A program made the translations under genes and the position numbers. A model generated the notes under the pieces. It worked only from the letters and a program-made list of their open reading frames with translations, was not told where the DNA came from and did not search any database. From NCBI RefSeq assembly GCF_000384315.1, contig NZ_ARVW01000001.1:1993746-2057745 (forward strand): DNA of 64,000 nucleotides, given 5' to 3'. Source of the DNA: Amycolatopsis nigrescens CSC17Ta-90. GTDB lineage: Bacteria; Actinomycetota; Actinomycetes; Mycobacteriales; Pseudonocardiaceae. This document shows, one piece after another, positions 1 through 64,000 of this stretch (positions are counted from its first letter, which is position 1; each line of letters opens with the position of its first letter).

Positions 1-30
1 TTGTCGGGGGTCGCCGATAGAATTCGGGGC

Positions 31-1128
31 ATGAACAGAGACAAGGCTTGTGAGTTGTTGAAGGACATTCAGGTTATTCAGGAGCAGAAATGCAAGTTGG
101 AGGCGGAGCAGCTTCGGCTGGTGGCGCGGTTGAATGAGGTGGAAGAAAGAACTAGAGGGGTGCCAGCGGAGTTGGCGCTGGGGCTGGCGGTCACGGAGAA
201 CATGGCCGGTAAGCAGATCGCGCTGGCCGACGCGTTGGTGACGCGGCTGCCGAAAACGTTGCAGGCCATGGAATCCGGGGTCATCGACGGGTACAAGGCA
301 TCCAAGATCTTCGACGCCACCACTGTGCTCTCCGACGAGAAGGCCCGTGAAGTCGACACAGTGATGAGCGATCGGCTGGCGGGCAAAAACCCCTCCAGCC
401 TGCGGAGGGCCGTGAACCGAGTGGTCGCCCGAATCGACCCGAACGGATACGCCGCCCGCACCCGACGCCGCCGACTCGACCGCAAAGTCGAACTGGTCCA
501 CCAAGGCGAAGGCATGACCACCCTCATCGTCGATCTACCCGTCGAAGTCGGCACCGCGATCTACGCCCGCACCGATCGTGAAGCCCATGCGCTGAAGGTC
601 GCCGGCGAACCCCGCACACTGGACCAACTTCGGGCCGATGTGCTCGCGGATCGATGTCTCCGCGAACGCGGCACACCCCGCAACCCGAAGGCCGACGTGT
701 ACCTCTACGTCGACCTCACCACCCTGGCCGGTTTGAACGACAACTACGCCGAACTCACCGGCTCCGGACCCATCCCCGCCTGGCTCGCCAAGGAAATCGC
801 CTACAACCCCGGCTCCACCTGGCGCCGCGTAGTGACCGACCCCGTTACTGGTCTCCCCGTGGATGTCGGCCGCAGCAGCTACCGGCCACCCGCAGCCCTC
901 GACCGCTTTATCCGCATCCGCGACCGCGAATGCTGCCACCCCGGCTGCCACCGACCAGCCCAACTAGCCGACCTCGACCACACCACCGACTGGGCACACG
1001 GCGGACCGACCGACAAAACCAACCTCCGCGGCTACTGCAAACGCCACCACAAACTCAAAGACCAACCCGGCTGGACCTACACCGACCGCACCATCACCAC
1101 ACCGGCGAAGGCCACCTACACCACCTAG
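31..1128 (+). CDS. DUF222 / HNH endonuclease-domain protein
   Basis: This looks like a member of the actinobacterial DUF222 (13E12-type) family with a C-terminal HNH nuclease fold. The N-terminal part is helical and charged. The last 70 residues carry the HNH signature: CCHPGC, then DLDHTTDW, then a GG-x-T-x3-NL stretch, then CKRHH. The two Cys pairs suggest a structural zinc and the DH/HH residues the nuclease centre. The family is multicopy in actinobacteria and its physiological role is poorly known. I start at the ATG at 31. The frame is open to the window edge from a TTG at 1, so the true start could lie upstream. Codon choice in the first 200 bases is less GC-rich than the rest, which may hint at mosaic origin. 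Confidence 0.85.
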   Translation: MNRDKACELLKDIQVIQEQKCKLEAEQLRLVARLNEVEERTRGVPAELALGLAVTENMAGKQIALADALVTRLPKTLQAMESGVIDGYKASKIFDATTVLSDEKAREVDTVMSDRLAGKNPSSLRRAVNRVVARIDPNGYAARTRRRRLDRKVELVHQGEGMTTLIVDLPVEVGTAIYARTDREAHALKVAGEPRTLDQLRADVLADRCLRERGTPRNPKADVYLYVDLTTLAGLNDNYAELTGSGPIPAWLAKEIAYNPGSTWRRVVTDPVTGLPVDVGRSSYRPPAALDRFIRIRDRECCHPGCHRPAQLADLDHTTDWAHGGPTDKTNLRGYCKRHHKLKDQPGWTYTDRTITTPAKATYTT

Positions 1129-1206
1129 GGATCCGGGGTGGCGCTCGTCGCGCTGGGCGTCGACACTCGAGACGCTTTCTCGACGTCGTAGTGCCCTAGG
1201 AGAAAC

Positions 1207-2859
1207 ATGGCCAGGCATGTCCGAAGCCCGTTGCGCACCGGCCTGATCGCACTGGTCGTGTCGTCCGTCCTTCCGCTGACCGGGGGCGCGAGCCGGGCAG
1301 CTGACGGCGGCACAGGCGAATGCGCAGCCTCGATCGATCCCGCGGCGTTCACCAGCGCCGGCGGCATGGAGTCGATGATGCGCACCATCACCGGCTTCGG
1401 GTCGCGGACCACCGCGAGCCCGGCCCATCGGCGCACCGTCGACTTCCTCGAGGATCGGATGCGGGCCCTGCCCGGGATGGACGTCCGCTCCGACCGGTAC
1501 GACATCCTGCGCTGGCGGCCCACTCCTCGCGGCGCGACCGGACGGGATCAGGACCTCGCCCGCGCGGGAGGACTGAGCGTTTCGGACCGCACCATCCCGG
1601 TCGCGGGTGCCGTGCCGTATTCGGCGCCGACTTCCGGGCGCGGGACGGCGGGTCAGCTCGTCAGGATCGCGGCCGGGGAGCCGATCACCGAGGCGAACGC
1701 CGCGGGAAAGGTCGTGCTGGTCGACTTCCCGACGTCCTCGATCCCGTTCGACACCTTCGCCTCGAAGTCCTACTACGCGACGCCCGACCTGGCGGACCGC
1801 GCCGGCACCAAGGTCGACACCGCGGCCTTCGCCGACCGCGTCCTGGACCAGATCCTGGTCGACGCCGGGCTCGCCCGCGCCGCCGGCGTCGTGGTCGCGT
1901 TCGACGTGCCGCGCCATCAGGTCCGCGGCTACTTCGAGCCGCACCGCGGCACCCACTACCGGGTGCCCGCCGTGTTCGTCGGCGTCGACGAGCGCGAGCG
2001 GCTGACGGCCTCGGCCGAGCGGGGCGCGACCGCGCGGGTCAGGGTGGACGCGACGATCGACAAGGCCGAGACCCGCAACCTGATCGCGACCCTGCCCGGC
2101 CGGAGCAGCGAGCGCATGGTCATCAACGCCAACACCGACGGCAACACCTGGGTGCAGGAGAACGGCGTCACCGCCATGGTCGCACTGGCCAGGTACTTCG
2201 CCGGCCTGCCACTCGCCTGCCGTCCCCGCACCGTCGAATTCGTCTTCGCCACCGCGCACCTGCACATCTCCCGCGAAGGCACCATCCGCTACGCCGAGCA
2301 GCTCGACAAGGACTACGACCAGGGCACGGTCGCCTTCGCCACCACCATCGAGCACCTCGGCGCCCGCGAGATCGTCCCCGTGCCGCGCGAGAACGGTGCC
2401 GGCCGGAAACTCGTTTTCTCCGGCGAAGGCGAGCCGACCTACCTTTTCGCCACCCCGGCCGATTCGCTGGTCCGGACCGCCATCGACCGGACTCGCGCGC
2501 ACGGACTGGACAACACCATGGTCATGCGCGGCCTAGACACCCCCGACCCCGGCCGGGTGCCCAGGTTCTGCTCTTTCGGTGGCATCGGCGGCACCTTCAA
2601 CAGCCGCCTGATCCCGACGCTGGCGACCATCTCCGGCCCGTGGTCGCTGTGGGCGCCCAGCTTCGGCGCCAAGGCAGTCGACTTCGACCGGGCGCACCGG
2701 CAAACGCTCGCCATCGGCGACGCGATACTGGCGCTGCAGCACCTTCCCCGGGAAACCCTCGCCGGACCGCTGCTCGACTGGCGGGCGCAGCGCGCCGCCG
2801 GTGCACCCACCTGCCCGCCGGAACCCATGCGCGAAACCGCCCCCGCACCGCCGTCATAG
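1207..2859 (+). CDS. Secreted M28-like peptidase-fold protein with altered metal ligands
   Basis: A Sec signal peptide covers roughly residues 1-33 (basic start, hydrophobic core, ASRAADG cleavage area), so the 550-residue product is probably exported. The middle region around residues 130-260 resembles a protease-associated insert. The later part follows the M28 aminopeptidase layout (INANTDG, then ENGVTAMVALARYF, then VEFVFATAHLH, then TIEHLG, then a terminal FDRAHRQT). At the usual zinc-ligand sites I see Asn for the first His, Glu-Asn for Asp-Asp and Ala-His for the Glu-Glu pair. It is therefore either a divergent metal enzyme or a non-catalytic relative. The start is the ATG at 1207 behind an AGGAG five to six bases upstream. 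Peptidase activity is not demonstrated by the sequence. Confidence 0.7.
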   Translation: MARHVRSPLRTGLIALVVSSVLPLTGGASRAADGGTGECAASIDPAAFTSAGGMESMMRTITGFGSRTTASPAHRRTVDFLEDRMRALPGMDVRSDRYDILRWRPTPRGATGRDQDLARAGGLSVSDRTIPVAGAVPYSAPTSGRGTAGQLVRIAAGEPITEANAAGKVVLVDFPTSSIPFDTFASKSYYATPDLADRAGTKVDTAAFADRVLDQILVDAGLARAAGVVVAFDVPRHQVRGYFEPHRGTHYRVPAVFVGVDERERLTASAERGATARVRVDATIDKAETRNLIATLPGRSSERMVINANTDGNTWVQENGVTAMVALARYFAGLPLACRPRTVEFVFATAHLHISREGTIRYAEQLDKDYDQGTVAFATTIEHLGAREIVPVPRENGAGRKLVFSGEGEPTYLFATPADSLVRTAIDRTRAHGLDNTMVMRGLDTPDPGRVPRFCSFGGIGGTFNSRLIPTLATISGPWSLWAPSFGAKAVDFDRAHRQTLAIGDAILALQHLPRETLAGPLLDWRAQRAAGAPTCPPEPMRETAPAPPS

Positions 2860-2955
2860 CGCCGCCGTTCCCGCCATCCGGCGGTACGGACCTGGCGGGC
2901 GCCGGCCGATAACGCAACTCGTGCCGACGCTTCGACCGGGAAAGAGGGTTCCTTG

Positions 2956-3666
2956 GTGGTCAACTCCTATGCCGGGCTGTCCCGGTACTACGACCTGATC
3001 ATGACCTCGGGCTACTACGACTACGACGACTACGTACGGGCACTCATCGCGTCACTCGGCGAACGCCGCCGGGTGCTGGAACTGGGTGTGGGCACCGGGC
3101 TGGTCTGCCAGCGACTGCTCGAATCCGCCCCCGAACTGCGGATCACCGGTATCGACCACACCGAGAGCATGCTCGCGCAGGCGCGGGAGCGGCTGGGACA
3201 CCGGGTGAACCTGGTCCGGCAGGACATCCTGCGGATGACGATCTCCGCGGCCTTCGAGGCCGCCTTTTCCGTCGGCGGGGTCTGGTGCCACCTCGAAGAC
3301 GGGGACGGGCTCACGCTCGCCAGTCACCTCGTGGACGATCGCGACAACGTCACCGCACTCACCAACCTGCACCGCGCGCTGGCACCGGGCAGCCTGTTCC
3401 TGCTGGCCGTCCAGCAATCGCACCGCACCTTCCAGCGCGAACTGCCCGGCGGGCTGACCTACGACCAGCAGGTCCGCGCCGTCACGGACGACCTGCTGGT
3501 CAAGGACTACTACGTGATCCGGGACGGCGACGTCCTGGCCCACCAGCGCTGCCAGTTCCGCACGTTCCCCGAGGACGAGGGCCGTCGGCTGCTGGAGAAA
3601 TGCGGGTTCGGTTTCAAGGAGGCCAGCGAGAACGGCATGCTCCAGGTCTACGTCCGGCAGGCTTGA
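2956..3666 (+). CDS. Class I SAM-dependent methyltransferase
   Basis: A 236-residue Rossmann-type methyltransferase. Motif I is VLELGVGTGLVCQRL near residue 40, followed by the acidic end of strand 2 (TGIDHTESML) and the post-I DILRM segment. The N-terminus (YAGLSRYYDLIMTSGYYDYDDY) is typical of small-molecule methyltransferases related to glycine/sarcosine and polyketide methylases. The substrate cannot be read from the sequence. I chose GTG 2956 because a GAGGG lies about eight bases upstream; TTG 2953 is a possible alternative. It stands alone, 96 bases after the secreted M28-like gene. Confidence 0.8.
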   Translation: MVNSYAGLSRYYDLIMTSGYYDYDDYVRALIASLGERRRVLELGVGTGLVCQRLLESAPELRITGIDHTESMLAQARERLGHRVNLVRQDILRMTISAAFEAAFSVGGVWCHLEDGDGLTLASHLVDDRDNVTALTNLHRALAPGSLFLLAVQQSHRTFQRELPGGLTYDQQVRAVTDDLLVKDYYVIRDGDVLAHQRCQFRTFPEDEGRRLLEKCGFGFKEASENGMLQVYVRQA

Positions 3667-4031
3667 CCGGCGTCTAGGCGGCCGCTACCCCGGTCGCCTG
3701 CTCGAACACCTCCTGGACTGCCCGAACGCGCTGCCGTATCCGATGGAGACGGTGCCGTGTCGAGGAGCCGGCCTTCGCCGTGCGCGCCCCGGATCTGGTC
3801 GAGGGCCCGATGTCCGCGTGACCTTCCGCACCCCCGCTGCCGCCGTCCTCGAAGTCACCAGCAGCGGCCCCGGCTCGGCCCCGTCCAGCTGCCCGACTCG
3901 GCCACCCGCGACCCCGACGTCTGTCCATAATAGACACTGCGACACCCGATCGTGTCGGCGCCGTAACGCGCGCCGGGTGTGCCGCGATCAGCCGTGGGGA
4001 CAGGAAAAGAACCACCACAGGGGACCCGGAA
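3667..4031. other. 365-base stretch without a convincing gene
   Basis: No reading frame here has both a ribosome binding site and a recognisable protein. A minus-strand frame ends near 3674 with a short amphipathic stretch (RQRVRAVQEVFEQATG) that could be the tail of a decayed regulator, but nothing upstream supports it. Near the right end, an A/T-richer patch (CATAATAGAC) followed by an inverted repeat looks like a promoter for the small gene at 4032. Confidence 0.4.
3940..3957. promoter_or_regulatory. Inverted repeat CGACAC-N6-GTGTCG
   Basis: Six-base perfect arms with a six-base centre, lying 75 bases before the small gene at 4032 and just after a CATAAT-like -10 patch. It is placed like an operator. 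No regulator is obviously linked to it. Confidence 0.35.
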
Positions 4032-4214
4032 ATGGATTTGGTGCGGCGGCTACCGCAGGAAAGCGATCATGAATTCGTCCGCGGGCTGCGGGCGATGGCC
4101 ATCCGCGTGCGCTACGGCATCGGCGATACCGAACGCGTCGCCGCCGCACTCGAAGCCCAGGCCCATGACGTCGAACTCGCCGGGCACCGCCTCTCCCCCG
4201 TCCCACCCGGCTAG
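4032..4214 (+). CDS. Small uncharacterised protein (60 aa)
   Basis: A 60-residue soluble, helix-prone protein (DHEFVRGLRAMAIRVRYG, then DTERVAAALEAQAHDVELAG). I do not recognise a family. The ATG at 4032 follows a GGGGACCCGGAA stretch that can serve as a ribosome binding site, and an inverted repeat lies upstream. It ends against the tail of the dehydrogenase remnant on the other strand (three bases shared). The layout of basic helix then acidic helix would suit a small regulatory or structural protein, but that is a guess. Confidence 0.5.
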   Translation: MDLVRRLPQESDHEFVRGLRAMAIRVRYGIGDTERVAAALEAQAHDVELAGHRLSPVPPG

Positions 4215-4447
4215 GGCCGCAGCGCCGGCGTGAGGATGGTCCGGTCGAACGGTCCGCTGTGCGCGGCGGCGTAGGCGACCGCGTTACCGACCTCGTCGAG
4301 GCCGAACCTTCGGACGCGCTCGGCTTCGAGGTCGAGGGCGTCCGATTCGATCAGCCGGATCATGCCGACGTTCGCCGAGCGCGGGTACATCCATTGCCGT
4401 CGCCGGCGATCACCGCCGTCACGCAGGCGATCACGGCCCCTGGCTGA
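4211..4447 (-). pseudogene. Remnant of a zinc-type alcohol dehydrogenase C-terminus
   Basis: Reading the minus strand from 4390 gives about 60 codons ending in VAYAAAHSGPFDRTILTPALRP. This closely resembles the end of zinc-dependent alcohol dehydrogenase/quinone oxidoreductase-family proteins (…LDEV..AV.HAAA..GPFDRTVL). Just upstream (4391-4447) a hydrophobic Rossmann-like piece, AVIACVTAVIAGDGN, is readable in a different frame, so at least one frameshift separates them. The N-terminal 80 percent is absent and the remnant abuts the end of the TetR gene. It is probably a leftover from a gene once next to the TetR/P450 pair. Confidence 0.6.
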
Positions 4448-5047
4448 TCACCCGTCCGTCGTGGCCGTGGGCAGGCTCAGCCCGGACTCGAGGTGCGCCA
4501 GTGCCTTGTCGATTTCGGCGGGCCCGTCTAGTTCCGGGTCCTGTGCCCAGCGCAGCCAGGCCATGGCCACGACGCCGAAGACCGCGCCGAGGATGTTCCG
4601 TATCTCGGGGTCGTCCACGGCGCGTCCGGTCCGGTGCGCCAGGTTCTCGCTGATCTCCCGGATGAGCGCGGGGCTCTTGCGGATGTTGGCCGCGACCAGC
4701 TCGGGAACGGTGGCAGCGAACACCTCCCGCGCGTGCCCCGCGGCGATCTCCTCCTCGGACAGGCTGGCGAACGCTGTGCGGAACGCGCCGCGCAGAACGG
4801 CGACCGGGGTGCCCGCGGGCTGGACCACCAGCGCTTCGACGAGCGGCGGGAAGCGGTCGAGGCTGATCAGGTCCTCCTTCGCCGGGAAGTAGCGGAAGAA
4901 GGTCGCATGCGAGATCTCGGCGGCCTCGGCGATCTGCTCGACGGTGGTCGCGGTGTAGCCGCGTTCCCGGAAGAGCCGGAACGCTTCGCGCAGGATCGCC
5001 TCTCTGGTCCTGGCCTTCTTGCGTTCGCGTAGTCCACCGCTGCCCAT
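4448..5047 (-). CDS. TetR-family transcriptional regulator
   Basis: A 199-residue repressor-type protein. The N-terminal helix-turn-helix is clear at about residues 10-60 (REAILREAFRLFRERGYTATTVEQIA, then ISHATFFRYFPAKEDL). The C-terminal ligand-binding domain is helical, as usual. It is divergent from the cytochrome P450 at 5125, and the 77-base gap holds a TGATAG/CTATCA palindrome that suits a TetR dimer. The likely role is ligand-dependent control of the P450 and of itself. The ligand is unknown and could be the P450 substrate. Confidence 0.9.
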   Translation of the reverse strand: MGSGGLRERKKARTREAILREAFRLFRERGYTATTVEQIAEAAEISHATFFRYFPAKEDLISLDRFPPLVEALVVQPAGTPVAVLRGAFRTAFASLSEEEIAAGHAREVFAATVPELVAANIRKSPALIREISENLAHRTGRAVDDPEIRNILGAVFGVVAMAWLRWAQDPELDGPAEIDKALAHLESGLSLPTATTDG

Positions 5048-5072
5048 CCACGAACTTTATCGCAACACCAAG

Positions 5073-5088
5073 TGATAGTGCGCTATCA
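5073..5088. promoter_or_regulatory. Probable TetR operator between tetR and P450
   Basis: TGATAG-TGCG-CTATCA: perfect six-base arms around a four-base centre in the A/T-rich divergent promoter. A second small dyad (TTAG-CCGA-CTAA, 5093-5104) lies between it and the P450 start. Position and symmetry fit autorepression by the adjacent TetR protein. Confidence 0.6.
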
Positions 5089-5124
5089 TAATTTAGCCGA
5101 CTAACAAATCAGAGTGGAGTGTCA

Positions 5125-6372
5125 ATGACCAGTCGTGAGCTCGACGCCCCGGTACCCCTGCCCACCCGGCGTGACCCTGCCTGCCCGTTCGACCCGCCCC
5201 CGGAGCTGACACGGCACCGCGATGGCGGGCCGCTCACCCGGCTGGCCTTCCCCGACGGGCATGTCGGCTGGCTGGTGACCGGCTACGACGCCGCGCGCAC
5301 CGTGCTGTCCGATCCCCGTTTCAGCGTCCGGCCGGAGTTGCGGCACTCGCCGCTGCCCCGGCCCAACGTCCGCCCCGGCGGCTACGACCAGTCACCCGCG
5401 CCCGGCTGGTTCGCCAGCATGGACCGCCCCGAGCACACCCGGTACCGGCGGCTGCTCACCGGCCAGTTCACCGTCCGCCGGATGACGGTTCTCGAACCGC
5501 GGATCGCCGAAATCACCGCGGAGCAACTGGACGCGATGGTCGAGGCCGGGCCGCCGGTCGACCTCGTGACCGCCTTCGCTCTCCCGATTCCCTCGCTGGT
5601 GATCTGCGAGTTGCTCGGTGTCCCGTACGAAGACCACGCCTTCTTCGAAGCGGAGACCACCGTGGCCGTCGACATGGAGAACACCGCGGCGCAAGCCATG
5701 ACCGCACTGGGCAACCTGTCCGGCTACCTGGCCGACCTGGTCCGGCACAAGCGCACCAACCCCGGCGACGATCTGCTGAGCGACCTGATCGCCGCCGGCG
5801 ACCTGACCGACGATGAACTGACCAACATCAGCCTGCTCCTGCTGATCGGCGGGCACGAGACCACCGCCAACATGCTCGCGCTGGGCACCTACGCCCTGCT
5901 GCGGCATCCCGAGCAGCTCGCCGCCTTCCGTGCCTTCCGTGCCGACGCCGCCCTCACCGAGACCGCGGTCGAGGAACTGCTGCGCTACCTGACCATCGTG
6001 CACCTCGGCGGCCCCAACCGGGCCGCACTGGAGGACGTCGAGATCGCCGGTCAGCTCGTTCGCAAGGGTGAGACCGTGGTGCTGGGGCTGCCGGAGGTGA
6101 ACCGCGACCCCGGGCAGTTCCCGGATCCTGACGCGCTGCGCCTGGACCACACCGAGGCGAGGCGACACCTGGCTTTCGGGCACGGCGTGCACCAGTGCCT
6201 TGGACAACAGCTCGCCAGGGTCGAGATGCGCATCGCCTACCGCGCACTGTTCGACCGCTTCCCGACGCTGCGCCTCGCGGCGCCCGCCGCCGACATACCC
6301 CTGCGCGACACCGCGCTCGTCTACGGAGTGTGGCAGCTCCCGGTCACCTGGGACCCGGTCAGCTGTCGATGA
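5125..6372 (+). CDS. Cytochrome P450
   Basis: A 415-residue soluble bacterial class I P450. The I-helix oxygen-binding motif is GGHETT (about residue 243). The K-helix ExxR is EELLR (about 283). The heme-binding loop is [10 protein letters not shown], with the axial Cys near residue 358. It needs a ferredoxin and ferredoxin reductase for electrons, and no 3Fe-4S ferredoxin gene sits beside it. I start at ATG 5125, which has GGAG five bases upstream, rather than GTG 5119. It converges with the 2Fe-2S reductase (14 bases shared) and is divergent from the TetR gene, its likely repressor. The substrate is unknown. Confidence 0.92.
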
Positions 6373-7429
6373 CGAGGTTCTCCAGCGGCCTGGCGCAGCA
6401 GAGCAGGATCTTGTCGGCCGCGATTTCGCGGGGGCGGATGCCGCCGTTGTGGCGCAGGTCGACCGATCCCTTGAGCAGGGTCGTCTTGCAGGTGCCGCAC
6501 ATTCCCTGACCGCAGGACGAGGGAAGGGTGAGGCCGGCCGCCGACGCGGCCTCCAGGATCGGGGTGTCGGTGCCGCATTCGATGGCCTGCCCGGTGCGGG
6601 CGAACTCGACGGAGAACGTTTCCCGTGCGTCCCCAGTGTCCACAGTGTCCACAGTGGACTCCACCCCCGCCGGGACGTCGAAGGTGAAGCTTTCCTGGTG
6701 GTAGCGCTCCGCCGGGAGGCCGGCCTCGGTGAGCATCGAACGCACGGCGCTCATATAGCCGGGCGGTCCGCAGGTGAAGACCTCGCGCTGGAGGAAGTCG
6801 GGAGCGATCTGGCGCAGCACGTCCTGGGTCAGGCGACCGCGGTAGCCGCCCCACCGCTCGCCCGGCGGCCCGTCGCGCTCGCAGACGTGCACCACCCGGA
6901 TGTGCCGGGAGGTCGCCGCGATGCACTCGAGCTCCCGCCGGAAGATGATGTCCTCTGGCGTGCGGGCGCTGTGCACGAAGACCAGGTCGGCCGGATGCGC
7001 CAGATCGTGCAACGTCCTGGTCATCGACATCAGCGGCGTGATACCGCTGCCGCCGGAGAGGAAGAGGTACTTCGCGGCCGGGTGCCTTGCCATCGAGAAC
7101 GTGCCGAGCGGGCCGCGGGCGCGCAGTGCGTGTCCTGGCGCCAGGTGATCGTGCAGCCAGTTCGAGACGACTCCGTCCGGTACCCGTTTCACCGTGATCG
7201 CGGCGACCTGCGGGCGCGACGGCGGGGACGAGATCGTGTAGCAGCGGTCGACCTCGCGCCCGTCGATGTCGACCGTGATCGTGAGGTGCTGCCCCGGGTC
7301 GTGGCCGAACCCCCGCGGCTCGACGGGTTCGAGCACGAACGTCTTCACGTCGGCGGTGATGTCCTGGATCTGCTTGCAGACCAGGACGCCGCCTTCCCAT
7401 TCCAGCCGGTCGGCCCAGGATCGGTTCAT
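6359..7429 (-). CDS. Ferredoxin reductase of a Rieske oxygenase (FNR domain + plant-type 2Fe-2S)
   Basis: A 356-residue electron-transfer protein. The N-terminal FAD domain has RCYTISSP (flavin site), the NAD-binding part has SGGSGITPL, and GPPGYM closes the FNR fold. A short Thr/Val/Asp linker encoded by a GTGTCCACA repeat leads to a C-terminal plant-type 2Fe-2S domain with CGQGMCGTC and a later CC. It resembles GbcB/Stc-type reductases that feed quaternary-ammonium Rieske monooxygenases. Its ATG overlaps the stop of the Rieske gene by four bases, so the two are translationally coupled and almost certainly partners. Confidence 0.88.
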
Positions 7430-8679
7430 CGGTGCAGGTGCTCCCGGAGACGAGTGAGGTACCAGTTGCAGAACGCCTCGACCTGGTACTCGGTCGGGGC
7501 GTACGGGCCCGGCGCGTAGGCCGGGCTGGCGACACCGCGCTGCGCGCGGGCGACGAGGTCCGCGTCCTGCTCGTTCGTGGCCGTCCAGACCTTGGTCAGC
7601 GCACCGAGGTCGTAGTCCACGCCCTCCTCCGCGTCCGGGTGCACGAGCCAGGTCGTGCGCAGCAGCGTCCGGCCCGCGGCGACCGGGAACACGGCGAAGG
7701 TGACCGCGTGATCGCTGAGCACGTGGAACCACGAGTTGGGTTGCAGGTGCAGGGAAAGGTGCCCGAGGCGCGCGGTCGGCAGGTCGGCGAGCAGGCGACG
7801 GCACGCGGCCTTGCCGTCCGGGGTGAAGGATTCGCCGGCGAGGTCGAGCGCCTCACGTTCGATCCGGAACCCGGTCGGCCGGGTGTCCAACTCCTCGACG
7901 GTCCGGTACGGCAGGCCGAGCCGCTCGTAGGTGGCCCGCATGTCCGCGTCCGCCAGCAGGTACCGCTGGTAGGCCGGGCGCAGCGACGGCGGGAGGTTCC
8001 CCTCGGTGTAGCCGTAGGTCGGGAAGAACGAGCGCACCAGCTCGGGATGGCCGTCGCAGTGGTAGCACTCGCGGTTGTTCTCCATCGTCAGCTTCCAGTT
8101 GGCGTCCTCGACGAGATCGACCTGCGCGGCCACCTTGGCCTCGCGCAGCCGGTGCGGGAGCAGGTACGGCTCGATCCGGGCGGCGACCTCGACGAGATCG
8201 GCCGGTGGCTGCTCGGCGAGGCAGACGAAGACGAGCCCGCCGACCCCGCGCACGTGCACGGACTTGAGACCGAAGCAGGCCGGGTCGAAGCCACCGTCCT
8301 GGGCCGGGGCGTGCAGCAGGCTGCCGTCGGTCCGGTAGGTCCATTTGTGGTACCCGCAGACGATGTTGCCGACCGAACCGCGCGGTTCCTGCAGGATGCG
8401 GGCACCGCGGTGGCGGCACACGTTGTGCATCGCCGCGAGGTTCCCGTCGTCGTCGCGCACCACGATGATCGAGTACGGTCCGATCGCCGCGGTGACGTAG
8501 TCCCCCGGTTCGGGCAGTTCCCCTTCGGTGGCAACGAAAATCCAGTGCCGGGCCCAGATCGCGTCGATATCGCGGTCGAAGACTTCCCGGCTGGTGTAGA
8601 ACGGCGCGTCCAGGCTGCGGCCGGGAACCCGCCTGGCGACCAGGTCGTCGAGGTCCGAAGTGGTAACGAAGGTGGTCAT
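7426..8679 (-). CDS. Rieske oxygenase large subunit, glycine betaine/stachydrine demethylase type
   Basis: A 417-residue ring-hydroxylating-type oxygenase. The Rieske cluster ligands are C88-x-H90 and C108-x2-H111 (CRHRGA, CGYHKW). The mononuclear iron site includes H207 and H211 in ECYHCDGHPE, a sequence characteristic of the GbcA/Stc2/CntA-like oxygenases that N-demethylate quaternary amines. With the coupled reductase downstream and a TMADH-type demethylase upstream, the probable job is the first oxidative demethylation of a betaine. Glycine betaine, proline betaine and related compounds cannot be told apart by eye. Confidence 0.85.
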   Translation of the reverse strand: MTTFVTTSDLDDLVARRVPGRSLDAPFYTSREVFDRDIDAIWARHWIFVATEGELPEPGDYVTAAIGPYSIIVVRDDDGNLAAMHNVCRHRGARILQEPRGSVGNIVCGYHKWTYRTDGSLLHAPAQDGGFDPACFGLKSVHVRGVGGLVFVCLAEQPPADLVEVAARIEPYLLPHRLREAKVAAQVDLVEDANWKLTMENNRECYHCDGHPELVRSFFPTYGYTEGNLPPSLRPAYQRYLLADADMRATYERLGLPYRTVEELDTRPTGFRIEREALDLAGESFTPDGKAACRRLLADLPTARLGHLSLHLQPNSWFHVLSDHAVTFAVFPVAAGRTLLRTTWLVHPDAEEGVDYDLGALTKVWTATNEQDADLVARAQRGVASPAYAPGPYAPTEYQVEAFCNWYLTRLREHLHR

Positions 8680-8698
8680 TTCCGCGTCCCTTCCCTGA

Positions 8699-10738
8699 TC
8701 AGATCGGCAGGCACAGCCGCAGCGCGTCGAGCGTGGCGGCGTGGATGTTGCGGCTGGTCACGGCATCGCCGATGCGGAACAGCCGGTAGCGCCCGGCGGG
8801 ATCGCGGATGACGTCCTGCGGCCGGAGCGCCAGCAGTGCGCCGTGGTCGACCTCGCCGAGGTTGGCCGAGCCGGGAACCAGGCCGTGGTAGAGATCCTCG
8901 TTGGGCAGCGTCCCGTGCTCGACGACCACCTCGGCGACGCTCCGCTCGATCTCCGCGTCGGCGTACTCGCTGCGCAGGACCGCGATCAGGGAGCCGTCGG
9001 CGGCCCGGCGCACCGACCGCAGCCGGTACGCCAGCGTGAGGCCGACCCCGTGTTCGGCGAGGACTTTCAGATAGGCCGGGGAGTTCATGCTGCCGACGTC
9101 CGGAGCGACCGTCCGCTCCGGGGTCACGTACTCGACCGCCACCCCGCGGCGGGCGAGCACCTCCACCGCGTCCATGGCCGGGTAGGCCCCGTTGTCGTCG
9201 TAGACCAGCACCGGTCCCCTCGGCCGCACCGCGCCGGTGAGCACGTCCCAGGTGTCGGCCACCAGGTCCGCCCCGTCGGCCAGGAAGGTCGGGTTGGGCA
9301 GGCCGCCGGTGGCGATGACGACCACGGCGGGCTCCTCGGCGAGGACGTCCTCGGGCTCGGCGAGCACCCCGCACCGCAGGTCCACCCCATGCCGGCGGCA
9401 TTCGCTGACCCGCCAGTCGACGATGCCGAGCAGATCGCGGCGACGCGGGTTCGAGGCGGCGATGCGCACCTGCCCGCCGGGTACGTCACCGGCTTCGAAC
9501 AGGACGACCTCGTGGCCTCGTTCGCCGAGCACGCGGGCCGCCTCAAGACCGGCCGGGCCGCCGCCGACCACGACCGCCTTCTTCCGCTCGGCCGCCCGCC
9601 CGACGGTGTGCGGCAGCCACCGCTCCCGGCCGGTGGCGGGGTTGTGCACGCATTTGGCGTCGCCGGAGTCGTAGATCGCGTCCAGGCAGTAACTCGCCCC
9701 GACGCAGGGCCTGATCCGGTCCTCCGCGCCGGCGGCGACCTTGGCGACCAGGTGCGGGTCGGCGATCTGGGCGCGGGTCATGCCCACCAGGTCGAGCAGG
9801 CCCTCGCGGACGGCGTGCCGGGCGGTGGCGACGTCGGCGATGCGAGCGGCGTGCATCACCGGCACGTCCAGCCGGCGCTTGACCTCCGCGGTGAACTCCA
9901 GGAACGGCGCCGCCGGTGTCCCCATCGACGGGATCGCCTTCGCCAGTGTCGCGTCGCTCTCGATCGATCCCCGGATCGTGCTGACGAAGTCGATGCCGTC
10001 GTCGAGGTAGCACCGAGCCGCGATCAGCGCCTCGTCGAGGCCGAGCCCGCCGGGACGGTCCTCGTCCATCATCATCCGGATGCCCACGACGAACTCCGGT
10101 CCCACCGCGGCCCGGATCGCCCGGATCACCCGGCGCGGGAACGCCATCCGGTTCTCCAGGCTGCCGCCGAACTCGTCGTGGCGCCGGTTGGTCGTCGGGG
10201 ACAGGAAGCTGTCCAGGAAATGGCCGTACGACTGGATTTCGATGCCGTCGAGGTGACCGGCCCGGCAGCGGGCGGCCGCGTCCGCGTAGTCCCGCACGAT
10301 CCGGTCCAGATCCCAGTGCTCGGCGGCCTTGGGGAAGGCGCGGTGCGCGGGTTCGCGCAGCGGCGACGCGGACAGCACCGGCAGCCAGTCCCCGGAGTAG
10401 TTGCTGGTGCGGCGGCCGAGGTGGGTGACCTGGCACATCACGGCGGCACCCTCGGCGTGCACGTCGTCGGCGAGCCGGCGCAGCCAGCGCACCACGTCGT
10501 CGCGGTAGAGCAGCAGGTTGCCGAACGACGGCGGGCTGTCCGGGGAGACCACCGCCGAACCGCCGATCATCGTCAGCCCGACCCCGCCCCGCGCCTTCTC
10601 CAGGTGGTACAGCCGGTAGCGGTCCTTCGGCAGGCCGTCCTCGGCGAACGCGGGCTCGTGCGACGTGCTGACCACGCGGTTGCGCAGGGTGAGATGTTTG
10701 ATCGTGAACGGTTGAAGCAGCGGGTCCTCGGTGCGCAT
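8699..10738 (-). CDS. Old Yellow Enzyme/TMADH-type FAD oxidoreductase (probable N-methylproline or dimethylglycine demethylase)
   Basis: A 679-residue two-part enzyme. Residues 1-350 form an OYE TIM barrel (NRVVSTSHEPAF, CQVTHLGRRTS, HFLDSFLSPTTNRR, FGGSLENR). Residues 380 onward form a Rossmann FAD/NAD domain (VVVGGGPAGLEAARVL). The cluster-binding stretch reads PCVGASYC…KCVHNP, spaced as in N-methylproline demethylases rather than the usual CxGCxxxC. It probably removes a methyl group from the tertiary amine made by the Rieske enzyme. It lies 19 bases upstream of the Rieske gene on the same strand and is divergent from the LysR gene. The start is the ATG at 10738; a longer open frame upstream is only the shadow of the LysR gene. 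Confidence 0.85.
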   Translation of the reverse strand: MRTEDPLLQPFTIKHLTLRNRVVSTSHEPAFAEDGLPKDRYRLYHLEKARGGVGLTMIGGSAVVSPDSPPSFGNLLLYRDDVVRWLRRLADDVHAEGAAVMCQVTHLGRRTSNYSGDWLPVLSASPLREPAHRAFPKAAEHWDLDRIVRDYADAAARCRAGHLDGIEIQSYGHFLDSFLSPTTNRRHDEFGGSLENRMAFPRRVIRAIRAAVGPEFVVGIRMMMDEDRPGGLGLDEALIAARCYLDDGIDFVSTIRGSIESDATLAKAIPSMGTPAAPFLEFTAEVKRRLDVPVMHAARIADVATARHAVREGLLDLVGMTRAQIADPHLVAKVAAGAEDRIRPCVGASYCLDAIYDSGDAKCVHNPATGRERWLPHTVGRAAERKKAVVVGGGPAGLEAARVLGERGHEVVLFEAGDVPGGQVRIAASNPRRRDLLGIVDWRVSECRRHGVDLRCGVLAEPEDVLAEEPAVVVIATGGLPNPTFLADGADLVADTWDVLTGAVRPRGPVLVYDDNGAYPAMDAVEVLARRGVAVEYVTPERTVAPDVGSMNSPAYLKVLAEHGVGLTLAYRLRSVRRAADGSLIAVLRSEYADAEIERSVAEVVVEHGTLPNEDLYHGLVPGSANLGEVDHGALLALRPQDVIRDPAGRYRLFRIGDAVTSRNIHAATLDALRLCLPI

Positions 10739-10826
10739 GCCGCTCCTCGGGAAGTCTCGGTGGTGACTTCCCTCAGGGTGCGACCGCACACCTTGGAGGG
10801 CAATCAAACGTTCACGAAGAAAACCG

Positions 10827-10841
10827 TGCAAAATCCTTGCA
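10827..10841. promoter_or_regulatory. Inverted repeat TGCAA-N5-TTGCA at the LysR start
   Basis: Perfect five-base arms ending on the first base of the LysR ATG, inside the divergent promoter of the demethylase operon. Interrupted dyads like this are usual for LysR autoregulation. The assignment is by position only. Confidence 0.4.
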
Positions 10842-11758
10842 TGATTGACAGCCGGCTCCGCGTGCTCCAGCTGGTCGCCAAGCACGGCACCGTCACCGCC
10901 GCCGCGCAGGCGCTGAACTACACGCCGTCCGCGGTCTCCTACCAGCTCCGCCAGCTCTCGGCCGAGCTCGGCGTCAGCCTGCTGGTGCCGCAGGGACGCA
11001 AGACCCGGCTCACCGCCGCCGCTCGCGCCCTGCTGCGCCACGCGGAACTCCTGCACGCGCAATGGGAACGCGCGCAGGCCGAGCTGGCGGCACTGGCCGA
11101 CGAACCCGCCGGGTCGCTCACCCTGTGCGGTTTCTCCACCGCCGCAACACATCTCCTGCCGCCGGCCGCGGCCGGGCTGCGCGACAGCCATCCCCAGCTC
11201 ACCGTGCGCCTGATCGAAGCCGAGCCCACCCGCTGCTTCGACCTGCTGCTGGCCGGCGACGCCGATCTGGCGCTGGTGATCGTCACCGCGGACACCCCGC
11301 CGCTGTCGGACCGGCGCTTCGACCAGCAGCCGCTGCTCGACGACCCGCTCGACCTGGTCACCCCCGCCGAACACGCACTGGCCGGGCGCACCACCGTCAC
11401 CCTCGCCGACGCCGCGAACGAACCCTGGATCCTCGGCACCCCGGGCAGCACCTACCACCACCTCGTCGTCACCGCCTGCATGGCGGCCGGCTTCTCCCCC
11501 GACATCGCCCACCACGCCGACGAATGGGACACCGGCACCGCGCTCGTCGCACACGGCTTCGGGGTCATCCTCGTCCCCCGCCTGGCCCGGCTGCACAGCC
11601 ACTGGCCGGTCGCCCGCATCCCGCTGCGCGGTGAACCCGCCCCCGCCCGCCGGATCCTCGCGGTCACCCGCATGGGCGCCAGGGAAAGCCCCGTCATCTC
11701 CCGCGCGCTGGAAACCATCACCGCGACCGCGGCCCATATCCTTCCCAACGGCCGCTAA
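10841..11758 (+). CDS. LysR-family transcriptional regulator
   Basis: A 305-residue regulator. The winged HTH fills the first 60 residues (LQLVAKHGTVTAAAQALNYTPSAVSYQLRQL). It is followed by a linker helix and a periplasmic-binding-type effector domain (LTLCGFSTAATHLLP…). It is divergent from the demethylase/Rieske/reductase operon with 102 bases between, the usual arrangement for a pathway-specific activator sensing a substrate or intermediate. Its stop overlaps the SDR stop on the other strand by four bases. Confidence 0.9.
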   Translation: MIDSRLRVLQLVAKHGTVTAAAQALNYTPSAVSYQLRQLSAELGVSLLVPQGRKTRLTAAARALLRHAELLHAQWERAQAELAALADEPAGSLTLCGFSTAATHLLPPAAAGLRDSHPQLTVRLIEAEPTRCFDLLLAGDADLALVIVTADTPPLSDRRFDQQPLLDDPLDLVTPAEHALAGRTTVTLADAANEPWILGTPGSTYHHLVVTACMAAGFSPDIAHHADEWDTGTALVAHGFGVILVPRLARLHSHWPVARIPLRGEPAPARRILAVTRMGARESPVISRALETITATAAHILPNGR

Positions 11759-12519
11759 AGGTTGACGCCGCCGGTGACGTCGACCTTGGTACCGGTGATC
11801 CAGCGAGCGTCGTCGGAGGCCAGGAAGGCGACCGCATCGGCGATATCCGGGACCTGGCCGATCCGGCCGAGTGCGGTCAGGCCGATGTCGCGCTCCTCGT
11901 TCGCCGGATCGGCCAGCACGCCGGCGGTCATGTCGGTGTGGGTGAAGCCGACTCCGACGGAATTGACGGTGATCCCGCGTGGGCCGAGGTGCTTGGCCAG
12001 GGTGTGGCTGAACACGTCGAGCGCGCCCTTGGTGAGCGGATAGCCGATGCCGTGGGCCGAGGCCACCCGGGTGGAGACGGAGGAGATGTTGATGATCCGA
12101 CCGCCGTCGCGTAGCCGTGGCAGCAGCCGCTGGGTGAGGAAGAACGGTGCCTTGACGTTGACCGCGACCATCTGGTCGAACTCCCCTGGGGTGAGCACCT
12201 CGATCGGCCGCCCCATGAAGTTGAGCCCCGCGTTGTGCACCAGGATGTCGATCGTCGATTCCCCATGTTCGCGTAGCCCGGCTTCCAGCCCAGCCACGAG
12301 CGTGTCCACGTCGCCGGGAACGCCCAGTTCGGCGCCCACGACGAACGCCCGGCCGCCGGCACCGGCGATGGTCGCGGCGGTCTCCTTGGCCGCCGCCTCG
12401 TTGCTGCCGTAGTGCACGGCGACCAGTGCGCCGTCCCGAGCCAGGCGTTCGGCGATGCCCCGCCCGATGCCCCGGCTGCCGCCGGTGACCAGTGCGACCT
12501 TTCCGTCGAGGTTGCTCAT
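11755..12519 (-). CDS. Short-chain dehydrogenase/reductase
   Basis: A 254-residue classical SDR. The cofactor loop is TGGSRGIG near residue 14. The NAG motif (HNAGLNF) and catalytic Ser in INISSV are followed by Y-P-L-T-K (YxxxK) and by the C-terminal ITGTKVDVTGG. A Gly-Ser-Arg loop suggests NADP(H) preference. It is coupled by a four-base overlap to the O-methyltransferase upstream, so the pair probably acts on the same small molecule (ketone/alcohol conversion plus methylation). The substrate is unknown. Confidence 0.88.
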   Translation of the reverse strand: MSNLDGKVALVTGGSRGIGRGIAERLARDGALVAVHYGSNEAAAKETAATIAGAGGRAFVVGAELGVPGDVDTLVAGLEAGLREHGESTIDILVHNAGLNFMGRPIEVLTPGEFDQMVAVNVKAPFFLTQRLLPRLRDGGRIINISSVSTRVASAHGIGYPLTKGALDVFSHTLAKHLGPRGITVNSVGVGFTHTDMTAGVLADPANEERDIGLTALGRIGQVPDIADAVAFLASDDARWITGTKVDVTGGVNL

Positions 12520-13187
12520 CGGGCGAACACCGACATTTCGTTTCCGTGGCCCTTTTCGAAGGGCAGGGACACGGTGCGGTATCCGTTGCCCGGGTCGCGG
12601 ACGTAGTTGAGGTACTCGGTCGATTCCCCGATGGCGTTTTCGGCGATCACCAGCGCGCCGGGCCGCAGGTGGGGTTCGAGCAGTTCCAGGACGGGAAGGT
12701 CGAGCCCGATCGCGCCATCGAGCAGCACCAGGTCCACCGCCCCGCCGACACCGCCGCGGAGGGTTTCCAGCGCGTCGCCGACTCGGATGTCGACGAACTC
12801 GGTCAGGCCGGCGGCCGCGAGGTTTTTCCGCGCGCGCTGTGCTTTCGTGGGTTCGAGTTCGGTCCCGACCAACCGGCCACCGCCGCCGTCTTTGAGCGCG
12901 GTGGCCAGATAGATGGCTGAGATGCCGAACGAGGTGCCGAACTCCACGATGCGCCGCGCCTGGCAGGCCCGCGCGCAGATGTAGAGGAATTGACCGAATT
13001 CTTCCGAAATGTTCAGGAAGTTACCCGCGAGCGTTTTGTAGCGCTTCTTGTAGTCCTTCGACTCTTCAAGCAGTCGTGTGACGCTCTCGCCGCTGAGGGA
13101 TTCGTACAACTGCCGATCCGCGGCTTCCGCCTCGTTGAACAAGCGGGTTAGTACATCGGCGACCGGTGCGGTGGTCAGCGAATCCAT
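12516..13187 (-). CDS. O-methyltransferase family protein (CCoAOMT-like)
   Basis: A 223-residue class I methyltransferase with the layout of the caffeoyl-CoA/catechol O-methyltransferase family: an N-terminal helical cap, IVEFGTSFGISAIYLA (motif I), LVGTELEP (motif II), and VDLVLLDGAIG for the metal/substrate area. It is the first gene of a two-gene unit with the SDR. Its promoter region, shared with the divergent AraC gene, contains a GTTAGG/CCTAAC palindrome 31 bases before the start codon. Confidence 0.8.
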   Translation of the reverse strand: MDSLTTAPVADVLTRLFNEAEAADRQLYESLSGESVTRLLEESKDYKKRYKTLAGNFLNISEEFGQFLYICARACQARRIVEFGTSFGISAIYLATALKDGGGGRLVGTELEPTKAQRARKNLAAAGLTEFVDIRVGDALETLRGGVGGAVDLVLLDGAIGLDLPVLELLEPHLRPGALVIAENAIGESTEYLNYVRDPGNGYRTVSLPFEKGHGNEMSVFAR

Positions 13188-13217
13188 ATCTGCTCCTTCG
13201 ACAACCGTTCTGGGCTA

Positions 13218-13233
13218 GTTAGGCATACCTAAC
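13218..13233. promoter_or_regulatory. Palindrome GTTAGG-CATA-CCTAAC in the OMT/AraC divergent promoter
   Basis: Six-base perfect arms with a four-base centre. The outer bases resemble iron-box halves (TTAGG/CCTAA), but the spacing is five bases shorter than the IdeR/DtxR consensus. It is better read as the operator of some other dimeric regulator. Position fits control of the OMT-SDR pair. Confidence 0.45.
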
Positions 13234-13299
13234 GTAAGCTGGTTTTCAGGCGCGCAACGGCCAACCGATGCCCCGCGACGGCCAACCCCTAGGACGGCA

Positions 13300-14082
13300 A
13301 TGATCAATTCGGACGAAACTGTGACCTCGCCGATCTCGCCGATCCTGAGCATCGACCGGACCGGGGTCGAGCCTCGCCGGTATGTCGCGCCGCACGTCCA
13401 CGCCGAGCCCATGCTGCTGTGGACCGCCACCGCGACCGTGACGGTGACCACCACGTCACGGGACTGGCTGGTGCCGCCCGCCTACGGAATCTGGGTTCCC
13501 GGCGGCATCGAGCACACCGCGACCACCCTGCAGGCCGGCGAACTGTGCGTCGTGCGCTTCACCCCCGGCCACTGCCCGATCACCTGGTCCGAGCCCATCG
13601 GCGTGGTGATGACACCGCTGCTGCGCGAACTCGTCCTGCACCTGCAGCGAACCGGGCCCGAGGCGCCGGGCCGGCGGCATGCCGAAGTGCTCGTCTTCGA
13701 CCTGCTCACCCCGCTGCCCACCAACACCCTGCACGTGTCCATGCCGACCGACCCCCGGGTGCGCACCATCGCCGAACGTCTCCTCGCCAACCCGGCCGAC
13801 CCGCGCGAACTGGCCGGCTGGGCGCAGGAGGTGCACGCCGGAGTCCGCACCCTGTCACGCCTGTTCCTCAGCGAAACCGGCCGCACCTTCGCCCAGTGGC
13901 GCACCCACATCCGCGTCCGCGCCGCCGCGCACCACCTGGCCAACGGAGCGTCGGTCAACGCCACCGCCCGAGCCGTCGGCTACCGCAAACCCAGCGCCTT
14001 CATCAACGCCTTCCGCCGCGTCACCGGCCAGACCCCTGGCGCCTACAGCCAGATCGACCCCGGCTCACTGCTGGATGCCTGA
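13300..14082 (+). CDS. AraC-family transcriptional regulator
   Basis: A 260-residue protein with an N-terminal cupin-like sensing part (PHVHAEPMLLW, WVPGGIEHTATT) and a C-terminal double HTH (VRTLSRLFLSETGRTFAQWRTHIRVRAAAHHLANG, then AVGYRKPSAFINAFRRVTGQTP). It is divergent from the O-methyltransferase/SDR unit and is the best candidate for its regulator. The effector is not evident. Its 3' end overlaps that of the convergent GNAT gene by 18 bases. Confidence 0.88.
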   Translation: MINSDETVTSPISPILSIDRTGVEPRRYVAPHVHAEPMLLWTATATVTVTTTSRDWLVPPAYGIWVPGGIEHTATTLQAGELCVVRFTPGHCPITWSEPIGVVMTPLLRELVLHLQRTGPEAPGRRHAEVLVFDLLTPLPTNTLHVSMPTDPRVRTIAERLLANPADPRELAGWAQEVHAGVRTLSRLFLSETGRTFAQWRTHIRVRAAAHHLANGASVNATARAVGYRKPSAFINAFRRVTGQTPGAYSQIDPGSLLDA

Positions 14083-14616
14083 TTCCGCGGACCACACGCC
14101 GAACCACTGCTCGGCGCCGTACTCCTCGAACCGCTCCACCTCGGTGAACCCCAGCTTCGCCGCGAGGCGCATCGAGCGGTCGTTGGCGGCCTGAGTGCAG
14201 AGCACCACCGGCTCGCCGGGAAGCGCGCCGGCGAACCAGTCGAGTGCCGCCGCGCACGCCTCGGCGGCGTACCCGCATCCCCACGCCCACGGCAGGAACA
14301 GGTAGCCGAGTTCGGTCTCCCCGGCCTCCGGACGGACGTGACCCTGGCGCTCCGCGTCGCGCCGGTCGAGCGTGATCATGCCGACCATCGCTCCGTCCAA
14401 CTCGATCACGAAAAGGCCGAAGCGCCGCCCGGGCACCTCGGACACCGTGCGCTCGAGCTCAGCACGCGGTCGAGCGCCACCGATGTAGGTGCCCACCTCA
14501 GCCGAGGCGAACAGCTCGATGAACGCCGCGCGGTCCCGGGCCTCGGACTCGCGGAGCACGAGCCGCTCGGTCCTGATCGGGGCAGGCGGCCAGGCGGCGG
14601 GTACGGGCTCGGTCAT
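14065..14616 (-). CDS. GNAT-family N-acetyltransferase (RimJ-like)
   Basis: A GNAT-fold protein of about 183 residues: ERLVLRESEARD at the N-terminus, the β4 strand FVIELDGAMVGMITL, an ELGYLFLPWAWGCGYAAEA segment for the acetyl-CoA P-loop, and ANDRSMRLAAKLGF near the end, as in RimJ/RimL-type enzymes. The substrate is unknown. I prefer the ATG at 14616; a TTG nine bases upstream is also in frame. Its 3' end overlaps the AraC gene on the other strand. Confidence 0.8.
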   Translation of the reverse strand: MTEPVPAAWPPAPIRTERLVLRESEARDRAAFIELFASAEVGTYIGGARPRAELERTVSEVPGRRFGLFVIELDGAMVGMITLDRRDAERQGHVRPEAGETELGYLFLPWAWGCGYAAEACAAALDWFAGALPGEPVVLCTQAANDRSMRLAAKLGFTEVERFEEYGAEQWFGVWSAESGIQQ

Positions 14617-14711
14617 GCCAGGCAACCTATCGCTCGCCCAGGTTGGGGTGTGGACGCGTCGCGCGCTGGGTATGCAGCGGTGTACCCGAACTGAAGGAGG
14701 CGGACCGACCG

Positions 14712-15092
14712 GTGCTCAGACTCGGTTTTCCGGTGATCGGCGTGCAGGACATCCCGCGCGCCACGGCCTTCTGGACCTCGGCGCTGGACCTGGTGGAAAG
14801 CGCCGAGTGGGCGAGCGAGAACTGGCGGACGCTGGAGCACGCGGACGGGTCCGGGCGAGCGCTGGGCCTGATGCGCAGCGAGTCACCCGCCGAAGCACTC
14901 CCGCGGATCCACCTCGACCTGCTCGTCGACACCGCCGCGGAACAGCGGGCCGAGGTGCGGCGGCTGATCGGGCTCGGCGCGCGCGACCCCGGCTGGGACC
15001 GGTATCCGCCGAAACCGGATTTCGTGGTGCTGGCCGATCCGGACGGCAACCTGTTCTGCGTCGTGGACCTCAGCAACGCGCCGTCCGGATAG
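14712..15092 (+). CDS. VOC (glyoxalase/bleomycin-resistance fold) protein
   Basis: A 126-residue single-chain vicinal-oxygen-chelate protein: GFPVIGVQDIPRATAFWTSALDL starts the first βαβββ unit and VVLADPDGNLFCVVD ends the second. Such proteins bind a metal or sequester hydrophobic ligands; this one cannot be assigned a substrate. The start is GTG 14712, preceded by AAGGAGG. The frame is open further upstream, but no ribosome binding site supports a longer form. Confidence 0.8.
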   Translation: MLRLGFPVIGVQDIPRATAFWTSALDLVESAEWASENWRTLEHADGSGRALGLMRSESPAEALPRIHLDLLVDTAAEQRAEVRRLIGLGARDPGWDRYPPKPDFVVLADPDGNLFCVVDLSNAPSG

Positions 15093-15507
15093 TCCACAAT
15101 AGACGAACGGTCCATCGAGCCGAGACTCATCCAGTGGACGAGCGAATCGTGGCGAGGACTCGTTCGGCCTCGTGTTCCGGCAGGTCGAGCACGGTGGCGA
15201 TCTCCAGCGCCGAGAGCAGTTCTCCGGACGGCTTCATGTCGGCCGCGATCGCGTCGGGTCGAACCCCTGCCATTGAGCGTTCTCGCTCGCGCGGCGGGTT
15301 CAAGTGCCGGAGTGGGTGGCCGCCCAGCCGTGTTCGAGCAGGGTGAAGGTCGTGTCGACGGCCTGGGGCGGGTCGGGATGCCGGTGCGCCAGCTCGATCG
15401 CCTCGAGTGCGAACCGCGCCCCCGCAGGCGACCGGCAGCATCGCCGGGGACACGGTCATCAACGTGGAAGCCGCGCGGCAGCACCTCGACGAGGGCATGT
15501 CGCGTGC
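15093..15507. other. 415-base decayed region with coding-like fragments
   Basis: No intact gene is visible. Three short fragments look protein-like. A minus-strand 48-codon frame (15127-15273) ends in LPEHEAERVLATIRSSTG. A minus-strand piece ending at 15300 reads EAIELAHRHPDPPQAVDTT and then LLEHGWAATHSGT. A plus-strand piece, GDTVINVEAARQHLDEGM, lies around 15445-15510. They are in different frames and strands, as expected for remnants of two or more lost genes. I cannot name the families. Confidence 0.4.
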
Positions 15508-16491
15508 TCAGGTCAGGCCGGCCAGCCGGTAGCTGCGGGTCAGGGCGTCGAGTTCCTCGATGATGTGCTCGCGGAGTCCTGCCGGGGCGAGGACTTCAGC
15601 GTCGGCGCCGAGTTTGAGCAGTTCGGGAAGCGCCTGTTCGACGGACTCGATCGGGACGGTCACCCGGATCCAGCTATCGGCGTCGGTCGTGGCGCTCCGC
15701 TGTGCGGCGTCGGCCATGGCCGAGTCCCACAAGTGGGGCAACCGGTCGAAAGCACTGGGAGACAAGCGAACGGTCGCCTCGTCGCGGTGGCGGCGCGCGT
15801 CGAAGGTCTTCAGGTAGTCCCGCCAGTAGTCGGCCAGGTCGAATCCTTCGGGCCGGTCGAACCGCTCATCGAGGACGTGCAGCTCCACGATCCGCGAGAC
15901 GCGGTAGGTGCGGATCTCTCCGGCGGCGCCGGCCACGAGGTACCAGCGACCGGCCTTGAACACCAGCCCGTACGGCTCCACTGTCCGAGTGATCTCGTGG
16001 GGTTCGGCCCAGCGCAGGTAGCGGATCCGCACGGCGTGGTCGTTCCACACCGCGTCCGCGAGCGCGCTCAACCGCGGCGTGCGGTCGGCATCGCGGTACC
16101 ACTCCGGGGCGTCGAGGTGGAACCGCCGCGTGATCCGGCCGGCGCGGTCGCGCAGTTCGGCCGGCAACGCGGCCATCAGCTTGAGCTGTGCGGCGGTGAC
16201 CACAGCGCCCATGCCCAGGTCGGCAGCGGCCGCCGGCAACCCGGTCAGGAACAGCGAATCGGCCTCCTCGGCGGTCAGCCCGGTCAGCTGGGTCCGGAAA
16301 CCGCCGAGCAGCCGATATCCGCCGTCGTGACCGGGTTCGCCGTACAGCGGCACGCCCGCCGCGCTGAGGGACTCCATGTCGCGGTAGACGGTGCGCACGG
16401 AGACCTCCAGGGTGTCGGCCAGTTCCTGTGCCGTCAGGTGCTCCCTTACCTGCAGGAGCAGCAGGATGGACACCAGTCGGCTCGCGCGCAT
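15508..16491 (-). CDS. HTH/WYL-domain transcriptional regulator
   Basis: A 327-residue YafY/PafC-type regulator. The N-terminal winged HTH is RLVSILLLLQVREHLTAQELADTLEVSVRTVYRDMESL. The WYL ligand-binding domain contains the RIRYLRWAEPHEI strand and the GLVFKAGRWYLVAG core, and a WCX-type C-terminal extension follows. I use the ATG at 16491 rather than the GTG at 16515, because family members begin just before the HTH. No operon partner is visible; decayed sequence lies downstream. Confidence 0.85.
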   Translation of the reverse strand: MRASRLVSILLLLQVREHLTAQELADTLEVSVRTVYRDMESLSAAGVPLYGEPGHDGGYRLLGGFRTQLTGLTAEEADSLFLTGLPAAAADLGMGAVVTAAQLKLMAALPAELRDRAGRITRRFHLDAPEWYRDADRTPRLSALADAVWNDHAVRIRYLRWAEPHEITRTVEPYGLVFKAGRWYLVAGAAGEIRTYRVSRIVELHVLDERFDRPEGFDLADYWRDYLKTFDARRHRDEATVRLSPSAFDRLPHLWDSAMADAAQRSATTDADSWIRVTVPIESVEQALPELLKLGADAEVLAPAGLREHIIEELDALTRSYRLAGLT

Positions 16492-16629
16492 GCCGGTGAG
16501 TCTGCCGCACTTCACTGATGGCCGTGGCAGCGTTCACCGATCCGCGGCTCTGCGCCGCGATCGTCGACCGGCTCCCGGCCAGAACGGCGCCTCGCGCCGG
16601 CCCACCTCCTGTCGTGGTGGGTGTTGGCG

Positions 16630-17667
16630 TCATACGGTGCGCAGGTCGACGAGGGGGCCGGGGATTTCGACGTCGAGGTCGGCAAGGAGCTTGCGGTGCG
16701 TAGTGCTGATCTGGTGGTCGAAATAGCGCTGACTTACCAGGTACCAGGCGAACATCAGTTTGATCTGCCGGAACAGGAATTCGGCGAACTCGTCGGGTTT
16801 CAGTTCGTCGTAGCGGCGTAGCATGAGATCGGTTTGCCGCAGGATCAAAGACATGGGGTCGTCGCAGGGATCGACGAGGCGCATCAGGTTGGTGACTTCG
16901 TTGAGTGCTTCTTCCCGGTTGGTCGACACCAGGTCCTGGGCGTAGCCGAGCAGCAGCGTGGTCTCCACCTCGAAGCACTTGAGCCGCAGTAGTCCGGAGT
17001 GCGTGTACCAATCGGCGCGGTCTTCCAGGTAGCCCTTCAGGACATTGGTGTAGGGGATCGCGATGGACGACATCCGATAATAGTTGTAGACGTAGAAAGT
17101 GATTGGCTTGCGCTGGATGAACTGCTCGTTGTAGTAGCTCAAATAGGTGATGTTGTGGATGTCGACGATGAGGTCCGACCACGGGGCGGGCAGCGCCGCG
17201 AAGACGGAGGTGAGCAGGGCGCGTGTTTGCTCGACGAAATGCCGGTGGCGGGTGGTGCGGATCTCTGGGTCGAACGGATAGATGATGTCGCGCAGGTCGA
17301 TGGCGGCGTCGTAGTTGATGTCGTCGAGGATGGCCATGTACACGCACAAGATGCCGTCGACCAGCACCCGCTGATAGTCCGAGTCCGGACCCATCTCATG
17401 GCAGATCGCACAGAATCCCAACCCGGCCGCGATCGCATCGTAGTGCCCCTTCCTCAGGTACCGGAGCAGGTCGTACTCGCCGAACGCGTGCTCGATATCG
17501 GCATATGCCCGCGAATAGAACTCCATATCGAGGGCGAACCGCACATCGCGCCATCGATCGTTGAGCGCCGCGACGAACGTATCGAGATCCGATTGCGCGA
17601 GTCGTTGGGTGTATTGCAACTCGACGAACTCCGTCAGCTCCTGGTCGAACTCCTCGTTCATCGTCAC
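16630..17667 (-). CDS. Divergent class I terpene synthase
   Basis: A 345-residue all-helical protein. It has little obvious similarity to common cyclases, but the class I landmarks are in order: Asp-rich DDINYD at 115-120, a possible pyrophosphate-sensor Arg198, Q244-D-L-V-S248-T-N-R-E252 at the NSE-triad position, and R314-Y315 near the end. Arg198 lies 46 residues before Q244, the spacing reported for terpene synthases. Gln replaces the usual Asn of the NSE triad. The polyprenyl diphosphate synthase upstream would supply the substrate, probably FPP, GGPP or longer. The GTG at 17667 overlaps the micro-ORF stop (GTGA) and follows GAGGA closely; ATG 17661 is an alternative with better spacing. 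The family call is inference from motif spacing. Confidence 0.7.
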   Translation of the reverse strand: MTMNEEFDQELTEFVELQYTQRLAQSDLDTFVAALNDRWRDVRFALDMEFYSRAYADIEHAFGEYDLLRYLRKGHYDAIAAGLGFCAICHEMGPDSDYQRVLVDGILCVYMAILDDINYDAAIDLRDIIYPFDPEIRTTRHRHFVEQTRALLTSVFAALPAPWSDLIVDIHNITYLSYYNEQFIQRKPITFYVYNYYRMSSIAIPYTNVLKGYLEDRADWYTHSGLLRLKCFEVETTLLLGYAQDLVSTNREEALNEVTNLMRLVDPCDDPMSLILRQTDLMLRRYDELKPDEFAEFLFRQIKLMFAWYLVSQRYFDHQISTTHRKLLADLDVEIPGPLVDLRTV

Positions 17668-17765
17668 AGTTCCTCACTGGCCCGTGGGCTGGTTGTGGGA
17701 TTCGGATCCTCGATGTCCGCTCGAGTGACCACGAGATCCCCGCGGCCCGGAAGTGAGTCGTTCAT
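17664..17765 (-). CDS. 33-residue micro-ORF between prenyl synthase and terpene synthase
   Basis: The ATG overlaps the prenyl synthase stop (TGATG) and the stop overlaps the terpene synthase GTG (GTGA), so the three frames form a coupled series. AGGA lies seven bases before its ATG. The peptide begins MNDSLPGRGDLVV and ends SPRASEEL; it is polar, has no Cys and has no signal peptide. It could be a small partner protein, a translation-coupling device or a chance frame. I do not recognise homologues. Confidence 0.45.
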   Translation of the reverse strand: MNDSLPGRGDLVVTRADIEDPNPTTSPRASEEL

Positions 17766-18814
17766 CAGTGGTTCCTGCGGGTGATCAGCTCCGCCACCGT
17801 GGTCAGTTCGGCGGCGGCTCGTGGTTCGGGAGAAGCTGACCGTAGGCACGACAATGCCCGGCGCAGGTGCTGATCGGCTTCCGTTTGGGCCCAGTGGCGG
17901 CCTCCGGCTTGCTCGATGAGCTCTGCGGCAAGATCCAGGTCGGCCTTGGTGAGGGGTTCGGAACGCCGGTACAGCTCGGTGAATCGGCGGCCGGCGGCGG
18001 TCCCCGACGTCAAAGCAGCGACCACGGGCAGGGACTTCTTGCCTGCCCGCAGATCCGCGCGCACCGGTTTGCCCGTCACACTGGGCTCGCCCCAGATCCC
18101 GAGCAGGTCATCGACCAGCTGATACGCCAGCCCGAGGCGCGTGCCGAACTCGTGCAGCCGCGCAACCCCCGAACTGGGGGCGCCGCCGAACAGCGCACCC
18201 AGCGCGCAGGCACACCCCAGCAGGGCGGCGGTCTTGTTCCCGGCCATCGCGACGCACTCGTCCAAGCTCACGACATCGCGCTGTTCGAAAGCCATGTCCG
18301 CTTCTTGACCAGCAACGATCTTGAGCAGTGCGCCGGACAGCATGCGGACCATCTCGGCAGCCCCCGGGACGGGAGACGTCGCCAGCACGTCCAGGGCCAG
18401 GACCAACAGGGCGTCCCCGGCCAGGATCGCGGCCGGCACTCCGAACACCGACCACACCGTGCGCCGATGCCGACGGACGGTGTCGCCGTCCATGATGTCG
18501 TCGTGCAACAGCGTGAAATTGTGCGCCAGCTCCACCGCGACCGCCGCATCCACCGCTCGCTCGGCCACGCCGCCCACCGCCTGAGCGCACAAACACACCA
18601 ACGCCGGCCGGATCGCCTTACCGGACCCACTGCCTCCCCTGGTCAGGCGCCCCTGGACGTCACACCAGCCGAAGTGATACCCGGCGACGGCACGGGTGGG
18701 CTCGGCCAGCCGATCCGCCACCACCACCCGCAACCGGCGATCCACCGCGCCGCGGACGTCTCGCAGGATCTGCTCCGCCGTCCTGCCCGTGACCACGCCC
18801 TCGGTAGCGACCAT
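17765..18814 (-). CDS. Polyprenyl diphosphate synthase
   Basis: A 349-residue trans-isoprenyl diphosphate synthase. It has GKAIRP at 65-70 (IPP binding), the first Asp-rich motif DDIMD at 105-109 inside LLHDDIMDGD, GNKTAALLG near 192, and the second motif DDLLG at 235-239. It should condense IPP with an allylic diphosphate to give FPP, GGPP or a longer chain; product length cannot be decided by eye. Residues just before the first motif are Phe-Thr-Leu-Leu-His. The ATG at 18814 has AGGGG seven bases upstream. It is the first gene of the terpene operon, so promoter elements should lie in 18815-19000. Confidence 0.9.
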   Translation of the reverse strand: MVATEGVVTGRTAEQILRDVRGAVDRRLRVVVADRLAEPTRAVAGYHFGWCDVQGRLTRGGSGSGKAIRPALVCLCAQAVGGVAERAVDAAVAVELAHNFTLLHDDIMDGDTVRRHRRTVWSVFGVPAAILAGDALLVLALDVLATSPVPGAAEMVRMLSGALLKIVAGQEADMAFEQRDVVSLDECVAMAGNKTAALLGCACALGALFGGAPSSGVARLHEFGTRLGLAYQLVDDLLGIWGEPSVTGKPVRADLRAGKKSLPVVAALTSGTAAGRRFTELYRRSEPLTKADLDLAAELIEQAGGRHWAQTEADQHLRRALSCLRSASPEPRAAAELTTVAELITRRNH

Positions 18815-19000
18815 CGTCAACCCCTGCTCCCACGTGGGAGGGCCACGCCCACGCGGCGGGGTCCCTTGGATCACACCAAAGAGAAAACTACTACACTCAG
18901 TAAAGAATGATCACTATGCGTGGTGTACCGCTGAACGGGTACCACCGCGAGCAGATGTGCTGAGATGCCGAACTGGGGTCAGTTCGACTTGTCTAAATTA

Positions 19001-19021
19001 CACTGACAGAAGATGTCAGTG
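19001..19021. promoter_or_regulatory. Eight-base inverted repeat upstream of the SnoaL-like gene
   Basis: CACTGACA and TGTCAGTG arms, perfect, separated by GAAGA. It ends 22 bases before the ATG at 19044 and follows an A/T-rich TCTAAATTA patch that could be a -10. It lies in the 229-base divergent region between the terpene operon and the SnoaL-like gene, so it might control either. No adjacent regulator gene is evident. Confidence 0.5.
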
Positions 19022-19043
19022 AAGCCGCAATAGCCTCCCGCTC

Positions 19044-19481
19044 ATGGACATCGAGACGAAGACGAGCACGCAGGCCACCGCACAGGAGTTCCTTCGCCGG
19101 CTCGGCGAAGGCGACCCGGACCGGATCGCCGAGCTGTTCGCCGAACACGTCGACTGGCAGCTGAACTGGCCGGAGGGCGGTCACCCGGCGGTGCCGTGGA
19201 TCCGGCCACGCTCCACCCGCGCCGACGTCGCCGGCCACTTCCGGGAAATAGCCGCCTTCCACATCCCCGAAAAGTCGGCCGGCACGGCGTCCCGCGTTCT
19301 GGTGGACGGCACGGACGCGATCGTGCTCGGCGACATCCGGCAGACGGTGCGGACCACCGGCAAGCCGTACCGCGCCCTCTGCGCGCTCCACCTCACCGTC
19401 GAAAACGGACTGATCACCCGCTACGCCGTCTACGAGGACAGCCTCACCGTCGCCGAAGCCCTCGCCGGCCAGCGGACCTAG
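19044..19481 (+). CDS. SnoaL/NTF2-like protein
   Basis: A 145-residue NTF2-fold protein with the family signature of an N-terminal helix pair (AQEFLRRLGEGDPDRIAELFAEHVDW) and curved sheet strands (ASRVLVDGTDAIVLGDI, ALCALHLTVENGLITRYAVYEDS). Members are cyclases, isomerases or ligand-binding proteins. Its place opposite the terpene operon does not by itself show a role there. Confidence 0.78.
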   Translation: MDIETKTSTQATAQEFLRRLGEGDPDRIAELFAEHVDWQLNWPEGGHPAVPWIRPRSTRADVAGHFREIAAFHIPEKSAGTASRVLVDGTDAIVLGDIRQTVRTTGKPYRALCALHLTVENGLITRYAVYEDSLTVAEALAGQRT

Positions 19482-19504
19482 AACTATCCGTGTAGTCGGG
19501 GTCG

Positions 19505-19948
19505 TTAAGGTGACGCCTGGCCGAGGTAGGCGGACCGGAAGGGTTCGACTCCGACGATGTGGCGGGCGCTGGTCGGCTCGACGAGGATCTTGACCCGTCG
19601 CTCCCCGGGAATGAGCCATTCGTAGCGGTCTGTTCCGACGTACTTCTTCGCCAGCCGGTCCATGCAGCGCTCGGCCTCCGCACCTTCCACGAACTCGACG
19701 ACCCGGCCACGGATCATGATCCGGTCATACGGATTCTCCGTGTCCACACAGGACAGTGACACCCTGGCGTCCCGGCGCAGGTTCTCGTCCTTCACCCGGC
19801 CGACAGCGGTGTTGAGCACGATGTGGTCGCCTTCGACATCGACCCACATGGGTGTCACGTGCGGGGAACCGTCCTGGTTCACCGTGGCCAGATGCCAGAA
19901 GTTCGGTGCCTCGAGCCGCGCCCGAACCTGCTCGTCCAAGCCTGCCAT
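19505..19948 (-). CDS. PPOX-class FMN/F420-binding split-barrel protein
   Basis: A 147-residue pyridoxamine-5'-phosphate-oxidase-fold protein: FWHLATVNQDGSPHVTPMWVDVEGDHIVLNTAVGRVKDENLRRD is the standard split-barrel start, with the Lys/Arg-Asn-Leu cofactor phosphate contacts. Actinobacterial members often use F420. The ATG at 19948 follows GGAGG by eight bases. The probable role is a redox side reaction on an unknown substrate. It converges with the SnoaL-like gene. Confidence 0.85.
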   Translation of the reverse strand: MAGLDEQVRARLEAPNFWHLATVNQDGSPHVTPMWVDVEGDHIVLNTAVGRVKDENLRRDARVSLSCVDTENPYDRIMIRGRVVEFVEGAEAERCMDRLAKKYVGTDRYEWLIPGERRVKILVEPTSARHIVGVEPFRSAYLGQASP

Positions 19949-20025
19949 CCGGTTTCCTCCAGCCGCAGCACGGTCAAGGCGACGATTGTCGCACCGACCG
20001 GCATCGAGGTCACGCCTGCGGGCTG

Positions 20026-20991
20026 TCAGGCGGAGCGGGCGGTCTCGGTGTCGAGGACTTCGCCGACGAACGCCGCGATCTCGTCGAGCGCGGCCCTGCT
20101 CTCCGGCAGCACATGACCGAGTACCGGGAAGGCGTGCACCTGCCCCTGCCAGATCTGCAGCTTGTGCGGGACGCCCGCGGCGCCGAGCCGGTCCGCCATC
20201 AGCTCCGCGTCGCACCGCAGGACCTCGTCCTCGGCGCACTGGATGAGCACCGGGGGCAGCGCGGCCAGGTCACCGTTGACCGGCGACAGCACCGCATCGA
20301 CGACACCGGTGCCGTCCCCCGCGCACAGCACACCCACCCGGGACAGCCGTTTGGCCGGAATGAACACGTCCCGGCGGACATTGCGATGTGCCTGCTTCGC
20401 CACGCTGTCGAAGTCGAGCCACGGCGACAGGCCGACCACGCCGGCCGGGCGGGCGAGGTCGGCGCCCGAGGCCTTCAGCGCCAGCGCGAACGCCAGATGC
20501 CCGCCGGCGGAATCGCCGACGCAGACAATCGACTCGCCCTTGATCCCCCTGGCCACCAGCCAGCGGAACGCCTCGGTGGCGTCCGCGAGCGACGCGTCCA
20601 GGCGCCCCTTGGGAAGCTGCCGGTACTCCACCGAGAACACCGGCAGCCCGGTGCGCAGCACCAGCCGTTCCACCACGCGCCGGTGGGTCGCCAGCCCGCA
20701 GAAGAGGAAAGCGCCGCCGTGCAGGTACAGCACCGCACCGGCGGCACCGGTGATATCGCCGGCTCCGCGCGGCTTCACCAGCTCACCCCGCCAGCTCCCG
20801 CCGTCCACCCGCTCGACTTCGGTGGACCGCAGCCGCGGAACCACCCGCAGCACCAGGTTCACCAACGGCATCATCCGCGACAGCGGGCCGCGCAACGGCC
20901 ACCAGGCCAGCGTGGGCTTGACGAAGATCCGGCACAGCATCCGGATCAACCAGGCCCGCGGACCCCGGCCACCATGGCGATATTCACGCAT
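20026..20991 (-). CDS. Alpha/beta hydrolase, HSL/acetyl-esterase family
   Basis: A 321-residue serine hydrolase. The oxyanion-hole motif is LYLHGGAF, the nucleophile elbow GDSAGG, and the acid and His are in CAEDEVLR and QGQVHAFPVLGH. This is the hormone-sensitive-lipase (bacterial carboxylesterase) group that cleaves acyl esters. A hydrophobic N-terminal stretch may associate it with membranes. The ATG at 20991 gives the usual family length. A GTG at 21060 with GGAG upstream would add 23 residues. Confidence 0.85.
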   Translation of the reverse strand: MREYRHGGRGPRAWLIRMLCRIFVKPTLAWWPLRGPLSRMMPLVNLVLRVVPRLRSTEVERVDGGSWRGELVKPRGAGDITGAAGAVLYLHGGAFLFCGLATHRRVVERLVLRTGLPVFSVEYRQLPKGRLDASLADATEAFRWLVARGIKGESIVCVGDSAGGHLAFALALKASGADLARPAGVVGLSPWLDFDSVAKQAHRNVRRDVFIPAKRLSRVGVLCAGDGTGVVDAVLSPVNGDLAALPPVLIQCAEDEVLRCDAELMADRLGAAGVPHKLQIWQGQVHAFPVLGHVLPESRAALDEIAAFVGEVLDTETARSA

Positions 20992-21296
20992 GCCGCGATG
21001 GTCGCGGACGAGCCACCCGGTTGACAACGCTCCGGCGGGCAGGACCTCGAAGGTTGTCACCCGGCTCCGGGTGCACCCGCATCGCGTTCGTACAGATGTG
21101 CTGAACCTACGACCGAATACAACTTCCCGCGCCGGCATGCTCATTCCACTGACAATGCCGGCACCGCGAAGAATTTTCGCTTCACTGCCCCATTTCTGTA
21201 CGGTCGATGCCCTTGTCCGGAGACCGGAAGACCGGCTAACGTCCATTCGACGCGCAATTACCGCCGCCCTCGCCCGGACCTATCCTGGAGTGCCCG
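20992..21296. other. Divergent intergenic region, no gene
   Basis: About 300 bases between the esterase and the DUF6801 gene. The left 70 bases may be coding if the esterase starts at GTG 21060. The rest is A/T-richer than its neighbours (around 21100-21200: GAATACAACTT, GAAGAATTTTCGC) and should hold both promoters. I see no clear dyad. Confidence 0.4.
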
Positions 21297-21917
21297 GTGA
21301 AACCATTTCGTGCACGGGGACCTGTCTTCACGAAAACACTGGTCGCGATCGCCGGCGCGGCCGTGCTGCTGGCAGGCGGCACCGCACCGGCCGGCGGCAG
21401 CACGGCCGGGCCGGTATCGCTGAAGCTGAGCTACAACTGCCCGTTCCCCCTACTCGTCTTCCAGCCGGTCGAGCTGACGATCGACGCGGCGCTACCGGAC
21501 GAGGTCAAGGTCGGCCAGCCGGTCCCGCCGATCGCCGTGCACGCCATCGCCACCGCACCGGCCCGCGCGAACGACGGCCTGCACCTTGTCGACGCGGCCA
21601 CCCTCGAAGGCACCGCGGCCGCGGCGGCGACCGTGGCCTACCCGGTGGACAAGCGGCTGGACATCACCGTTCCGCTGACCGTGCCGGTCACCACCCTGCC
21701 CGCAACCGGCCCCTTCGACGTGGTCGCGGACGGCGCCTCGCCCGAGCTGTCGTTCGACGCCCCGGGCACGGCGACCATCACGGTCGGCGACTTCGCGGTC
21801 ACCCTGACTCCGAAGAAGGCGGACGGCGGGCCGACCGGGGTGGGCACCTTCACCTCGGAATGCGGCCTGCTCCCCGACCAGAACACCACGCTGGGCACGG
21901 TCACCATCAGCGAATGA
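21297..21917 (+). CDS. Secreted DUF6801-type protein
   Basis: A 206-residue protein with a Sec signal peptide (basic start, KTLVAIAGAAVLLAGGTAPAGG). The mature part begins VSLKLSYNCPFPL, and a second Cys occurs at SECGLLP, as in DUF6801 secreted proteins of actinobacteria, which probably form a disulfide-linked β-sandwich. Its function is unknown. It has a GTG start with GGAG about seven bases upstream. It converges with the serine hydrolase gene (six bases between). Confidence 0.78.
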   Translation: MKPFRARGPVFTKTLVAIAGAAVLLAGGTAPAGGSTAGPVSLKLSYNCPFPLLVFQPVELTIDAALPDEVKVGQPVPPIAVHAIATAPARANDGLHLVDAATLEGTAAAAATVAYPVDKRLDITVPLTVPVTTLPATGPFDVVADGASPELSFDAPGTATITVGDFAVTLTPKKADGGPTGVGTFTSECGLLPDQNTTLGTVTISE

Positions 21918-21923
21918 GCACGG

Positions 21924-23300
21924 TCACCCTGACCGCGGGTGCACCCGGCAGTTGGTGTGTAGGTACCGGGCGATTCCGTTCGCGAAGTCGTAGATCGCGA
22001 CCGTCTGGGTGTCCTCCAGCGAATCCGACGGCGGCATCAGGAAATGCGTTTCGCTCACCGGGAGCAGCTCGTAGCGGATGCGGTCCGGTTTCCCGAGGAA
22101 CTCGGCCTGCATCGGGTCGAGGAACAAGGTGAGGTACAGCTTCCCGTCTTCGGCCGACACCTCGTATCGCGCACCGGGCCGCTGGTAGACGCCGACATAG
22201 CAGGACGGATCGAGGTTCAGCGCCGGGTCCGGTGCGGGCAGGTCCGGGATGGTGACCGTGCCGAGCTCGGCCAGGATCTCGTTGAACACGGTGCGGTAGA
22301 AGCTTTCCCGCGGTCCGCCGTTGGTCAGCAGCACGATCGCGGTGTCCGAGTCCGGCAGCAGCCGCAGCCGGGCGTTCTGGCCGATCGTGCTGCCGTCGGT
22401 CGCGTAGACGGTTTCGCCGTGCCAGTCGCACACGATCAGGCCGAGCGCCCATTCCGGCCCGAACAGGTACGGATCCGGTACGGGCACCCGTGAACACATC
22501 ATCTCCCGGACGCTTTCGGCCGAAACGACGCGTTTTCCGTTCGGTGCCATGCCTTCACGCAGCAGGACGTGCGCCATCGCGAGCACTTCCCTTGTCGTCG
22601 AGGTGATGTTGCCGCCGGGGCCGAAGGCACACGGCAGGTAGTCCATCGGTGTGACGATGGGGCCCTCCGCCAGTGACCGGATCAGGTGCCCGGTCGCGGC
22701 CCTGGTTTCGTCCACCTGCTCGCGCCGGCTGTTCGTGCTGGTCAGCCCCATCGGGTCGAAGAGACGATCCCGTATGACTTCGTCCCAGGGCTTGCCGTCG
22801 TGCAACTCCAGAATCCGCGCGAGGGTCGCGTAACCCAGCGCCGCGCTGTAGCCGTGGGTGTGGCCAGGCGGGAAAACCTGCGGTGCGTCGGCACTGTTCT
22901 CGAGCATGCACTGGTAAACGTCGTCGTCCTCGCCGGGATCACCGTAGGCTTCCTCGATACCGCTGGTGTGGAACAGCAGGTGCCGAGGAGTGACCTCGGC
23001 GCTCGCCGCGGGATCGGCCACCGTGAAACCGGGCAGGCAGGTCCGCAGCGGCTCGTCCAGCTCGACCTTCCCCTCGTCGACGAGCTGCATGAAGGCCAGC
23101 GCGGTCCACGTCTTGGTCATGGAGCCGCACTGGTAGACGGTGTCCGTCGTCGCGGGCTCCCGCGTTTCCACGTTCTTGACCCCGACCGCGAACTCGACGA
23201 TCTCCCCGTGCTGCAGCACGCCGATCGCGGCGCTCGGAATCCCGTACTCCGCCAGGAGTTCGGCGACACTGGCGCGAATCCGCGGCACGTCGATCGTCAT
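21924..23300 (-). CDS. Beta-lactamase-family serine hydrolase
   Basis: A 458-residue class C/DD-peptidase-like hydrolase. The catalytic SxxK is in CGSMTKTW, the second motif is Tyr-Ser in HGYSAALGYATL, and the C-terminal third adds an extra β-rich domain, as in esterase or aminohydrolase members. There is no signal peptide, so it is probably cytoplasmic and not a resistance enzyme. Its ATG overlaps the stop of the upstream small gene by four bases. The pair is divergent from the GbsR/MarR regulator, its likely controller. Confidence 0.82.
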   Translation of the reverse strand: MTIDVPRIRASVAELLAEYGIPSAAIGVLQHGEIVEFAVGVKNVETREPATTDTVYQCGSMTKTWTALAFMQLVDEGKVELDEPLRTCLPGFTVADPAASAEVTPRHLLFHTSGIEEAYGDPGEDDDVYQCMLENSADAPQVFPPGHTHGYSAALGYATLARILELHDGKPWDEVIRDRLFDPMGLTSTNSRREQVDETRAATGHLIRSLAEGPIVTPMDYLPCAFGPGGNITSTTREVLAMAHVLLREGMAPNGKRVVSAESVREMMCSRVPVPDPYLFGPEWALGLIVCDWHGETVYATDGSTIGQNARLRLLPDSDTAIVLLTNGGPRESFYRTVFNEILAELGTVTIPDLPAPDPALNLDPSCYVGVYQRPGARYEVSAEDGKLYLTLFLDPMQAEFLGKPDRIRYELLPVSETHFLMPPSDSLEDTQTVAIYDFANGIARYLHTNCRVHPRSG

Positions 23301-23554
23301 CGCGGGAGACCCACCGCGTTCGCGGCGTCCGCTTCGAAGTACTCCGTCGTGGCGTAAGCGCCGGCGTGCGCCTCGAAGAACTCCCGGACTCCGTCGATCG
23401 AGTCGTGGGTGATGATGTTCACCGCCTTGGTCCCGTCCTTGCTCGCCACCGCCAGCTTCCACTTGGCGCCCTTGGGGAGCTTCGCGTGCGCCTTCTTCAG
23501 GCCACTCCAGAACTTGCCGTCGTCCGAGACGGTCGACACGGCCAGCACGTGCAT
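23297..23554 (-). CDS. Small uncharacterised protein (85 aa)
   Basis: An 85-residue protein starting MHVLAVSTVSDDGKFWSGLKKAHAKLPKGAKWKL in outline, with VNIITHDSIDGVREFFEAHAG in the second half. It looks like a compact αβ (ferredoxin-like) fold, of the kind found in small dimeric αβ-barrel proteins. The ATG at 23554 has GGAGG four bases upstream. It is the first gene of a two-gene unit with the serine hydrolase (ATGA overlap). Confidence 0.65.
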   Translation of the reverse strand: MHVLAVSTVSDDGKFWSGLKKAHAKLPKGAKWKLAVASKDGTKAVNIITHDSIDGVREFFEAHAGAYATTEYFEADAANAVGLPR

Positions 23555-23633
23555 TTTTCCTCCCTTTTCCAGATGCGCGAAAGCTACGTTGCGTTTCAAA
23601 ACTCGTCAACGAGGTTGAGCTAGATATGTGGCT

Positions 23634-23645
23634 ATTGGCGCCAAT
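23634..23645. promoter_or_regulatory. Palindrome ATTGGCGCCAAT in the GbsR/MarR divergent promoter
   Basis: A 12-base perfect palindrome, followed at 23647 by GTTGCAAC (also palindromic) and by a further TTGCAA near 23691. The repeated TTGCAA cores in a 176-base divergent region fit multiple regulator binding sites. Confidence 0.45.
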
Positions 23646-23730
23646 CGTTGCAACAGGGTTGTGAGTAAATGCAAATACCCTGACCGGCCGTTGCAATGTA
23701 CTGTGCTTGAACGCAAGAGGAGGTGTACCG

Positions 23731-24654
23731 GTGCCAGTAGGCAGGCTGACCCACGAGGACCGACGGCTGATCGCGGTATGGCTGGCCGACGGGCTCGGCT
23801 ACGCCGAAATCGGCCGGCGGCTCGGCCGGCCGACGTCCACCATCAGCCGCGAGGTCGCACGCAACGGTGCGACCGGCGACTACCTGGCCGACGACGCGCA
23901 CCAGGCCGCCGGCCACCGCGCCCGCCGGCGCAAGCCGGCCCGGGCCGCCGAGCCGACGGACGACGGGCAGCCGACCGACGTGGTGCGCGGCTTCGTGGAC
24001 CAGTTCGCGGCCCTGCTGGCCGCGACCGGCATGCCCCGGATGACCGCCCGGGTGTTCGTCTGCCTGCTCACCGCCGACGCCGGTGGCCTGACGGCGGCCG
24101 ACCTGGTGCGCCGGCTGCAGGTCAGCCCGGCGTCGGTGTCCAAGTCCATCGGCTACCTCGAAGCCATGGAGCTGGTGGCGCGCCGGCCGGATTCCGGTGG
24201 GCGCCGCGAGCGGTACCTCATCGACGACGACGTCTGGCTCCGGGCGTGGCAGGCCGACACCGGCGCGCACGGCGAGATCGCGACCGCCGCGCAGCGGGGC
24301 ATCGAGATCTTCGGCGCCGGCACCATCGCGGGCGCCCGGCTCGCCACGATGGGCCAGTTCTTCGGCAGGCTCAGCGAGCAGATGAGCGGCAGCACCCTCG
24401 CGGAGGCCGTCGGGTACGACGCGCTGACCGTGCTCGCCGCCTTCGTGCACGCCGGCCGGCCGCTCACCCTGGGCACACTGGCCACCGCGCTCGACTGGCC
24501 ACGGGACCGCATCACCGCCGCCGTGGCCGCGCTCCGAAGTGAGCCGGCCGTCGCCGATCCCCTTGCCCTGCGGGCTATCGGACCCGAGACGTACCTCCTG
24601 ATCGCGAGACCGGACCGGCTGAGTCCGGCGCAACGCCGGGCACTCGAAAAGTAG
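23731..24654 (+). CDS. GbsR/MarR-type regulator with an extra IS30-like HTH
   Basis: A 307-residue regulator with two DNA-binding segments. The first 40 residues (LTHEDRRLIAVWLADGLGYAEIGRRLGRPTSTISREV) match the HTH_38 helix-turn-helix of IS30-family transposases. After an Ala/Arg-rich linker, a MarR/GbsR winged helix follows (RMTARVFVCLLTADAGGLTAADLVRRLQVSPASVSKSI). A C-terminal helical part with a second MarR-like segment closes it. It starts at GTG 23731 behind GAGGAGG. It is divergent from the 85-residue protein/serine hydrolase pair, which it probably controls. Confidence 0.82.
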   Translation: MPVGRLTHEDRRLIAVWLADGLGYAEIGRRLGRPTSTISREVARNGATGDYLADDAHQAAGHRARRRKPARAAEPTDDGQPTDVVRGFVDQFAALLAATGMPRMTARVFVCLLTADAGGLTAADLVRRLQVSPASVSKSIGYLEAMELVARRPDSGGRRERYLIDDDVWLRAWQADTGAHGEIATAAQRGIEIFGAGTIAGARLATMGQFFGRLSEQMSGSTLAEAVGYDALTVLAAFVHAGRPLTLGTLATALDWPRDRITAAVAALRSEPAVADPLALRAIGPETYLLIARPDRLSPAQRRALEK

Positions 24655-24739
24655 CCACCTCACGTTCCGGAGGGGTGCGTCGTCGGACCGCTGAGATCCA
24701 CTGAGATCCACAAGACCGTCGAAGCCTGCGGAGGACACG

Positions 24740-25168
24740 ATGAGGACGAACGAATCCGAGATCACGGCGAGCTGGGAGCGCCGGATCGAAGCCTGCCGGG
24801 ACAAGGACATCGACCGGCTGATGGCCTGCTACTCCCCCGCCATCGTCTACTACGACGTCATCCCCCCGCTCCGGTTCGCGGGATTCGAGGAGGTCCGCGG
24901 CAACTTCCTGCGGTGGTTCGGCGAGTACGACGGCCCCATCGGCCTGGAGACCCGCGACGCCACCGCCGCGGTGAGCGGGGATGTCGCGTTCGCGCACATG
25001 CTGCACCTGGACTCCGGGAAGCGCACGAACGGGCTCGACCTCGCGATCTGGGTGCGCTCGACGGTCTGCTTCCGGCGGTTGGCCGACCGGTGGCTGATCA
25101 CGCACGAGCACGTCTCACTGCCGATCAACCCGGAGAACCTGCAGGCCTGGTTCGGCCCGGAGGAGTGA
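24740..25168 (+). CDS. SnoaL/YybH-like NTF2-fold protein
   Basis: A 142-residue single-domain protein: SWERRIEACRDKDIDRLMACYSPAIVYYDVIPPLRFAGFEEVRGNFLRWF is the typical YybH/SnoaL helix-strand start, and the last third has VRSTVCFRRLADRWLITHEHVSLP. Family members bind or isomerise small molecules. The ATG at 24740 has GGAGG five bases upstream. It follows the GbsR/MarR gene by 85 bases and could share its control. Confidence 0.8.
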   Translation: MRTNESEITASWERRIEACRDKDIDRLMACYSPAIVYYDVIPPLRFAGFEEVRGNFLRWFGEYDGPIGLETRDATAAVSGDVAFAHMLHLDSGKRTNGLDLAIWVRSTVCFRRLADRWLITHEHVSLPINPENLQAWFGPEE

Positions 25169-25270
25169 ACCGGCCGGCACCTACGAGTGGCCGTCGCGAA
25201 AACCGGTAACAGCATCCGCCCGCACTCGGACTGGGGAAATGCGAGCAGGAACTCGGCGGAAGGGGCTGTG

Positions 25271-25927
25271 ATGTTCATCCGGATGTTCATGCGGCGAATC
25301 GGGGTCACGGGTGCGGTCGTCATCGCGGCGCTGAGCGTCGGGGCACCCGCCAACGCGGTCGGTGAGGACGGGGTCGGCAACGCCGGGGTGGCCGCGGTGC
25401 CCGCGAGCAGCGGGCAGGTCACCCCGGTCGGACCGCTCGCGGAATGCGACGTCTACGGCGAGAACACGGCGACCTCCGACGAGATCCGTCAGACCGGCGT
25501 CGTGCGCTACGACGAGGCGACCGCGTCCTGCGTGCACGACGAAGATGTGGAGAAGAACCTGGTCAAGGTGCAGGGCGAAGGCTTCCAGTTGGACGCGTTC
25601 GTGACCGCCGGCAGGCAGCGGATCCGCACCGGGGAGTACGAAGTGAGCTGCGAGGGCACCGCCACCGGCACCACCTACGCGCGGTTCACCATTCGCAACA
25701 TCCGAGGGGTCACCGCGCCGAACCCGGTGGAGGAGAACGCCACGGTCTGGGTCCTCGGCACCCTGTACGGCGCGGCGGCCAAGGCGAAGGTGGTCTTCCG
25801 CGAAACCCTCAAGGACGGTATGGGCGGTCTCGACCTGACCGCCATGCACGTCTACCTGTACGGCGCGGACGACACCCCGCTCGGGCACGCCGCGATCGGC
25901 CGCGCCTCCTGCTCCCCGTTCGCCTAG
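25271..25927 (+). CDS. Secreted uncharacterised protein
   Basis: A 218-residue protein with a signal peptide (MRRIGVTGAVVIAALSVGAPANA, cleavage after ANA). The mature part has four Cys (ECDVY, ASCVHD, VSCEGT, ASCSPFA), suggesting two disulfides, and alternates β-like stretches. I do not recognise a family. The ATG at 25271 follows AGGGGC. It converges with the DUF4232 gene; the 73-base palindromic element lies between them. Confidence 0.65.
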   Translation: MFIRMFMRRIGVTGAVVIAALSVGAPANAVGEDGVGNAGVAAVPASSGQVTPVGPLAECDVYGENTATSDEIRQTGVVRYDEATASCVHDEDVEKNLVKVQGEGFQLDAFVTAGRQRIRTGEYEVSCEGTATGTTYARFTIRNIRGVTAPNPVEENATVWVLGTLYGAAAKAKVVFRETLKDGMGGLDLTAMHVYLYGADDTPLGHAAIGRASCSPFA

Positions 25928-25970
25928 CCGCCGAGTCGCTTGTGGACATGGGCCGGCGCCCGGTCCTCCC

Positions 25971-26043
25971 CAGAATCTTGCGGGACACCCGCACCCGATC
26001 GATGGGGGCATGCGCAAAAAGCCTCGCATGCCCCCATCTCAGA
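25971..26043. repeat. 73-bp palindromic element, copy 1 (intergenic)
   Basis: This segment is 71/73 identical to 59694-59766. It has two nested dyads: GCGGG-ACA-CCCGC on the left, and a 14-base perfect stem (26001-26014 with 26025-26038) around a 10-base loop on the right. It lies between two convergent gene ends, where its hairpin could also end transcription from both sides. No open frame or transposase is inside, so it would be a REP/MITE-like sequence moved in trans. Confidence 0.75.
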
Positions 26044-26066
26044 ACCGGGCGCCGGCCGGGTGGCGG

Positions 26067-26576
26067 TCAGCCGGGGTTGCCGCCGGTGAGGGAGCCGATC
26101 TCGACCGGGCCGTTCACGTCGGCGGGCCAGGCGATGGCGAACGGAACGCCGTCGGTGGAGTTGGCCATGGTGAACGTCGCCTCGGCGGCCGGCGCACCGG
26201 GCTCCTGCGCGTACGGCGCGTGCAGGTCGACCTGGGCCGGGTGGGTGTCGTCGAGCCAGACCTGGGTGTTCTCCGAGCCGGTGGAGTAGCTGTCCACGCC
26301 GAGTTCCGCGCCGCCCGCGCTGTGGAACACCAGATCGCGCGGAGTTCCGGTGAGCAGGCACTGCGTGCCCGGCGTGGCGTAGAAGGTGACGACGAAGTTC
26401 TTCGTGTCCACGGAGTTCGACGGAACCTCCTCGGCCGCGGCGGTGACCTGGCCCGGCTGGCAGGTGTTGGTGTCCGAAGGGTTGGCCTGTGCGGCGCCGG
26501 CACCGGCCAGCAAGCCACCCGCCGCGATCGTCGCGGTAACGCCGGCCAGGGTCAGGGACTTCCGGTAGTTCACCAT
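26067..26576 (-). CDS. Secreted DUF4232-type protein
   Basis: A 169-residue exported protein. The signal peptide ends near AQANPS. The mature part, CQPGQV…FVVTFYATPGTQCLLTGTPRDLVFHS…, matches the DUF4232 β-sandwich with its conserved Cys pair and PxxL-F region. The family is common among actinobacterial secreted and lipoproteins, but its role is not settled. The ATG at 26576 follows a GGAGAG-type site. Confidence 0.75.
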   Translation of the reverse strand: MVNYRKSLTLAGVTATIAAGGLLAGAGAAQANPSDTNTCQPGQVTAAAEEVPSNSVDTKNFVVTFYATPGTQCLLTGTPRDLVFHSAGGAELGVDSYSTGSENTQVWLDDTHPAQVDLHAPYAQEPGAPAAEATFTMANSTDGVPFAIAWPADVNGPVEIGSLTGGNPG

Positions 26577-26752
26577 GATGCTCTCCTAGCAAGTCTCGGT
26601 CGGTGAAACGATCACCTCGTTGGCTCTCACACCGTTAGATGCACACCTACCCCGGGAAGATGCGTGCGGATGGGATCAACCACCCGAACGCAACCTCACG
26701 CCCCGGCACACGTCGTCACCACTGCCCTTGGCAAATAGCCGGCTTTTTGCCC

Positions 26753-27331
26753 TTATGCCGAAGGGCGACGAGGGTGGCCAGCCCGGTGGCCGAGGAACTC
26801 GCCGGGGGCGCGGAAAGGGCGGCCCTTGGGGATGACCGTGGTGCCGGAGCGGCCCGCGCACGTCCAGGCCAGTTCCAGTCGCCATTGGACCCAGTCCTGC
26901 GATAGCGGCACCAGAGCGAACATCTCCGGATCACTGGCCGTCACGGTGAACGGAAAGTCCATTTCCCGGGGCCGCACCCCGACCCGGCCGGGGTCCAGGC
27001 ACACGTCGAAACCACGCACTATGAGCCCTGATTGAAGGTCGGCCTCCAGCCGTGACCGCCGGCTCAGCACAATCGGCCGGAACCGGTGCAGCACCACGGC
27101 CCGCGCGTCATGCGCCTCGACGAGTACCCGGATCAGACGGTTCTCCCGGTAACCGCCGAGGCGGGGTCGTGACTGGATTTCCCACGTGACGATGATCGGC
27201 GGGTCATGGGGAACACCGAGCGATGCGTCGTTGAAATGCACACCGCCGTGAATCGTATGGGCCTGGACGACATTTCCGCTGCCGTTGCCACCCAACCGGT
27301 TCGTCGCGTTTCCATCCCGGGACCCATCCAT
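26753..27331 (-). CDS. Uncharacterised protein with an N-terminal VVQA (RHIM/BASS-like) motif
   Basis: A protein of about 192 residues. Residues 11-33 read N-x3-GNGSGNVVQAHTIHGGVHF, the short motif seen before NB-ARC and related signalling domains in actinobacteria and compared to RHIM-type amyloid motifs. Here the core Gly after VVQA is His. The remainder is β-rich (IIVTWEIQSRPRLGGYRENRLIRVLVEAHD…, DFPFTVTASDPEMFALVPLSQDWVQWRLELAWTC) and reads like a single sandwich domain. I use ATG 27331; GTG starts up to 27361 are possible. Its function is unknown, and it could be the adaptor or effector of a signalling pair. Confidence 0.6.
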   Translation of the reverse strand: MDGSRDGNATNRLGGNGSGNVVQAHTIHGGVHFNDASLGVPHDPPIIVTWEIQSRPRLGGYRENRLIRVLVEAHDARAVVLHRFRPIVLSRRSRLEADLQSGLIVRGFDVCLDPGRVGVRPREMDFPFTVTASDPEMFALVPLSQDWVQWRLELAWTCAGRSGTTVIPKGRPFRAPGEFLGHRAGHPRRPSA

Positions 27332-27378
27332 CCGCCTATGGTCGCTCACTTGCCGACACACGGGAAGGCAGGACGTCG

Positions 27379-28212
27379 CTACGAAATCGATCGGAGCCGG
27401 CCGTGGGGCTGGTGCAGTTGGTCGAGGGCCTTGGCCGTTTGTTCGTCCGCGGGCAGGAAAACGACGAGCTGCTGGGCGTCCGCGGGAAATTCGAGCGTCT
27501 CGCGGAGGAACTGAAGCTCTTGCCCTGTCGGGTGGTTGAGCCGGAGAGTTCCCCGTCGCGGCACCAGATGGCGGTTCAGGCGGCGGGTGAAGTCGGGGCC
27601 GGCGATGGGGGTGAGCTCAGCGGTGAGCCATTCGACGTTCTCAATGGACGGTGCGAGCCACAGGTCGAAGGCCAGCTCGTCCGCGACGTCGTCCCAATCG
27701 GTGAAGAACGTCCGGGCGCGGGGGTCGGTGAAGACGTAGCGGGTGAGGTTCGGCGAGGCCGCGTCGAGCAGGCCGGTTCCGCCGGTGACCGACTCGTAGC
27801 CGCTGGTGCGGGCGAGGACGTCGCCGAGCCGGTTGGCCACGATGGCGATACCCGGTTCGAGGAGCCGGAGTGTCTCCAGGACCGACGGCCGCACCTGCCG
27901 GGACGGTGGGGTTGGCCGGAGGTGAGCGGCGCATTCGCCGCGGGTGATCTTCGCGAGGTAGCTCAGGTGGTTGCGCTCCGAGGGGACGAGGCCGAGCGCG
28001 TCGGCGAGCGCCTTGATCACCGCCGTCGACGGATTGCGGTCACGGCCCTGCTCGATGCGGGTCAGGTACTCGACGCTGATGCCGGCCCGCGCGGCGAGGT
28101 CCAGCCGGCGCAGGCCCGGTGACCGGCGGCGGCCGCGGTCCGGCAGGCCGAGGGATTCCGGCTGGATGCTGTCGCGTTTGGCCCGGATGAAATCCCCCAA
28201 CGGCTTGCCCAC
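27379..28212 (-). CDS. XRE-family regulator with MmyB-like ligand domain
   Basis: A 277-residue protein. The N-terminal HTH_31/XRE part is LGDFIRAKRDSIQPESLGL…RRSPGLRRLDLAARAGISVEYLTRIEQGRDRNPS. The C-terminal half is the MmyB-like PAS-fold domain (LRLLEPGIAIVANRLGDVLARTSGYESV, RYVFTDPRARTFFTDWDDVADELA). It starts at GTG 28212, which gives the family's usual GKPLGDFIR beginning. It is divergent from a CynX/NimT-type MFS transporter 113 bases away, a common regulator-exporter arrangement. Confidence 0.86.
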   Translation of the reverse strand: MGKPLGDFIRAKRDSIQPESLGLPDRGRRRSPGLRRLDLAARAGISVEYLTRIEQGRDRNPSTAVIKALADALGLVPSERNHLSYLAKITRGECAAHLRPTPPSRQVRPSVLETLRLLEPGIAIVANRLGDVLARTSGYESVTGGTGLLDAASPNLTRYVFTDPRARTFFTDWDDVADELAFDLWLAPSIENVEWLTAELTPIAGPDFTRRLNRHLVPRRGTLRLNHPTGQELQFLRETLEFPADAQQLVVFLPADEQTAKALDQLHQPHGRLRSIS

Positions 28213-28324
28213 GCCACGAGCGTACGACGCCGCCCGCTGATCGCGCACTGCTCAGGGTGGCCGCGCGGGGGCCACCCTCGGCACGGCCTGGTTGTCGCCA
28301 CGGCGCGGCTCGATCGTGGTGGGC

Positions 28325-29548
28325 ATGAACAGGCAGAAGCTGCTCTCACCGGACGCGAAGCCGCCGAAGTCGCCGAAGTCGCCGAAACCGCGGTCCGGTC
28401 AGGCGTTGCTGGTGTGGGGGCTGCTGGTGGTGGCGGCGAACCTGCGGGCGAGCCTGACCGGCGTCGGGCCGTTGCTGGATCGCGTGCAGGCCGAACTGGG
28501 GCTGGCTCCGGCGGTGGCGGGCCTGGTGAACGCGCTGCCGCTGCTGGCGTTCGCGGTGCTGTCCCCGCTGGTTCCGCGGCTGGCCTCGCGGTGGGGACCC
28601 GAGCGGCTCCTCGGCGGTGCGCTCGTGGTGCTGACGCTGGGGATCGCGGTCCGGTGGGTACCGGCGGCGATCGCCCTGTTCGCCGGAACCGTGCTGATCG
28701 GGGCCGGCATCGCCGTGGGCAACGTGCTGCTGCCGAGCCTGATCAAGCGCGATTTCCCCGCCAGGGTTGGGCTGCTGACCAGCGCCTACGCCACCGTGAT
28801 GGGCGGTGTCGCCGCGGTCGCCTCCGGGGTGGCGGTGCCGATCAGCCAGGTCGCCCCCGGCGGCTGGTCCACCGCGCTGGGCTGCTGGATCGTGCTCGCG
28901 CTGGTGGCCGTCGTGCTGTGGCTCCCGCGGATGCGGGCTTCGCGGCCGGCGGCGGAGGCGGTTCGCGGACACCGGTTGCCGTGGGGATCGGCGCTGGCGT
29001 GGGCGGTCACGGCCTTCATGGGACTGCAGTCGCTGGGCTTCTACGTCGTCGTGACCTGGCTGCCCCAGGTGTTCCAGGACAGTGGCGTGAGTGCGGCCGC
29101 GGCGGGCTGGCTGCTGTTCGGATTCCAGGCGGTCGCGGTGTTGACCAGCCTGGCGGTGCCCGCCGTGCTGCGGCGGGCGCGCGACCAGCGCGCGCTGGCG
29201 ACGGCGTGTTCGGTGGTGATGCTCGCCGGCTACCTCGGGCTCTTGCTGGCGCCGGGATGGGCGTTGCTGTGGAGTGTCGTCCTCGGTCTTGGCGGCGGAG
29301 CCTGCCTGGTGCTCGCGTTGGCGTTCCTAAGCCTGCGCGCCGAGGACGCGACCGCGGCGGGCGCGTTGTCCGCGATGGCGCAGTCGGTCGGTTACCTGCT
29401 GGCCGCGGTTGGACCGGTGATCTTCGGGCTGCTGCACACCGCCAGTTCCGGTTGGTCCGCACCGATCATCCTGCTCTGCGTGGCCGCGGCCGGACAGGCG
29501 GTCGTCGCGACGGTGGCCGGCCGGGGCACGGTGCGGCCAGCGGGTTGA
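28325..29548 (+). CDS. MFS transporter, CynX/NimT type
   Basis: A 407-residue membrane protein with about 12 hydrophobic segments. The WGLLVVAANLRASLTGVGPLLDRV opening is characteristic of the CynX/NimT (cyanate/2-nitroimidazole) subfamily, which exports small organic anions or drugs. A basic cytoplasmic tail encoded by imperfect 9-base repeats (KPPKSPKSPKP) precedes helix 1. It is divergent from the XRE/MmyB regulator. Its stop abuts the end of the convergent XRE-cupin gene. Confidence 0.88.
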   Translation: MNRQKLLSPDAKPPKSPKSPKPRSGQALLVWGLLVVAANLRASLTGVGPLLDRVQAELGLAPAVAGLVNALPLLAFAVLSPLVPRLASRWGPERLLGGALVVLTLGIAVRWVPAAIALFAGTVLIGAGIAVGNVLLPSLIKRDFPARVGLLTSAYATVMGGVAAVASGVAVPISQVAPGGWSTALGCWIVLALVAVVLWLPRMRASRPAAEAVRGHRLPWGSALAWAVTAFMGLQSLGFYVVVTWLPQVFQDSGVSAAAAGWLLFGFQAVAVLTSLAVPAVLRRARDQRALATACSVVMLAGYLGLLLAPGWALLWSVVLGLGGGACLVLALAFLSLRAEDATAAGALSAMAQSVGYLLAAVGPVIFGLLHTASSGWSAPIILLCVAAAGQAVVATVAGRGTVRPAG

Positions 29549-30124
29549 TCACTGGTGCGCGCGCACGTGCGCGCGCACCCCTTGCAGGCCGAACAGGATG
29601 AGCAGCTCGACCACCCCGCCGTCCGCGCTGCCCAGCCAGTGCGGCATGGACGTGTCGAACTCGGCCGCCTCACCGGGCGGCAAAATCAGGTCGCGCTCGC
29701 CGACCACCAGCCGCAGGCGGCCGTTGAGCACGTAAAGCCATTCGAAGCCTTCGTGCGTCTGCGGAGTCGGTTCGAGCGGTTCTCCACGGGCGGGAATGAT
29801 CATCTTGAACGCCTGGGTACCGCCCGGTCGCCTGGACAGCGGAATGAAGACCATGCCGAACCGCCGGATCGGCTTCAGGTGGATCCGGGGATCGCCCGTG
29901 CGCGGGGCGCCGACGAGATCGTCCAGCGGAACGTCGTAGGTACGGGCCAGCGGCAGCAGCAGCTCCAAGGTCGCGCGGCGCTGACCGCTCTCCAGCCGGG
30001 ACAGGGTGCTCTCCGACACCCCGGTCGTCGCCGCGAGGTCGGCGAGGGTGATGCCGCGGTCGCGACGCAGCGCGCGCAGCCGCGGCCCCACCACGTCGAG
30101 CACGTCTTCCGTTTCGTGGTCCAC
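29549..30124 (-). CDS. XRE-cupin transcriptional regulator
   Basis: A 191-residue regulator. The HTH comes first (LRALRRDRGITLADLAATTGVSESTLSRLESGQRRATLELLLPLA). It is followed by a cupin barrel (MIIPARGEPLEPTPQTHEGFEWLYVLNGRLRLVVGERDLILPPGEAAEFDTSMPHWL). Such proteins sense small metabolites. The GTG at 30124 follows AAGGTGG. It is divergent from the methyltransferase-DinB-hydrolase genes 88 bases away and may control them. Confidence 0.88.
   Translation of the reverse strand: MDHETEDVLDVVGPRLRALRRDRGITLADLAATTGVSESTLSRLESGQRRATLELLLPLARTYDVPLDDLVGAPRTGDPRIHLKPIRRFGMVFIPLSRRPGGTQAFKMIIPARGEPLEPTPQTHEGFEWLYVLNGRLRLVVGERDLILPPGEAAEFDTSMPHWLGSADGGVVELLILFGLQGVRAHVRAHQ
29555..29578. terminator. 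24-base perfect palindrome at convergent gene ends
   Basis: Two GTGCGCGCGCAC units back to back form one self-complementary 24-mer. It lies in the last codons of the XRE-cupin gene (VRAHVRAH), seven bases past the MFS stop. It could fold as a transcript hairpin in either direction. There is no T-tract, so it is not a canonical intrinsic terminator. Confidence 0.35.
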
Positions 30125-30211
30125 GACGCCACCTTGCCATAACCGCAAGATTCCGTGCCAAAGCGCGGTGAGCCTGGCGAAACTGAGCGCATCCCGACTG
30201 AAGGAGCCTCG

Positions 30212-30838
30212 ATGAGCACCACCGATGCGGTCACGTTCTGGGACGGCGTCTACGCGGCCCGGCCGGCGGCCACCGACCCGCGGCCGAACGACCGTCTCAC
30301 CGAGACGGTCACGGACCTGCCGCCAGGGCGCGTGCTCGACCTCGGCTGCGGCGACGGCGGCGACGCGCTGTGGCTCGCCCGCCGAGGATGGCACGTCACC
30401 GCGATCGATATCTCGGCCGTGGCGGTCGAGCGGCTCGCCGGCCTCGCCCGCGCCCGCGACGTTGGCGACCTGGTCACCACCGAACGGCACGACCTGCACG
30501 AGTCCTTCCCGCCGGGCGAGTTCGACCTGATCTGCGCCCACTACCTGCACACGTCCTTCGACCTGGACCGGACGACCGTCCTGCGCACGGCCGCGCACGC
30601 GCTGCGCCGTGGCGGGCTGCTGCTGGTCGTCGAGCACGGCTCGACCGCGCCGTGGTCGTGGAACCAGGATCCCGACGTCCGCTACCAGACCCCGCGGGAA
30701 CTCGCCGCGGAGATCGAGCTGGACCCGGCGAAGTGGACGGTCGAGCGGGCCGACGCGCCCCGCCGGATCGCGACCGGCCCCGGCGGGCGCATCGCCGAGG
30801 TCACCGACCACGTCCTGCTCATCCGCCGCACCGCCTGA
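30212..30838 (+). CDS. Class I SAM-dependent methyltransferase
   Basis: A 208-residue enzyme. Motif I is VLDLGCGDGGDALWLARRGWHVTAIDIS and the post-I region FDLICAHYLHTSFDLDR. The opening TFWDGVYAARP resembles TehB/thiopurine-type methyltransferases. The substrate is unknown. The ATG at 30212 has AAGGAG six bases upstream. It is the first of three same-strand genes with short gaps (methyltransferase, DinB-like, hydrolase lipoprotein). Confidence 0.85.
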   Translation: MSTTDAVTFWDGVYAARPAATDPRPNDRLTETVTDLPPGRVLDLGCGDGGDALWLARRGWHVTAIDISAVAVERLAGLARARDVGDLVTTERHDLHESFPPGEFDLICAHYLHTSFDLDRTTVLRTAAHALRRGGLLLVVEHGSTAPWSWNQDPDVRYQTPRELAAEIELDPAKWTVERADAPRRIATGPGGRIAEVTDHVLLIRRTA

Positions 30839-30862
30839 CCTGCTGCCAAGAAGGAGAAACCC

Positions 30863-31360
30863 ATGCCCACCACCACCTTCCGCCGCAAGCGCCGCGCCGA
30901 CACCCCGCCACCCCGTACTGGCAGCAGCGAAACCGAAGTCCTGCGCGGCTTCCTCGACTACCTCCGGGCCTCGATCGCCGCGAAGGTCGACGGCGCCCCC
31001 GAACCGCAGGCCCGGACGGCCGGGGTGCCCTCGGGCACGAACCTGCTCGGCCTGCTCAACCACCTGACCTTCGTCGAGTGCTCGATGTTCCTCGGGGACG
31101 AGGTCACCGACTGGCAGGCGACGTTCCAGGCCGCACCCGCGGACAGCGTGGCCGAGGTCGTCGCCCGCTACCGGGAGGCGGTCGAGCGGGCGAACGAAGT
31201 TCTCGACGGCTGCACCGACCTCGGCGCACCGCTCCCCCGGCCGGGACGCCCCGCGCCCAGCGTCCGCTGGGCACTCACGCACCTGATCGAAGAGACCGGC
31301 CGCCACGCCGGCCACGCGGACATCCTCCGCGAGCTGATCGACGGCGCTACCGGTCGCTGA
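30863..31360 (+). CDS. DinB-superfamily protein (DUF664)
   Basis: A 165-residue four-helix protein: ETEVLRGFLDYLRASIAAKVDG and NLLGLLNHLTFVECSMF supply the first helices and a metal-type His, and VRWALTHLIEETGRHAGHADILRELIDG matches the C-terminal H-x3-H region of DUF664. DinB-fold members include mycothiol-dependent enzymes. The ATG follows AAGAAGGAG. It sits 24 bases after the methyltransferase, probably in the same operon. Confidence 0.82.
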   Translation: MPTTTFRRKRRADTPPPRTGSSETEVLRGFLDYLRASIAAKVDGAPEPQARTAGVPSGTNLLGLLNHLTFVECSMFLGDEVTDWQATFQAAPADSVAEVVARYREAVERANEVLDGCTDLGAPLPRPGRPAPSVRWALTHLIEETGRHAGHADILRELIDGATGR

Positions 31361-31390
31361 CTCCAAAACCCTTCTCCAGGACAGGAAAAC

Positions 31391-32404
31391 ATGAACACCG
31401 CAGCACGACCGTCCCGTCGATCCGCGCGCACGGTGACTACCGCCGCGCTCGCCATCCTGCTCACGATCTCCACCGCGGCCTGCTCCACACCGGCCGCCGA
31501 GGTGCCCCCGTACGCCGCCGCCACCCAGGGCGACCCGGCGTTCGAGAAGACCTTCCGGCACGAGTTCGCCGACGTCGACGGCGTCCGCATGCACTACGTG
31601 AAAGGCGGCAGCGGCACGCCGGTGGTGCTGATCCACGGCTGGCCGCAGACCTGGTACGGCTGGTGGCCGATCATGCCGGCGCTCGCCGAGCAGCACACCG
31701 TCTACGCCATCGACCTGCCCGGCCTTGGCGACGGCACCGGTTCGCCGAACGGCTACGACAAAGCCACCCTCGCGCGGTACGTGCACACCCTGATCGCCGA
31801 CAAGCTCGGAGTGCGGGATGCCCGCGTCATCGGGCACGACTTCGGCGCCGCGGTAGCGTTCCAGTACGCCGCCCAGTTCCCCGCCGACACCACGCGCCTC
31901 GGCTACCTGGACCTACCGCTCCCCGGGCCCGCGATCGACGCGTCCACTTACCGCTCGCTGAGCTGGCACATCGCCTTCCACGCCCAGCGCCGAGTGCCCG
32001 AGACGGTGGTCAGCGACGACGTCCGCGACTACCTGGCGCTGTTCTACCCCCAGGTCTCGTTCGGCGGGACGGCGTTCGGTGGCACCTCGGACCGGTCCCC
32101 GTTCACCGACGCCGAGATCGACGAGTTCGCACGGACCTACCAGCGGCCCGAGGCACTGTCGGGCGGCTTCGAGCTCTACCGCGCCCTCGACAAGGACGTC
32201 CGCGACGCGGTGGCGGCGGCACCGACCAGTGTGCCGACCCTGCTCATGACCGCGCAGGGGCAGCTCGACGCGATCCGCGCCACCGCGGCCCCGCGCCTGA
32301 CAAACATCGTGCGCGCGGTGGATGTACCGAACGCGGGGCACTGGCTCGTCGAAGAGAACCCCCAGTTCGTCACCGGGGAGTTGCTGCGCTTCCTGGACGG
32401 ATGA
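31391..32404 (+). CDS. Alpha/beta hydrolase lipoprotein (epoxide-hydrolase type)
   Basis: A 337-residue protein with a lipoprotein signal (LLTISTAAC, Cys near residue 31), so it is probably anchored outside the membrane. The hydrolase domain has HGWPQTWYGWWP (oxyanion hole), GHDFGAAVAFQYA with Asp as the nucleophile, and a terminal NAGHWLVEENP His. The Asp nucleophile points to epoxide or haloalkane hydrolysis rather than esterase action. It sits 30 bases after the DinB-like gene. Confidence 0.82.
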   Translation: MNTAARPSRRSARTVTTAALAILLTISTAACSTPAAEVPPYAAATQGDPAFEKTFRHEFADVDGVRMHYVKGGSGTPVVLIHGWPQTWYGWWPIMPALAEQHTVYAIDLPGLGDGTGSPNGYDKATLARYVHTLIADKLGVRDARVIGHDFGAAVAFQYAAQFPADTTRLGYLDLPLPGPAIDASTYRSLSWHIAFHAQRRVPETVVSDDVRDYLALFYPQVSFGGTAFGGTSDRSPFTDAEIDEFARTYQRPEALSGGFELYRALDKDVRDAVAAAPTSVPTLLMTAQGQLDAIRATAAPRLTNIVRAVDVPNAGHWLVEENPQFVTGELLRFLDG

Positions 32405-32408
32405 CCCG

Positions 32409-33563
32409 CTACCCGGGCTTGACCGGCTGCCTCAAGATCGTTTTCAGCTTGGCTGGTGCCGTCCGGCGTGCGTCGCTGAGGTAGATCTCGTGATGGTCAC
32501 CGTTGAAGGTGAGCCCGTTCTCGGGGAGATAGTGGTTGTGCAGGCGGTCCAGGGTGGGAGTTTCGTCGTCGTAGGAGCCGAGGTGCAGGATCTGGACGCA
32601 GGTCCCTTCGACGAGGGTGTGCAGCCGGACGTCTACGAGCGCGGGGTTCTCCTTCTTCTTGGAGACTCCGGCGACCGCATCCAGGACCATGTCTTCGTTG
32701 ATCCAGTCCGGCTGGCCGATCATCATGGTCCATTCCCAGGTTTCCTTGCGCCGCGCGACGAACACGGTCGGGTCGGCCGCTCGCCACAGTCCCTCCAACG
32801 GGCCGACCACGAAGTCTCGCCCGAGGTTCTTCTTGCTGGCGAACTTCAGCGAGTACGCCACCCCGTACAGGGCTTCGATCGCGTTGGCGTAGGCGGCGGA
32901 GGTGTTCGGATCACCCCGGCCATCGACCGCGATGTACCGGAACTCGGGCACCTCGACGACGGTGAACTCCTTCGACGGCGGCGAATAGAGCTCTCGATGG
33001 GCTTTTTTGACGTCGTACTTGTCCATCGCGGTCTCCGTGCTGAGTGTGTCCAATGTGGTCTCGGTCCACCCGATATCGGCCTCGAGCATGGCCTCGCTGT
33101 AGTCGAAGATCGCGATGGCGGAGGCGGGCAGGGGTTCCTGCCCGGAGCGGGTCAGCCGGACTTCCGCGAGCTGTTCTCGCAACGCTTCCAGCCGCCGGGT
33201 CAGCCCGGTCGCCACGTCCGCGTCCGGCAGGCCCTGGCTGTTGGCCATCCCGATCAGCACGCGTGCGCGCATCGGTGTCAACGTCGTCAGCGCGTCACGC
33301 GTGGCTGCGGCGCACAGCTCACGGCCCAGCGCCGTGACCCGGAAGGTGGCGCGCGACTTCCCAGGCGAGGCAGCGCCGGCCGCTTCGATCAGGCCGCGCT
33401 TGGCCAGTTTGTCGAGCACGTAGTAGATGGAGGAGAAGCCGAGCGCGGTCCAGGCGCGCACGCCCCGCTCCTCGATGACCCGTTCCAGCTCGTACCCGTG
33501 GCGCGGCCGCTCGGCGAGCAGCCCGAGCACCGTCAACTCCCCATCGGTCAGCGCCGAAGCCAT
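32409..33563 (-). CDS. PadR regulator fused to a GyrI-like ligand domain
   Basis: A 384-residue protein. Residues 1-170 are a PadR winged HTH and helical tail (LTDGELTVLGLLAERPRHGYELERVIEERGVRAW). Residues 180-384 (MDKYDVKKAHRELYSPP… to …DHHEIYLSDARR) match stand-alone GyrI-like small-molecule-binding proteins. Met180 (ATG at 33026) has its own GGAG about seven bases upstream, so the second domain may also be made separately. A 24-base dyad fills the gap before its ATG, which suggests autoregulation. It converges with the lipoprotein hydrolase. Confidence 0.85.
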   Translation of the reverse strand: MASALTDGELTVLGLLAERPRHGYELERVIEERGVRAWTALGFSSIYYVLDKLAKRGLIEAAGAASPGKSRATFRVTALGRELCAAATRDALTTLTPMRARVLIGMANSQGLPDADVATGLTRRLEALREQLAEVRLTRSGQEPLPASAIAIFDYSEAMLEADIGWTETTLDTLSTETAMDKYDVKKAHRELYSPPSKEFTVVEVPEFRYIAVDGRGDPNTSAAYANAIEALYGVAYSLKFASKKNLGRDFVVGPLEGLWRAADPTVFVARRKETWEWTMMIGQPDWINEDMVLDAVAGVSKKKENPALVDVRLHTLVEGTCVQILHLGSYDDETPTLDRLHNHYLPENGLTFNGDHHEIYLSDARRTAPAKLKTILRQPVKPG

Positions 33564-33565
33564 CT

Positions 33566-33589
33566 CACTATTCTAGCACTAGAATAGTG
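33566..33589. promoter_or_regulatory. PadR operator candidate
   Basis: CACTATTCTAG-CA-CTAGAATAGTG: perfect 11-base arms with a two-base centre, two bases upstream of the padR ATG and filling the gap after the amidinotransferase stop. It is A/T-rich in a GC-rich setting. The location would block a promoter or the leader of padR itself. Confidence 0.65.
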
Positions 33590-33590
33590 C

Positions 33591-34598
33591 TCAGTTCGCC
33601 GGCATCCGGCTTCTGACCAGTGGCACGGTCGCGCACCGCACTCCTCCGCCGAACTCGGAGACCAGGTCGAAGCCGAATCCGCTGACGACCTCGGCTCGGT
33701 GCTGCCGCAACTCGTCGATCAGCCTGCCGTGCTCCTGCGGGATGACCACCGTGTTCGGTGCCAGGCAGACGGTGTTGCAGCCCATGGCATGGGCCTCTTC
33801 GGCAGTGGCGTCGATGAGGTCCCAGCCGGCGAGCACGTCCGGCACCCGCCCGGCCAGCCCGTCGCGGTGGCAGATCGCCAGGCCGGGACGTACCACCGCG
33901 AGCACGCAGTCCAGGTGCAGCCAGCACTCGGCCAGCGGGACTTCGTGCACGCGGTAGCCGGCCGGACCCAACAGCCGGTCCAGCCACTCGATCCCGGCCC
34001 GGTTGCTGGCGAGCCCGGAGTTGCCGACCAGCACATCCGTCCCCAGCACGAACACGTCCCCGCCCTCGAGGAACGGCCCGGCACCATCGGGAATGACCGG
34101 ATCGGGTGAAGCCGGCGCGGGATGCGGCACCGCGACGTAACTCGCCCCGGGGTCCCCGGCCAGCCGCTCGGCGAGCAAGTCGCGGTAGGCGAAGATCTCC
34201 TTGCGCCGCGACGGCATCATCAACGAGGTCTCGATCACCCGATTCCCGATGACCAGCAACGGGTCACGCGCGAACATCGGATCCCCGCCGGCCACCACGA
34301 ACCCGGCCTCGAACTCGGTCAGCCGCCGGGGCCGGTGCACGCGTACGCCGTGCGCGGCATAGAGCGCGGCCAAAGTGTCCAGCTGGCGGCCAATCGCCTC
34401 GATCCGCTCCTGCCCCTCAATCTCCCGCAACGACCATCCGGCCGACTCCTCGGTCAGCCGCACCAGTTCCGCGGGCAGGTACTTCCGCAGCGAGTACGAC
34501 ACCGGCGCCAGCACCGCGTCCGGATCGAAGATCCCGACACACACCTCGCGGAGCCTGCCGAACTCGTCCGCGACGTCGATCGGCGCGGTCATGGTCAT
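33591..34598 (-). CDS. Arginine deiminase-superfamily protein (amidinotransferase-like)
   Basis: A 335-residue penta-propeller (GME superfamily) enzyme: FARDPLLVIGNRVIETSLM near residue 110 (substrate Asp), GPFLEGGDVFVLG (Glu-Gly-Gly-Asp), LHLDCVLAV (catalytic His-Asp) and the C-terminal GGGVRCATVPL with the nucleophilic Cys. The N-terminal layout is closer to glycine/inosamine amidinotransferases than to deiminases. It would transfer or hydrolyse an amidino group from arginine. It starts at ATG 34598 with GGAGG eight bases upstream. It stands upstream of padR on the same strand. Confidence 0.83.
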   Translation of the reverse strand: MTMTAPIDVADEFGRLREVCVGIFDPDAVLAPVSYSLRKYLPAELVRLTEESAGWSLREIEGQERIEAIGRQLDTLAALYAAHGVRVHRPRRLTEFEAGFVVAGGDPMFARDPLLVIGNRVIETSLMMPSRRKEIFAYRDLLAERLAGDPGASYVAVPHPAPASPDPVIPDGAGPFLEGGDVFVLGTDVLVGNSGLASNRAGIEWLDRLLGPAGYRVHEVPLAECWLHLDCVLAVVRPGLAICHRDGLAGRVPDVLAGWDLIDATAEEAHAMGCNTVCLAPNTVVIPQEHGRLIDELRQHRAEVVSGFGFDLVSEFGGGVRCATVPLVRSRMPAN

Positions 34599-34633
34599 TA
34601 CGGTTCCTCCAATCCGGTCCGGCGACCCCGGAA

Positions 34634-35221
34634 CTACCCGGCGAGGCCGGCGTACACGACGATGTTGTCCCGATAGCTGCGCGCGGTCTTGTCGAAGGTT
34701 CCGCCGCAGGTGATCAGGCGCAACTCCGGCTCCGCCGTGCCACCGAAAACGTCCGGCGGCAACTGGTCCTTCTCCACCTGGACGGTGTGGGTGACCGTGA
34801 ACCGCTGGCGGGTGCCGTCGCCCTTGGTCACGACGACCTCGTCGCCTTCCTTCAGCTCCCGCAGCCGGTGGAAGATCCCTGGGCGGTGGTTGCCGTCGAC
34901 GTGCCCGACGATCACCGCGGGCCCCGGCTCGCCCGGCACCTGGCTGTGCCGGTACCAGGCGGCCTGCAGTGGCTGGTCGACCGGCGGGATCTCCATCGAT
35001 CCGTCGGGATTGAACCCGACCTGGGTCAGGGAGGATTCCGCGCCGATCTTCGGGATCTGGACGGCCGCGGGTGGTTCGACGACCTCCACGGCGGACGGGA
35101 CCGGTGGCACGGCCGCGGGCGGGGCACCGGCTTGCGCCCCGCACCCGGCCGGCAGGAGAACAGCCACCAGCAGGGTGGCCGCGGCCAGGCCACGACCACC
35201 CCGCACACGCTGACGTTCCAC
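34634..35221 (-). CDS. Class F sortase
   Basis: A protein of about 195 residues with an N-terminal membrane/lipoprotein-like segment (LAAATLLVAVLLPAGCGAQ). The catalytic set is His in VIVGHVDG, Cys in LRLITCGG and Arg in ARSYRDN. The compact β-barrel and lack of extra domains match class F (actinobacterial) sortases, which attach or cleave surface proteins. GTG 35221 follows the upstream gene's stop; GTG 35245 would overlap that gene by 20 bases. The secreted Lys/Pro/Thr-rich protein upstream is the natural candidate partner. Confidence 0.85.
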   Translation of the reverse strand: MERQRVRGGRGLAAATLLVAVLLPAGCGAQAGAPPAAVPPVPSAVEVVEPPAAVQIPKIGAESSLTQVGFNPDGSMEIPPVDQPLQAAWYRHSQVPGEPGPAVIVGHVDGNHRPGIFHRLRELKEGDEVVVTKGDGTRQRFTVTHTVQVEKDQLPPDVFGGTAEPELRLITCGGTFDKTARSYRDNIVVYAGLAG

Positions 35222-35225
35222 TCCG

Positions 35226-35906
35226 TCAGCCCAGCACCAACGCACCGCCGCCGGTTTCGATCTTGCCCTTGGGCTTGATCGCGGCCTGCGGCTTCTTCGC
35301 CTTCGCCTGCTGTGCGGCCACGGTCTTGCCGTGCTTGACCTTCGCGGCCCCCTCGACCACGGAGATCGACCAGCTCAGCGTCTGGTCACCACACTTACCG
35401 GTGATGGCGTAGCGGCCCGGCGACGCGTCGGTCCGCACGGTGGCCTTGGCCAGCCAGATGTCCTTGTCCGCGGTCAACGAGCCGAACGTCAGCACCGGCG
35501 AGCTGAAGCCGGTCGGCTTGCCGGCCGAGCAATACGCCGCGATCCGGTAGTTGCCGCCCTTGCGGACCGTGCTCGTGATCGCGTCACCGGCGTCCAGGTC
35601 ACCGAGGAAGACGGCGCCCGCGGCCTTGTCTGGTTCAACCCCGGGCTTCGACGGCTCGGGCGTCCCCGTTTCCTTGGGCTTGCCCGACTCCGTGGGCTTC
35701 GTTGAATCAGTGGGCTTCGGTGTGCCCGTCGGATTCGACGTGTCCGTCGGCTTCGGTGCATCGGTGGGCTTGGCCGGCGCCGACGGGGTGGAAGTGGTCG
35801 CCGGCGAATCAGTGGCAGGCTCCGCAAACGCGGCCGGCGTGGCCAGTGCCAGTACGGCGGCGCCGACCAGGGCGCCACGGGAAACGAGCCAGAAAGGCTT
35901 GGTCAC
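35226..35906 (-). CDS. Secreted protein with KPTD-type repeat linker, sortase partner candidate
   Basis: A 226-residue product. The signal peptide ends near AAFAEPAT. A Pro/Thr/Ser/Lys-rich linker with repeated KPTD/KPTE units covers about residues 33-85. A β-rich domain with two Cys (AAYCSAG, TGKCGDQ) follows, and then a basic tail ending KIETGGGALVLG. The tail lacks a full LPxTG, TM helix and Arg tail, but ETGGG resembles the sortase-recognised region of actinobacterial proteins, so the gene may be shortened at its 3' end. It starts at GTG 35906 with AAGGA upstream. Confidence 0.7.
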   Translation of the reverse strand: MTKPFWLVSRGALVGAAVLALATPAAFAEPATDSPATTSTPSAPAKPTDAPKPTDTSNPTGTPKPTDSTKPTESGKPKETGTPEPSKPGVEPDKAAGAVFLGDLDAGDAITSTVRKGGNYRIAAYCSAGKPTGFSSPVLTFGSLTADKDIWLAKATVRTDASPGRYAITGKCGDQTLSWSISVVEGAAKVKHGKTVAAQQAKAKKPQAAIKPKGKIETGGGALVLG

Positions 35907-36108
35907 AATTTTTCCTTCAACAGTCAATACCGCAAGCGGAAACAAATTGCGCGCGCGTCACCGCCGCGACCTGCCACTGCGTCGGCGGTGTCGGGGACAT
36001 ACAAGGCAATGGCCAGGCGGGAAACAGCCTTGATGGAGTCGAGGCCAGCGCGGCGGTGACGCGCACACCTTTACTATCTCCGGCGTACCGCCCGTGCACC
36101 AGTGTTGA

Positions 36109-38397
36109 TTAGTGGACAGTTCCAGGAAACACCGGCGCGGGCCGTGGCGAGCCCGCTATGCCGAGCCGTTCACGCATATCGACGACACGCGGATCATCAA
36201 TGGTCGTGTAGAAGTCCAGCGCGTTCTGCCATTCCGCTCTGGCGGCTTCGACCTTGCCGAGCTCGTGCAGGATGTCACCACGGCGGACGTGCGAATCAGC
36301 CACGCCCCACCGGTCGTCGGCCTCGCGGCGCACCCGCAGGGACAGGTCGAGGTAGTGCAGGGCTCGTTCCCGTTCGCCTCGCGCCCGGTGCACTTCGGCG
36401 AGTTTCGCCAGTTTCCGGCCCTGCCCGTAACGGTTGTGCAGCTTCACGCACGCCCGCAGCGCGCGCTGGGTGGTCCTGATCGCGGTGTCGGACTGGCCGG
36501 TCTGCCGGTACACATCGCCCATCGTCGCCAGCGTGGCGGCCTCACCGTCCTGCTCGCCGAGCCGGTCGAACAGGGCAAGCGCCTGCTCCGCGTACTCGCG
36601 GGCCCGCGTGTTCTGGTTCCGTTCACAGCTCAAGCAGGCCAGGCCGTAGAACGCCCACGCCTGGCCATGAGGGTCGCCGACCTCGGTGGCGACCGCCAGC
36701 GCCTGCTCGAACTCGGTCTCGCTGAGATCGAAGTCCCGGCGCCAGAAGTGGAAGGCCGCCAGGTTGGCATACACCCAGCCTTCCGCACGCCGGTCCCCTG
36801 CGGCCCGTGCCGCCCGCAACGCGACCTCGTCCACGGCCAGCCAGGTGGACCACGCCTTGCGGAACAGGAAGTAGTCGTACAGCAGGACCGCGAGTTTCCA
36901 AGCGAGTTCCGGCATGCCGTGCTCGACGGCCTGCTGGATAACCGGCACGACGTTGTACATTTCGGACTCACACCACCGAAGCGCCGTCGCGGCGTCCTCG
37001 AAGAACACCTCGGGATCCGCCCCCTCGAGCAGGTCGAAGAGCGTCGGCAACGGGGCACGGTAGGGCGCGATCTGCAGTGCGGCGGCCGCGGCCGAGCGCA
37101 CGTACCACTCGGTGAGCCCGCACACCACCTGGCGACGGTCGGTATCGGAATCCTCGGCACGAGCGCGTTCAGCGGCGTAGAGCCGGAGAAGGTCGTGCAG
37201 CCGGTAGCGGCCATCCCCCAGTGACTCCAGCAGATGCACGTCGGCCAGCGCCTCGATCAGCCGGCGAGCCTGACCCTGCGGCACCCCGGCCAGTGCGGCG
37301 GCCGCGGCGACGCCGAACTGGGGGCCAGGGTGCGAGCTCAGGACTCGGAACATGCGGGCGGACTCGTCGTCCAGCGCCCGGTAGGACCAGGAGAACACCC
37401 CGCGCACCGCAGTGGCATCGTCGATGGCCAGCAGGTCCAGACCTGTGGTGGCCAGCTGGTCGACCACTTCGGCCACCCCGCCCGGCGGCCGGGAGAGCAC
37501 CCGTTCCGCGGCGATCCGCAAGGCCAGCGGCAGATGCGCGCAATGCCGAGCCAGTGCCCGCACCGCCTCCGGCTCCTCGTTCACCCGTTCCGGGCCGATC
37601 ACGTTGCGCAGCAGCGCGAAAGACTCCTCCGGCGGCATCGAGCGCACGGTGACCCGCCGGGTGTGCACCCGCACACCGAGACCAGGCAGCGGACTGCGAC
37701 TCGTCACCACCACCACGCACCCCGCCGACCCCGGCAGCAACGGCTCGAGCTGGGCCACCTGGGCCGCGTTGTCCAGCACGACCAGCACGCGCCGGCCGGC
37801 CAGCAGCGACCGGTACAGCCCCGCGCGCCTGCCGAGCCCGGAGGGGATGCGGTCCGCGGGCATGCCCAACGTGGACAGGAACTCCTCAAGCACCTCGTCG
37901 GCACCCAGCGGACACTGAGCGCCGCTGTAACCGCGCAGGTTCGCGTAGAGCTGCCCATCCGGGAACAAGGCGGCGACCTCGTGCGCCCAGCGCAACGCCA
38001 GTGTGGTCTTACCCGCCCCCGGAGGACCGTCGATGGTCACCACCAGGGGCGCTCCCACCTGCTCCGGAGCCGACAGCGCCGCGTGCAACGCGCGCAGCTG
38101 CTCCGACCGCCCCGAGAAACCGGCCGTGACCGCCGGCAGCTGCGCCGGCAACACGGTCGTCTCCAGGTCCGCCACCGCCAATGCCGCGAGCTTGCCCCCG
38201 GCCTCCAGCACCTCGTCGCACCGCCGGGCCAGGTCCGCCGAGGGCGGTGCGCCGTTCTTCACCTTGCTCAGCCAGCTCGGCGTGTAACCCACCAGTTCGG
38301 CCAGCTTCCGCCAGGACAGGCCACGCCGTGTCAGCAGCCTCGCCAGCTCCCTGCTGAATGCCGTACTTCCAGGCCGCTGAACCGAACCCTCGGCCAT
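36109..38397 (-). CDS. HTH-NB-ARC-TPR transcriptional regulator
   Basis: A 762-residue STAND-type protein. An XRE-like HTH (LARLLTRRGLSWRKLAELVGYTPSWLSKVKNG) occupies about 18-50. The NB-ARC ATPase has the P-loop GPPGAGKTT at 124-132, RVLVVLDNA (Walker B) near 205, and LPLALRIAAERV in the GxP-like region. TPR-like helical repeats run from about 480 to the end. Such proteins act as ATP-dependent, signal-controlled switches and often regulate secondary metabolism. ATG 38397 is chosen; a GTG at 38418 is in frame. The 296 bases upstream (to 38693) hold no gene and are A/T-richer, with several small dyads. Confidence 0.85.
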   Translation of the reverse strand: MAEGSVQRPGSTAFSRELARLLTRRGLSWRKLAELVGYTPSWLSKVKNGAPPSADLARRCDEVLEAGGKLAALAVADLETTVLPAQLPAVTAGFSGRSEQLRALHAALSAPEQVGAPLVVTIDGPPGAGKTTLALRWAHEVAALFPDGQLYANLRGYSGAQCPLGADEVLEEFLSTLGMPADRIPSGLGRRAGLYRSLLAGRRVLVVLDNAAQVAQLEPLLPGSAGCVVVVTSRSPLPGLGVRVHTRRVTVRSMPPEESFALLRNVIGPERVNEEPEAVRALARHCAHLPLALRIAAERVLSRPPGGVAEVVDQLATTGLDLLAIDDATAVRGVFSWSYRALDDESARMFRVLSSHPGPQFGVAAAAALAGVPQGQARRLIEALADVHLLESLGDGRYRLHDLLRLYAAERARAEDSDTDRRQVVCGLTEWYVRSAAAAALQIAPYRAPLPTLFDLLEGADPEVFFEDAATALRWCESEMYNVVPVIQQAVEHGMPELAWKLAVLLYDYFLFRKAWSTWLAVDEVALRAARAAGDRRAEGWVYANLAAFHFWRRDFDLSETEFEQALAVATEVGDPHGQAWAFYGLACLSCERNQNTRAREYAEQALALFDRLGEQDGEAATLATMGDVYRQTGQSDTAIRTTQRALRACVKLHNRYGQGRKLAKLAEVHRARGERERALHYLDLSLRVRREADDRWGVADSHVRRGDILHELGKVEAARAEWQNALDFYTTIDDPRVVDMRERLGIAGSPRPAPVFPGTVH

Positions 38398-38693
38398 CAC
38401 GCCCGCGAACCCGGACACACGACCCGGATCACTGACAAGAAATGTCCATCCCGCTCGACCGGGAAGATCACCATCGATATTCCTGACTCTGGTAAAAGAA
38501 CGGCACCCGTCGCCGGACTGCGCTCAACTGAGCGACTTGAGCCGCACGACATTCGGCACGATAGCTACGAGCTCCACGATAAAAGAAACCCCGATGCGCA
38601 GCCACACCTTTCACCTCGCACGGGTGAGAGCTAGCTCAAACCTGACTCGTACTTGTAGCACGCAAATAGATCCAGTAATAACGAATAGCGCGG

Positions 38694-39308
38694 TCAGAGC
38701 CAGCCCGCTTCCTTGGCGAGGCGGACGGCTTCGACCCTGTTGCGGGCACCGAGCTTGTGCAGGATGCGGGTCATGTGGTTGCGGGCGGTGCCGATGGCCA
38801 TGTGCAGCTCGCGGGCGATGTCCTTGGCGGTGTCCCCGGCGGCGACCCGGCACAGCACGGCCTGTTCGCGCTCGGTCAGCGGGTTTTGGCCACCGTGCAT
38901 CGCGGTGGCCAGCAGGGCGGGCGAGATCACCAGGTCACCGGATTCCACCCGCCGGATCGCGTCGATCAGCGCGTCGACGGAGACCCCCTTGGGCAGGAAG
39001 CCCCGCACGCCCGCGTCCAGCGCCTCCCGCACCACGCCCGGACGGTCCAGTGCGCTGAGCACGAGCACCCGGATTCCCGCGGCCACCGCGCCGATCTGCC
39101 GTGCCAGGGTCAGTCCGTCGACGCCGGGCAGGTCGATGTCCAGTACCACCAGGTCCGGTTCGCGGTCCCGGATCAGCGCGAGCACCTGGTCGCCCCGTTC
39201 GGCCTCGCCGACGACGTCGATGTCGTCCTCAAGAACCAGCAACGCGATCAAGGCGTCGCGCAGCACTCGCATGTCCTCGGCCACCACGACCTTGATCGGC
39301 GCCGTCAT
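38694..39308 (-). CDS. NarL/LuxR-type response regulator (DesR-like)
   Basis: A 204-residue two-domain regulator. The receiver has the acidic pair AED, phospho-acceptor Asp in LVVLDIDLPG (about residue 55), Ser/Thr in VLSALD and Lys in FLPKGVS. The LuxR HTH is LTEREQAVLCRVAAGDTAKDIARELHMAIGTARNHMTRILHKLG. It pairs with the kinase whose 3' end overlaps its start by 80 bases. It has a good GGAGAAG site five bases before its ATG. DesKR-type systems often respond to membrane state; the signal here is unknown. Confidence 0.9.
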   Translation of the reverse strand: MTAPIKVVVAEDMRVLRDALIALLVLEDDIDVVGEAERGDQVLALIRDREPDLVVLDIDLPGVDGLTLARQIGAVAAGIRVLVLSALDRPGVVREALDAGVRGFLPKGVSVDALIDAIRRVESGDLVISPALLATAMHGGQNPLTEREQAVLCRVAAGDTAKDIARELHMAIGTARNHMTRILHKLGARNRVEAVRLAKEAGWL

Positions 39309-40413
39309 CGTCTTCTCCGATCGGTATCTCCACCATCAGCCGGAACCGCCCGCCGGCGGCCGGCCCGAACCGCACTGCGCCGCCGAGCCGGCCGGCCCGG
39401 TCGGTGATCCCGATGAGTCCGTTGCCCGGCTGCCCTTGGTGCCGGCGGACACCGTCGTTCTCGATCATCAGCCGGAACCTGCCGTTCCGGATCTCGGTCT
39501 GCAGCAGGCAGCGCCGTGCCTTGCTGTGCTTGAGCACGTTCGTGATGCCCTCGCGCAGCGCCCACCCGGCCACCCTGGCGGTCCGCTCGTCCGGGATCGC
39601 TCCCACTTGCGCGCCGCACCGCACGCCCGCGGACTCCAGCAGGGCCGTCCCGGTCGTCAGCTCGTCCTCGAACACCGGCTGCCACGCACCGCGGGCGACC
39701 AGTCGGACGTCGTCCAGGGTCTGCTCGGTCAGTTCCTGCACCACCTGGATCTCGGTGGCCGCCCTGCCGGGGCTGGCCGCCATCAGCCGTGCCGCGAGCT
39801 CCGCCCGCAGGCCGATCGCGGTGAGCGCCTGGCCGAGCGTGTCGTGCAGGTCCCGCGACACCCGCGCGCGTTCCTGCACCACCGCGAACCCGGCCAGCTG
39901 GTCCTGGGCCCGCCGCAGGGCGACGGCCATCTCGGCCATCCGGACCACCGCGTAGATCACCGCGCCCACCAGCAGGTTGTGCAGCAACAACCCGAGCATC
40001 GCCGGCCACGGCGACGCCCAGCTGCTGGCCACCACGCTCCCGGTAATGACGGCACCGAACAGTGGCCACGACCACGGCTCGCGCACCGTGACCAGCATCG
40101 TGCACCCGAACAGCAGCGTCAGGATGGTCGTGTTCGCGTGCCACTCCCCGAAGATGACGAAGCCGAGCTGCACCGCCAGCACCGGCAACGTCCACCGCCA
40201 CGCGGGCAGCCCCCGGCGCAGCCGCCGCAGCGTCGACCAGATCAGGATCGCCAGCGGGGCCACCAGCAACGGCAAAATGTGCCCGACCGGCTCCAGCCGC
40301 TCGGCCAGTGCGGGCGACGCGTGCCGCAGTGAGAACCGCCACGCCAGCAGGCTCAGCGGAAAACCGATCTCGACGACGGCCACGAAATACCCAGACCGCT
40401 CGATGGTCCGCAA
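39229..40413 (-). CDS. HisKA_3 sensor histidine kinase (DesK-like)
   Basis: A 394-residue membrane kinase. Five or six hydrophobic segments fill the first 170 residues with almost no extracellular loop, suggesting it senses within the membrane. The phospho-acceptor is His in ERARVSRDLHDTLGQALTAIGL. The ATPase has REGITNVLKHSKARRC (N box) and GNGLIGITDRAGRLGG (G box). I start at TTG 40413 behind AGGAGGGG. The frame runs 80 bases into the response regulator gene. Confidence 0.87.
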   Translation of the reverse strand: MRTIERSGYFVAVVEIGFPLSLLAWRFSLRHASPALAERLEPVGHILPLLVAPLAILIWSTLRRLRRGLPAWRWTLPVLAVQLGFVIFGEWHANTTILTLLFGCTMLVTVREPWSWPLFGAVITGSVVASSWASPWPAMLGLLLHNLLVGAVIYAVVRMAEMAVALRRAQDQLAGFAVVQERARVSRDLHDTLGQALTAIGLRAELAARLMAASPGRAATEIQVVQELTEQTLDDVRLVARGAWQPVFEDELTTGTALLESAGVRCGAQVGAIPDERTARVAGWALREGITNVLKHSKARRCLLQTEIRNGRFRLMIENDGVRRHQGQPGNGLIGITDRAGRLGGAVRFGPAAGGRFRLMVEIPIGEDDDGADQGRGGRGHASAARRLDRVAGS

Positions 40414-40630
40414 AGCCGCCCCTCCTGAATGTTCCTGCCCCGGTAACAAAAGACCGGCGCCGGGTACGGCACTTACGCGAATGAGACCGTCGACACATTC
40501 GCACAAGTCTCGCGGCAGGCGCGCAGGAAGTCCCCGGCAACGGCTAGCTTCCCCCGCCTCGCCGACCGTTGCCAGTACAAAACGTCACAGATCTTCGGTG
40601 ATTAATTCCCCGGGATGAGAAAGCGGTCGC

Positions 40631-40762
40631 TTAGTTCGGCAACGCTTCCGCGCCATGGAGCAGCGACAGAAAACCCATCGCGCCGGTGCGGAAGGCCACG
40701 TCGACGGTCATGGTGAGATCTTCCGGCAGGCGGGACCCGACACGGGTTTGGGTCAGGCGCAT
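40631..40762 (-). CDS. Possible 43-residue protein
   Basis: An ATG-initiated frame between the kinase and the APC permease: starts MRLTQTRVGSRLPEDL, then TMTVDVAFRTGAMGFLSLLHG and ends at TAA. It has balanced composition and might be a small gene or a leftover N- or C-terminal piece. No clear ribosome binding site is visible. The rest of 40414-40799 holds nothing I can support. Confidence 0.3.
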   Translation of the reverse strand: MRLTQTRVGSRLPEDLTMTVDVAFRTGAMGFLSLLHGAEALPN

Positions 40763-40799
40763 CGAACCAAGCTACCCGAACCTCAAGAATGGGAATTGG

Positions 40800-42251
40800 C
40801 TACGGTTCCGCCGGGTCGCGTTCCAGGTCGGTTTCCAGTGCCAGGTAGACCGACGGGCGGAATCTGCGCAGCCAGCCGGCGACCAGCAGCCCGGCCAGTG
40901 CGACGACCACCAGCAGCCACGGCAGGAGCGGGACGACGCCGTTGCTCGAACCGGCGAGTGTCGGGAAGTTGAGGATCGCCAGCGTCACGATGATCCCGAG
41001 CCCCACCGCGCCCAGCCCCGGCGCGAGCAGCGTCCGCACGATCCGGCGGTCGCGGGTCCGACGGAAGTGCACCAGGATCGCCACCGCCGCGAACAGCTGC
41101 AGGGTGAGAATGCCGAGCGTGCCGAAGCCGGTCATGCTCGCGGTGAGGTCGGCGACGGGGTCCAGGCCGGCGAGCCAGAACACCAGCGCCACCACCGATC
41201 CGAAGGCCAGCTGGGCGATCGAGGCGGATCGCGGCGCACCGTTGCGCGGATGCGTCCGTCCCAGCGGACGCGGCAGCACGCCGACCCGCCCCAGCGCGTA
41301 CAGGTAGCGGGTGGCCGAGTTGTGCAGCGCCAGCAGCGCCGCGAACAGGCTGACCACCAGTAGCAGCAGCATCAGTTTGGTCAACGGGCCGCCGAGGTAC
41401 TCCTGGGCGACCGAAAGCACCAGGTCGCCGGTCGAAAGATGCGCCGCGGCCACATCTTGCGCCTGCTCGGCACCGATCGCGCTGACCACGGCCCAGGTGG
41501 TGAACGCGGCGAACACACCGATGAAGCCGATGGCGATGTAGGTCGCCCGTGGAATCGTCCGCCTCGGATCCCTGGCCTCTTCGCCGAACAGCGCCGTCGC
41601 CTCGAAGCCGATGAAGGCGTTGGCGGCGAACAGCAGCGCCAGCCCGGTCGCGCCCTGGAACAGCACGGACGGACTGAACGCGGCGAACGAGAACCCGTGC
41701 CGGAACAGCACGCTGAAATCCATGATCAGCAGGATCGACACCTCGAGGATCAGCGAGACGCCCAGCACCTTCGCGCTGACCGCGATACCTCGGCGGCTGA
41801 GCAGGAGCACCAGCACCACCGACAGCGCACTCCAGAAGATCCACTCGAGATCGAGGCCGAAGACGTCCTTGATCGCGGTGGAGGTGAAGAAGCCGCTCGT
41901 GCCGATCGCGCCCGCGACGAAACAGTTGTAGCCGAGCATCGCGACGAAACCGGCGATCAGGCCCGGGGTCTTGCCCAGCCCCTTGACCACGAAGGCGTAG
42001 AAGCCGCCCGCGCTGGTGAGCACCTTCGACATCTGCGCGTAGCCGACCGCGAACAGCAGCAGGACCACCGTGGCCAGCAGGAAGGCCGCGACCATGCCGC
42101 CACCGTTGCCGACCGCGATGCCGATGGCCGCGATCACCACCATCCCGGTCAGCGGGGCGACCGCGGCGAGCACGAGGAAGACGATGCCGGGCACGCCAAG
42201 CACGTTCCCGGCGAGCGACGTGCCGTCCCGCGCTGGAACCGGTCGGTTCAT
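40800..42251 (-). CDS. APC-superfamily amino acid/polyamine permease
   Basis: A 483-residue transporter with about 12 hydrophobic segments. The opening GNVLGVPGIVFLVLAAVAPLTGMVV and the GFYAFVVKGLGKTPGLIAGFVAMLGYN segment are those of APC permeases; FIGFEATALFGEEARDPRRTIPRA marks the helix 6-7 loop. It imports (or exchanges) an amino acid or amine. The ATG at 42251 has AGGGAG upstream. It is divergent from a secreted PEBP gene, and no dedicated metabolic partner is next to it. Confidence 0.9.
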   Translation of the reverse strand: MNRPVPARDGTSLAGNVLGVPGIVFLVLAAVAPLTGMVVIAAIGIAVGNGGGMVAAFLLATVVLLLFAVGYAQMSKVLTSAGGFYAFVVKGLGKTPGLIAGFVAMLGYNCFVAGAIGTSGFFTSTAIKDVFGLDLEWIFWSALSVVLVLLLSRRGIAVSAKVLGVSLILEVSILLIMDFSVLFRHGFSFAAFSPSVLFQGATGLALLFAANAFIGFEATALFGEEARDPRRTIPRATYIAIGFIGVFAAFTTWAVVSAIGAEQAQDVAAAHLSTGDLVLSVAQEYLGGPLTKLMLLLLVVSLFAALLALHNSATRYLYALGRVGVLPRPLGRTHPRNGAPRSASIAQLAFGSVVALVFWLAGLDPVADLTASMTGFGTLGILTLQLFAAVAILVHFRRTRDRRIVRTLLAPGLGAVGLGIIVTLAILNFPTLAGSSNGVVPLLPWLLVVVALAGLLVAGWLRRFRPSVYLALETDLERDPAEP

Positions 42252-42470
42252 CCCACGCTCCCTGGTCCGCTGGTCGACTGCCTGGCCGCAAGTATGGGAG
42301 CCGGCCCTGCCCCGCCGTTGCCGCTGCGGGCACACCACTTGTCCGTCAGCGATCAATTCCGCGGAAGATGGAAAAGTGGTATTACCCGGCGGAATCCAGG
42401 ACGCATACGCTGGTTCCACCACGTGTGCACCGCATTAGTCCCACGGACGGATCAAAATCGGGAGCCTCCA

Positions 42471-43046
42471 GTGAGAAGCACCAGCATTCTGCTGTCTGCC
42501 CTGCTCATCACCTTCGCCGTCAGCGTCTCACCCGCCGTCGCGTCGGCGGCGGACCAGAGCGCGTTCGCGCTGTCCAGCACCGCCTTCGCCAACGGCGGCG
42601 TCATCCCCAAGGTCCACGAGTGCACCAGCGGCGGCGGCAACGACCCGGCCAAGAAGAACGAGTCCCCGCCCCTGGCCTGGTCGGACGCTCCGGCCGAGGC
42701 CAAGAGCTACGCGATCGTCATGCGCGATCTCGACAACGCCAACCTGATCCACTGGGTCATCTACGACATCCCGGTAAGCGCGACCTCGCTCCCCCAGAAC
42801 GTCGAGCACGCCTACCAGCCCTCGGTCCCCGCGGGAGCGAGGCAGATCTACTACCGGGGAAGCGCGAGCCTCTACGGCTACCAGGGACCGTGCTCGCCAT
42901 CGACGGTGAACACCTACGAGTTCGTCGTGCACGCGCTCAACCAGGCGTCGCTGACCAACCTGAACTCCGGCTCGTCGACCCAGACCGCCGCCAGGGCGAT
43001 CACCGCCGCCTCGATCGGCTCCGCCAGGATCAGCGGCGAGTCGTAG
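42471..43046 (+). CDS. Secreted YbhB/YbcL-type PEBP protein
   Basis: A 191-residue exported protein. The signal peptide ends near VASAADQ. The mature fold shows the phosphatidylethanolamine-binding-protein signature: [26 protein letters not shown], then IHWVIYDIP and [10 protein letters not shown]. Bacterial members bind small anionic ligands; physiological roles are unclear. It has a GTG start with GGGAG about eight bases upstream. Its 3' end overlaps the DUF397 gene by 17 bases. Confidence 0.88.
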
Positions 43047-43218
43047 CTTCGCGCCTCAGGAAGGAACGCCAGGAGTGCCGGTCGAACGACAGCACACCGG
43101 CTGACGGGCTCTTCGAGTCCCGGACGGCCACCGCTTCCGAGCCCAGGGCCACCTCGACGCAATCGCCGTTGGTACCGCCGCTGTAACTGCTCTTCCGCCA
43201 CACCAGCCCGGAATCCAT
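43030..43218 (-). CDS. DUF397 protein
   Basis: A 62-residue protein with the DUF397 signature [18 protein letters not shown] and [23 protein letters not shown]. These small proteins are nearly always encoded next to an XRE/DUF5753 regulator and are thought to act with it, likely as antagonists or partners. Here it starts five bases after the stop of that regulator, within the same transcript. Confidence 0.9.
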
Positions 43219-43223
43219 CCAGA

Positions 43224-44078
43224 TCACTCCATACGGTCGTACTCGCTTGCCAGGTGTGCAAGCCACTGCCGCGATTGTTCACCGTCCATGGCCGGTACCG
43301 CGAGCCTGGCGAGGAGCTGGCGGTACATCGTGACGTCCGCGGACCTGTCGAAGAAGATCCCAGCGCCCTGGCATTCGGCGTAGGCGCTCGACGGGTGGTC
43401 CGCGTAGGAGACCACGCGGAACCCGTTGCCGATGACGCTGTACGGACCAGCGGCAGAAGGTACTACTCGAACTTGGACGTGCGGCTGTTCGCTGACTCGC
43501 AGGAGGTGCAGAACCTGCTCGTACATCACCACCGGCCCGCCAACCGGGGTTCGCAGGGCATGTTCGTGGATGAACCAGGTGAACTGCGGCGCGTTGTAGC
43601 GATGCAAGAGAGGCTGCCTTCGCATCCGCGCGTGCACTCTGAGCGCGATGCCTTCCTCGGGAATAAGTCCTACCAACTCGAAGACCGCTCGTGCGTAGTC
43701 CTTCGTCTGCAACAGTCCTGGGACCACCAGCGGCTCGAACTCGAAGATCCCGCTGGCGATACCTTCCTGCACGGTCAGCGAGTGGAGTTCGTCAGGCAAA
43801 CGCTGGCTGTGCGGGCGGAGCCAGTAGCCGTCATCGGTATCCCTCGCGATCGCCAGTACTTCGTCCAGCTTCTCGCGCAGAACACCGCAACAAGCCACGT
43901 ACAAGGCGATATCGATCTCGGCCGGGCCGCGTTTTCCATGCTCCAGCCTCGAAACCTTGCTCGGGGACCAGCCGAGCATCTTGGCCAGCTCGTCGCCGGT
44001 CAGATCGGCCTCCTCCCGGATACCGCGCAGCGCGATGCCGAGTTCCCTTGTTCTGGTGGTGGACTCCATGGGTGTCAT
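43224..44078 (-). CDS. XRE regulator with DUF5753 domain
   Basis: A 284-residue protein. The HTH is [45 protein letters not shown]. The DUF5753 domain follows ([55 protein letters not shown]). Such XRE-DUF397 pairs are often developmental or stress regulators in actinobacteria. It is divergent from the FAAL operon with 110 bases between, so it may control that operon. ATG 44069 is an alternative start. Confidence 0.88.
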
Positions 44079-44188
44079 GTCACCACGCTAAAACCGCTGG
44101 TCAGCGATTCGGGGATACGACGCGGAGGATTCACCGGAAGAGCGGGGTGGCTTTATCGGGGTGCACGAAATCTTGTAGGTTGCCGGGC

Positions 44189-45838
44189 ATGACCGCGTTG
44201 CCGGGGGACGTGCCGGAAGAAGTGCTGCGCACCTCGATCGTCGAGCGGTTGTTCGCCCGCGCGGCCGACCCGCGTCCGCTGTTCACGCACCAGGACCACG
44301 GCCATGGTATGGACCACACGGTCAGCTGGGCCGAGTTCGTCACCAGGGTGCGGGAGGTGGCGGGCACCCTGCGCCGGGTCGCGGAGCCGGGTGACCGCGC
44401 CGCCGTGCTCACCGGCCAGGATCTGAACTACCCGCTCGCGTTTTTCGGCGCACTCGCTGCCGGCCTGGTGGCGGTGCCGTTGATGGCGCCGGGCAGCCGC
44501 GCCCAGCGAGGCCGGCTCGCCGGCGTGCTGGCGGACTGCGACGCGCGGGTCTGGCTGACGTCCTCGGCCGCCGCGGCGAAGACGCGCGAAGCCGGGACGC
44601 CCGAACAGCTCGTGGTGGTCGACGAGCTTTCCGGGCCAGGCTCCGATCCACTGCCGGTCACCCCGGAGAGCCCGGCCTACCTCCAGTACACGTCCGGGTC
44701 GACCCGGGAGCCCGCCGGCGCGGTGATCCCGCACCGGGCGATCTCCGCCGCCTGCTGGCAGGCCAGCCGCGCCTACGCCGTCGACGAGGGCACGACCTGC
44801 GCCGGCTGGATCCCGTTCTTCCACGACATGGGCCTGATCCAGCTGCTGTGCCTGCCGGTCTTCGCCGGCGCGCGGTCGGTGTTCATGGCGCCCGCCGAGT
44901 TCGTGCACCGGCCCGCCCGGTGGCTGCGCCAGCTCGCCGATCATCCCGCCGTGTTCACCGCCGCGCCGAACTTCGCGTTCGACCTCGCCGCCGACGCCGC
45001 CGAACAGGCAGGGGACGACCTCGACCTGTCCGGCGTGCGAATCGCGCTCAACGGCAGCGAGCCGGTCCGGCCGGGCACGATCGCGCGGTTCCAGGAGGTC
45101 TTCGGCCCGCGCGGGTTCCGCCCCGAAGCCCACCGCCCGTCCTACGGCCTGGCCGAGGCGACCGTCTACGTCGCGAGCGCGGGCGCGGAGGGACCGCGGG
45201 GTGCGGTGTTCGACCGCGAAGCCCTCGCGCAGGGCCGGGCGATCGAGGTGCCGGACGGCCAGGAGCTCATTTCGGTCGGCCGTCCCCTCGGCCAGCGGGT
45301 ACGGATCGTCCGCGACGGCGCGGCGCAGCCCGAAGGCCAGGCCGGGGAGATCTGGATCCACGGCCCGAACGTCGCGACCGGTTACTGGGGCCGCGGCGAC
45401 ACCGCCGTGTTCGGCGCCGAGCTGGACGGCGTCCGCGGCTGGCTGCGCACCGGTGACCTCGGCGTCTTCCACCACGGCGACCTCTACATCACCGGCCGGC
45501 TCAAGGACCTCATCGTCATCGACGGCCGGAACTTCCACCCGCAGGACATCGAAGCGGTGGCGGGCGAGGCACATCCGGCGGTGCGCCGGGGCCGGGTCGC
45601 CGCCTTCGGCGTATCGGACGAGAACGGCGAAGGGGCGGTGGTGGCGGCCGAATGGACCAGCGATGCCGACGCCGACGAAAAAGAGGTCACCAGGGCCGTG
45701 CTCCGGGCCGTGTCCCGCGAGTACGACCTCACCCTGCGTTCGGTGCACCTCGTCCCGTCCGGCGAACTTCCGCGCACCTCCAGCGGCAAGATCACCCGGT
45801 CGGCCGCTAAGGCACGTTATAGTCGGGCCCGTGGTTGA
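44189..45838 (+). CDS. Fatty acyl-AMP ligase (FAAL)
   Basis: A 549-residue ANL-superfamily enzyme. The AMP-binding loop is QYTSGSTREPAGAVIPH, then WIPFFHDMGLIQ. The core ends with LRTGDLGVFHHGDLYITGRLKDLIVIDGRNFHPQDIE. The GRNFHPQDIE form is characteristic of FAALs, which load acyl groups onto carrier proteins instead of CoA. It activates a fatty acid as acyl-AMP. It is the first gene of a five-gene operon, and its stop lies inside the start of the ACP gene (eight bases shared), so the ACP is almost certainly its acceptor. Confidence 0.92.
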   Translation: MTALPGDVPEEVLRTSIVERLFARAADPRPLFTHQDHGHGMDHTVSWAEFVTRVREVAGTLRRVAEPGDRAAVLTGQDLNYPLAFFGALAAGLVAVPLMAPGSRAQRGRLAGVLADCDARVWLTSSAAAAKTREAGTPEQLVVVDELSGPGSDPLPVTPESPAYLQYTSGSTREPAGAVIPHRAISAACWQASRAYAVDEGTTCAGWIPFFHDMGLIQLLCLPVFAGARSVFMAPAEFVHRPARWLRQLADHPAVFTAAPNFAFDLAADAAEQAGDDLDLSGVRIALNGSEPVRPGTIARFQEVFGPRGFRPEAHRPSYGLAEATVYVASAGAEGPRGAVFDREALAQGRAIEVPDGQELISVGRPLGQRVRIVRDGAAQPEGQAGEIWIHGPNVATGYWGRGDTAVFGAELDGVRGWLRTGDLGVFHHGDLYITGRLKDLIVIDGRNFHPQDIEAVAGEAHPAVRRGRVAAFGVSDENGEGAVVAAEWTSDADADEKEVTRAVLRAVSREYDLTLRSVHLVPSGELPRTSSGKITRSAAKARYSRARG

Positions 45839-46094
45839 TCACCCCGCCGAGGTCGTGCAGGTCGTCAGCGAAACTTTCCGGCTCGACCCTGCCGGCATCG
45901 AGCGCGACGCGCTGCTCGAGGAGCTGGGCATCGACTCCAAAGGGCGGATCAAGCTGCTGTCCGCGCTGGAGATCTACTACGACGTGACCATTGATCTGGA
46001 CCAGCTGGACCGGTTCACCGACATACGTTCGGTATCCGAGGTGCTCGCCGAAGCGCTCGGCGGCAAGGCCGGCGGATCTGACGAAAGGCTCTGA
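45831..46094 (+). CDS. Acyl carrier protein
   Basis: An 87-residue carrier protein with the phosphopantetheine-type Ser36 in LGIDSKGRIKLLSALE, and the usual acidic helix II and III (YYDVTIDLDQLDRFTDIRSVSEVLAEAL). The residue after Ser is Lys instead of the common Leu, which is unusual and may affect which transferase and partners recognise it. It starts at GTG 45831, overlapping the FAAL gene by eight bases. Confidence 0.88.
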   Translation: MVDHPAEVVQVVSETFRLDPAGIERDALLEELGIDSKGRIKLLSALEIYYDVTIDLDQLDRFTDIRSVSEVLAEALGGKAGGSDERL

Positions 46095-46095
46095 A

Positions 46096-46407
46096 GTGAG
46101 CGGAGGCTACACCGCGGCGACCGATGCGCTGTCGTCGGCGTCCAAGAACATCGGCAAGCTCAAAGAGCAGCTGGTGGAGGACAATCCGGAGCTGTCGCCA
46201 ACACCGGTGAAAGCGGCCGGCTTCGGCCAGGCGCACGGCGACCACTCGGGGAAGTACACCGCCGGGGTGGACGCATTGGGCGCCGCGGTCAAGGGCTACA
46301 GCGGCGCGCTCGGCGGCTTCGGCACCAAACTCAGTACTGCGGGCGCCAAATACGGCGCCAACGAGGATGAGCAGGGCAACGCCATCGATCAGGCAGGGAA
46401 GCAGTAA
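46096..46407 (+). CDS. Small WXG100-like / ESX-secreted-type protein
   Basis: A 103-residue protein of two probable helices: ATDALSSASKNIGKLKEQLVEDN and YTAGVDALGAAVKGYSGALGGFGTKLSTAGAKYGANED, with a turn GFGQAHGDHSGKY. The composition (Gly/Ala/Ser, no Cys) and the position before a larger W-x-G-containing protein are like the small partners of type VII (ESX) substrates. No W-x-G is present in this one. It starts at GTG 46096, one base after the ACP stop. Confidence 0.6.
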   Translation: MSGGYTAATDALSSASKNIGKLKEQLVEDNPELSPTPVKAAGFGQAHGDHSGKYTAGVDALGAAVKGYSGALGGFGTKLSTAGAKYGANEDEQGNAIDQAGKQ

Positions 46408-49385
46408 TGGGCACGAAATGGAGCGACGTCAAGGCGGTCCTCGACGACCCGAGCGTGCCTCCCGGCGCGAAAACCGTGCTGATCAGCAGCTGGATGAAGA
46501 CACATCCGGCCCCGCCGCCGTTCATGTCGGACCAGGAACCGGAAGACATCAAGAAGCTTCGGAAAGAAGCCGAGAAGTACGCGGACTCGTACAACGCCAA
46601 TCCCTTTGTGGCCACCGACGATGTGGACGGGGCCTATAAAGCCGCAAAGGGTGCCGGTGATCAGGCCAGCTACAACCGGCGCGAAGAGTCGAAGGCCGTC
46701 GACAAGGGCAACGAGAAGCTCGACAGCGCCAAGGCGCCCGGCGCCGATGGCGGCGGGACCGAGAAGTCCGACGAGCTGTTCGACGCCGCCGTGCCCGCGC
46801 TCAAGGTGTTCGAGACCTTCGGTTCGTTGCTGGCGAAGCTCCCGGACGACTGCCGCGGCACCACTCGCGCGCTCGACTTCGAAAAGGACATCAAGAAGCC
46901 GTTCGACCAGCAGCGCGGCATCATCTTCCGGGACTTCGTGGACGACGCCGCCCATTTCAAGACCGGCTCGACCACGGTCGAACGGACCATGAAGGACACC
47001 GAATCCCAGCTGAACACCCTGCGCCAGAGCTGGAGCGGCGACGGCGCGGACGCGGCATCGGACGAGTACAACGAACAGATCCTGCCCAAAGCGAAAAAGC
47101 TCGCCGAGACCCTCAACAATGCCGGTGAAACGACGCTGAAGACCACCACCACGGTGTTCGAGCTGTGCAAGGGCAAAGCCGACGCGGTCATCGAGCTGCA
47201 CACGGATCTGGTGGGCCGCGCGGACTTCGCGATGGCGCAGAAGGTCGTCGCGATCGCCAGCGGCGAGAAAAGCGGGGTGGAAGACCTGGCCGAGATCGCG
47301 GGCTGGATGGACGTCAACTTCGGCTCCAACCTGGTCGAGACCCTCAACAGCCAGGACGGCTGTTGCGACGACGACGAATACAAGAAGGCCGGCCAGAACC
47401 TGGCCAAGCAGTGGGTGCAGAACCAGTTCAACCCGGACATGTGGGACCGGATCTACCAGGGATTCGTCAAGACCTGCGAGGACACCAAAGAACTCGTCGA
47501 CCAGGCTTACGACGAGCTCGACAAGGTGATGGGCAAGGTCAAGAACGAGTTCGAAGGCGCGGACAAGCCACCCGGCGATGACAAGGGCGGGTCCGGCACC
47601 GGCGGCTCGGGCGGTCCCGGCGGCGGCAAGGGTGGTGCCGGCGGCCCGGACATCCCCGACATCAATGCGGACGGCCCCGGCAACGGCGGGGGTGGCCAGG
47701 GCGACGGCTCGGGCGGACCTGGCGGCGGCGGTTCAGGCACCGACGGCGAGGGGATCCCCGACGTCAACTCGGACGGGACCGGCGAAGGCCAGGGCGGACC
47801 CGGCGACGGCAAAGGTGGACCCGGCGGCGGCCCGGAGATCCCCGGCGGTGGCTCAGGCGCACCAGGTGGTGGTCCAGGTGGTCCCGCTGATGGGAAGGGC
47901 GCTGACGGAAAGGGCGGCGGTGGCGGCCCGGTTCCCCCGGTCCCGGACGTGTCCTCGCCATCAGGCGGCGGGCCCGGCGGGGGCTCCGGGCCGGATTCGA
48001 GCAAGGGTGACACCGCGCCATCGGGCTCGGCTCCGCCGCCGTCCTCCGGCGATCAGGAAGCAGCGGCCGAGGCGGCGAAGAAGCAGGAAGCGGCCGCTGC
48101 CGCCGAAGAGGCGAAGAAGAAGGCCGCCGAAGCGCTGGGGAAGTCCGGCGGCGGCTCGGGCCCCGGCGGCGAGAGTCTCGGCGGCGGTTCGGGTCCCGGT
48201 GGCAGCCCTGGTGGCGGTTCGGGTCCCGGTGGCGGCACCGGGTCGGAGGGCGGCGACGGCAAGGCGGCCGCCGAGAAGGCCGCCGAAGACGCAAAGAAGC
48301 AGGAAGCGGCGGCCGCCGCGGAAGAGGCGAAGAAGAAGGCGTCCGAGGCGCTGGGCAAGATCGGCGGCGAGTTGCCCGGCCAAGACGGCGACAAGCCGGC
48401 CGGCGACAAACCCGGTGAAGGCGGCGACAAACCCGGCCAGGACAACGACAAGCAGGGCAGCGACCACAAGCCCGGCGAAGACGGCAAGGACGGCGACTCC
48501 AAGGACGACGAACGCGAAGTCCTCAAAGTCAAGCAGGGCGACAAGAGCTTCGAGATGTCCGAGCCGGACCAGGACGGCAAGATGGACATCAAGGTCGGTG
48601 ACGGTTCCGGACCCGCCAAGGAGTTCAAGCTCGACTGGCCCGAAGACGGGGAAAAGCCAGGGGCGGACGACGGGAAGCCGGGCGAGGACGGTGTCCACCG
48701 CCCCGGCCCGGACGGCAAGATCCACGTCCAGGACGGCGACCTGAAGATCACCGCCGAACGACCCGACGGCCCGAACGGCCCGACGGTCGTCACCGTCGAC
48801 GACGGCACCGGCAAGCCGACCACCTACACCCTCGGCGAGGAAGACTCCGACGGGGACAAGAAATCCGACGGCGACAAGGGCTCCCACGAGGACAAGCCGT
48901 CGCCGGCCTCCCGCCCTTCCGGAACGGAACACCAAGAGCCTCGTCCCGCCCTCACCCCGCACCTCACCGAAAGTGACAGCGGCGGCAACGGCGGCGGTGG
49001 CCACGGCGGCGGTGGCGGCGGCCCAGCGGTCGCAGCGCCCTTCGGCGACGCGACCGCGATGCCGAGCGATACGCCGGCATCGCTGGCCGATGGCGCCCAC
49101 AGCGGGACGGGGGCGCACCAGCCGCAGCCCGCGTCCTCGGCGTTCGCGCCCGCGGCCACGACGGCGGGCGGGGCCCCTGGGCAGCCGGTCGGTGGTGGCG
49201 CGATGCCACCGATGGGCGGCATGGGCGGCGGTGGCGGCGGCGCGAACGGCGGCGGCGATCAGGAGCGCACCAACCGGGCATACCGGATCGAGGGCGAAGT
49301 GTTCGATCAGGTCAACGCGCCCACCGGCCGGATCACCGGTTCCCTACTGGACGACGAGGAGCTGCCGGTCACCCGCAAGCGGTGA
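46407..49385 (+). CDS. Large Gly/Pro-rich putative secreted (ESX-type) protein
   Basis: A 992-residue protein. Residues 1-390 are helical with LRQSWSGDGADAA near 205-217, similar to the WxG turn of ESX substrates. 391-550 is a Gly/Pro/Asp-rich linker. Two Ala/Lys/Glu coiled-coil segments (about 550-578 and 623-651) are near-duplicates. 652-705 is Lys/Asp/Gly-rich. About 704-830 is β-like (EVLKVKQGDKSFEMSEPDQ, DLKITAERPDG). A second Gly-rich part follows, and the conserved-looking tail is NRAYRIEGEVFDQVNAPTGRITGSLLDDEELP. There is no signal peptide and no TM helix. Its start overlaps the previous stop (TAATG). It may be a surface or secreted filament-like protein; that is inference. Confidence 0.7.
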   Translation: MGTKWSDVKAVLDDPSVPPGAKTVLISSWMKTHPAPPPFMSDQEPEDIKKLRKEAEKYADSYNANPFVATDDVDGAYKAAKGAGDQASYNRREESKAVDKGNEKLDSAKAPGADGGGTEKSDELFDAAVPALKVFETFGSLLAKLPDDCRGTTRALDFEKDIKKPFDQQRGIIFRDFVDDAAHFKTGSTTVERTMKDTESQLNTLRQSWSGDGADAASDEYNEQILPKAKKLAETLNNAGETTLKTTTTVFELCKGKADAVIELHTDLVGRADFAMAQKVVAIASGEKSGVEDLAEIAGWMDVNFGSNLVETLNSQDGCCDDDEYKKAGQNLAKQWVQNQFNPDMWDRIYQGFVKTCEDTKELVDQAYDELDKVMGKVKNEFEGADKPPGDDKGGSGTGGSGGPGGGKGGAGGPDIPDINADGPGNGGGGQGDGSGGPGGGGSGTDGEGIPDVNSDGTGEGQGGPGDGKGGPGGGPEIPGGGSGAPGGGPGGPADGKGADGKGGGGGPVPPVPDVSSPSGGGPGGGSGPDSSKGDTAPSGSAPPPSSGDQEAAAEAAKKQEAAAAAEEAKKKAAEALGKSGGGSGPGGESLGGGSGPGGSPGGGSGPGGGTGSEGGDGKAAAEKAAEDAKKQEAAAAAEEAKKKASEALGKIGGELPGQDGDKPAGDKPGEGGDKPGQDNDKQGSDHKPGEDGKDGDSKDDEREVLKVKQGDKSFEMSEPDQDGKMDIKVGDGSGPAKEFKLDWPEDGEKPGADDGKPGEDGVHRPGPDGKIHVQDGDLKITAERPDGPNGPTVVTVDDGTGKPTTYTLGEEDSDGDKKSDGDKGSHEDKPSPASRPSGTEHQEPRPALTPHLTESDSGGNGGGGHGGGGGGPAVAAPFGDATAMPSDTPASLADGAHSGTGAHQPQPASSAFAPAATTAGGAPGQPVGGGAMPPMGGMGGGGGGANGGGDQERTNRAYRIEGEVFDQVNAPTGRITGSLLDDEELPVTRKR

Positions 49386-49405
49386 GCCACGGCACGGGAG
49401 AGCGT

Positions 49406-49810
49406 ATGAGCGACGATGACAGCTCCGGCATGAAGACGAACCTGGACGGCCTCGTCCGCGAGCAGACAGACCGCCGGGCCATGCGGGAACAGCGGGGCAA
49501 GGAGATCAAGGCCCGCGCCCAGGAGTACATGACCAAACAGGTCCAGACCGCCCAGCGTTACGTCGAGCACCGCCGCGAACTGGGGCAGCGCAAGACGAAG
49601 TCGGGCTGGAGCACCGACCGGTCGCAGGCGGAGCCGGCGCCGCCGCCGACGTTCGAGGAACCAGCGCCCCTCCCCGGCGGGGACGCCCCGTTCGCCCCGG
49701 CGGGGCCTGCCCACGCGACGCCGGATGCTCCTCGCCGTGCTCGTCGTCCTCGCCCGGCTGAGATGGACGACGAAGACGACGCCTTCCTCAACAACCGCTG
49801 GCGCGATTGA
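49406..49810 (+). CDS. Small charged protein, last gene of the FAAL operon
   Basis: A 134-residue protein. The first half is a charged helix (LVREQTDRRAMREQRGKEIKARAQEYMTKQVQTAQRYVEHRREL) likely to form a coiled coil. A Pro/Ala/Glu-rich segment follows, and an acidic tail ends DDEDDAFLNNRWRD. ATG 49406 has GGGAGAG just upstream. A GTG at 49382 overlapping the previous stop is an alternative. It could be a chaperone-like or anchoring partner of the 992-residue protein. No known family was recognised. Confidence 0.6.
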   Translation: MSDDDSSGMKTNLDGLVREQTDRRAMREQRGKEIKARAQEYMTKQVQTAQRYVEHRRELGQRKTKSGWSTDRSQAEPAPPPTFEEPAPLPGGDAPFAPAGPAHATPDAPRRARRPRPAEMDDEDDAFLNNRWRD

Positions 49811-49811
49811 C

Positions 49812-49970
49812 CTTCGGCTCTTCGGGCGCTCTGCCTCAGGGAGAAGCGTGAGGAGCCCGGTGAGCTGCTGAGAGCTTTCCGACCGCCGGCGGCGGGCGCA
49901 GCAGGATGGCGTCGGCGGTCGCGATGGCCTGGTGCCCGGCGGCCGTGAGCATGACCAGCTTGCGGCGGCG
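49812..49970 (-). pseudogene. Frameshifted MarR C-terminal remnant
   Basis: Minus-strand reading from 49968 gives RRRKLVMLTAAGHQAIATAD, then AILLRPPPAVGKLS, a very MarR-like wing/C-terminal stretch. A one-base frame change then gives QQLTGLLTLLPEAERPK, matching the usual end of such proteins. The DNA-binding part is missing. The remnant sits directly behind the NB-ARC gene's stop. Confidence 0.55.
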
Positions 49971-52055
49971 CTAGTGGAGGTCTTCGTCCTCGCGCAGGCC
50001 GGCGAGGATGCGGGCCGCCTTCGGGCTGCCCATCCGCTCGTAGATCGCCGCCGCCTGGTGCCGGTAGGTCCTGGCCTGCTGGTGGTCGCCGGTGCGTTCG
50101 GCGACCGTCGCCCGGTGTTTGGCGATATCGGCCTGCAGGGCCGTGAGGTCCTGCTCGGTGGCACGGTCGTTGGCGTCAGCGAGCACTCGTCCGGCGTCGG
50201 CCAGGTCGCCAGCGTCGAGGTGCGTTCGCGCGGTGTCGAGCAGGATTCTCGGCACCAGGCTCGGTTCACCCGCCGCCTCGGCCAGACCTCGTGCGCCGGC
50301 GAAGGTCGCTATCGCTTCGTCGACCTCGCCGAGGGCGGCGAGCGCGCGCCCGACGAACGAGGTCTGCATCGCGGTACCGCGGCCGGTACCGAGACGGATG
50401 TTGATATCGAGTGCCGCGCGGAACCACTCGAGCGCGGCGGCGGGGTTTCGCTCGCGCAGCGCGAGATTGCCGGTGAAGTCGAAAGTGGACGCTTGCAGCC
50501 GGTCGTCACATCGAGCGGCGAGTTCCCTGGCGCGGTCCAGTTCCGCTCCCGCCTCCGGATAGCGGCCCCACTCCTGGTACGCCTTGCCGAGCAGGCAGCG
50601 GCACCGCGCCTCGGCGGCGGGATTTTCGGCCAGCTCCGCGGAGGTTACCGCGAGCTGCGCGGCACGAACCCAGAGGTCGAGTGGCCGTCGGGCGTCGAGG
50701 AAGGCGAACAGAGCCTCGAACAGCTGCCATACCCGGTCGTGCCAGGCTCGCGCGGCGGCGGCCTCCATCGCCGCCAGGATGTTGGCCAGCTCCCGGTCGA
50801 ACCAGTCCAGCGCGGCGCGCCGGTCCAGCGGCACAGGATCGGTGCCCAGCAAGCGAACCGGGTCGGCGATGCGCAGCCGTTGTGTCCCGGTGGCGGCGAC
50901 GTCGGCGGCCGTGGCGCCGAGCAGCCACCAGTCGACCGCACGGGCCAGCATCGAGATCCGCAGGTCTTCGGAGTCCTCCTCCTCGGCAACGCGCAAGGCG
51001 TGCCCCCGGACCAGACGGTGCATTCCGTACGTCCCGTCCGGCAGTTCGTCGAGCAACCCGCTCAGGCACAGTTGGTCGAGATCGGCGCTGACCTCGGTCA
51101 CCGGGCGGCCCCGCACGGCGGCGAGCACCTCGGCCCCGAAATGCGCACCGACCAGCACACCGAGTGCCCGGTAGAGCGACCGCAGCCGGTCCGGCAGGGC
51201 GTGGTAGACGGTGTCGAACACGGTGAGCATCCGGTCGAGAACTCCGCTGCCCGCGCCGGCACGCAGCTCGCTGGTCAACCGGCCCACGCTGCGGTTGGGA
51301 CGGACCGCGAGATACGCCCCCGCGACCCGCAGCGCGAACGGCAAGCCCCCGCACAGCTCGACCAACGTCGCACTGTCCTTTTTGGACTTACCAACCCTGT
51401 CGTCCTGGCACATACCGCTGAGCAGCGCGATACCGTCCTCGATGGTCAGCGGATCCAGCGTCACCGGCACGGCGCCGTGCACCACCAGCTCTTCCAGCGC
51501 CCTGTTCCCGGCGACCAGCACCATGGCCGCACCGGAGTTCGGCAACAGCGCGTTCACCTGCGCCGCCTCGGTCACATCGTCGAGCACGACCATGATCCGG
51601 GATTTCTTCGTCAGCGACCGGTACAGATCAACCCGCGGTTCGAAGCCTGCCGGGACCAGCGCCTCCGGCACCCTCAGCCCGGCCAGCACCCGTCCCAGCG
51701 CGGCGGCAGGTGAATCTCCTTCCGGCCCGAACGCGGCGTGCAGCACGCCATCGGGGAACAGCCCGGCCAGTTCCGCGGCCGCCATGCGCAGCAGCGCGGT
51801 CTTCCCGACACCCGGGGTACGCCCCACCACCACGACGACCGGGCTTTTCCTGGACGGATCGGTCAGTTCCGCCAGCTCGCGCAGCAGCCTGCGCTGCTCG
51901 TTGCGATCCACAAAGCCTTCCGGCGGCGGTTGGACCTGCGCCGGCACCACCGGCGGCAGCTCAGGCGCGGCGAAGGTGACCGTCCCGATGCTCCCGGCCT
52001 GCACCACCTGCACGGCGGATCCGGAGAACTCATTGCGCGGCCCCGCACCGACCAT
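49971..52055 (-). CDS. NB-ARC/TPR protein with an N-terminal VVQAG motif
   Basis: A 694-residue STAND ATPase. Residues 8-28 (NEFSGSAVQVVQAGSIGTVTF) are the short actinobacterial motif compared to RHIM-like amyloid signalling sequences. The NB-ARC domain follows with P-loop GRTPGVGKTALL (78-89) and RIMVVLDDVTEA (Walker B). Helical repeats of the TPR type fill the C-terminal half (LLGKAYQEWGRYPEAGAELDRARELA, AALEWFRAALDINIRLG). In known systems such motifs pass a signal to an effector carrying the same motif; no effector is adjacent. Confidence 0.85.
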   Translation of the reverse strand: MVGAGPRNEFSGSAVQVVQAGSIGTVTFAAPELPPVVPAQVQPPPEGFVDRNEQRRLLRELAELTDPSRKSPVVVVVGRTPGVGKTALLRMAAAELAGLFPDGVLHAAFGPEGDSPAAALGRVLAGLRVPEALVPAGFEPRVDLYRSLTKKSRIMVVLDDVTEAAQVNALLPNSGAAMVLVAGNRALEELVVHGAVPVTLDPLTIEDGIALLSGMCQDDRVGKSKKDSATLVELCGGLPFALRVAGAYLAVRPNRSVGRLTSELRAGAGSGVLDRMLTVFDTVYHALPDRLRSLYRALGVLVGAHFGAEVLAAVRGRPVTEVSADLDQLCLSGLLDELPDGTYGMHRLVRGHALRVAEEEDSEDLRISMLARAVDWWLLGATAADVAATGTQRLRIADPVRLLGTDPVPLDRRAALDWFDRELANILAAMEAAAARAWHDRVWQLFEALFAFLDARRPLDLWVRAAQLAVTSAELAENPAAEARCRCLLGKAYQEWGRYPEAGAELDRARELAARCDDRLQASTFDFTGNLALRERNPAAALEWFRAALDINIRLGTGRGTAMQTSFVGRALAALGEVDEAIATFAGARGLAEAAGEPSLVPRILLDTARTHLDAGDLADAGRVLADANDRATEQDLTALQADIAKHRATVAERTGDHQQARTYRHQAAAIYERMGSPKAARILAGLREDEDLH

Positions 52056-52194
52056 CCGGCGTTTCCCCTCCCACGGCTCACATGGCGGCTGTAGCGGTCA
52101 CGGTACTCGAAGTAACGGAAGACATGGCCCGTTCCACCGGCCCGTTGCTACCGTGATGATCGACAATCAACCCGATCGCGCGGGAGGTGACACC

Positions 52195-52275
52195 TTGTCA
52201 GAAGCCGTCCTTACCCCGATCGGTACCACCACGACCGCGCCTTCCGGCCATGGCGGTCACCCGCACCTGTGGTAG
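52195..52275 (+). CDS. Possible 26-residue peptide or leader
   Basis: TTG at 52195 is preceded by GGGAGGTGA at good spacing and encodes a short peptide beginning SEAVLTPIGTTTTAPSGHGG and ending in HPHLW at a TAG. It is in the same frame as the downstream 521-residue protein but is cut off from it by that stop and the heptamer repeat. It is either a leader peptide or the original start of that gene, now interrupted. Confidence 0.4.
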   Translation: MSEAVLTPIGTTTTAPSGHGGHPHLW

Positions 52276-52280
52276 GCAAT

Positions 52281-52343
52281 CGGAGCCGGGAGCCGGGAGC
52301 CGGGAGCCGGGAGCCGGGAGCCGGGAGCCGGGAGCCGGGAGCC
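52281..52343 (+). repeat. Nine tandem heptamers (GGGAGCC)
   Basis: Nine 7-base units, the first with C in place of the initial G, the other eight perfect. The pattern GGG-N4 repeated at least four times is a G-quadruplex motif on the sense strand of the following gene. The unit is not a multiple of three, so gain or loss of a unit would shift any frame read through it. Confidence 0.9.
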
Positions 52344-52380
52344 GCGATGGGGCACGGTCCAGCCGGCTCGTCAGGTACTG

Positions 52381-53946
52381 ATGGTCGCCAGGACACCGGC
52401 CGCGGTCAGCCGGCTGTGGGACGTGCTCCCGCTGGTGAGCGAAGATCCCCGAATTCAGGTCACCTTCGCGGTCGACCACGGTTCGGTGTTCTCCCCCGCG
52501 GTGGACACTCGCCTTCGCGAAGCGGGTGCCTTGATCCTGCCCTGGACCGATGCCGTGCACGTCCCCTTCGACCTGGCCGTCGCCGCCAGCGACAACGGCG
52601 GCCTGCACCAGCTCCGCGCTCCCTTGCTGCTCCTGCCGCACGGTGCCGGCTACCACCGCTACTCCGCGGCCGAGCCCGGCGCCATCTCGGGAGTGCGCCG
52701 CTCCACGCTGATCCATGACGGCAGTCCCGTCCCGCACACGCTGGTGGTCGCCCATCCCGGTCAGGTCGAGCGGGTCCGGCAGGTCGACTCCACGCTGGCG
52801 GACCGCACGCTGGTCGCGGGCGACCCCTGCCTGGACCGGATCACCGCGAGCAGGCCGCAACGGCGGCGGTACCGGCGGGCATTCGCCGCGGAGTCCCGGG
52901 TTCTGGTGGTGCTCTGCTCGACCTGGGGCCCGCAGTCGCTGTTCGGCCGACTCCCCGACCTCCCCCGCCGGGTAACGGCCGCACTGCCGGTCGACGAGTA
53001 CCGCGTCGCACTGGTCCTGCATCCCAATGTCTGGCAGCACCACGGTTCTCTGCAGGTGCGGTCCTGGTTGCGGACGGCGGTCGACGCCGGCCTGGCGGTC
53101 ATCCCACCGGAAGAGGGGTGGCGGGCCGCGCTCGTGGCCGCCGATCTGGTGATCTCCGATCACGGGTCCCTGACCTGCTACGCCGTCGCAGCGTCGACAC
53201 CGACGCTGATCGCCGCCGACGGTGGTCCGGAAGTCGTGCCGGACTCGCCGCTGCGGCTCTTGCTCCAACGTCTCCCCGCGCTCCGCCACGGAGAGCCGTT
53301 TGACGAACAGGTCGACGCCGCCGTGGCCCGAGGCGCGGTCGCCCGAGATGTCGTGGACGGAATGTTCGCCGAACAGGGCGCGGCCGCGAAGGCACTTCGC
53401 GAACGGATGTACCGGATCCTGGAACTGGCCGAGCCCCCGTGGCGAGCACCTACGTACGCCGTACCGGTTCCGGCACCGGCGATCCCCCGCCCTGAAGCTC
53501 TCCAGGTCGCCGTCAGGACGGCCGTGCACCAAGCCGACCGGCTCGTGCTCACCCTGGAACGACGACCGGCCACCTGGGAGGACTGGCCAGAAGCCGATCA
53601 CCTGACCGTATGCGAAGCGATTCTCGAACCGGGTCTGCTCGAACGGGCCTCCGTGATCTGGAACGACGACACCTACGACACCGCGGAGTCCGCTCAGCAA
53701 TGGGCACGCACAGTTCTCCGCGCTTACCCCGGGGCCAGGGTCGCGATCACCGGAACGACCGAAGGCACCTTGATCGCGAGCATCCGGGGTGCTGGATACG
53801 TGACCGCACAAGGCATTTCACCCCGCTGCGTCGCGGGATCGGCCATCTACCGGTGGTCCCTCCTGCCCGGCAAGGTAAAACCGACGACCATTCAAGTGGG
53901 CACCAGAACACTTCGGCTCGAACACTTCGCCCCACAGCACGGCTAG
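52381..53946 (+). CDS. CDP-glycerol glycerophosphotransferase-like protein
   Basis: A 521-residue product from ATG 52381. Its layout is that of GT-B-fold CDP-glycerol transferase relatives: VARTPAAVSRLWDVLPLVSEDPRIQVTFAV at the start, LLLLPHGAGYHRYS, LVLHPNVWQHHG, and ISDHGSLTCYAVAASTPTLI where TagF-type proteins have DHSS. In-frame codons upstream (…QPARQVL) look coding, so the true N-terminus may be longer but is blocked by a stop at 52273 and the repeat. Such proteins occur near ESX-like loci in Pseudonocardiales; their substrate is unclear. Its 3' end overlaps the convergent WYL gene by four bases. Confidence 0.65.
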   Translation: MVARTPAAVSRLWDVLPLVSEDPRIQVTFAVDHGSVFSPAVDTRLREAGALILPWTDAVHVPFDLAVAASDNGGLHQLRAPLLLLPHGAGYHRYSAAEPGAISGVRRSTLIHDGSPVPHTLVVAHPGQVERVRQVDSTLADRTLVAGDPCLDRITASRPQRRRYRRAFAAESRVLVVLCSTWGPQSLFGRLPDLPRRVTAALPVDEYRVALVLHPNVWQHHGSLQVRSWLRTAVDAGLAVIPPEEGWRAALVAADLVISDHGSLTCYAVAASTPTLIAADGGPEVVPDSPLRLLLQRLPALRHGEPFDEQVDAAVARGAVARDVVDGMFAEQGAAAKALRERMYRILELAEPPWRAPTYAVPVPAPAIPRPEALQVAVRTAVHQADRLVLTLERRPATWEDWPEADHLTVCEAILEPGLLERASVIWNDDTYDTAESAQQWARTVLRAYPGARVAITGTTEGTLIASIRGAGYVTAQGISPRCVAGSAIYRWSLLPGKVKPTTIQVGTRTLRLEHFAPQHG

Positions 53947-54914
53947 GGCTCGGCGGTCGCAGCCTGCCGGCGCGAGCTGGACGCGAGGGCGCGTTGGGCG
54001 ATCTCGCGGAGGTGGGTGCTGACTTCGGGTGGGCCGATGAGGGTGTAGGGCATGGTCAGCTGGGTGAGCCGGTAGGCAAGGTAGCGCGGGGAATCCGGTG
54101 AGGTCCGCAGGCGGCAGGTGTGCGCGTCGACCGGGGTGAGGGTGCCCTGCCAGGCGGGGATGTGGGCGTGGTCGAGGGGGACGTGGAGCAGGACCTCGGC
54201 GCGGACGGTGGCGCCACGGGAGGCGGTCAGGGAGTCCAGCAGCTGAGCGGCGGCGTCCAGGTCGCGGCCGGGGAAGCGGAGGCCGGTGCGGTGGACGCCG
54301 GTGATGCGGTCCAGGCGGAAGCTGCGCCAGTCGTCGCGATCGAGGTCGTGAGCGATGAGGTACCAGCGGCGGCCGGCGGCGACGAGCTGGTGGGGTTCGA
54401 CCAGGCGGCGGCTGGTGGAGCCGTCGGCTTTGGTGTGGGCGAAGCGGGTCTTCTCGCGCGCGACGCAGGCGACGGCCAGGGTGGCGAGCGTGTCGGGGTC
54501 GGTGGTGGGCCCGTCGGCGAGAGGCAGCGTGATGGCGGCTTCGGCGAGTGCCGCCACGCGGGAGCGCAGTCGCGCCGGCAGGACCTGCTCGACCTTGGCC
54601 AGAGCGCGCACGGCCGTGTCGGCGATGCCGGTGACCGGGGCGGCGGTGGCGGTGCGCAGGCCCACGGCGATGGCGACGGCCTCGTCGTCGTCCAGCAGCA
54701 GGGGCGGCATGGCGGCACCCGCGGCCATGCGGTAGCCGCCGGTGTTGCCCTGGGTGGCGTGCACGGGGTAGCCGAGTTCGCGCAGCCGGTCGATGTCGCG
54801 GCGGATGGTGCGTGGGGTGACGCCGAGCCGGTCGGCCAGCTCGGTGCCGGACCACTCGCGCGGGGTCTGCAGCAGGGACAGCAACTGCAGGAGCCGTCTG
54901 GATGGATCACGCAT
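53943..54914 (-). CDS. HTH/WYL-domain transcriptional regulator (YafY type)
   Basis: A 323-residue regulator: HTH RRLLQLLSLLQTPREWSGTELADRLGVTPRTIRRDIDRLRELGYPVHA, WYL domain with RRLVEPHQLVAAGRRWYLIAHDLDRDDWRSFRLDRI, and a C-terminal WCX-like part. Start ATG 54914; a GTG-type extension to 54935 is possible. It is divergent from a VOC remnant and a Gfo/Idh/MocA gene, which it probably regulates. Confidence 0.87.
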   Translation of the reverse strand: MRDPSRRLLQLLSLLQTPREWSGTELADRLGVTPRTIRRDIDRLRELGYPVHATQGNTGGYRMAAGAAMPPLLLDDDEAVAIAVGLRTATAAPVTGIADTAVRALAKVEQVLPARLRSRVAALAEAAITLPLADGPTTDPDTLATLAVACVAREKTRFAHTKADGSTSRRLVEPHQLVAAGRRWYLIAHDLDRDDWRSFRLDRITGVHRTGLRFPGRDLDAAAQLLDSLTASRGATVRAEVLLHVPLDHAHIPAWQGTLTPVDAHTCRLRTSPDSPRYLAYRLTQLTMPYTLIGPPEVSTHLREIAQRALASSSRRQAATAEP

Positions 54915-55007
54915 GAATTCAGTGTGGCGCATCACTAGGACGTTCGATGACCTAGTGGGTCCCTATCGTCGAGGAAGTCACCGACCCCTCGCACAAGGAG
55001 TATTTCG

Positions 55008-55160
55008 ATGGGATCAATGGAGTCCTCGATCGGCCAGCTGGCGGAACTCGGCGCGAAGGTCGTCGTACCCGCCACCGCGGTCGGTGACGTGACCACTTTC
55101 GCCCGGCTGGCCGACTCGTGCGGCGGCCTGTTCTCCGCGCCCGGATCGGAGCAGTCATGA
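55008..55160 (+). pseudogene. VOC (glyoxalase-fold) C-terminal remnant, still with start and RBS
   Basis: A 50-codon frame from ATG 55008 (AAGGAG seven bases upstream) reads SIGQLAELGAKVVVPATAV and then TTFARLADSCGGLFS, the usual end of VOC proteins (…GAKVVVPATDVGDVATFARLADP.G..FG). Overlapping bases in another frame give KEYFDGINGVLDRP, which also looks VOC-like, suggesting a frameshift. The N-terminal half is missing. Its TGA overlaps the ATG of the next gene, so it may still be translated and couple to it. Confidence 0.5.
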
Positions 55161-56092
55161 GGATCGCCTTGCTGGGAACCGGATTCGGGCAGGCACACGC
55201 CGCCGTCTACGCCGCGCGCGAGGATGTCGAAGTGGTGATCTTCGGCCGGGATCCGGACAAGACCGCCACGGTGGCCGGCCAGTTCGGCTTCGCCTCCTCC
55301 ACGGCACTGGAGCAAGCCTTCGACGACGACTTCGACCTGGTCGACATCTGCCTGCCGCTGCCGCTGCACGCCCCGATGACGCTACGAGCGCTGGAGGCGG
55401 GCAAGCACGTGCTGGTCGAGCTGCCGCTGGCCGGCACCATGGAGGACGCCCGCCGGGTGGTCGAGACCGCCGAGCGCAACGACCGGCAGGTATTCGTGGA
55501 CATGTTCGAACGGTTCATCCCGGCCAACCGCGCACTCTTCGACGCTGTCCAGGACGGCACCTACGGCCGCCTGGAGCAGTTGACGCTGTGGAACCTCACC
55601 GCGCCCCTGTGGCCGGGGGCCTCCCTGGGACTGAAGGCGCTGCCGCTGGAGGCCATGCACAGCGACATGGACATCATCACCCGCACCCTCGGCCAGCCAC
55701 AGACCATCGAGATCGCCGTCGTCGCCCGCGACCAGGACCACGCCAGCATCGAGGCGACCTTTGGCTTCGACGGCGCGTTCGCCCGCGACTCGGTCTCCGC
55801 GCTGATGCCGATGCCATGGGGCGCGCGCGGCGGCTACACCGCCACCTTCACCAACGGCGTCCTGGATGCCACCTCGACGATGGGCTTCGACGGCAAACCC
55901 ACCGGCACCCTCACCGCCTACACCCCCGACGGAACACGCGAACTGGAACTGCCACCCGCCGACCAGTACACCGCGATGATCGACCACGTGCTGGCCTGCC
56001 TGCGCGGCGAGCAGGCCAACGAGATCGGACCGGCCACCGTGCTGGACGCACTACGGCTCACCCTCGACATCGACCGCAGGATCAACGGATGA
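55157..56092 (+). CDS. Gfo/Idh/MocA-family oxidoreductase, atypical active site
   Basis: A 311-residue NAD(P)-dependent sugar-dehydrogenase-type protein. The Rossmann motif is ALLGTGFGQAHAAVYA, then VDICLPLPLHAPMTLRALEAGKHVLVELPLAG. The last reads ELP where the family has EKP, so the catalytic Lys is Leu. The C-terminal domain has HSDMDIITRTLGQP in the usual H/D region. It may have lost redox activity or use another residue. The start (ATG 55157) overlaps the VOC remnant stop by four bases. Confidence 0.82.
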   Translation: MRIALLGTGFGQAHAAVYAAREDVEVVIFGRDPDKTATVAGQFGFASSTALEQAFDDDFDLVDICLPLPLHAPMTLRALEAGKHVLVELPLAGTMEDARRVVETAERNDRQVFVDMFERFIPANRALFDAVQDGTYGRLEQLTLWNLTAPLWPGASLGLKALPLEAMHSDMDIITRTLGQPQTIEIAVVARDQDHASIEATFGFDGAFARDSVSALMPMPWGARGGYTATFTNGVLDATSTMGFDGKPTGTLTAYTPDGTRELELPPADQYTAMIDHVLACLRGEQANEIGPATVLDALRLTLDIDRRING

Positions 56093-56632
56093 AAGACCCT
56101 GTCCGGGCCAGGTGCACACGAAGATCAAGTCGAACCCGTCGAACCCCCGGTCGTCGAGGTGTTCCGCGCGGGCGAGACCGGCGCGGACGGCGACTCGCTG
56201 GGAAGCGATGTTGTCAGGGCGGACCCTGGCGACCACCGGATGGGCAGGAAACCGCGTGGTCGCCCACCGCACCACCTCGGTCGCCGCCTCGCCGGCGATT
56301 CCCTCGCCCCAGCGGGGTGGCGCGATGCGGTAGAACAGGTTCAGAATTCGCCGTTGCCGGAGCCGCATGAACTTCAGGCCGCAGAATCCCAGCTGAGGTT
56401 CCGCAGCATGACGTCGGATGACCCAGTAGCCGAACCCGAAGTTCCGCCAGTGCTCGTCCCATCGCCGATAGAGGTTCTCCGCTTCGACGCGGGTCGCCAG
56501 GCTGTCGGACGGGTTGTGCGCGCAGGCCAGCGGATCACTGTGGACGGTGAAGATCGCATCGATGTCGCCAGGTGCGGGGCGGCGCAGCGACAACCTCTCG
56601 GTCAGCAGTTCCTCATGGCTCACCAGAGCCAC
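56051..56632 (-). CDS. GNAT-family N-acetyltransferase
   Basis: A 193-residue RimJ/RimL-like acetyltransferase: ERLSLRRPAPGDIDAIFTVHSDPLACAHNP, FGYWVIRRHAAEPQLGFCGLKF, WGEGIAGEAATEVVRWA (acetyl-CoA loop), VRPDNIASQRVAVRAGL. The substrate is unknown. The start is a GTG at 56632; a GTG at 56623 is equally plausible. Its 3' end overlaps the oxidoreductase gene by 42 bases on the opposite strand. Confidence 0.82.
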   Translation of the reverse strand: MALVSHEELLTERLSLRRPAPGDIDAIFTVHSDPLACAHNPSDSLATRVEAENLYRRWDEHWRNFGFGYWVIRRHAAEPQLGFCGLKFMRLRQRRILNLFYRIAPPRWGEGIAGEAATEVVRWATTRFPAHPVVARVRPDNIASQRVAVRAGLARAEHLDDRGFDGFDLIFVCTWPGQGLSSVDPAVDVEGEP

Positions 56633-56697
56633 CGTAGCGAGTCCGGCGGGGAGAGCGCGTGGTCTCTCCCCGCCGGATCTCAGCCGCGCTGCACGAG

Positions 56698-57159
56698 TTA
56701 CGTCGCGTAGTGGGTCATGCAGATCGTTTCCGGCGCGAAACCCAGGGATGCCCAGAACACCTTGGCATCGCCGTCGTGCAACCAGGTTTCCAGCCGGATC
56801 GGGTCACCGGCGCCGTGCTCCCGCAGCCAGGCCATAGCAGCCTTCGCCAGCGCGGTACCGATGCCGCGGCGGCGCTCCTCCGGGGTGACGTAGCAGGTCT
56901 CGATCTCGCCGGTCAGCCCGGGCAACAGGCCGTCGCCGGCGCTCAGCGCGCTATTGACGAAACCGGCTATGCGACCTTCCCGCACCGCGATCAAGCAAAA
57001 AGCCCGTTCGTGCCAAGCGAAAGCGGACAGCATGTGCTCGACCCGCCGCAGCTCGACGGAGGTCATCGGATCGCCGCCGGGCAGCTCACGGCCCAGCCGA
57101 TCCCACAGACGTGCGACCGCCGGACCTTCGTCCTCGCGGATGCGTCGTATTTCCAGCAT
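56698..57159 (-). CDS. GNAT-family N-acetyltransferase
   Basis: A 153-residue single-domain GNAT. It starts MLEIRRIREDEGPAVARLWDRLG. The acetyl-CoA loop follows VEACYV-like ETCYVTPEERRRGIGTALAKAAMAWL (R-R-G-I-G-x-A), and it ends in VFWASLGFAPET. ATG 57159 has GAGGAG seven bases upstream. It could modify a small molecule or protein N-terminus; the target is unknown. Confidence 0.87.
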   Translation of the reverse strand: MLEIRRIREDEGPAVARLWDRLGRELPGGDPMTSVELRRVEHMLSAFAWHERAFCLIAVREGRIAGFVNSALSAGDGLLPGLTGEIETCYVTPEERRRGIGTALAKAAMAWLREHGAGDPIRLETWLHDGDAKVFWASLGFAPETICMTHYAT

Positions 57160-57385
57160 TGTTTCTCCTCGTCCCAGTCGTCGAAGTGCTGATGGCGACC
57201 TGGGCGAGGAGGCGCGCGAGCGCGATGATTCTAGAGTCAACCTGGCATGTGGATCAGCCTACCAGCGCCGCGCGGCACCGAGTTCCGGAAAAGATCGGCG
57301 AGTGTGTCGATCCCCGACCTGCCCCGTTCGACCTTGGGGTGAGCGGCCCGCGAGCGGGCCGGACCACCTACCGAACGAGGAAAAC

Positions 57386-57805
57386 ATGACCAGCACCGAC
57401 CTCGACGTCCTGCTCGGCTCCTGGAAGCTCACCGGGCGCACCCACAAGGCCGACCACGACGACATCACCGGAGAGCTCACCGCGACCCGGATTCTGCCCG
57501 GCCCGCTCCTGCACCTCAGCGGCAGCATGCGGTTCCGCGACACGGAGATCCACAGCCTCGAACTGATCTGGCCCGACGAGCCCACCTCCGAGTTCGCCGC
57601 GCACGTGTATTCCGGTTCGGGTGCCCCGTTGAACTACCGGTGGAGCCGCGACGGGGACACCCTCACCCATGCCGGCCACGGGATGACGTACACCGGCACC
57701 ATCAGCCCCGACGGCGCCACCATCACCGGCACCTGGCTGGCCGATCCGGACCGGCCGGACATGGCCGACGCCGCGTACGACGCCACCATGCACCGGATCA
57801 CCTGA
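57386..57805 (+). CDS. Small lipocalin-like (DUF1579-type) protein
   Basis: A 139-residue all-β protein: DVLLGSWKLTGRTHK opens like DUF1579/lipocalin-fold proteins. The rest alternates strands (LLHLSGSMRFRDTEIHSLELIW, YRWSRDGDTLTHAG, GTISPDGATITGTW). There is no signal peptide. It is probably a ligand-binding cytosolic protein of unknown role. The ATG at 57386 follows CGAGGAAA. Confidence 0.65.
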   Translation: MTSTDLDVLLGSWKLTGRTHKADHDDITGELTATRILPGPLLHLSGSMRFRDTEIHSLELIWPDEPTSEFAAHVYSGSGAPLNYRWSRDGDTLTHAGHGMTYTGTISPDGATITGTWLADPDRPDMADAAYDATMHRIT

Positions 57806-57879
57806 GCACCCGGCATCGACGAGCGATCCCTTGCACAGCACCGATAACCGGCCGATATGGCACCGGTGCGATGACCCGT

Positions 57880-57897
57880 TGGTATTGGTCCATACCA
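57880..57897. promoter_or_regulatory. Inverted repeat TGGTAT-N6-ATACCA upstream of the SbnA-like operon
   Basis: Perfect six-base arms around TGGTCC, 90 bases before the operon start. It could bind a GntR-type or other dimeric regulator; none is encoded next to it. Confidence 0.4.
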
Positions 57898-57916
57898 GTG
57901 AAACGTAGCAGCTTCG

Positions 57917-57933
57917 TACTAGTTGGCTTAGTA
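57917..57933. promoter_or_regulatory. BlaI-like dyad TACTA-N7-TAGTA
   Basis: The arms TACTA/TAGTA match the core halves of known BlaI/MecI operators, with one extra base in the centre. GTAGC (57905) and GCTAC (57938) flank it as a second, outer pair. It lies 54 bases before the SbnA-like GTG, and the operon itself encodes a BlaI-family repressor. Confidence 0.5.
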
Positions 57934-57986
57934 GAAAGCTACCTTTTGGGCTGGCCCATTCCCTGCGTGAACTGCGAGGTGGCATC

Positions 57987-59111
57987 GTGCTGGACCTGCC
58001 GGGCTGTGTGGATGATGTCGTTGGCACCATTGGTGGTTCGCCCTTGGTGGGCCTGCGCCGGCTAGCCGGTACGCATGGCGCGGCGGTGCTGGCCAAGCTC
58101 GAACGCTGCAATCCGGGCGGCAGCGTCAAAGACCGGCCCGCGTGGTACATCGTCCGCCGCGCCGAGCAGAACGGCCTGCTGTCCCCTGGCGGCACGATCA
58201 TCGAGTCCTCGTCCGGAAACTTCGGGATCTCGCTGGCGATGATCGGGGCCGCCAGGGGGTACCGGGTGATCGTCATCGTGGACCCGAAGACGACCGCGGC
58301 CAATCTCGCGATGCTGCGTGCCTTCGGTGCCGAGGTGATCGTGGTCGACGAGCAGGACGACACCGGCTCTTACCACAAGACCCGCATCCTGCTGGCGAAC
58401 CGGCTGCACCGGGAGATCCCCGGCTCCTTCCGCCCCGACCAGTGCTTCAACCCGCTCAACGCGCAGGCGCACTACGCCGGCACCGCGGTGGAGCTGATCG
58501 CACAGGCCGGCTCGGGCCTCGCCGCCGTGGTGCTGACGGTGAGCACCGGTGGCCAGCTCGGCGGGATGTCGCGCTACCTGGCCGAACACGCGCCGCACGT
58601 CCGCGTGGTGGCCGCCGACGCGTACGGGTCGGCGATCTTCGGGGACCTTTCGCACGCCTACCTGATCCCCGGTGTCGGCCTCGGCTGGACGCCGAGCAAC
58701 ATCGACGACCTCTCCCGCGTCGATTCCATCTTCAAGGTTTCCGACGAGGACGCCTTTCTCGCCTGCCGGGTGCTGGCAAGGCACGAGGGCATCCTGGTCG
58801 GCGGCTCCACCGGCGCCGCGCTCTGCGTCGCCCTGCACCTGGCCCAGCAGTACGGTCCGGACCGGGCGGTCGCGCTGCTGGCCGCGGACAGCGGCGAGCG
58901 TTACCTGCAAACGATCTTCGACGACGGCTGGCTCACCGAGCGCGGGCTGAGCGCGGACACCTCGATGGCCGAGCTGCACCGGCGAGTGGACCGGCTCACG
59001 CCGTACAGCGTCTGTCCACTTGAGACGGCCAATTACCGGCCCGAGCTGGCCGGTGAGCTCGAATCGCCCTACGCCGCCGGGCTCGCCGTCTCCGGCGGGA
59101 CCCAGCGGTGA
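57987..59111 (+). CDS. SbnA-like PLP-dependent cysteine-synthase-family enzyme
   Basis: A 374-residue fold-type II PLP enzyme: the Schiff-base Lys48 is in NPGGSVKDRPA, the substrate loop is ESSSGNFGISLA, and the phosphate loop is TVSTGGQLGGMSRYL. The length and the C-terminal part (LSRVDSIFKVSDEDAFLACRVLARHEGILVGGSTGAA) match SbnA/VioB-type N-(2-amino-2-carboxyethyl)-glutamate synthases more than ordinary cysteine synthases. Those make the precursor of 2,3-diaminopropionate with SbnB, but no SbnB is here. It starts at GTG 57987 (GAGGTGG upstream). Its stop overlaps the MFS start (GTGA). Confidence 0.83.
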   Translation: MLDLPGCVDDVVGTIGGSPLVGLRRLAGTHGAAVLAKLERCNPGGSVKDRPAWYIVRRAEQNGLLSPGGTIIESSSGNFGISLAMIGAARGYRVIVIVDPKTTAANLAMLRAFGAEVIVVDEQDDTGSYHKTRILLANRLHREIPGSFRPDQCFNPLNAQAHYAGTAVELIAQAGSGLAAVVLTVSTGGQLGGMSRYLAEHAPHVRVVAADAYGSAIFGDLSHAYLIPGVGLGWTPSNIDDLSRVDSIFKVSDEDAFLACRVLARHEGILVGGSTGAALCVALHLAQQYGPDRAVALLAADSGERYLQTIFDDGWLTERGLSADTSMAELHRRVDRLTPYSVCPLETANYRPELAGELESPYAAGLAVSGGTQR

Positions 59112-60427
59112 CAACGCTTCCGGCCGGCCGGACCAGCGCGGTGGCGCTACCGGCCTTCCGCCGGCTCTGGCTGTCCAACACCGCCGACGCCTGGGCCGTT
59201 TCACTGCTGCCGATCGCGGTCTCCCTCGCCCTGATCCACGGTGGCGGTGGGGCCGCGGCCCTCGGCCCGGTGCTGGCCGCCAAGACGCTCGGCTTCATCA
59301 TCGCGACCGTGCCGGGCGGCATGCTCGCCGACCGGCGGTCCCGCCGGACGACGATGGTCACCGCCTGCCTGGCCCGGACCGGCGCGGCCGGCGCACTCCT
59401 GCTCACCCTCGACGGCCCGAGCTGGCTGGCCGCGGGCTGCGTACTGCTCGTCGGCGCCGGTGAGGGCGCGTATCGACCTTCCTACCAGGCGATGATCGGC
59501 GACGTGGTGCCCGAGGCGGCACGCCAGTCCGCCAACGCCCTGTCCACCATCACCTTCCGGCTCGCGCTCGTGCTCGCACCTGCCGCGGCGACGGCGGGCA
59601 CCCTGTGGGCGGGACCGCGGGCGGTCGTCGTGCTGGCCGCCGTGCTCTGGTGCCTGGCCGCGCTGACCGTGTCGAGAGTGCCCGAAAACCCCGCAGGATC
59701 TTGCGGGACACCCGCACCCGATCGATGGAGGCATGCGCAAAAAGCCTCGCATGCCCCCATCTCAGACGAAAGGGTTTCCCAGTCCGTGCTCGGCCAGTTC
59801 GCCGACGGTGTCCGTGAAGCCCGCCGCCACCCCTGGTTCATGGCCGGGCTGGCCATGCTGACCCTGGTGCTCAGCGTCGGGGAGGCGACCCAGCTCGTAC
59901 TGCTGCCGGTGATCAGCAACGACCGGTTCGGCACCGACGCGGTGTATGCCGCCGCGTTGACCGGTTACGCGGTCGGCGCGCTGGCCGGTGGGGTGGTCAT
60001 GACGCGCTGGCGCCCTCGCCGCCAGGGCCTGGTCGCCGTTCTCGGGCTCGCGCTCTACGCCGGTATTCCCTTCGCACTGGCGTTTTCCGCATCCGCCTGG
60101 CCGGTGGTCGCCGCGTACGTGCTGGCCGGTGCCGGCATGGAGCTGTTCAACGTCCCGTGGTTCGGCGCGGTGCAACGGGAGGTCCCGGCCGGGCTGCGCG
60201 CCCGCGTCTCGGCACTGGACTTCCTGGTCTCCTATTCGCTGAGCCCGCTCGGCCTCGCACTGGTGCCGATCGCGGTGACCGCACTCGGCACGCAGCCGAC
60301 GCTGACCGGCACCGGCGTCATCGTGCTGCTCGCATGCACCGGCACGCTGGCCGTTCCGGGCATGACCGGCTTTCGCACTCCCGCTTCGGGCGCGGATAGA
60401 CCAAAATCAGCGGCAGCCGAGCCGTGA
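59108..60427 (+). CDS. MFS transporter carrying an in-frame palindromic insert
   Basis: A 439-residue, 12-segment exporter-type MFS protein (AFRRLWLSNTADAWAVSLLPIAVSLALI; ATVPGGMLADRRSRRTTMV). The central cytoplasmic loop (residues 196-220, GSCGTPAPDRWRHAQKASHA region) is encoded by copy 2 of the 73-base repeat and is absent from the pattern of the surrounding protein. The frame remains open and both halves stay in register. It probably exports the product of the SbnA-like enzyme. It is coupled to the BlaI gene by a GTGA overlap. Confidence 0.85.
   Translation: MTTLPAGRTSAVALPAFRRLWLSNTADAWAVSLLPIAVSLALIHGGGGAAALGPVLAAKTLGFIIATVPGGMLADRRSRRTTMVTACLARTGAAGALLLTLDGPSWLAAGCVLLVGAGEGAYRPSYQAMIGDVVPEAARQSANALSTITFRLALVLAPAAATAGTLWAGPRAVVVLAAVLWCLAALTVSRVPENPAGSCGTPAPDRWRHAQKASHAPISDERVSQSVLGQFADGVREARRHPWFMAGLAMLTLVLSVGEATQLVLLPVISNDRFGTDAVYAAALTGYAVGALAGGVVMTRWRPRRQGLVAVLGLALYAGIPFALAFSASAWPVVAAYVLAGAGMELFNVPWFGAVQREVPAGLRARVSALDFLVSYSLSPLGLALVPIAVTALGTQPTLTGTGVIVLLACTGTLAVPGMTGFRTPASGADRPKSAAAEP
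59694..59766. repeat. 73-bp palindromic element, copy 2 (inside the MFS gene)
   Basis: 71 of 73 bases are identical to 25971-26043. The right stem (59724-59737 with 59748-59761) has one G-to-A change that breaks one pair. Because 73 is not a multiple of three, an in-frame insertion implies extra duplicated or deleted bases at the junction. It codes for the loop between the two halves of the transporter. Confidence 0.75.
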
Positions 60428-60816
60428 CCACCAGCGGGGGAGAAACTGTGCGGAGCTTCGGGGACCTGGAGTCGGTCATCATGGACCGGCTCTGGTCCTG
60501 GCGACGGCCCGCCACCGTGCGCGACCTGGAACGAGACCTCCGCACCGAACGCGACATCGCCTACACCACCGTGATGACGGTGATGGACAACCTGCACCGC
60601 AAGGGCTGGCTCACCCGCCGCCAGCAGGGCCGGGCCTATCTCTACGAGGTGACCTACACCCGCGAGCAGTACGCCGCGCACCTGATGCACGAAGCGCTCA
60701 CCCTGAGCCAGGACCACAACACGGCCTTCACCCACTTCCTCGGCCGGATGAGCCAGGAGGAGTCCGACGCGCTGCGCAGGGCACTCGGCGACTACGAGCG
60801 GGACCACGACGCATGA
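60424..60816 (+). CDS. BlaI/MecI-family repressor
   Basis: A 130-residue winged-helix protein: LESVIMDRLWSWRRPATVRDLERDLRTERDIAYTTVMTVMDNLHRKGWLTRRQQGRAYLYE is the BlaI/MecI DNA-binding domain, and a short dimerisation helix pair follows. In known systems it is inactivated when a membrane M56 sensor is triggered; that partner is the next gene (ATGA overlap). The probable target is the operon promoter with the TACTA/TAGTA dyad. Confidence 0.9.
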   Translation: MTTSGGETVRSFGDLESVIMDRLWSWRRPATVRDLERDLRTERDIAYTTVMTVMDNLHRKGWLTRRQQGRAYLYEVTYTREQYAAHLMHEALTLSQDHNTAFTHFLGRMSQEESDALRRALGDYERDHDA

Positions 60817-61787
60817 TCGTGGCGGCGTTCCTCCTCGGCTACGGCCTTGCCCTGGCGTGGATCGGGCCCCGCCTGCTGCCACCGCTGGGCGCCGCCCGGC
60901 GTGCTCCCCTGCTCGGCATCCTCACCTGGCTGATCGCCCAGCTTTCGGTGGTGGTGTGCTGGCTGCTCGGCGGAATGCTGCTGGCGGTGCCCGACCTGCT
61001 GGTCGAGAGCTGGCTCGGCCAGGTCTTCAGGTTCGGCCCGCACCCGCTGCGGGAGACCGTGTCCGGCCCCCACCAGGCGGTGCAGGTCGCCGGCGGGCTG
61101 CTGGCCGCGGCCACCCTGTGCCGCATCGGCTGGTGCGTGACCGCGGCCCTCGTCACCGGGCACCGCTACCGCAGACGCCATGCCGAGGGCATCCGCGTCG
61201 TCGGGCGACGGCACCAGAAGCTGGACTGCTTCGTGGTCGACCACGGCCCGGCGATCGCCTACTGCCTGCCCGGCAGGCAACGCCTGATCGTGGTGACCAG
61301 GGCGGCGCTGGACGCACTCACCCGTGCCGAGCTCAACGCCATCCTCGGACACGAGCGCACCCATCTCGTCGAGCGCCACCACATCCCGTCGACCGTCGCC
61401 GGCGCGCTGGCCCGCGCGTTTCCGCTGCCGCTGTTCACCACCGGGGCCACCGCGATCCGCGCGCTGCTCGAAATGCGCGCCGACGACGTCGCCGCCCGCC
61501 GCCACGGGCGCAGGACGGTGGGCACCGCCCTGCTGTCACTGGCGAAACAGGCTCTGCGCCACCCCACAGTGGTCAGCGAGCCCGGCTACCTGCTGGCCGC
61601 GGCCGAGGTACACGTGCTCGTCCGGCTCGAGCGGCTGCTCGGCGCTCCCCAGCGGTGGACCAGCCACCTGCGGGCCCGCCTGCAACTGCTCACCTGCTCG
61701 GCGATTGTGGGCTTCTGCTCGGCCTGCGCCCTGCCCGTCGCCGCCGCCACCGCGGTGCACCTCGTCCTCTGTCCACCGGGTGGCTGA
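60813..61787 (+). CDS. M56 (BlaR1/MecR1-like) membrane metalloprotease
   Basis: A 324-residue membrane protease with hydrophobic segments near 1-20, 33-58, 90-110 and 290-320. The zinc motif HERTH starts at residue 180 in ILGHERTHLVERHH, with a third ligand likely in EMRADDVAARRHG. Unlike BlaR1 it has no extracellular penicillin-binding domain, so the signal must enter another way. It is expected to inactivate the BlaI-type repressor encoded just upstream. Confidence 0.88.
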   Translation: MIVAAFLLGYGLALAWIGPRLLPPLGAARRAPLLGILTWLIAQLSVVVCWLLGGMLLAVPDLLVESWLGQVFRFGPHPLRETVSGPHQAVQVAGGLLAAATLCRIGWCVTAALVTGHRYRRRHAEGIRVVGRRHQKLDCFVVDHGPAIAYCLPGRQRLIVVTRAALDALTRAELNAILGHERTHLVERHHIPSTVAGALARAFPLPLFTTGATAIRALLEMRADDVAARRHGRRTVGTALLSLAKQALRHPTVVSEPGYLLAAAEVHVLVRLERLLGAPQRWTSHLRARLQLLTCSAIVGFCSACALPVAAATAVHLVLCPPGG

Positions 61788-61796
61788 GCGGCAGCG

Positions 61797-62219
61797 CTAC
61801 GGAGCCTTGATGCACTCCACCTCGTCAGCGGTGGGGTTGTTCACCCGCGCAAACCATTCCCCCGGCTTCGAGATATAGGTGACCCGCTCGCCGCCGTCCG
61901 TGTCCCACCAGCGCCAGTAGTAATTCGTCTTGTTGATCCAGGAACCGGTTGAGTCGGCCACGTTCGCCAGCGGCTGCCGCACGTCGAGCAAACACCTGAA
62001 CCGCCAAGGATCCGGGCTCTTGTAGTCGTACACGGTCCAGACGCACAGCTCATTCGAGAAACAGTCCTCGGGAGCCATTGGCTGCACCTGCCCCGAATTG
62101 GCGCTCGCGGCTTGCGCAGGCGCCGCCGCGATGACACCCGCCCCGATACAAGCGGCCAGTGCCAGCGTGCGTCGTTTGACAACAGATACTCGAACACCGA
62201 AATTGTCCACCATTTGCAC
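61797..62219 (-). CDS. Secreted peptidase-inhibitor family I36-like protein
   Basis: A 140-residue exported protein. The signal peptide ends near AQAASAN. The mature chain has CFSNELCVWTVYDYKSPDPWRFRC and a Trp-rich stretch (NYYWRWWDTDGGERVTYI), as in βγ-crystallin-like I36 inhibitors and related actinobacterial proteins. Four Cys suggest two disulfides. It starts at GTG 62219 behind GGAAGG; ATG 62213 is possible. Confidence 0.72.
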   Translation of the reverse strand: MQMVDNFGVRVSVVKRRTLALAACIGAGVIAAAPAQAASANSGQVQPMAPEDCFSNELCVWTVYDYKSPDPWRFRCLLDVRQPLANVADSTGSWINKTNYYWRWWDTDGGERVTYISKPGEWFARVNNPTADEVECIKAP

Positions 62220-62348
62220 CGCACATCCCTTCCGATTCTGCCGATCCCTCGACTCATCGTCGATGACTCGACTTTTATACCCAGTCGCCCGGGGAGGGGT
62301 CCCGAAAGGAACTGTTTCAAGATCGGGCCGCGGTGCCGGAATTCGGCA

Positions 62349-62714
62349 CTAAAGGATCTGCCGGAGCGAGTCCTCGTCCCTGCCGAGAACCGCGGTGGCG
62401 CCGTCGATCAGGATCGGCCGCTCGATGAGCACCGGGTTGTCCACCAGCAACCTGATCCAGCGTTCGCGGTTCGCCGCATCCCGCGGCAGGTCCGCGACGC
62501 CGAGCTCCTTGGCGACCGGCTCCTTCGTGCGCGCGATGTCCCACGGCTCCCGGCCGAGCTTGCCGAGCACCTCGGTCAGTTCGACCGCGGTCGGTGGGGT
62601 ATCGAGGTAGCGCCGCTCGGTGTACTCCGTGCCGGCCTCGTCCAGTGCCTTCTTCGCCGCCCGCGACTTGGAGCACCGCGGGTTGTGCCAGATCTCCATC
62701 CCGCCATTGTCCAT
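62349..62714 (-). CDS. ArsC/Spx-family thioredoxin-fold protein
   Basis: A protein of about 121 residues. MEIWHNPRCSKSRAAKKALDEAG carries the single catalytic Cys of the ArsC/YffB group, and RWIRLLVDNPVLIERPILIDGATAVLGR is the conserved end, including the RPI loop. It is arsenate reductase or, equally, a general thiol-dependent reductase (YffB). No arsenite pump is adjacent. ATG 62714 is used; ATG 62699 gives the common family start. Confidence 0.85.
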   Translation of the reverse strand: MDNGGMEIWHNPRCSKSRAAKKALDEAGTEYTERRYLDTPPTAVELTEVLGKLGREPWDIARTKEPVAKELGVADLPRDAANRERWIRLLVDNPVLIERPILIDGATAVLGRDEDSLRQIL

Positions 62715-62740
62715 GCACAGTCCATCCGAGCATGCGTTCG

Positions 62741-63499
62741 TCAGGGCTGGGTGTCGAGCCACAGCTGGAAGGTGGGGCCGGCCAGCTTGGCGTGCGGGCC
62801 GGGCAGGAGACCGCCGGCGGCGGCGTACTCGGCATCGGGCAGATCGGGGTTGTCCACGCCGACGACCTTGATGTTCCGGCGGGCGCCGAGGAGCTGGGCC
62901 GCCTCGGCCACGGTCTCCCGGCGGGGCCCGGCGATCTCGGGAATCGGCGTTCCGGGCGCGGGCTCATCCGGGTCGGTGGCAAGGTCGACCAACTCCTCGG
63001 CCACGGTGCGACCGGCCACGAGCTGGCTGGGCCATGCCGGGACGTAGGCCACGTCGCCCTGCTGCCATTCCAGGAGCTGACCGACGAATTCGTGGAACTG
63101 CGCGGCACGCAGGATTCGGACCGGCAGCAGCCCGGACAGGTGGAGTTCCTCGTGCACCTTCTTGGCGGCGCCGAAACCGGCGGTGGCCCCGTCGATGCCG
63201 ATGATGGATGCCACGGTGATCCGGGCGACTCCCGCCCGCTGGCCTTCCTCGTGCAGGTTGCGGGCCGACGTGCGGAAGAACTGCGTCGCCGCGTCCTCCT
63301 CCGAGGCGTGCCACGACGCGACGTCGATGATGACGTCGACCCCGCTAAGTGCCTCGGCGAGACCGTTACCGGTGATGATGTCCACGCCGGTGGCCCGTGA
63401 GATGGGCACGACCTGCTGCCCCCGTTCGACGAGGACGTCGACGACGTGGCGTCCCAGCCGCCCGGTTGCTCCGGCCACGGCGAACTTGCTGGTGCTCAT
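62741..63499 (-). CDS. NmrA-like SDR-family NAD(P)-binding protein
   Basis: A 252-residue atypical SDR with the NAD(P) motif VAGATGRLGRHVVDVLVERG and no YxxxK pair in the standard place. ITVASIIGIDGA and ILRAAQFHEFVGQLL fit the NmrA/SDR_a5-type proteins that act as redox sensors or reductases. It is followed by the carboxymuconolactone-decarboxylase-like gene upstream on the same strand, a common pairing in actinobacteria. The ATG at 63499 follows an AGGTAAGGA-type site. Confidence 0.85.
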   Translation of the reverse strand: MSTSKFAVAGATGRLGRHVVDVLVERGQQVVPISRATGVDIITGNGLAEALSGVDVIIDVASWHASEEDAATQFFRTSARNLHEEGQRAGVARITVASIIGIDGATAGFGAAKKVHEELHLSGLLPVRILRAAQFHEFVGQLLEWQQGDVAYVPAWPSQLVAGRTVAEELVDLATDPDEPAPGTPIPEIAGPRRETVAEAAQLLGARRNIKVVGVDNPDLPDAEYAAAGGLLPGPHAKLAGPTFQLWLDTQP

Positions 63500-63535
63500 G
63501 TTCCTTACCTTTCTCCAGTGCCAAGGGGTTGCCGG

Positions 63536-63997
63536 TCAGTCGCGGTAGTTCCGGCCGGGCGGCATACCCGGGATCGGTTTCGCGATCAGGGCGGCCGGGG
63601 TGAAGAAGCCGATATGAGCGATCGCCATGATGAGCGACCAGAGCGCCTTGTCGTCGTAGTGCTCGGACGCCTTGGCGTACAGCTCTTCGGGGACGCGCTC
63701 GCGGAACGGGTTCGGCAAGAGGACGGCCTCCACGAGCTCCAGTGCGACCCGTTCGGCGTCGCTGAAGTAGGTGGCGTCCCGCCAGGTCGCCACGGCGGTG
63801 ATGCGGTCCTCTGCTTCCCCGGCCTCGCGGAGGTTGCGGGTTTCCCGGATGGTGAAGTACGTGCTGCCGAGCAGCTGCCCTGCGCGGAGCTGCAACAGGC
63901 TGACGGTCGTCCGCGGAATCGGGCCGTCCTGGATGACCTTGTGCAAACCCGCGGCGACTTCCGCCATCTCAGGGACGAACGGGATGGGGTTGGGCAT
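63536..63997 (-). CDS. Carboxymuconolactone decarboxylase/AhpD-like protein without the Cys pair
   Basis: A 153-residue helical protein of the CMD family: SLLQLRAGQLLGSTYFTIRETRNLREAGEAEDRITAVATWRDATYFSDAERVALELVEAV. Where AhpD-type members have C-x2-C (RASQ.NGC.YC) this one has Ser-Thr-Tyr-Phe, so it cannot act as a thiol peroxidase reductant. It may be a decarboxylase-type or structural member. It is immediately upstream of the NmrA-like gene. The ATG is four bases from the window end. Confidence 0.8.
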   Translation of the reverse strand: MPNPIPFVPEMAEVAAGLHKVIQDGPIPRTTVSLLQLRAGQLLGSTYFTIRETRNLREAGEAEDRITAVATWRDATYFSDAERVALELVEAVLLPNPFRERVPEELYAKASEHYDDKALWSLIMAIAHIGFFTPAALIAKPIPGMPPGRNYRD

Positions 63998-64000
63998 TCG

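Follow-up and report, generated by a model that had tools for sequence, protein, structure and literature searches.

A fatty acyl-AMP ligase and acyl carrier protein fixed in one operon to an ESX-4-linked protein trio: a possible acyl-supplied type VII secretion module

The stretch of DNA analysed here, called the window, comes from a soil bacterium and is 64,000 nucleotides long. An open reading frame check places five genes on its forward strand at 44189..49810, in agreement with the five-gene operon of the preliminary description. That description also had the genes overlapping, which holds for three junctions (8, 1 and 4 bases) and fails for the remaining one, where the acyl carrier protein (ACP) and small-protein genes are separated by a 1-base gap. 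The last three genes are referred to below as the trio and consist of a small protein (ESXs), a large protein (BIG) and a charged coiled-coil protein (LAST). The features of the operon are as follows.

44189..45838, + strand: fatty acyl-AMP ligase (FAAL), 549 aa, with an AMP-binding domain (PF00501, E 3e-58)
45831..46094, + strand: ACP, 87 aa (PF00550, 36.4 bits against a cut-off of 20.8)
45936..45938, + strand: codon of ACP Ser36, the expected phosphopantetheine site (DSK)
46096..46407, + strand: ESXs, small T7SS-partner-like protein, 103 aa, with F-G-x-x-H (from motif counts and weak WXG100 homologues)
46351..46365, + strand: YGANE, ESXs residues 86-90, a YxxxD/E motif read from the sequence
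46407..49385, + strand: BIG, large Gly/Pro-rich protein, 992 aa (from homologue names and a structure model)
46407..47576, + strand: N-terminal helical domain of BIG, residues 1-390
46941..47150, + strand: WXG100 domain of BIG, residues 179-248 (PF06013; WSG at 47031-47039)
48519..48833, + strand: beta domain of BIG, residues 705-809, eight predicted strands (model, mean pLDDT 81)
49254..49382, + strand: conserved C-terminal tail of BIG, ER..(Y/W)R..G..F..., present in most of 73 BIG copies
49382..49810, + strand: LAST, charged coiled-coil protein, 142 aa from GTG, or 134 aa from the ATG at 49406 (alignment)
49568..49570, + strand: LAST His55 (numbered from the ATG at 49406), a lead, as a residue tracking ACP linkage

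The first enzyme, which contains GRNFHPQDIE as first described, is an AMP-binding protein that, among characterised enzymes, is closest to FAALs rather than to CoA ligases. Its top curated names are FAALs, all under their cut-offs and with the NCBIfam FAAL models first, and the nearest solved chains are FadD32/FadD23-type FAALs (E 6e-108). CoA use is blocked in FAALs by a specific insertion; aligned with FadD32-type chains, the window FAAL shows short gaps only, around residues 325-360. The trio-linked FAALs form one clade (SH-aLRT 98; 28 rows used, 31 of the 38 loci L118-L155 having been omitted as near-copies), and the clade of the window FAAL adjoins PKS-linked FAALs of the same genome in a midpoint-rooted quick tree. 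Four of the six next-closest FAALs of the genome, including the closest two, adjoin a PKS with its own N-terminal ACP, and two have no such adjacent PKS. The FadD32-Pks13 and FadD28 types are the model FAAL + PKS units. The window operon resembles them in that its FAAL clade adjoins PKS-linked FAALs of the genome; unlike them, it encodes its ACP, which belongs to another clade, as a protein in its own right and has no PKS downstream.

The ACP has a PP-binding domain with the phosphopantetheine serine, and Ser36 is followed by Lys37 as had been claimed. The motif is DSK in all 51 called window-type ACPs and DSM in all 11 ketosynthase-linked ACPs discussed below. FAAL-linked and ketosynthase-linked ACPs form one clade (34 rows, SH-aLRT 98), apart from 39 carrier-domain rows that come from this genome only, include two identical pairs and represent part of its 56 carrier-domain matches. 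This tree omits 35 of the 38 loci L118-L155, the ACP of L024, which is absent from the gene calls, and 5 of the 30 PP-binding stretches of the genome (a stop or no Ser motif). The ACPs of the PKSs adjoining the next-closest FAALs are not close to the window ACP. All trees in this work are quick trees with a midpoint root, on which the terms 'next to' and 'sister' depend.

A second acyl module is found at related loci. The genera Prauserella, Qaidamihabitans and Actinophytocola, as well as A. arida, have instead an ACP and a ketosynthase/chain-length-factor (KS-CLF) pair after the trio; an ACP and ketosynthase adjoin the trio in 11 of the 40 fetched and 10 of the 24 named loci, two overlapping sets. 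The KS-linked BIG proteins adjoin the main FAAL-linked BIG clade (95) in a midpoint-rooted tree. In the one cassette tested, from Prauserella muralis, the KS, CLF and ACP are nearest to the ishigamide synthase (E 8e-149, 1e-57 and 2e-15), a highly reducing type II PKS (Iga10/Iga11 with CLF; 6KXD-6KXF) whose ACP is also the nearest solved relative of the window ACP (6kxf_C, E 2e-8). Unlike that system, the window operon has a FAAL in place of a KS-CLF pair, of which it contains none, and no tailoring enzyme; when the whole genome was searched for a chain-length factor, there was one match (E 1e-7, 27% identity). Because the FAAL-linked and KS-linked ACPs fall in one clade, it seems from these comparisons that the dedicated ACP is the constant element and that its acyl source, FAAL or KS/CLF, is exchangeable.

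The trio itself resembles a T7SS substrate set. YxxxD/E is a general T7SS signal, and it lies within the last 40 residues of ESXs in all 70 copies, against 15% in shuffled tails; FGxxH occurs in 55 of the 70. The preliminary description had called ESXs WXG-like, which does not hold, since the window protein is without WXG and WxG is found in only 2 of 70 homologues. Neither Pfam nor NCBIfam profiles match it at E values up to 1, and two homologues located at ESX-4 match WXG100 weakly, under the cut-off. The WXG100 domain sits instead in BIG, where PF06013 scores 31.4 bits against a cut-off of 27.3 and the WSG noted earlier occupies residues 209-211; the NCBIfam WXG100 model is below its cut-off (40.3 against 44.85). 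Many BIG homologues carry the name 'WXG100 family type VII secretion target'. PF00823 (PPE) is not among the matches of BIG up to E=1, and in a fold comparison of its structure model BAR bundles score as high as the PPE-like fold. The beta domain gave no clear fold match in structure comparison and is present also in many BIG copies without ACP linkage.

LAST, judged from its sequence to be a coiled coil, ends in an acidic tail with Asn-Asn and Trp; 62 of the 64 copies have the Trp among their final 6 residues. His55 is found in 27 of 28 ACP-linked and 1 of 35 unlinked copies (counts that omit L072 and L059), a difference that comprises three independent tree pairs only and is not significant. 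PE-PPE and EspB-type pairs are the model substrate pairs of T7SSs. The window operon likewise has a small YxxxD/E partner and, after it, a large protein that combines a helical domain bearing WXG with a disordered tail; it differs from them in the lack of a Pfam PE or PPE match, in the third, charged protein and in the acyl module.

The connection to type VII secretion comes from paralogues: in the same genome, a trio related to that of the window adjoins the ESX-4 genes, which comprise EccB, EccC, EccD, mycosin and two WXG100 genes over their cut-offs. Unlike these genes, the window copy is located away from ESX-4, about 0.7 Mb from its core and not beside an eccB-eccC-eccD-mycP set. In the wider family, 40 loci from other genera were chosen non-randomly on score and genus, two of them from one genome (G275), and 38 have glmM near a trio; the window trio is homologous to these genes near glmM. 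ESX-4 loci have a small/large gene pair between glmM and glmS, Rv3440c-Rv3439c in M. tuberculosis, and homologues of the trio, as a pair with low profile scores, occur at L102-L104, L116 and L117, five loci from what is probably a Mycobacterium group. On sequence grounds, the window proteins belong to an ESX-4-linked trio family, a relationship beyond what the preliminary description could see. ESX-4 has been presented as the ancestral ESX cluster (PMC4791881).

The acyl module is not a constant companion of this family. Unlike the window operon, most ESX-4-type trio loci (26 of the 40 fetched) have no ACP or acyl-loading enzyme alongside, so that the basic function of the trio does not depend on lipid. 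In some lineages the FAAL-ACP-trio set is at ESX-4, and in most it is elsewhere. FAAL-ACP precedes the trio of the ESX-4 site in L027, L029, L034, L057, L058 and L096; also at the ESX-4 site are named loci such as L209, L213, L215 and L217, some of them from the same genomes. A second, FAAL-less trio occurs in genomes with a FAAL-linked one (L059, L207, L211), and one small clade has unlinked sisters (L036 and L038, next to L035). No published description of a FAAL or ACP beside T7SS genes was found in full-text searches, largely at title level and covering few subscription journals.

Within the genus, very probably Amycolatopsis, the association is fixed. Window-type loci were found in 53 of 60 sampled genomes, and the order FAAL-ACP-small-large is kept in all 53; LAST is next in 51, the other two (L129 and L155) stopping at a contig end. 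Automatic calls include all five genes in 48 of the 53; the ACP of L024 was recovered by tblastn, L143 has a spurious 25-aa call, and the large ORF of L021 was called as two pieces. No flanking gene is shared by more than 16 of these loci, 38 of the stretches being short, and ESX-4 neighbours appear in the fetched stretch of only five (L027, L029, L032, L152, L153). Gene-order conservation had been set as a test beforehand, with restriction to close relatives counting against the idea; the five-gene order is kept throughout the genus and also in an adjacent group of genus rank, so that the idea survives it. The operon contains no PKS or NRPS, and the view that FAAL and ACP form a unit of their own, tied to T7SS-type proteins, is supported.

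Altogether, we tentatively favour, at somewhat less than an even chance, a model in which the operon is an acyl-ACP-supplied, ESX-4-associated T7SS module whose acyl-ACP serves the trio by lipidating it or loading it with lipid, the acyl step being what we infer. The FAAL would adenylate a free fatty acid and load the holo-ACP, and the acyl-ACP would then dock on the trio, with LAST as the likeliest adaptor. The acyl chain could be transferred to, or bound by, the small/large pair ahead of ESX-4 export, and the lipid-bearing exported protein could stay at the outside of the membrane or wall. Transfer would need an activity within the trio or encoded elsewhere; a Pfam profile search of the five operon proteins gave no match to an acyltransferase family. 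HlyC and RTX toxins provide the known case of ACP-dependent protein acylation, and an acyl-ACP serving an exported protein would follow the same logic. Unlike that system, the operon has no HlyC-like gene in a profile search of its five proteins, and export would run through a type VII instead of a type I system.

Other explanations of the same loci have to be weighed. The best of them, which we consider unlikely, is that the product of FAAL-ACP or KS-CLF-ACP is a small lipid, for instance an N-acyl amine or fatty amide, which the trio exports or binds outside while its proteins stay unacylated. The ishigamide synthase, to which the sole KS-CLF-ACP set tested is nearest, is indeed part of a small-molecule pathway, and BIG has a separate beta domain; however, the orphan operon has no conserved companion enzyme for product release or tailoring, and many BIG copies without an ACP have the beta domain too. 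It is less probable still that the acyl-ACP is a signal or structural partner bound by the trio in the cytosol, such that fatty-acid supply gates export and the acyl chain stays on the ACP. This would require no transferase and would suit both a constant ACP clade with a changing acyl source and a small, charged LAST with a residue tracking ACP linkage, but that residue evidence is not significant, and since the acyl-ACP already present in the cell could serve a sensor, keeping a dedicated FAAL or KS-CLF for that purpose seems costly.

That the FAAL-ACP supplies a PKS or NRPS encoded at another site of the genome, its position ahead of the trio being incidental, appears very unlikely. The nearest FAALs of the genome are PKS-linked, and the genome has at least four PKSs and very long multi-carrier ORFs resembling further assembly lines, yet the invariant gene order argues against it, as do the PKSs beside four of the six next-closest FAALs, which have N-terminal ACPs of their own that are not close to the window ACP; the use by a distant PKS raised in the preliminary description is thereby answered only indirectly. 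Least probable is co-transcription only, an old FAAL-ACP insertion upstream of a T7SS trio retained through a shared promoter, which would fit the neighbouring trios without FAAL-ACP and the one small clade with unlinked sisters, but not the second acyl module with a same-clade ACP on the other side of the trio, nor five genes that stay together in differing neighbourhoods.

Returning to the acyl-supplied module, many genera of one family retain a candidate substrate trio beside ESX-4, and attached to it is a dedicated acyl carrier whose acyl source can be either of two exchangeable kinds. Should acyl transfer prove real, proteins would be lipidated, or lipids exported, in a new way in which lipid supply is tied to type VII secretion. 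A bolder proposal, which we regard as possible though doubtful, is that a type VII branch, beside or derived from ESX-4, lipidates its own cargo, with an ACP charged by a FAAL or a type II PKS delivering the acyl chain to a PPE-like complex before export. If true, this would be bacterial protein lipidation independent of both Sec/Lgt lipoprotein processing and HlyC, and these bacteria would have lipid-anchored surface proteins that carry neither a Sec signal nor a lipobox.

Five genes occupy bases 44189-49810 on one strand of the window, and the window corresponds to bases 1993746-2057745 on one contig of 9.1 Mb.

Genes of the operon, with Pfam and NCBIfam assignments
44189-45838, same strand as the other four: FAAL, an AMP-binding enzyme of the FAAL type
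45831-46094, same strand: ACP, with a PP-binding domain
46096-46407, same strand: ESXs, the small protein (103 aa), without a significant family match
46407-49385, same strand: BIG, the large protein (992 aa), the only one of the five with a WXG100 match
49382-49810, same strand: LAST, a charged protein (142 aa), without a significant family match

From FAAL to LAST, the junctions are an 8-base overlap, a 1-base gap, a 1-base overlap and a 4-base overlap, and a divergent gene upstream encodes an HTH/DUF5753 regulator. A crude hydropathy scan of the five proteins revealed none with a hydrophobic stretch at its N-terminus. The window also encodes two NB-ARC/TPR proteins (36109-38418 and 49971-52055, both minus strand), the second directly downstream of the operon and convergent with it.

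With the first 388 residues of BIG as query, 58 of 60 same-genus genomes matched at an E-value of 1e-3 or lower and 53 carried a window-type copy (identity 47-79%, or the window itself); among the other seven, five hold paralogous copies only and two have no match. All 53 window-type loci were compared (14 and 38 fetched relatives plus the window). The order FAAL, ACP, ESXs, BIG is kept in every one, so that the gene order noted in the preliminary description extends across the genus, and LAST comes next in 51, the remaining two stretches stopping before it. Automatic calls recover all five genes in 48 of the 53, with median gaps of -17, 1, -1 and 9 bases from FAAL to LAST, and the DSK motif (Ser36, the expected phosphopantetheine site, and Lys37) is present in 51/51 called ACPs. 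Of the five loci outside the 48, two are cut by a contig end (L129, L155), one has an ACP that tblastn recovers although the gene caller missed it (L024), one includes a spurious 25-aa call (L143), and in L021 BIG is split by the caller into parts of 900 and 113 aa, which may reflect a frameshift or an assembly error. A given flanking gene is shared by at most 16 of the 53 loci, 38 of these stretches being just 4.5-8 kb long. Named BIG homologues at 60-75% identity are nearly all from Amycolatopsis, one being labelled Streptomyces sp., which makes Amycolatopsis the very probable genus.

By sequence comparison, the ESXs-BIG-LAST trio belongs to an ESX-4-linked family. The ESX-4 locus of this genome (L045) holds a paralogous trio, without ACP, at the glmM-glmS place; the adjoining genes for EccB, EccC, EccD and mycosin and a further two WXG100 genes all pass their curated cut-offs, and a 658-aa HSP70-like gene (L045:10407-12383) lies there with eccC on one side and the esx pair on the other. 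FAAL-ACP-trio loci occupy the glmM-glmS place in L027, L029 and L032-L035, and ESX-4-place neighbours are seen in five of the 53 window-type loci (L027, L029, L032, L152, L153). Loci L036-L038 carry a tandem pair of ESXs-BIG-LAST units, glmM/glmS-flanked, with rplM-rpsI upstream and FAAL and ACP absent (labels for rplM, rpsI, glmS and glmM were verified on examples only). In 40 hand-picked loci of other genera, the fetched stretch includes glmM in 38, glmS in 33, and an esxU-like and an esxT-like gene in 34 each. BIG occurs in 175/249 genomes and 37/46 genera family-wide; order-wide, 90/298 genomes match a wider profile, many just over a brief WXG-like segment. In another family, an ESXs-BIG pair with low profile scores (18-46 bits) follows glmM in five loci of a single genus, probably the Mycobacterium group (L102-L104, L116, L117); we take this pair to correspond to Rv3440c-Rv3439c of M. 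tuberculosis.

Several further genes accompany these loci. Many ESX-4 trios have next to them, opposite glmS, an alpha/beta hydrolase gene that may encode an esterase or acyl-handling partner (e.g., L064:15101-15916, L045:796-1617); it is glmS-proximal in 30/40 other-genus loci and present in four of the five probable Mycobacterium loci. The L064 copy is PETase/chlorophyllase-like, and those of L045 and L034 have no NCBIfam match. In L102, one of the same five loci, a 619-aa FAAL-like gene lies close to the ESXs-BIG pair but on the other strand. A P450-derived protein of ~310 aa is divergent to FAAL in two ESX-4-sited copies (L033:12903-13853, with a weak TIGR04515 match, and L035:12744-13676). 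A second small/large/charged triple, possibly a distant paralogous trio, lies near the FAAL-ACP-trio and does not group with the trio in sequence clustering (L027:12958-15671, L033:13898-16943).

Eleven of the 40 other-genus loci (nine genus codes) have a second acyl module next to the trio: an ACP and a ketosynthase, joined by a degenerate ketosynthase wherever the contig extends far enough. The cassette is downstream of the trio in ten and divergent in L072; in L066, LAST is uncalled and the contig stops after the ketosynthase. In a named scan of 24 loci, some from the same genomes as the earlier sets, ten are ketosynthase-linked (Prauserella muralis, cavernicola, endophytica, flavalba, salsuginis, aidingensis and alba, Qaidamihabitans albus, Amycolatopsis arida, Actinophytocola algeriensis), 11 have FAAL-ACP (A. 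marina, palatopharyngis, acididurans, alkalitolerans, suaedae, whose ACP was counted inside an ORF merged by the gene caller, anabasis, sacchari, pithecellobii, sp. GM8, acidicola, bartoniae), and three have neither or are cut. In the one cassette tested, that of P. muralis, the ishigamide KS-CLF-ACP provides the closest relatives of the two ketosynthase-like proteins (6kxd_A, E 8e-149; 6kxd_B, E 1e-57) and of the ACP (6kxf_C, E 2e-15), and the same ishigamide ACP is the closest solved relative of the window ACP (6kxf_C, E 2e-8); 6KXF is an ishigamide-system structure including the ACP (PMC7949117). A second BIG gene, without its own ESXs, follows the KS-CLF cassette in L067, L069 and L204 (A. 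algeriensis).

In quick, midpoint-rooted trees, FAAL-linked and ketosynthase-linked ACPs form one clade (34 rows, SH-aLRT 98) apart from 39 other carrier-domain rows (37 distinct, this genome only; 82 columns). The 28 FAALs linked to a trio that entered the FAAL tree likewise group in a single clade (SH-aLRT 98), which under the midpoint root adjoins L047 and L048, two PKS-linked FAALs from this genome. Under the midpoint root, ketosynthase-linked BIGs adjoin the main FAAL-linked BIG clade (95), yet L033, L034 and L035 are FAAL-linked and fall in another BIG clade; the linkage has therefore been gained or lost more than once.

ESXs had been described as WXG-like; the window copy lacks WXG, which is found in only 2/70 copies. 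YxxxD/E, a general T7SS signal, lies within the last 40 residues in 70/70 copies, versus 15% in shuffled tails, and FGxxH is present in 55/70. The BIG model (mean pLDDT 62.5, pTM 0.46; residues 1-380 mostly 80-95) is helical in its N-terminal domain; the rest includes a long, disordered Gly/Pro region, a pair of helices and a beta domain (705-809). EsxA fits residues 170-262 of this predicted model with an rmsd of 1.4 over 92, and PPE domains fit residues 159-386 with an rmsd of 3.5-4.0 over about 165; because BAR-type bundles reach an equal Z, a PPE fold is suggestive only.

Gene content, fixed order, ESX-4 kinship and the shared ACP clade are established by sequence. In the proposed mechanism, FAAL would load the operon ACP, acyl-ACP would meet the trio, and an acyl chain or lipid would travel with the exported ESXs-BIG pair. 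Our leading, still tentative reading is that the acyl-ACP step acts on the trio by lipidation or lipid loading. For the part that faces the ACP, LAST is the most plausible guess, since its His55 (counted from ATG 49406) tracks ACP linkage (27/28 linked versus 1/35 unlinked copies), although the tree leaves just three independent comparisons, which do not reach significance. No transferase for the acyl step was found among the five proteins. The production of a separate small lipid is a somewhat unlikely alternative; gating by acyl-ACP is less probable again. Supply of a distant PKS/NRPS is improbable. Of six further FAALs examined in this genome, four (L047-L050) lie beside a large PKS that carries an N-terminal ACP of its own, and L051 and L052 do not. 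No PKS/NRPS was found among the five operon genes or ten other window genes scanned, in agreement with the preliminary description. That FAAL-ACP and a trio kept in fixed order are uncoupled is the least credible reading.

Full-text searches, judged mostly by title, gave no publication tying an ACP or FAAL to T7SS substrates. ESX-4 is considered ancestral (PMC4791881, whose available text has no mention of Rv3439), and further ESX-4 substrates remain to be identified according to PMC11791044. The T7SS genes eccB, eccC, eccD and mycP are reported for an Amycolatopsis strain in PMC11004387, the available sections of which do not mention the FAAL-ACP-trio operon. Its parts are of known kinds, and their combination appears new; the simplest reading of the sequence comparisons would be a single, dedicated ACP lineage whose acyl source can be exchanged.
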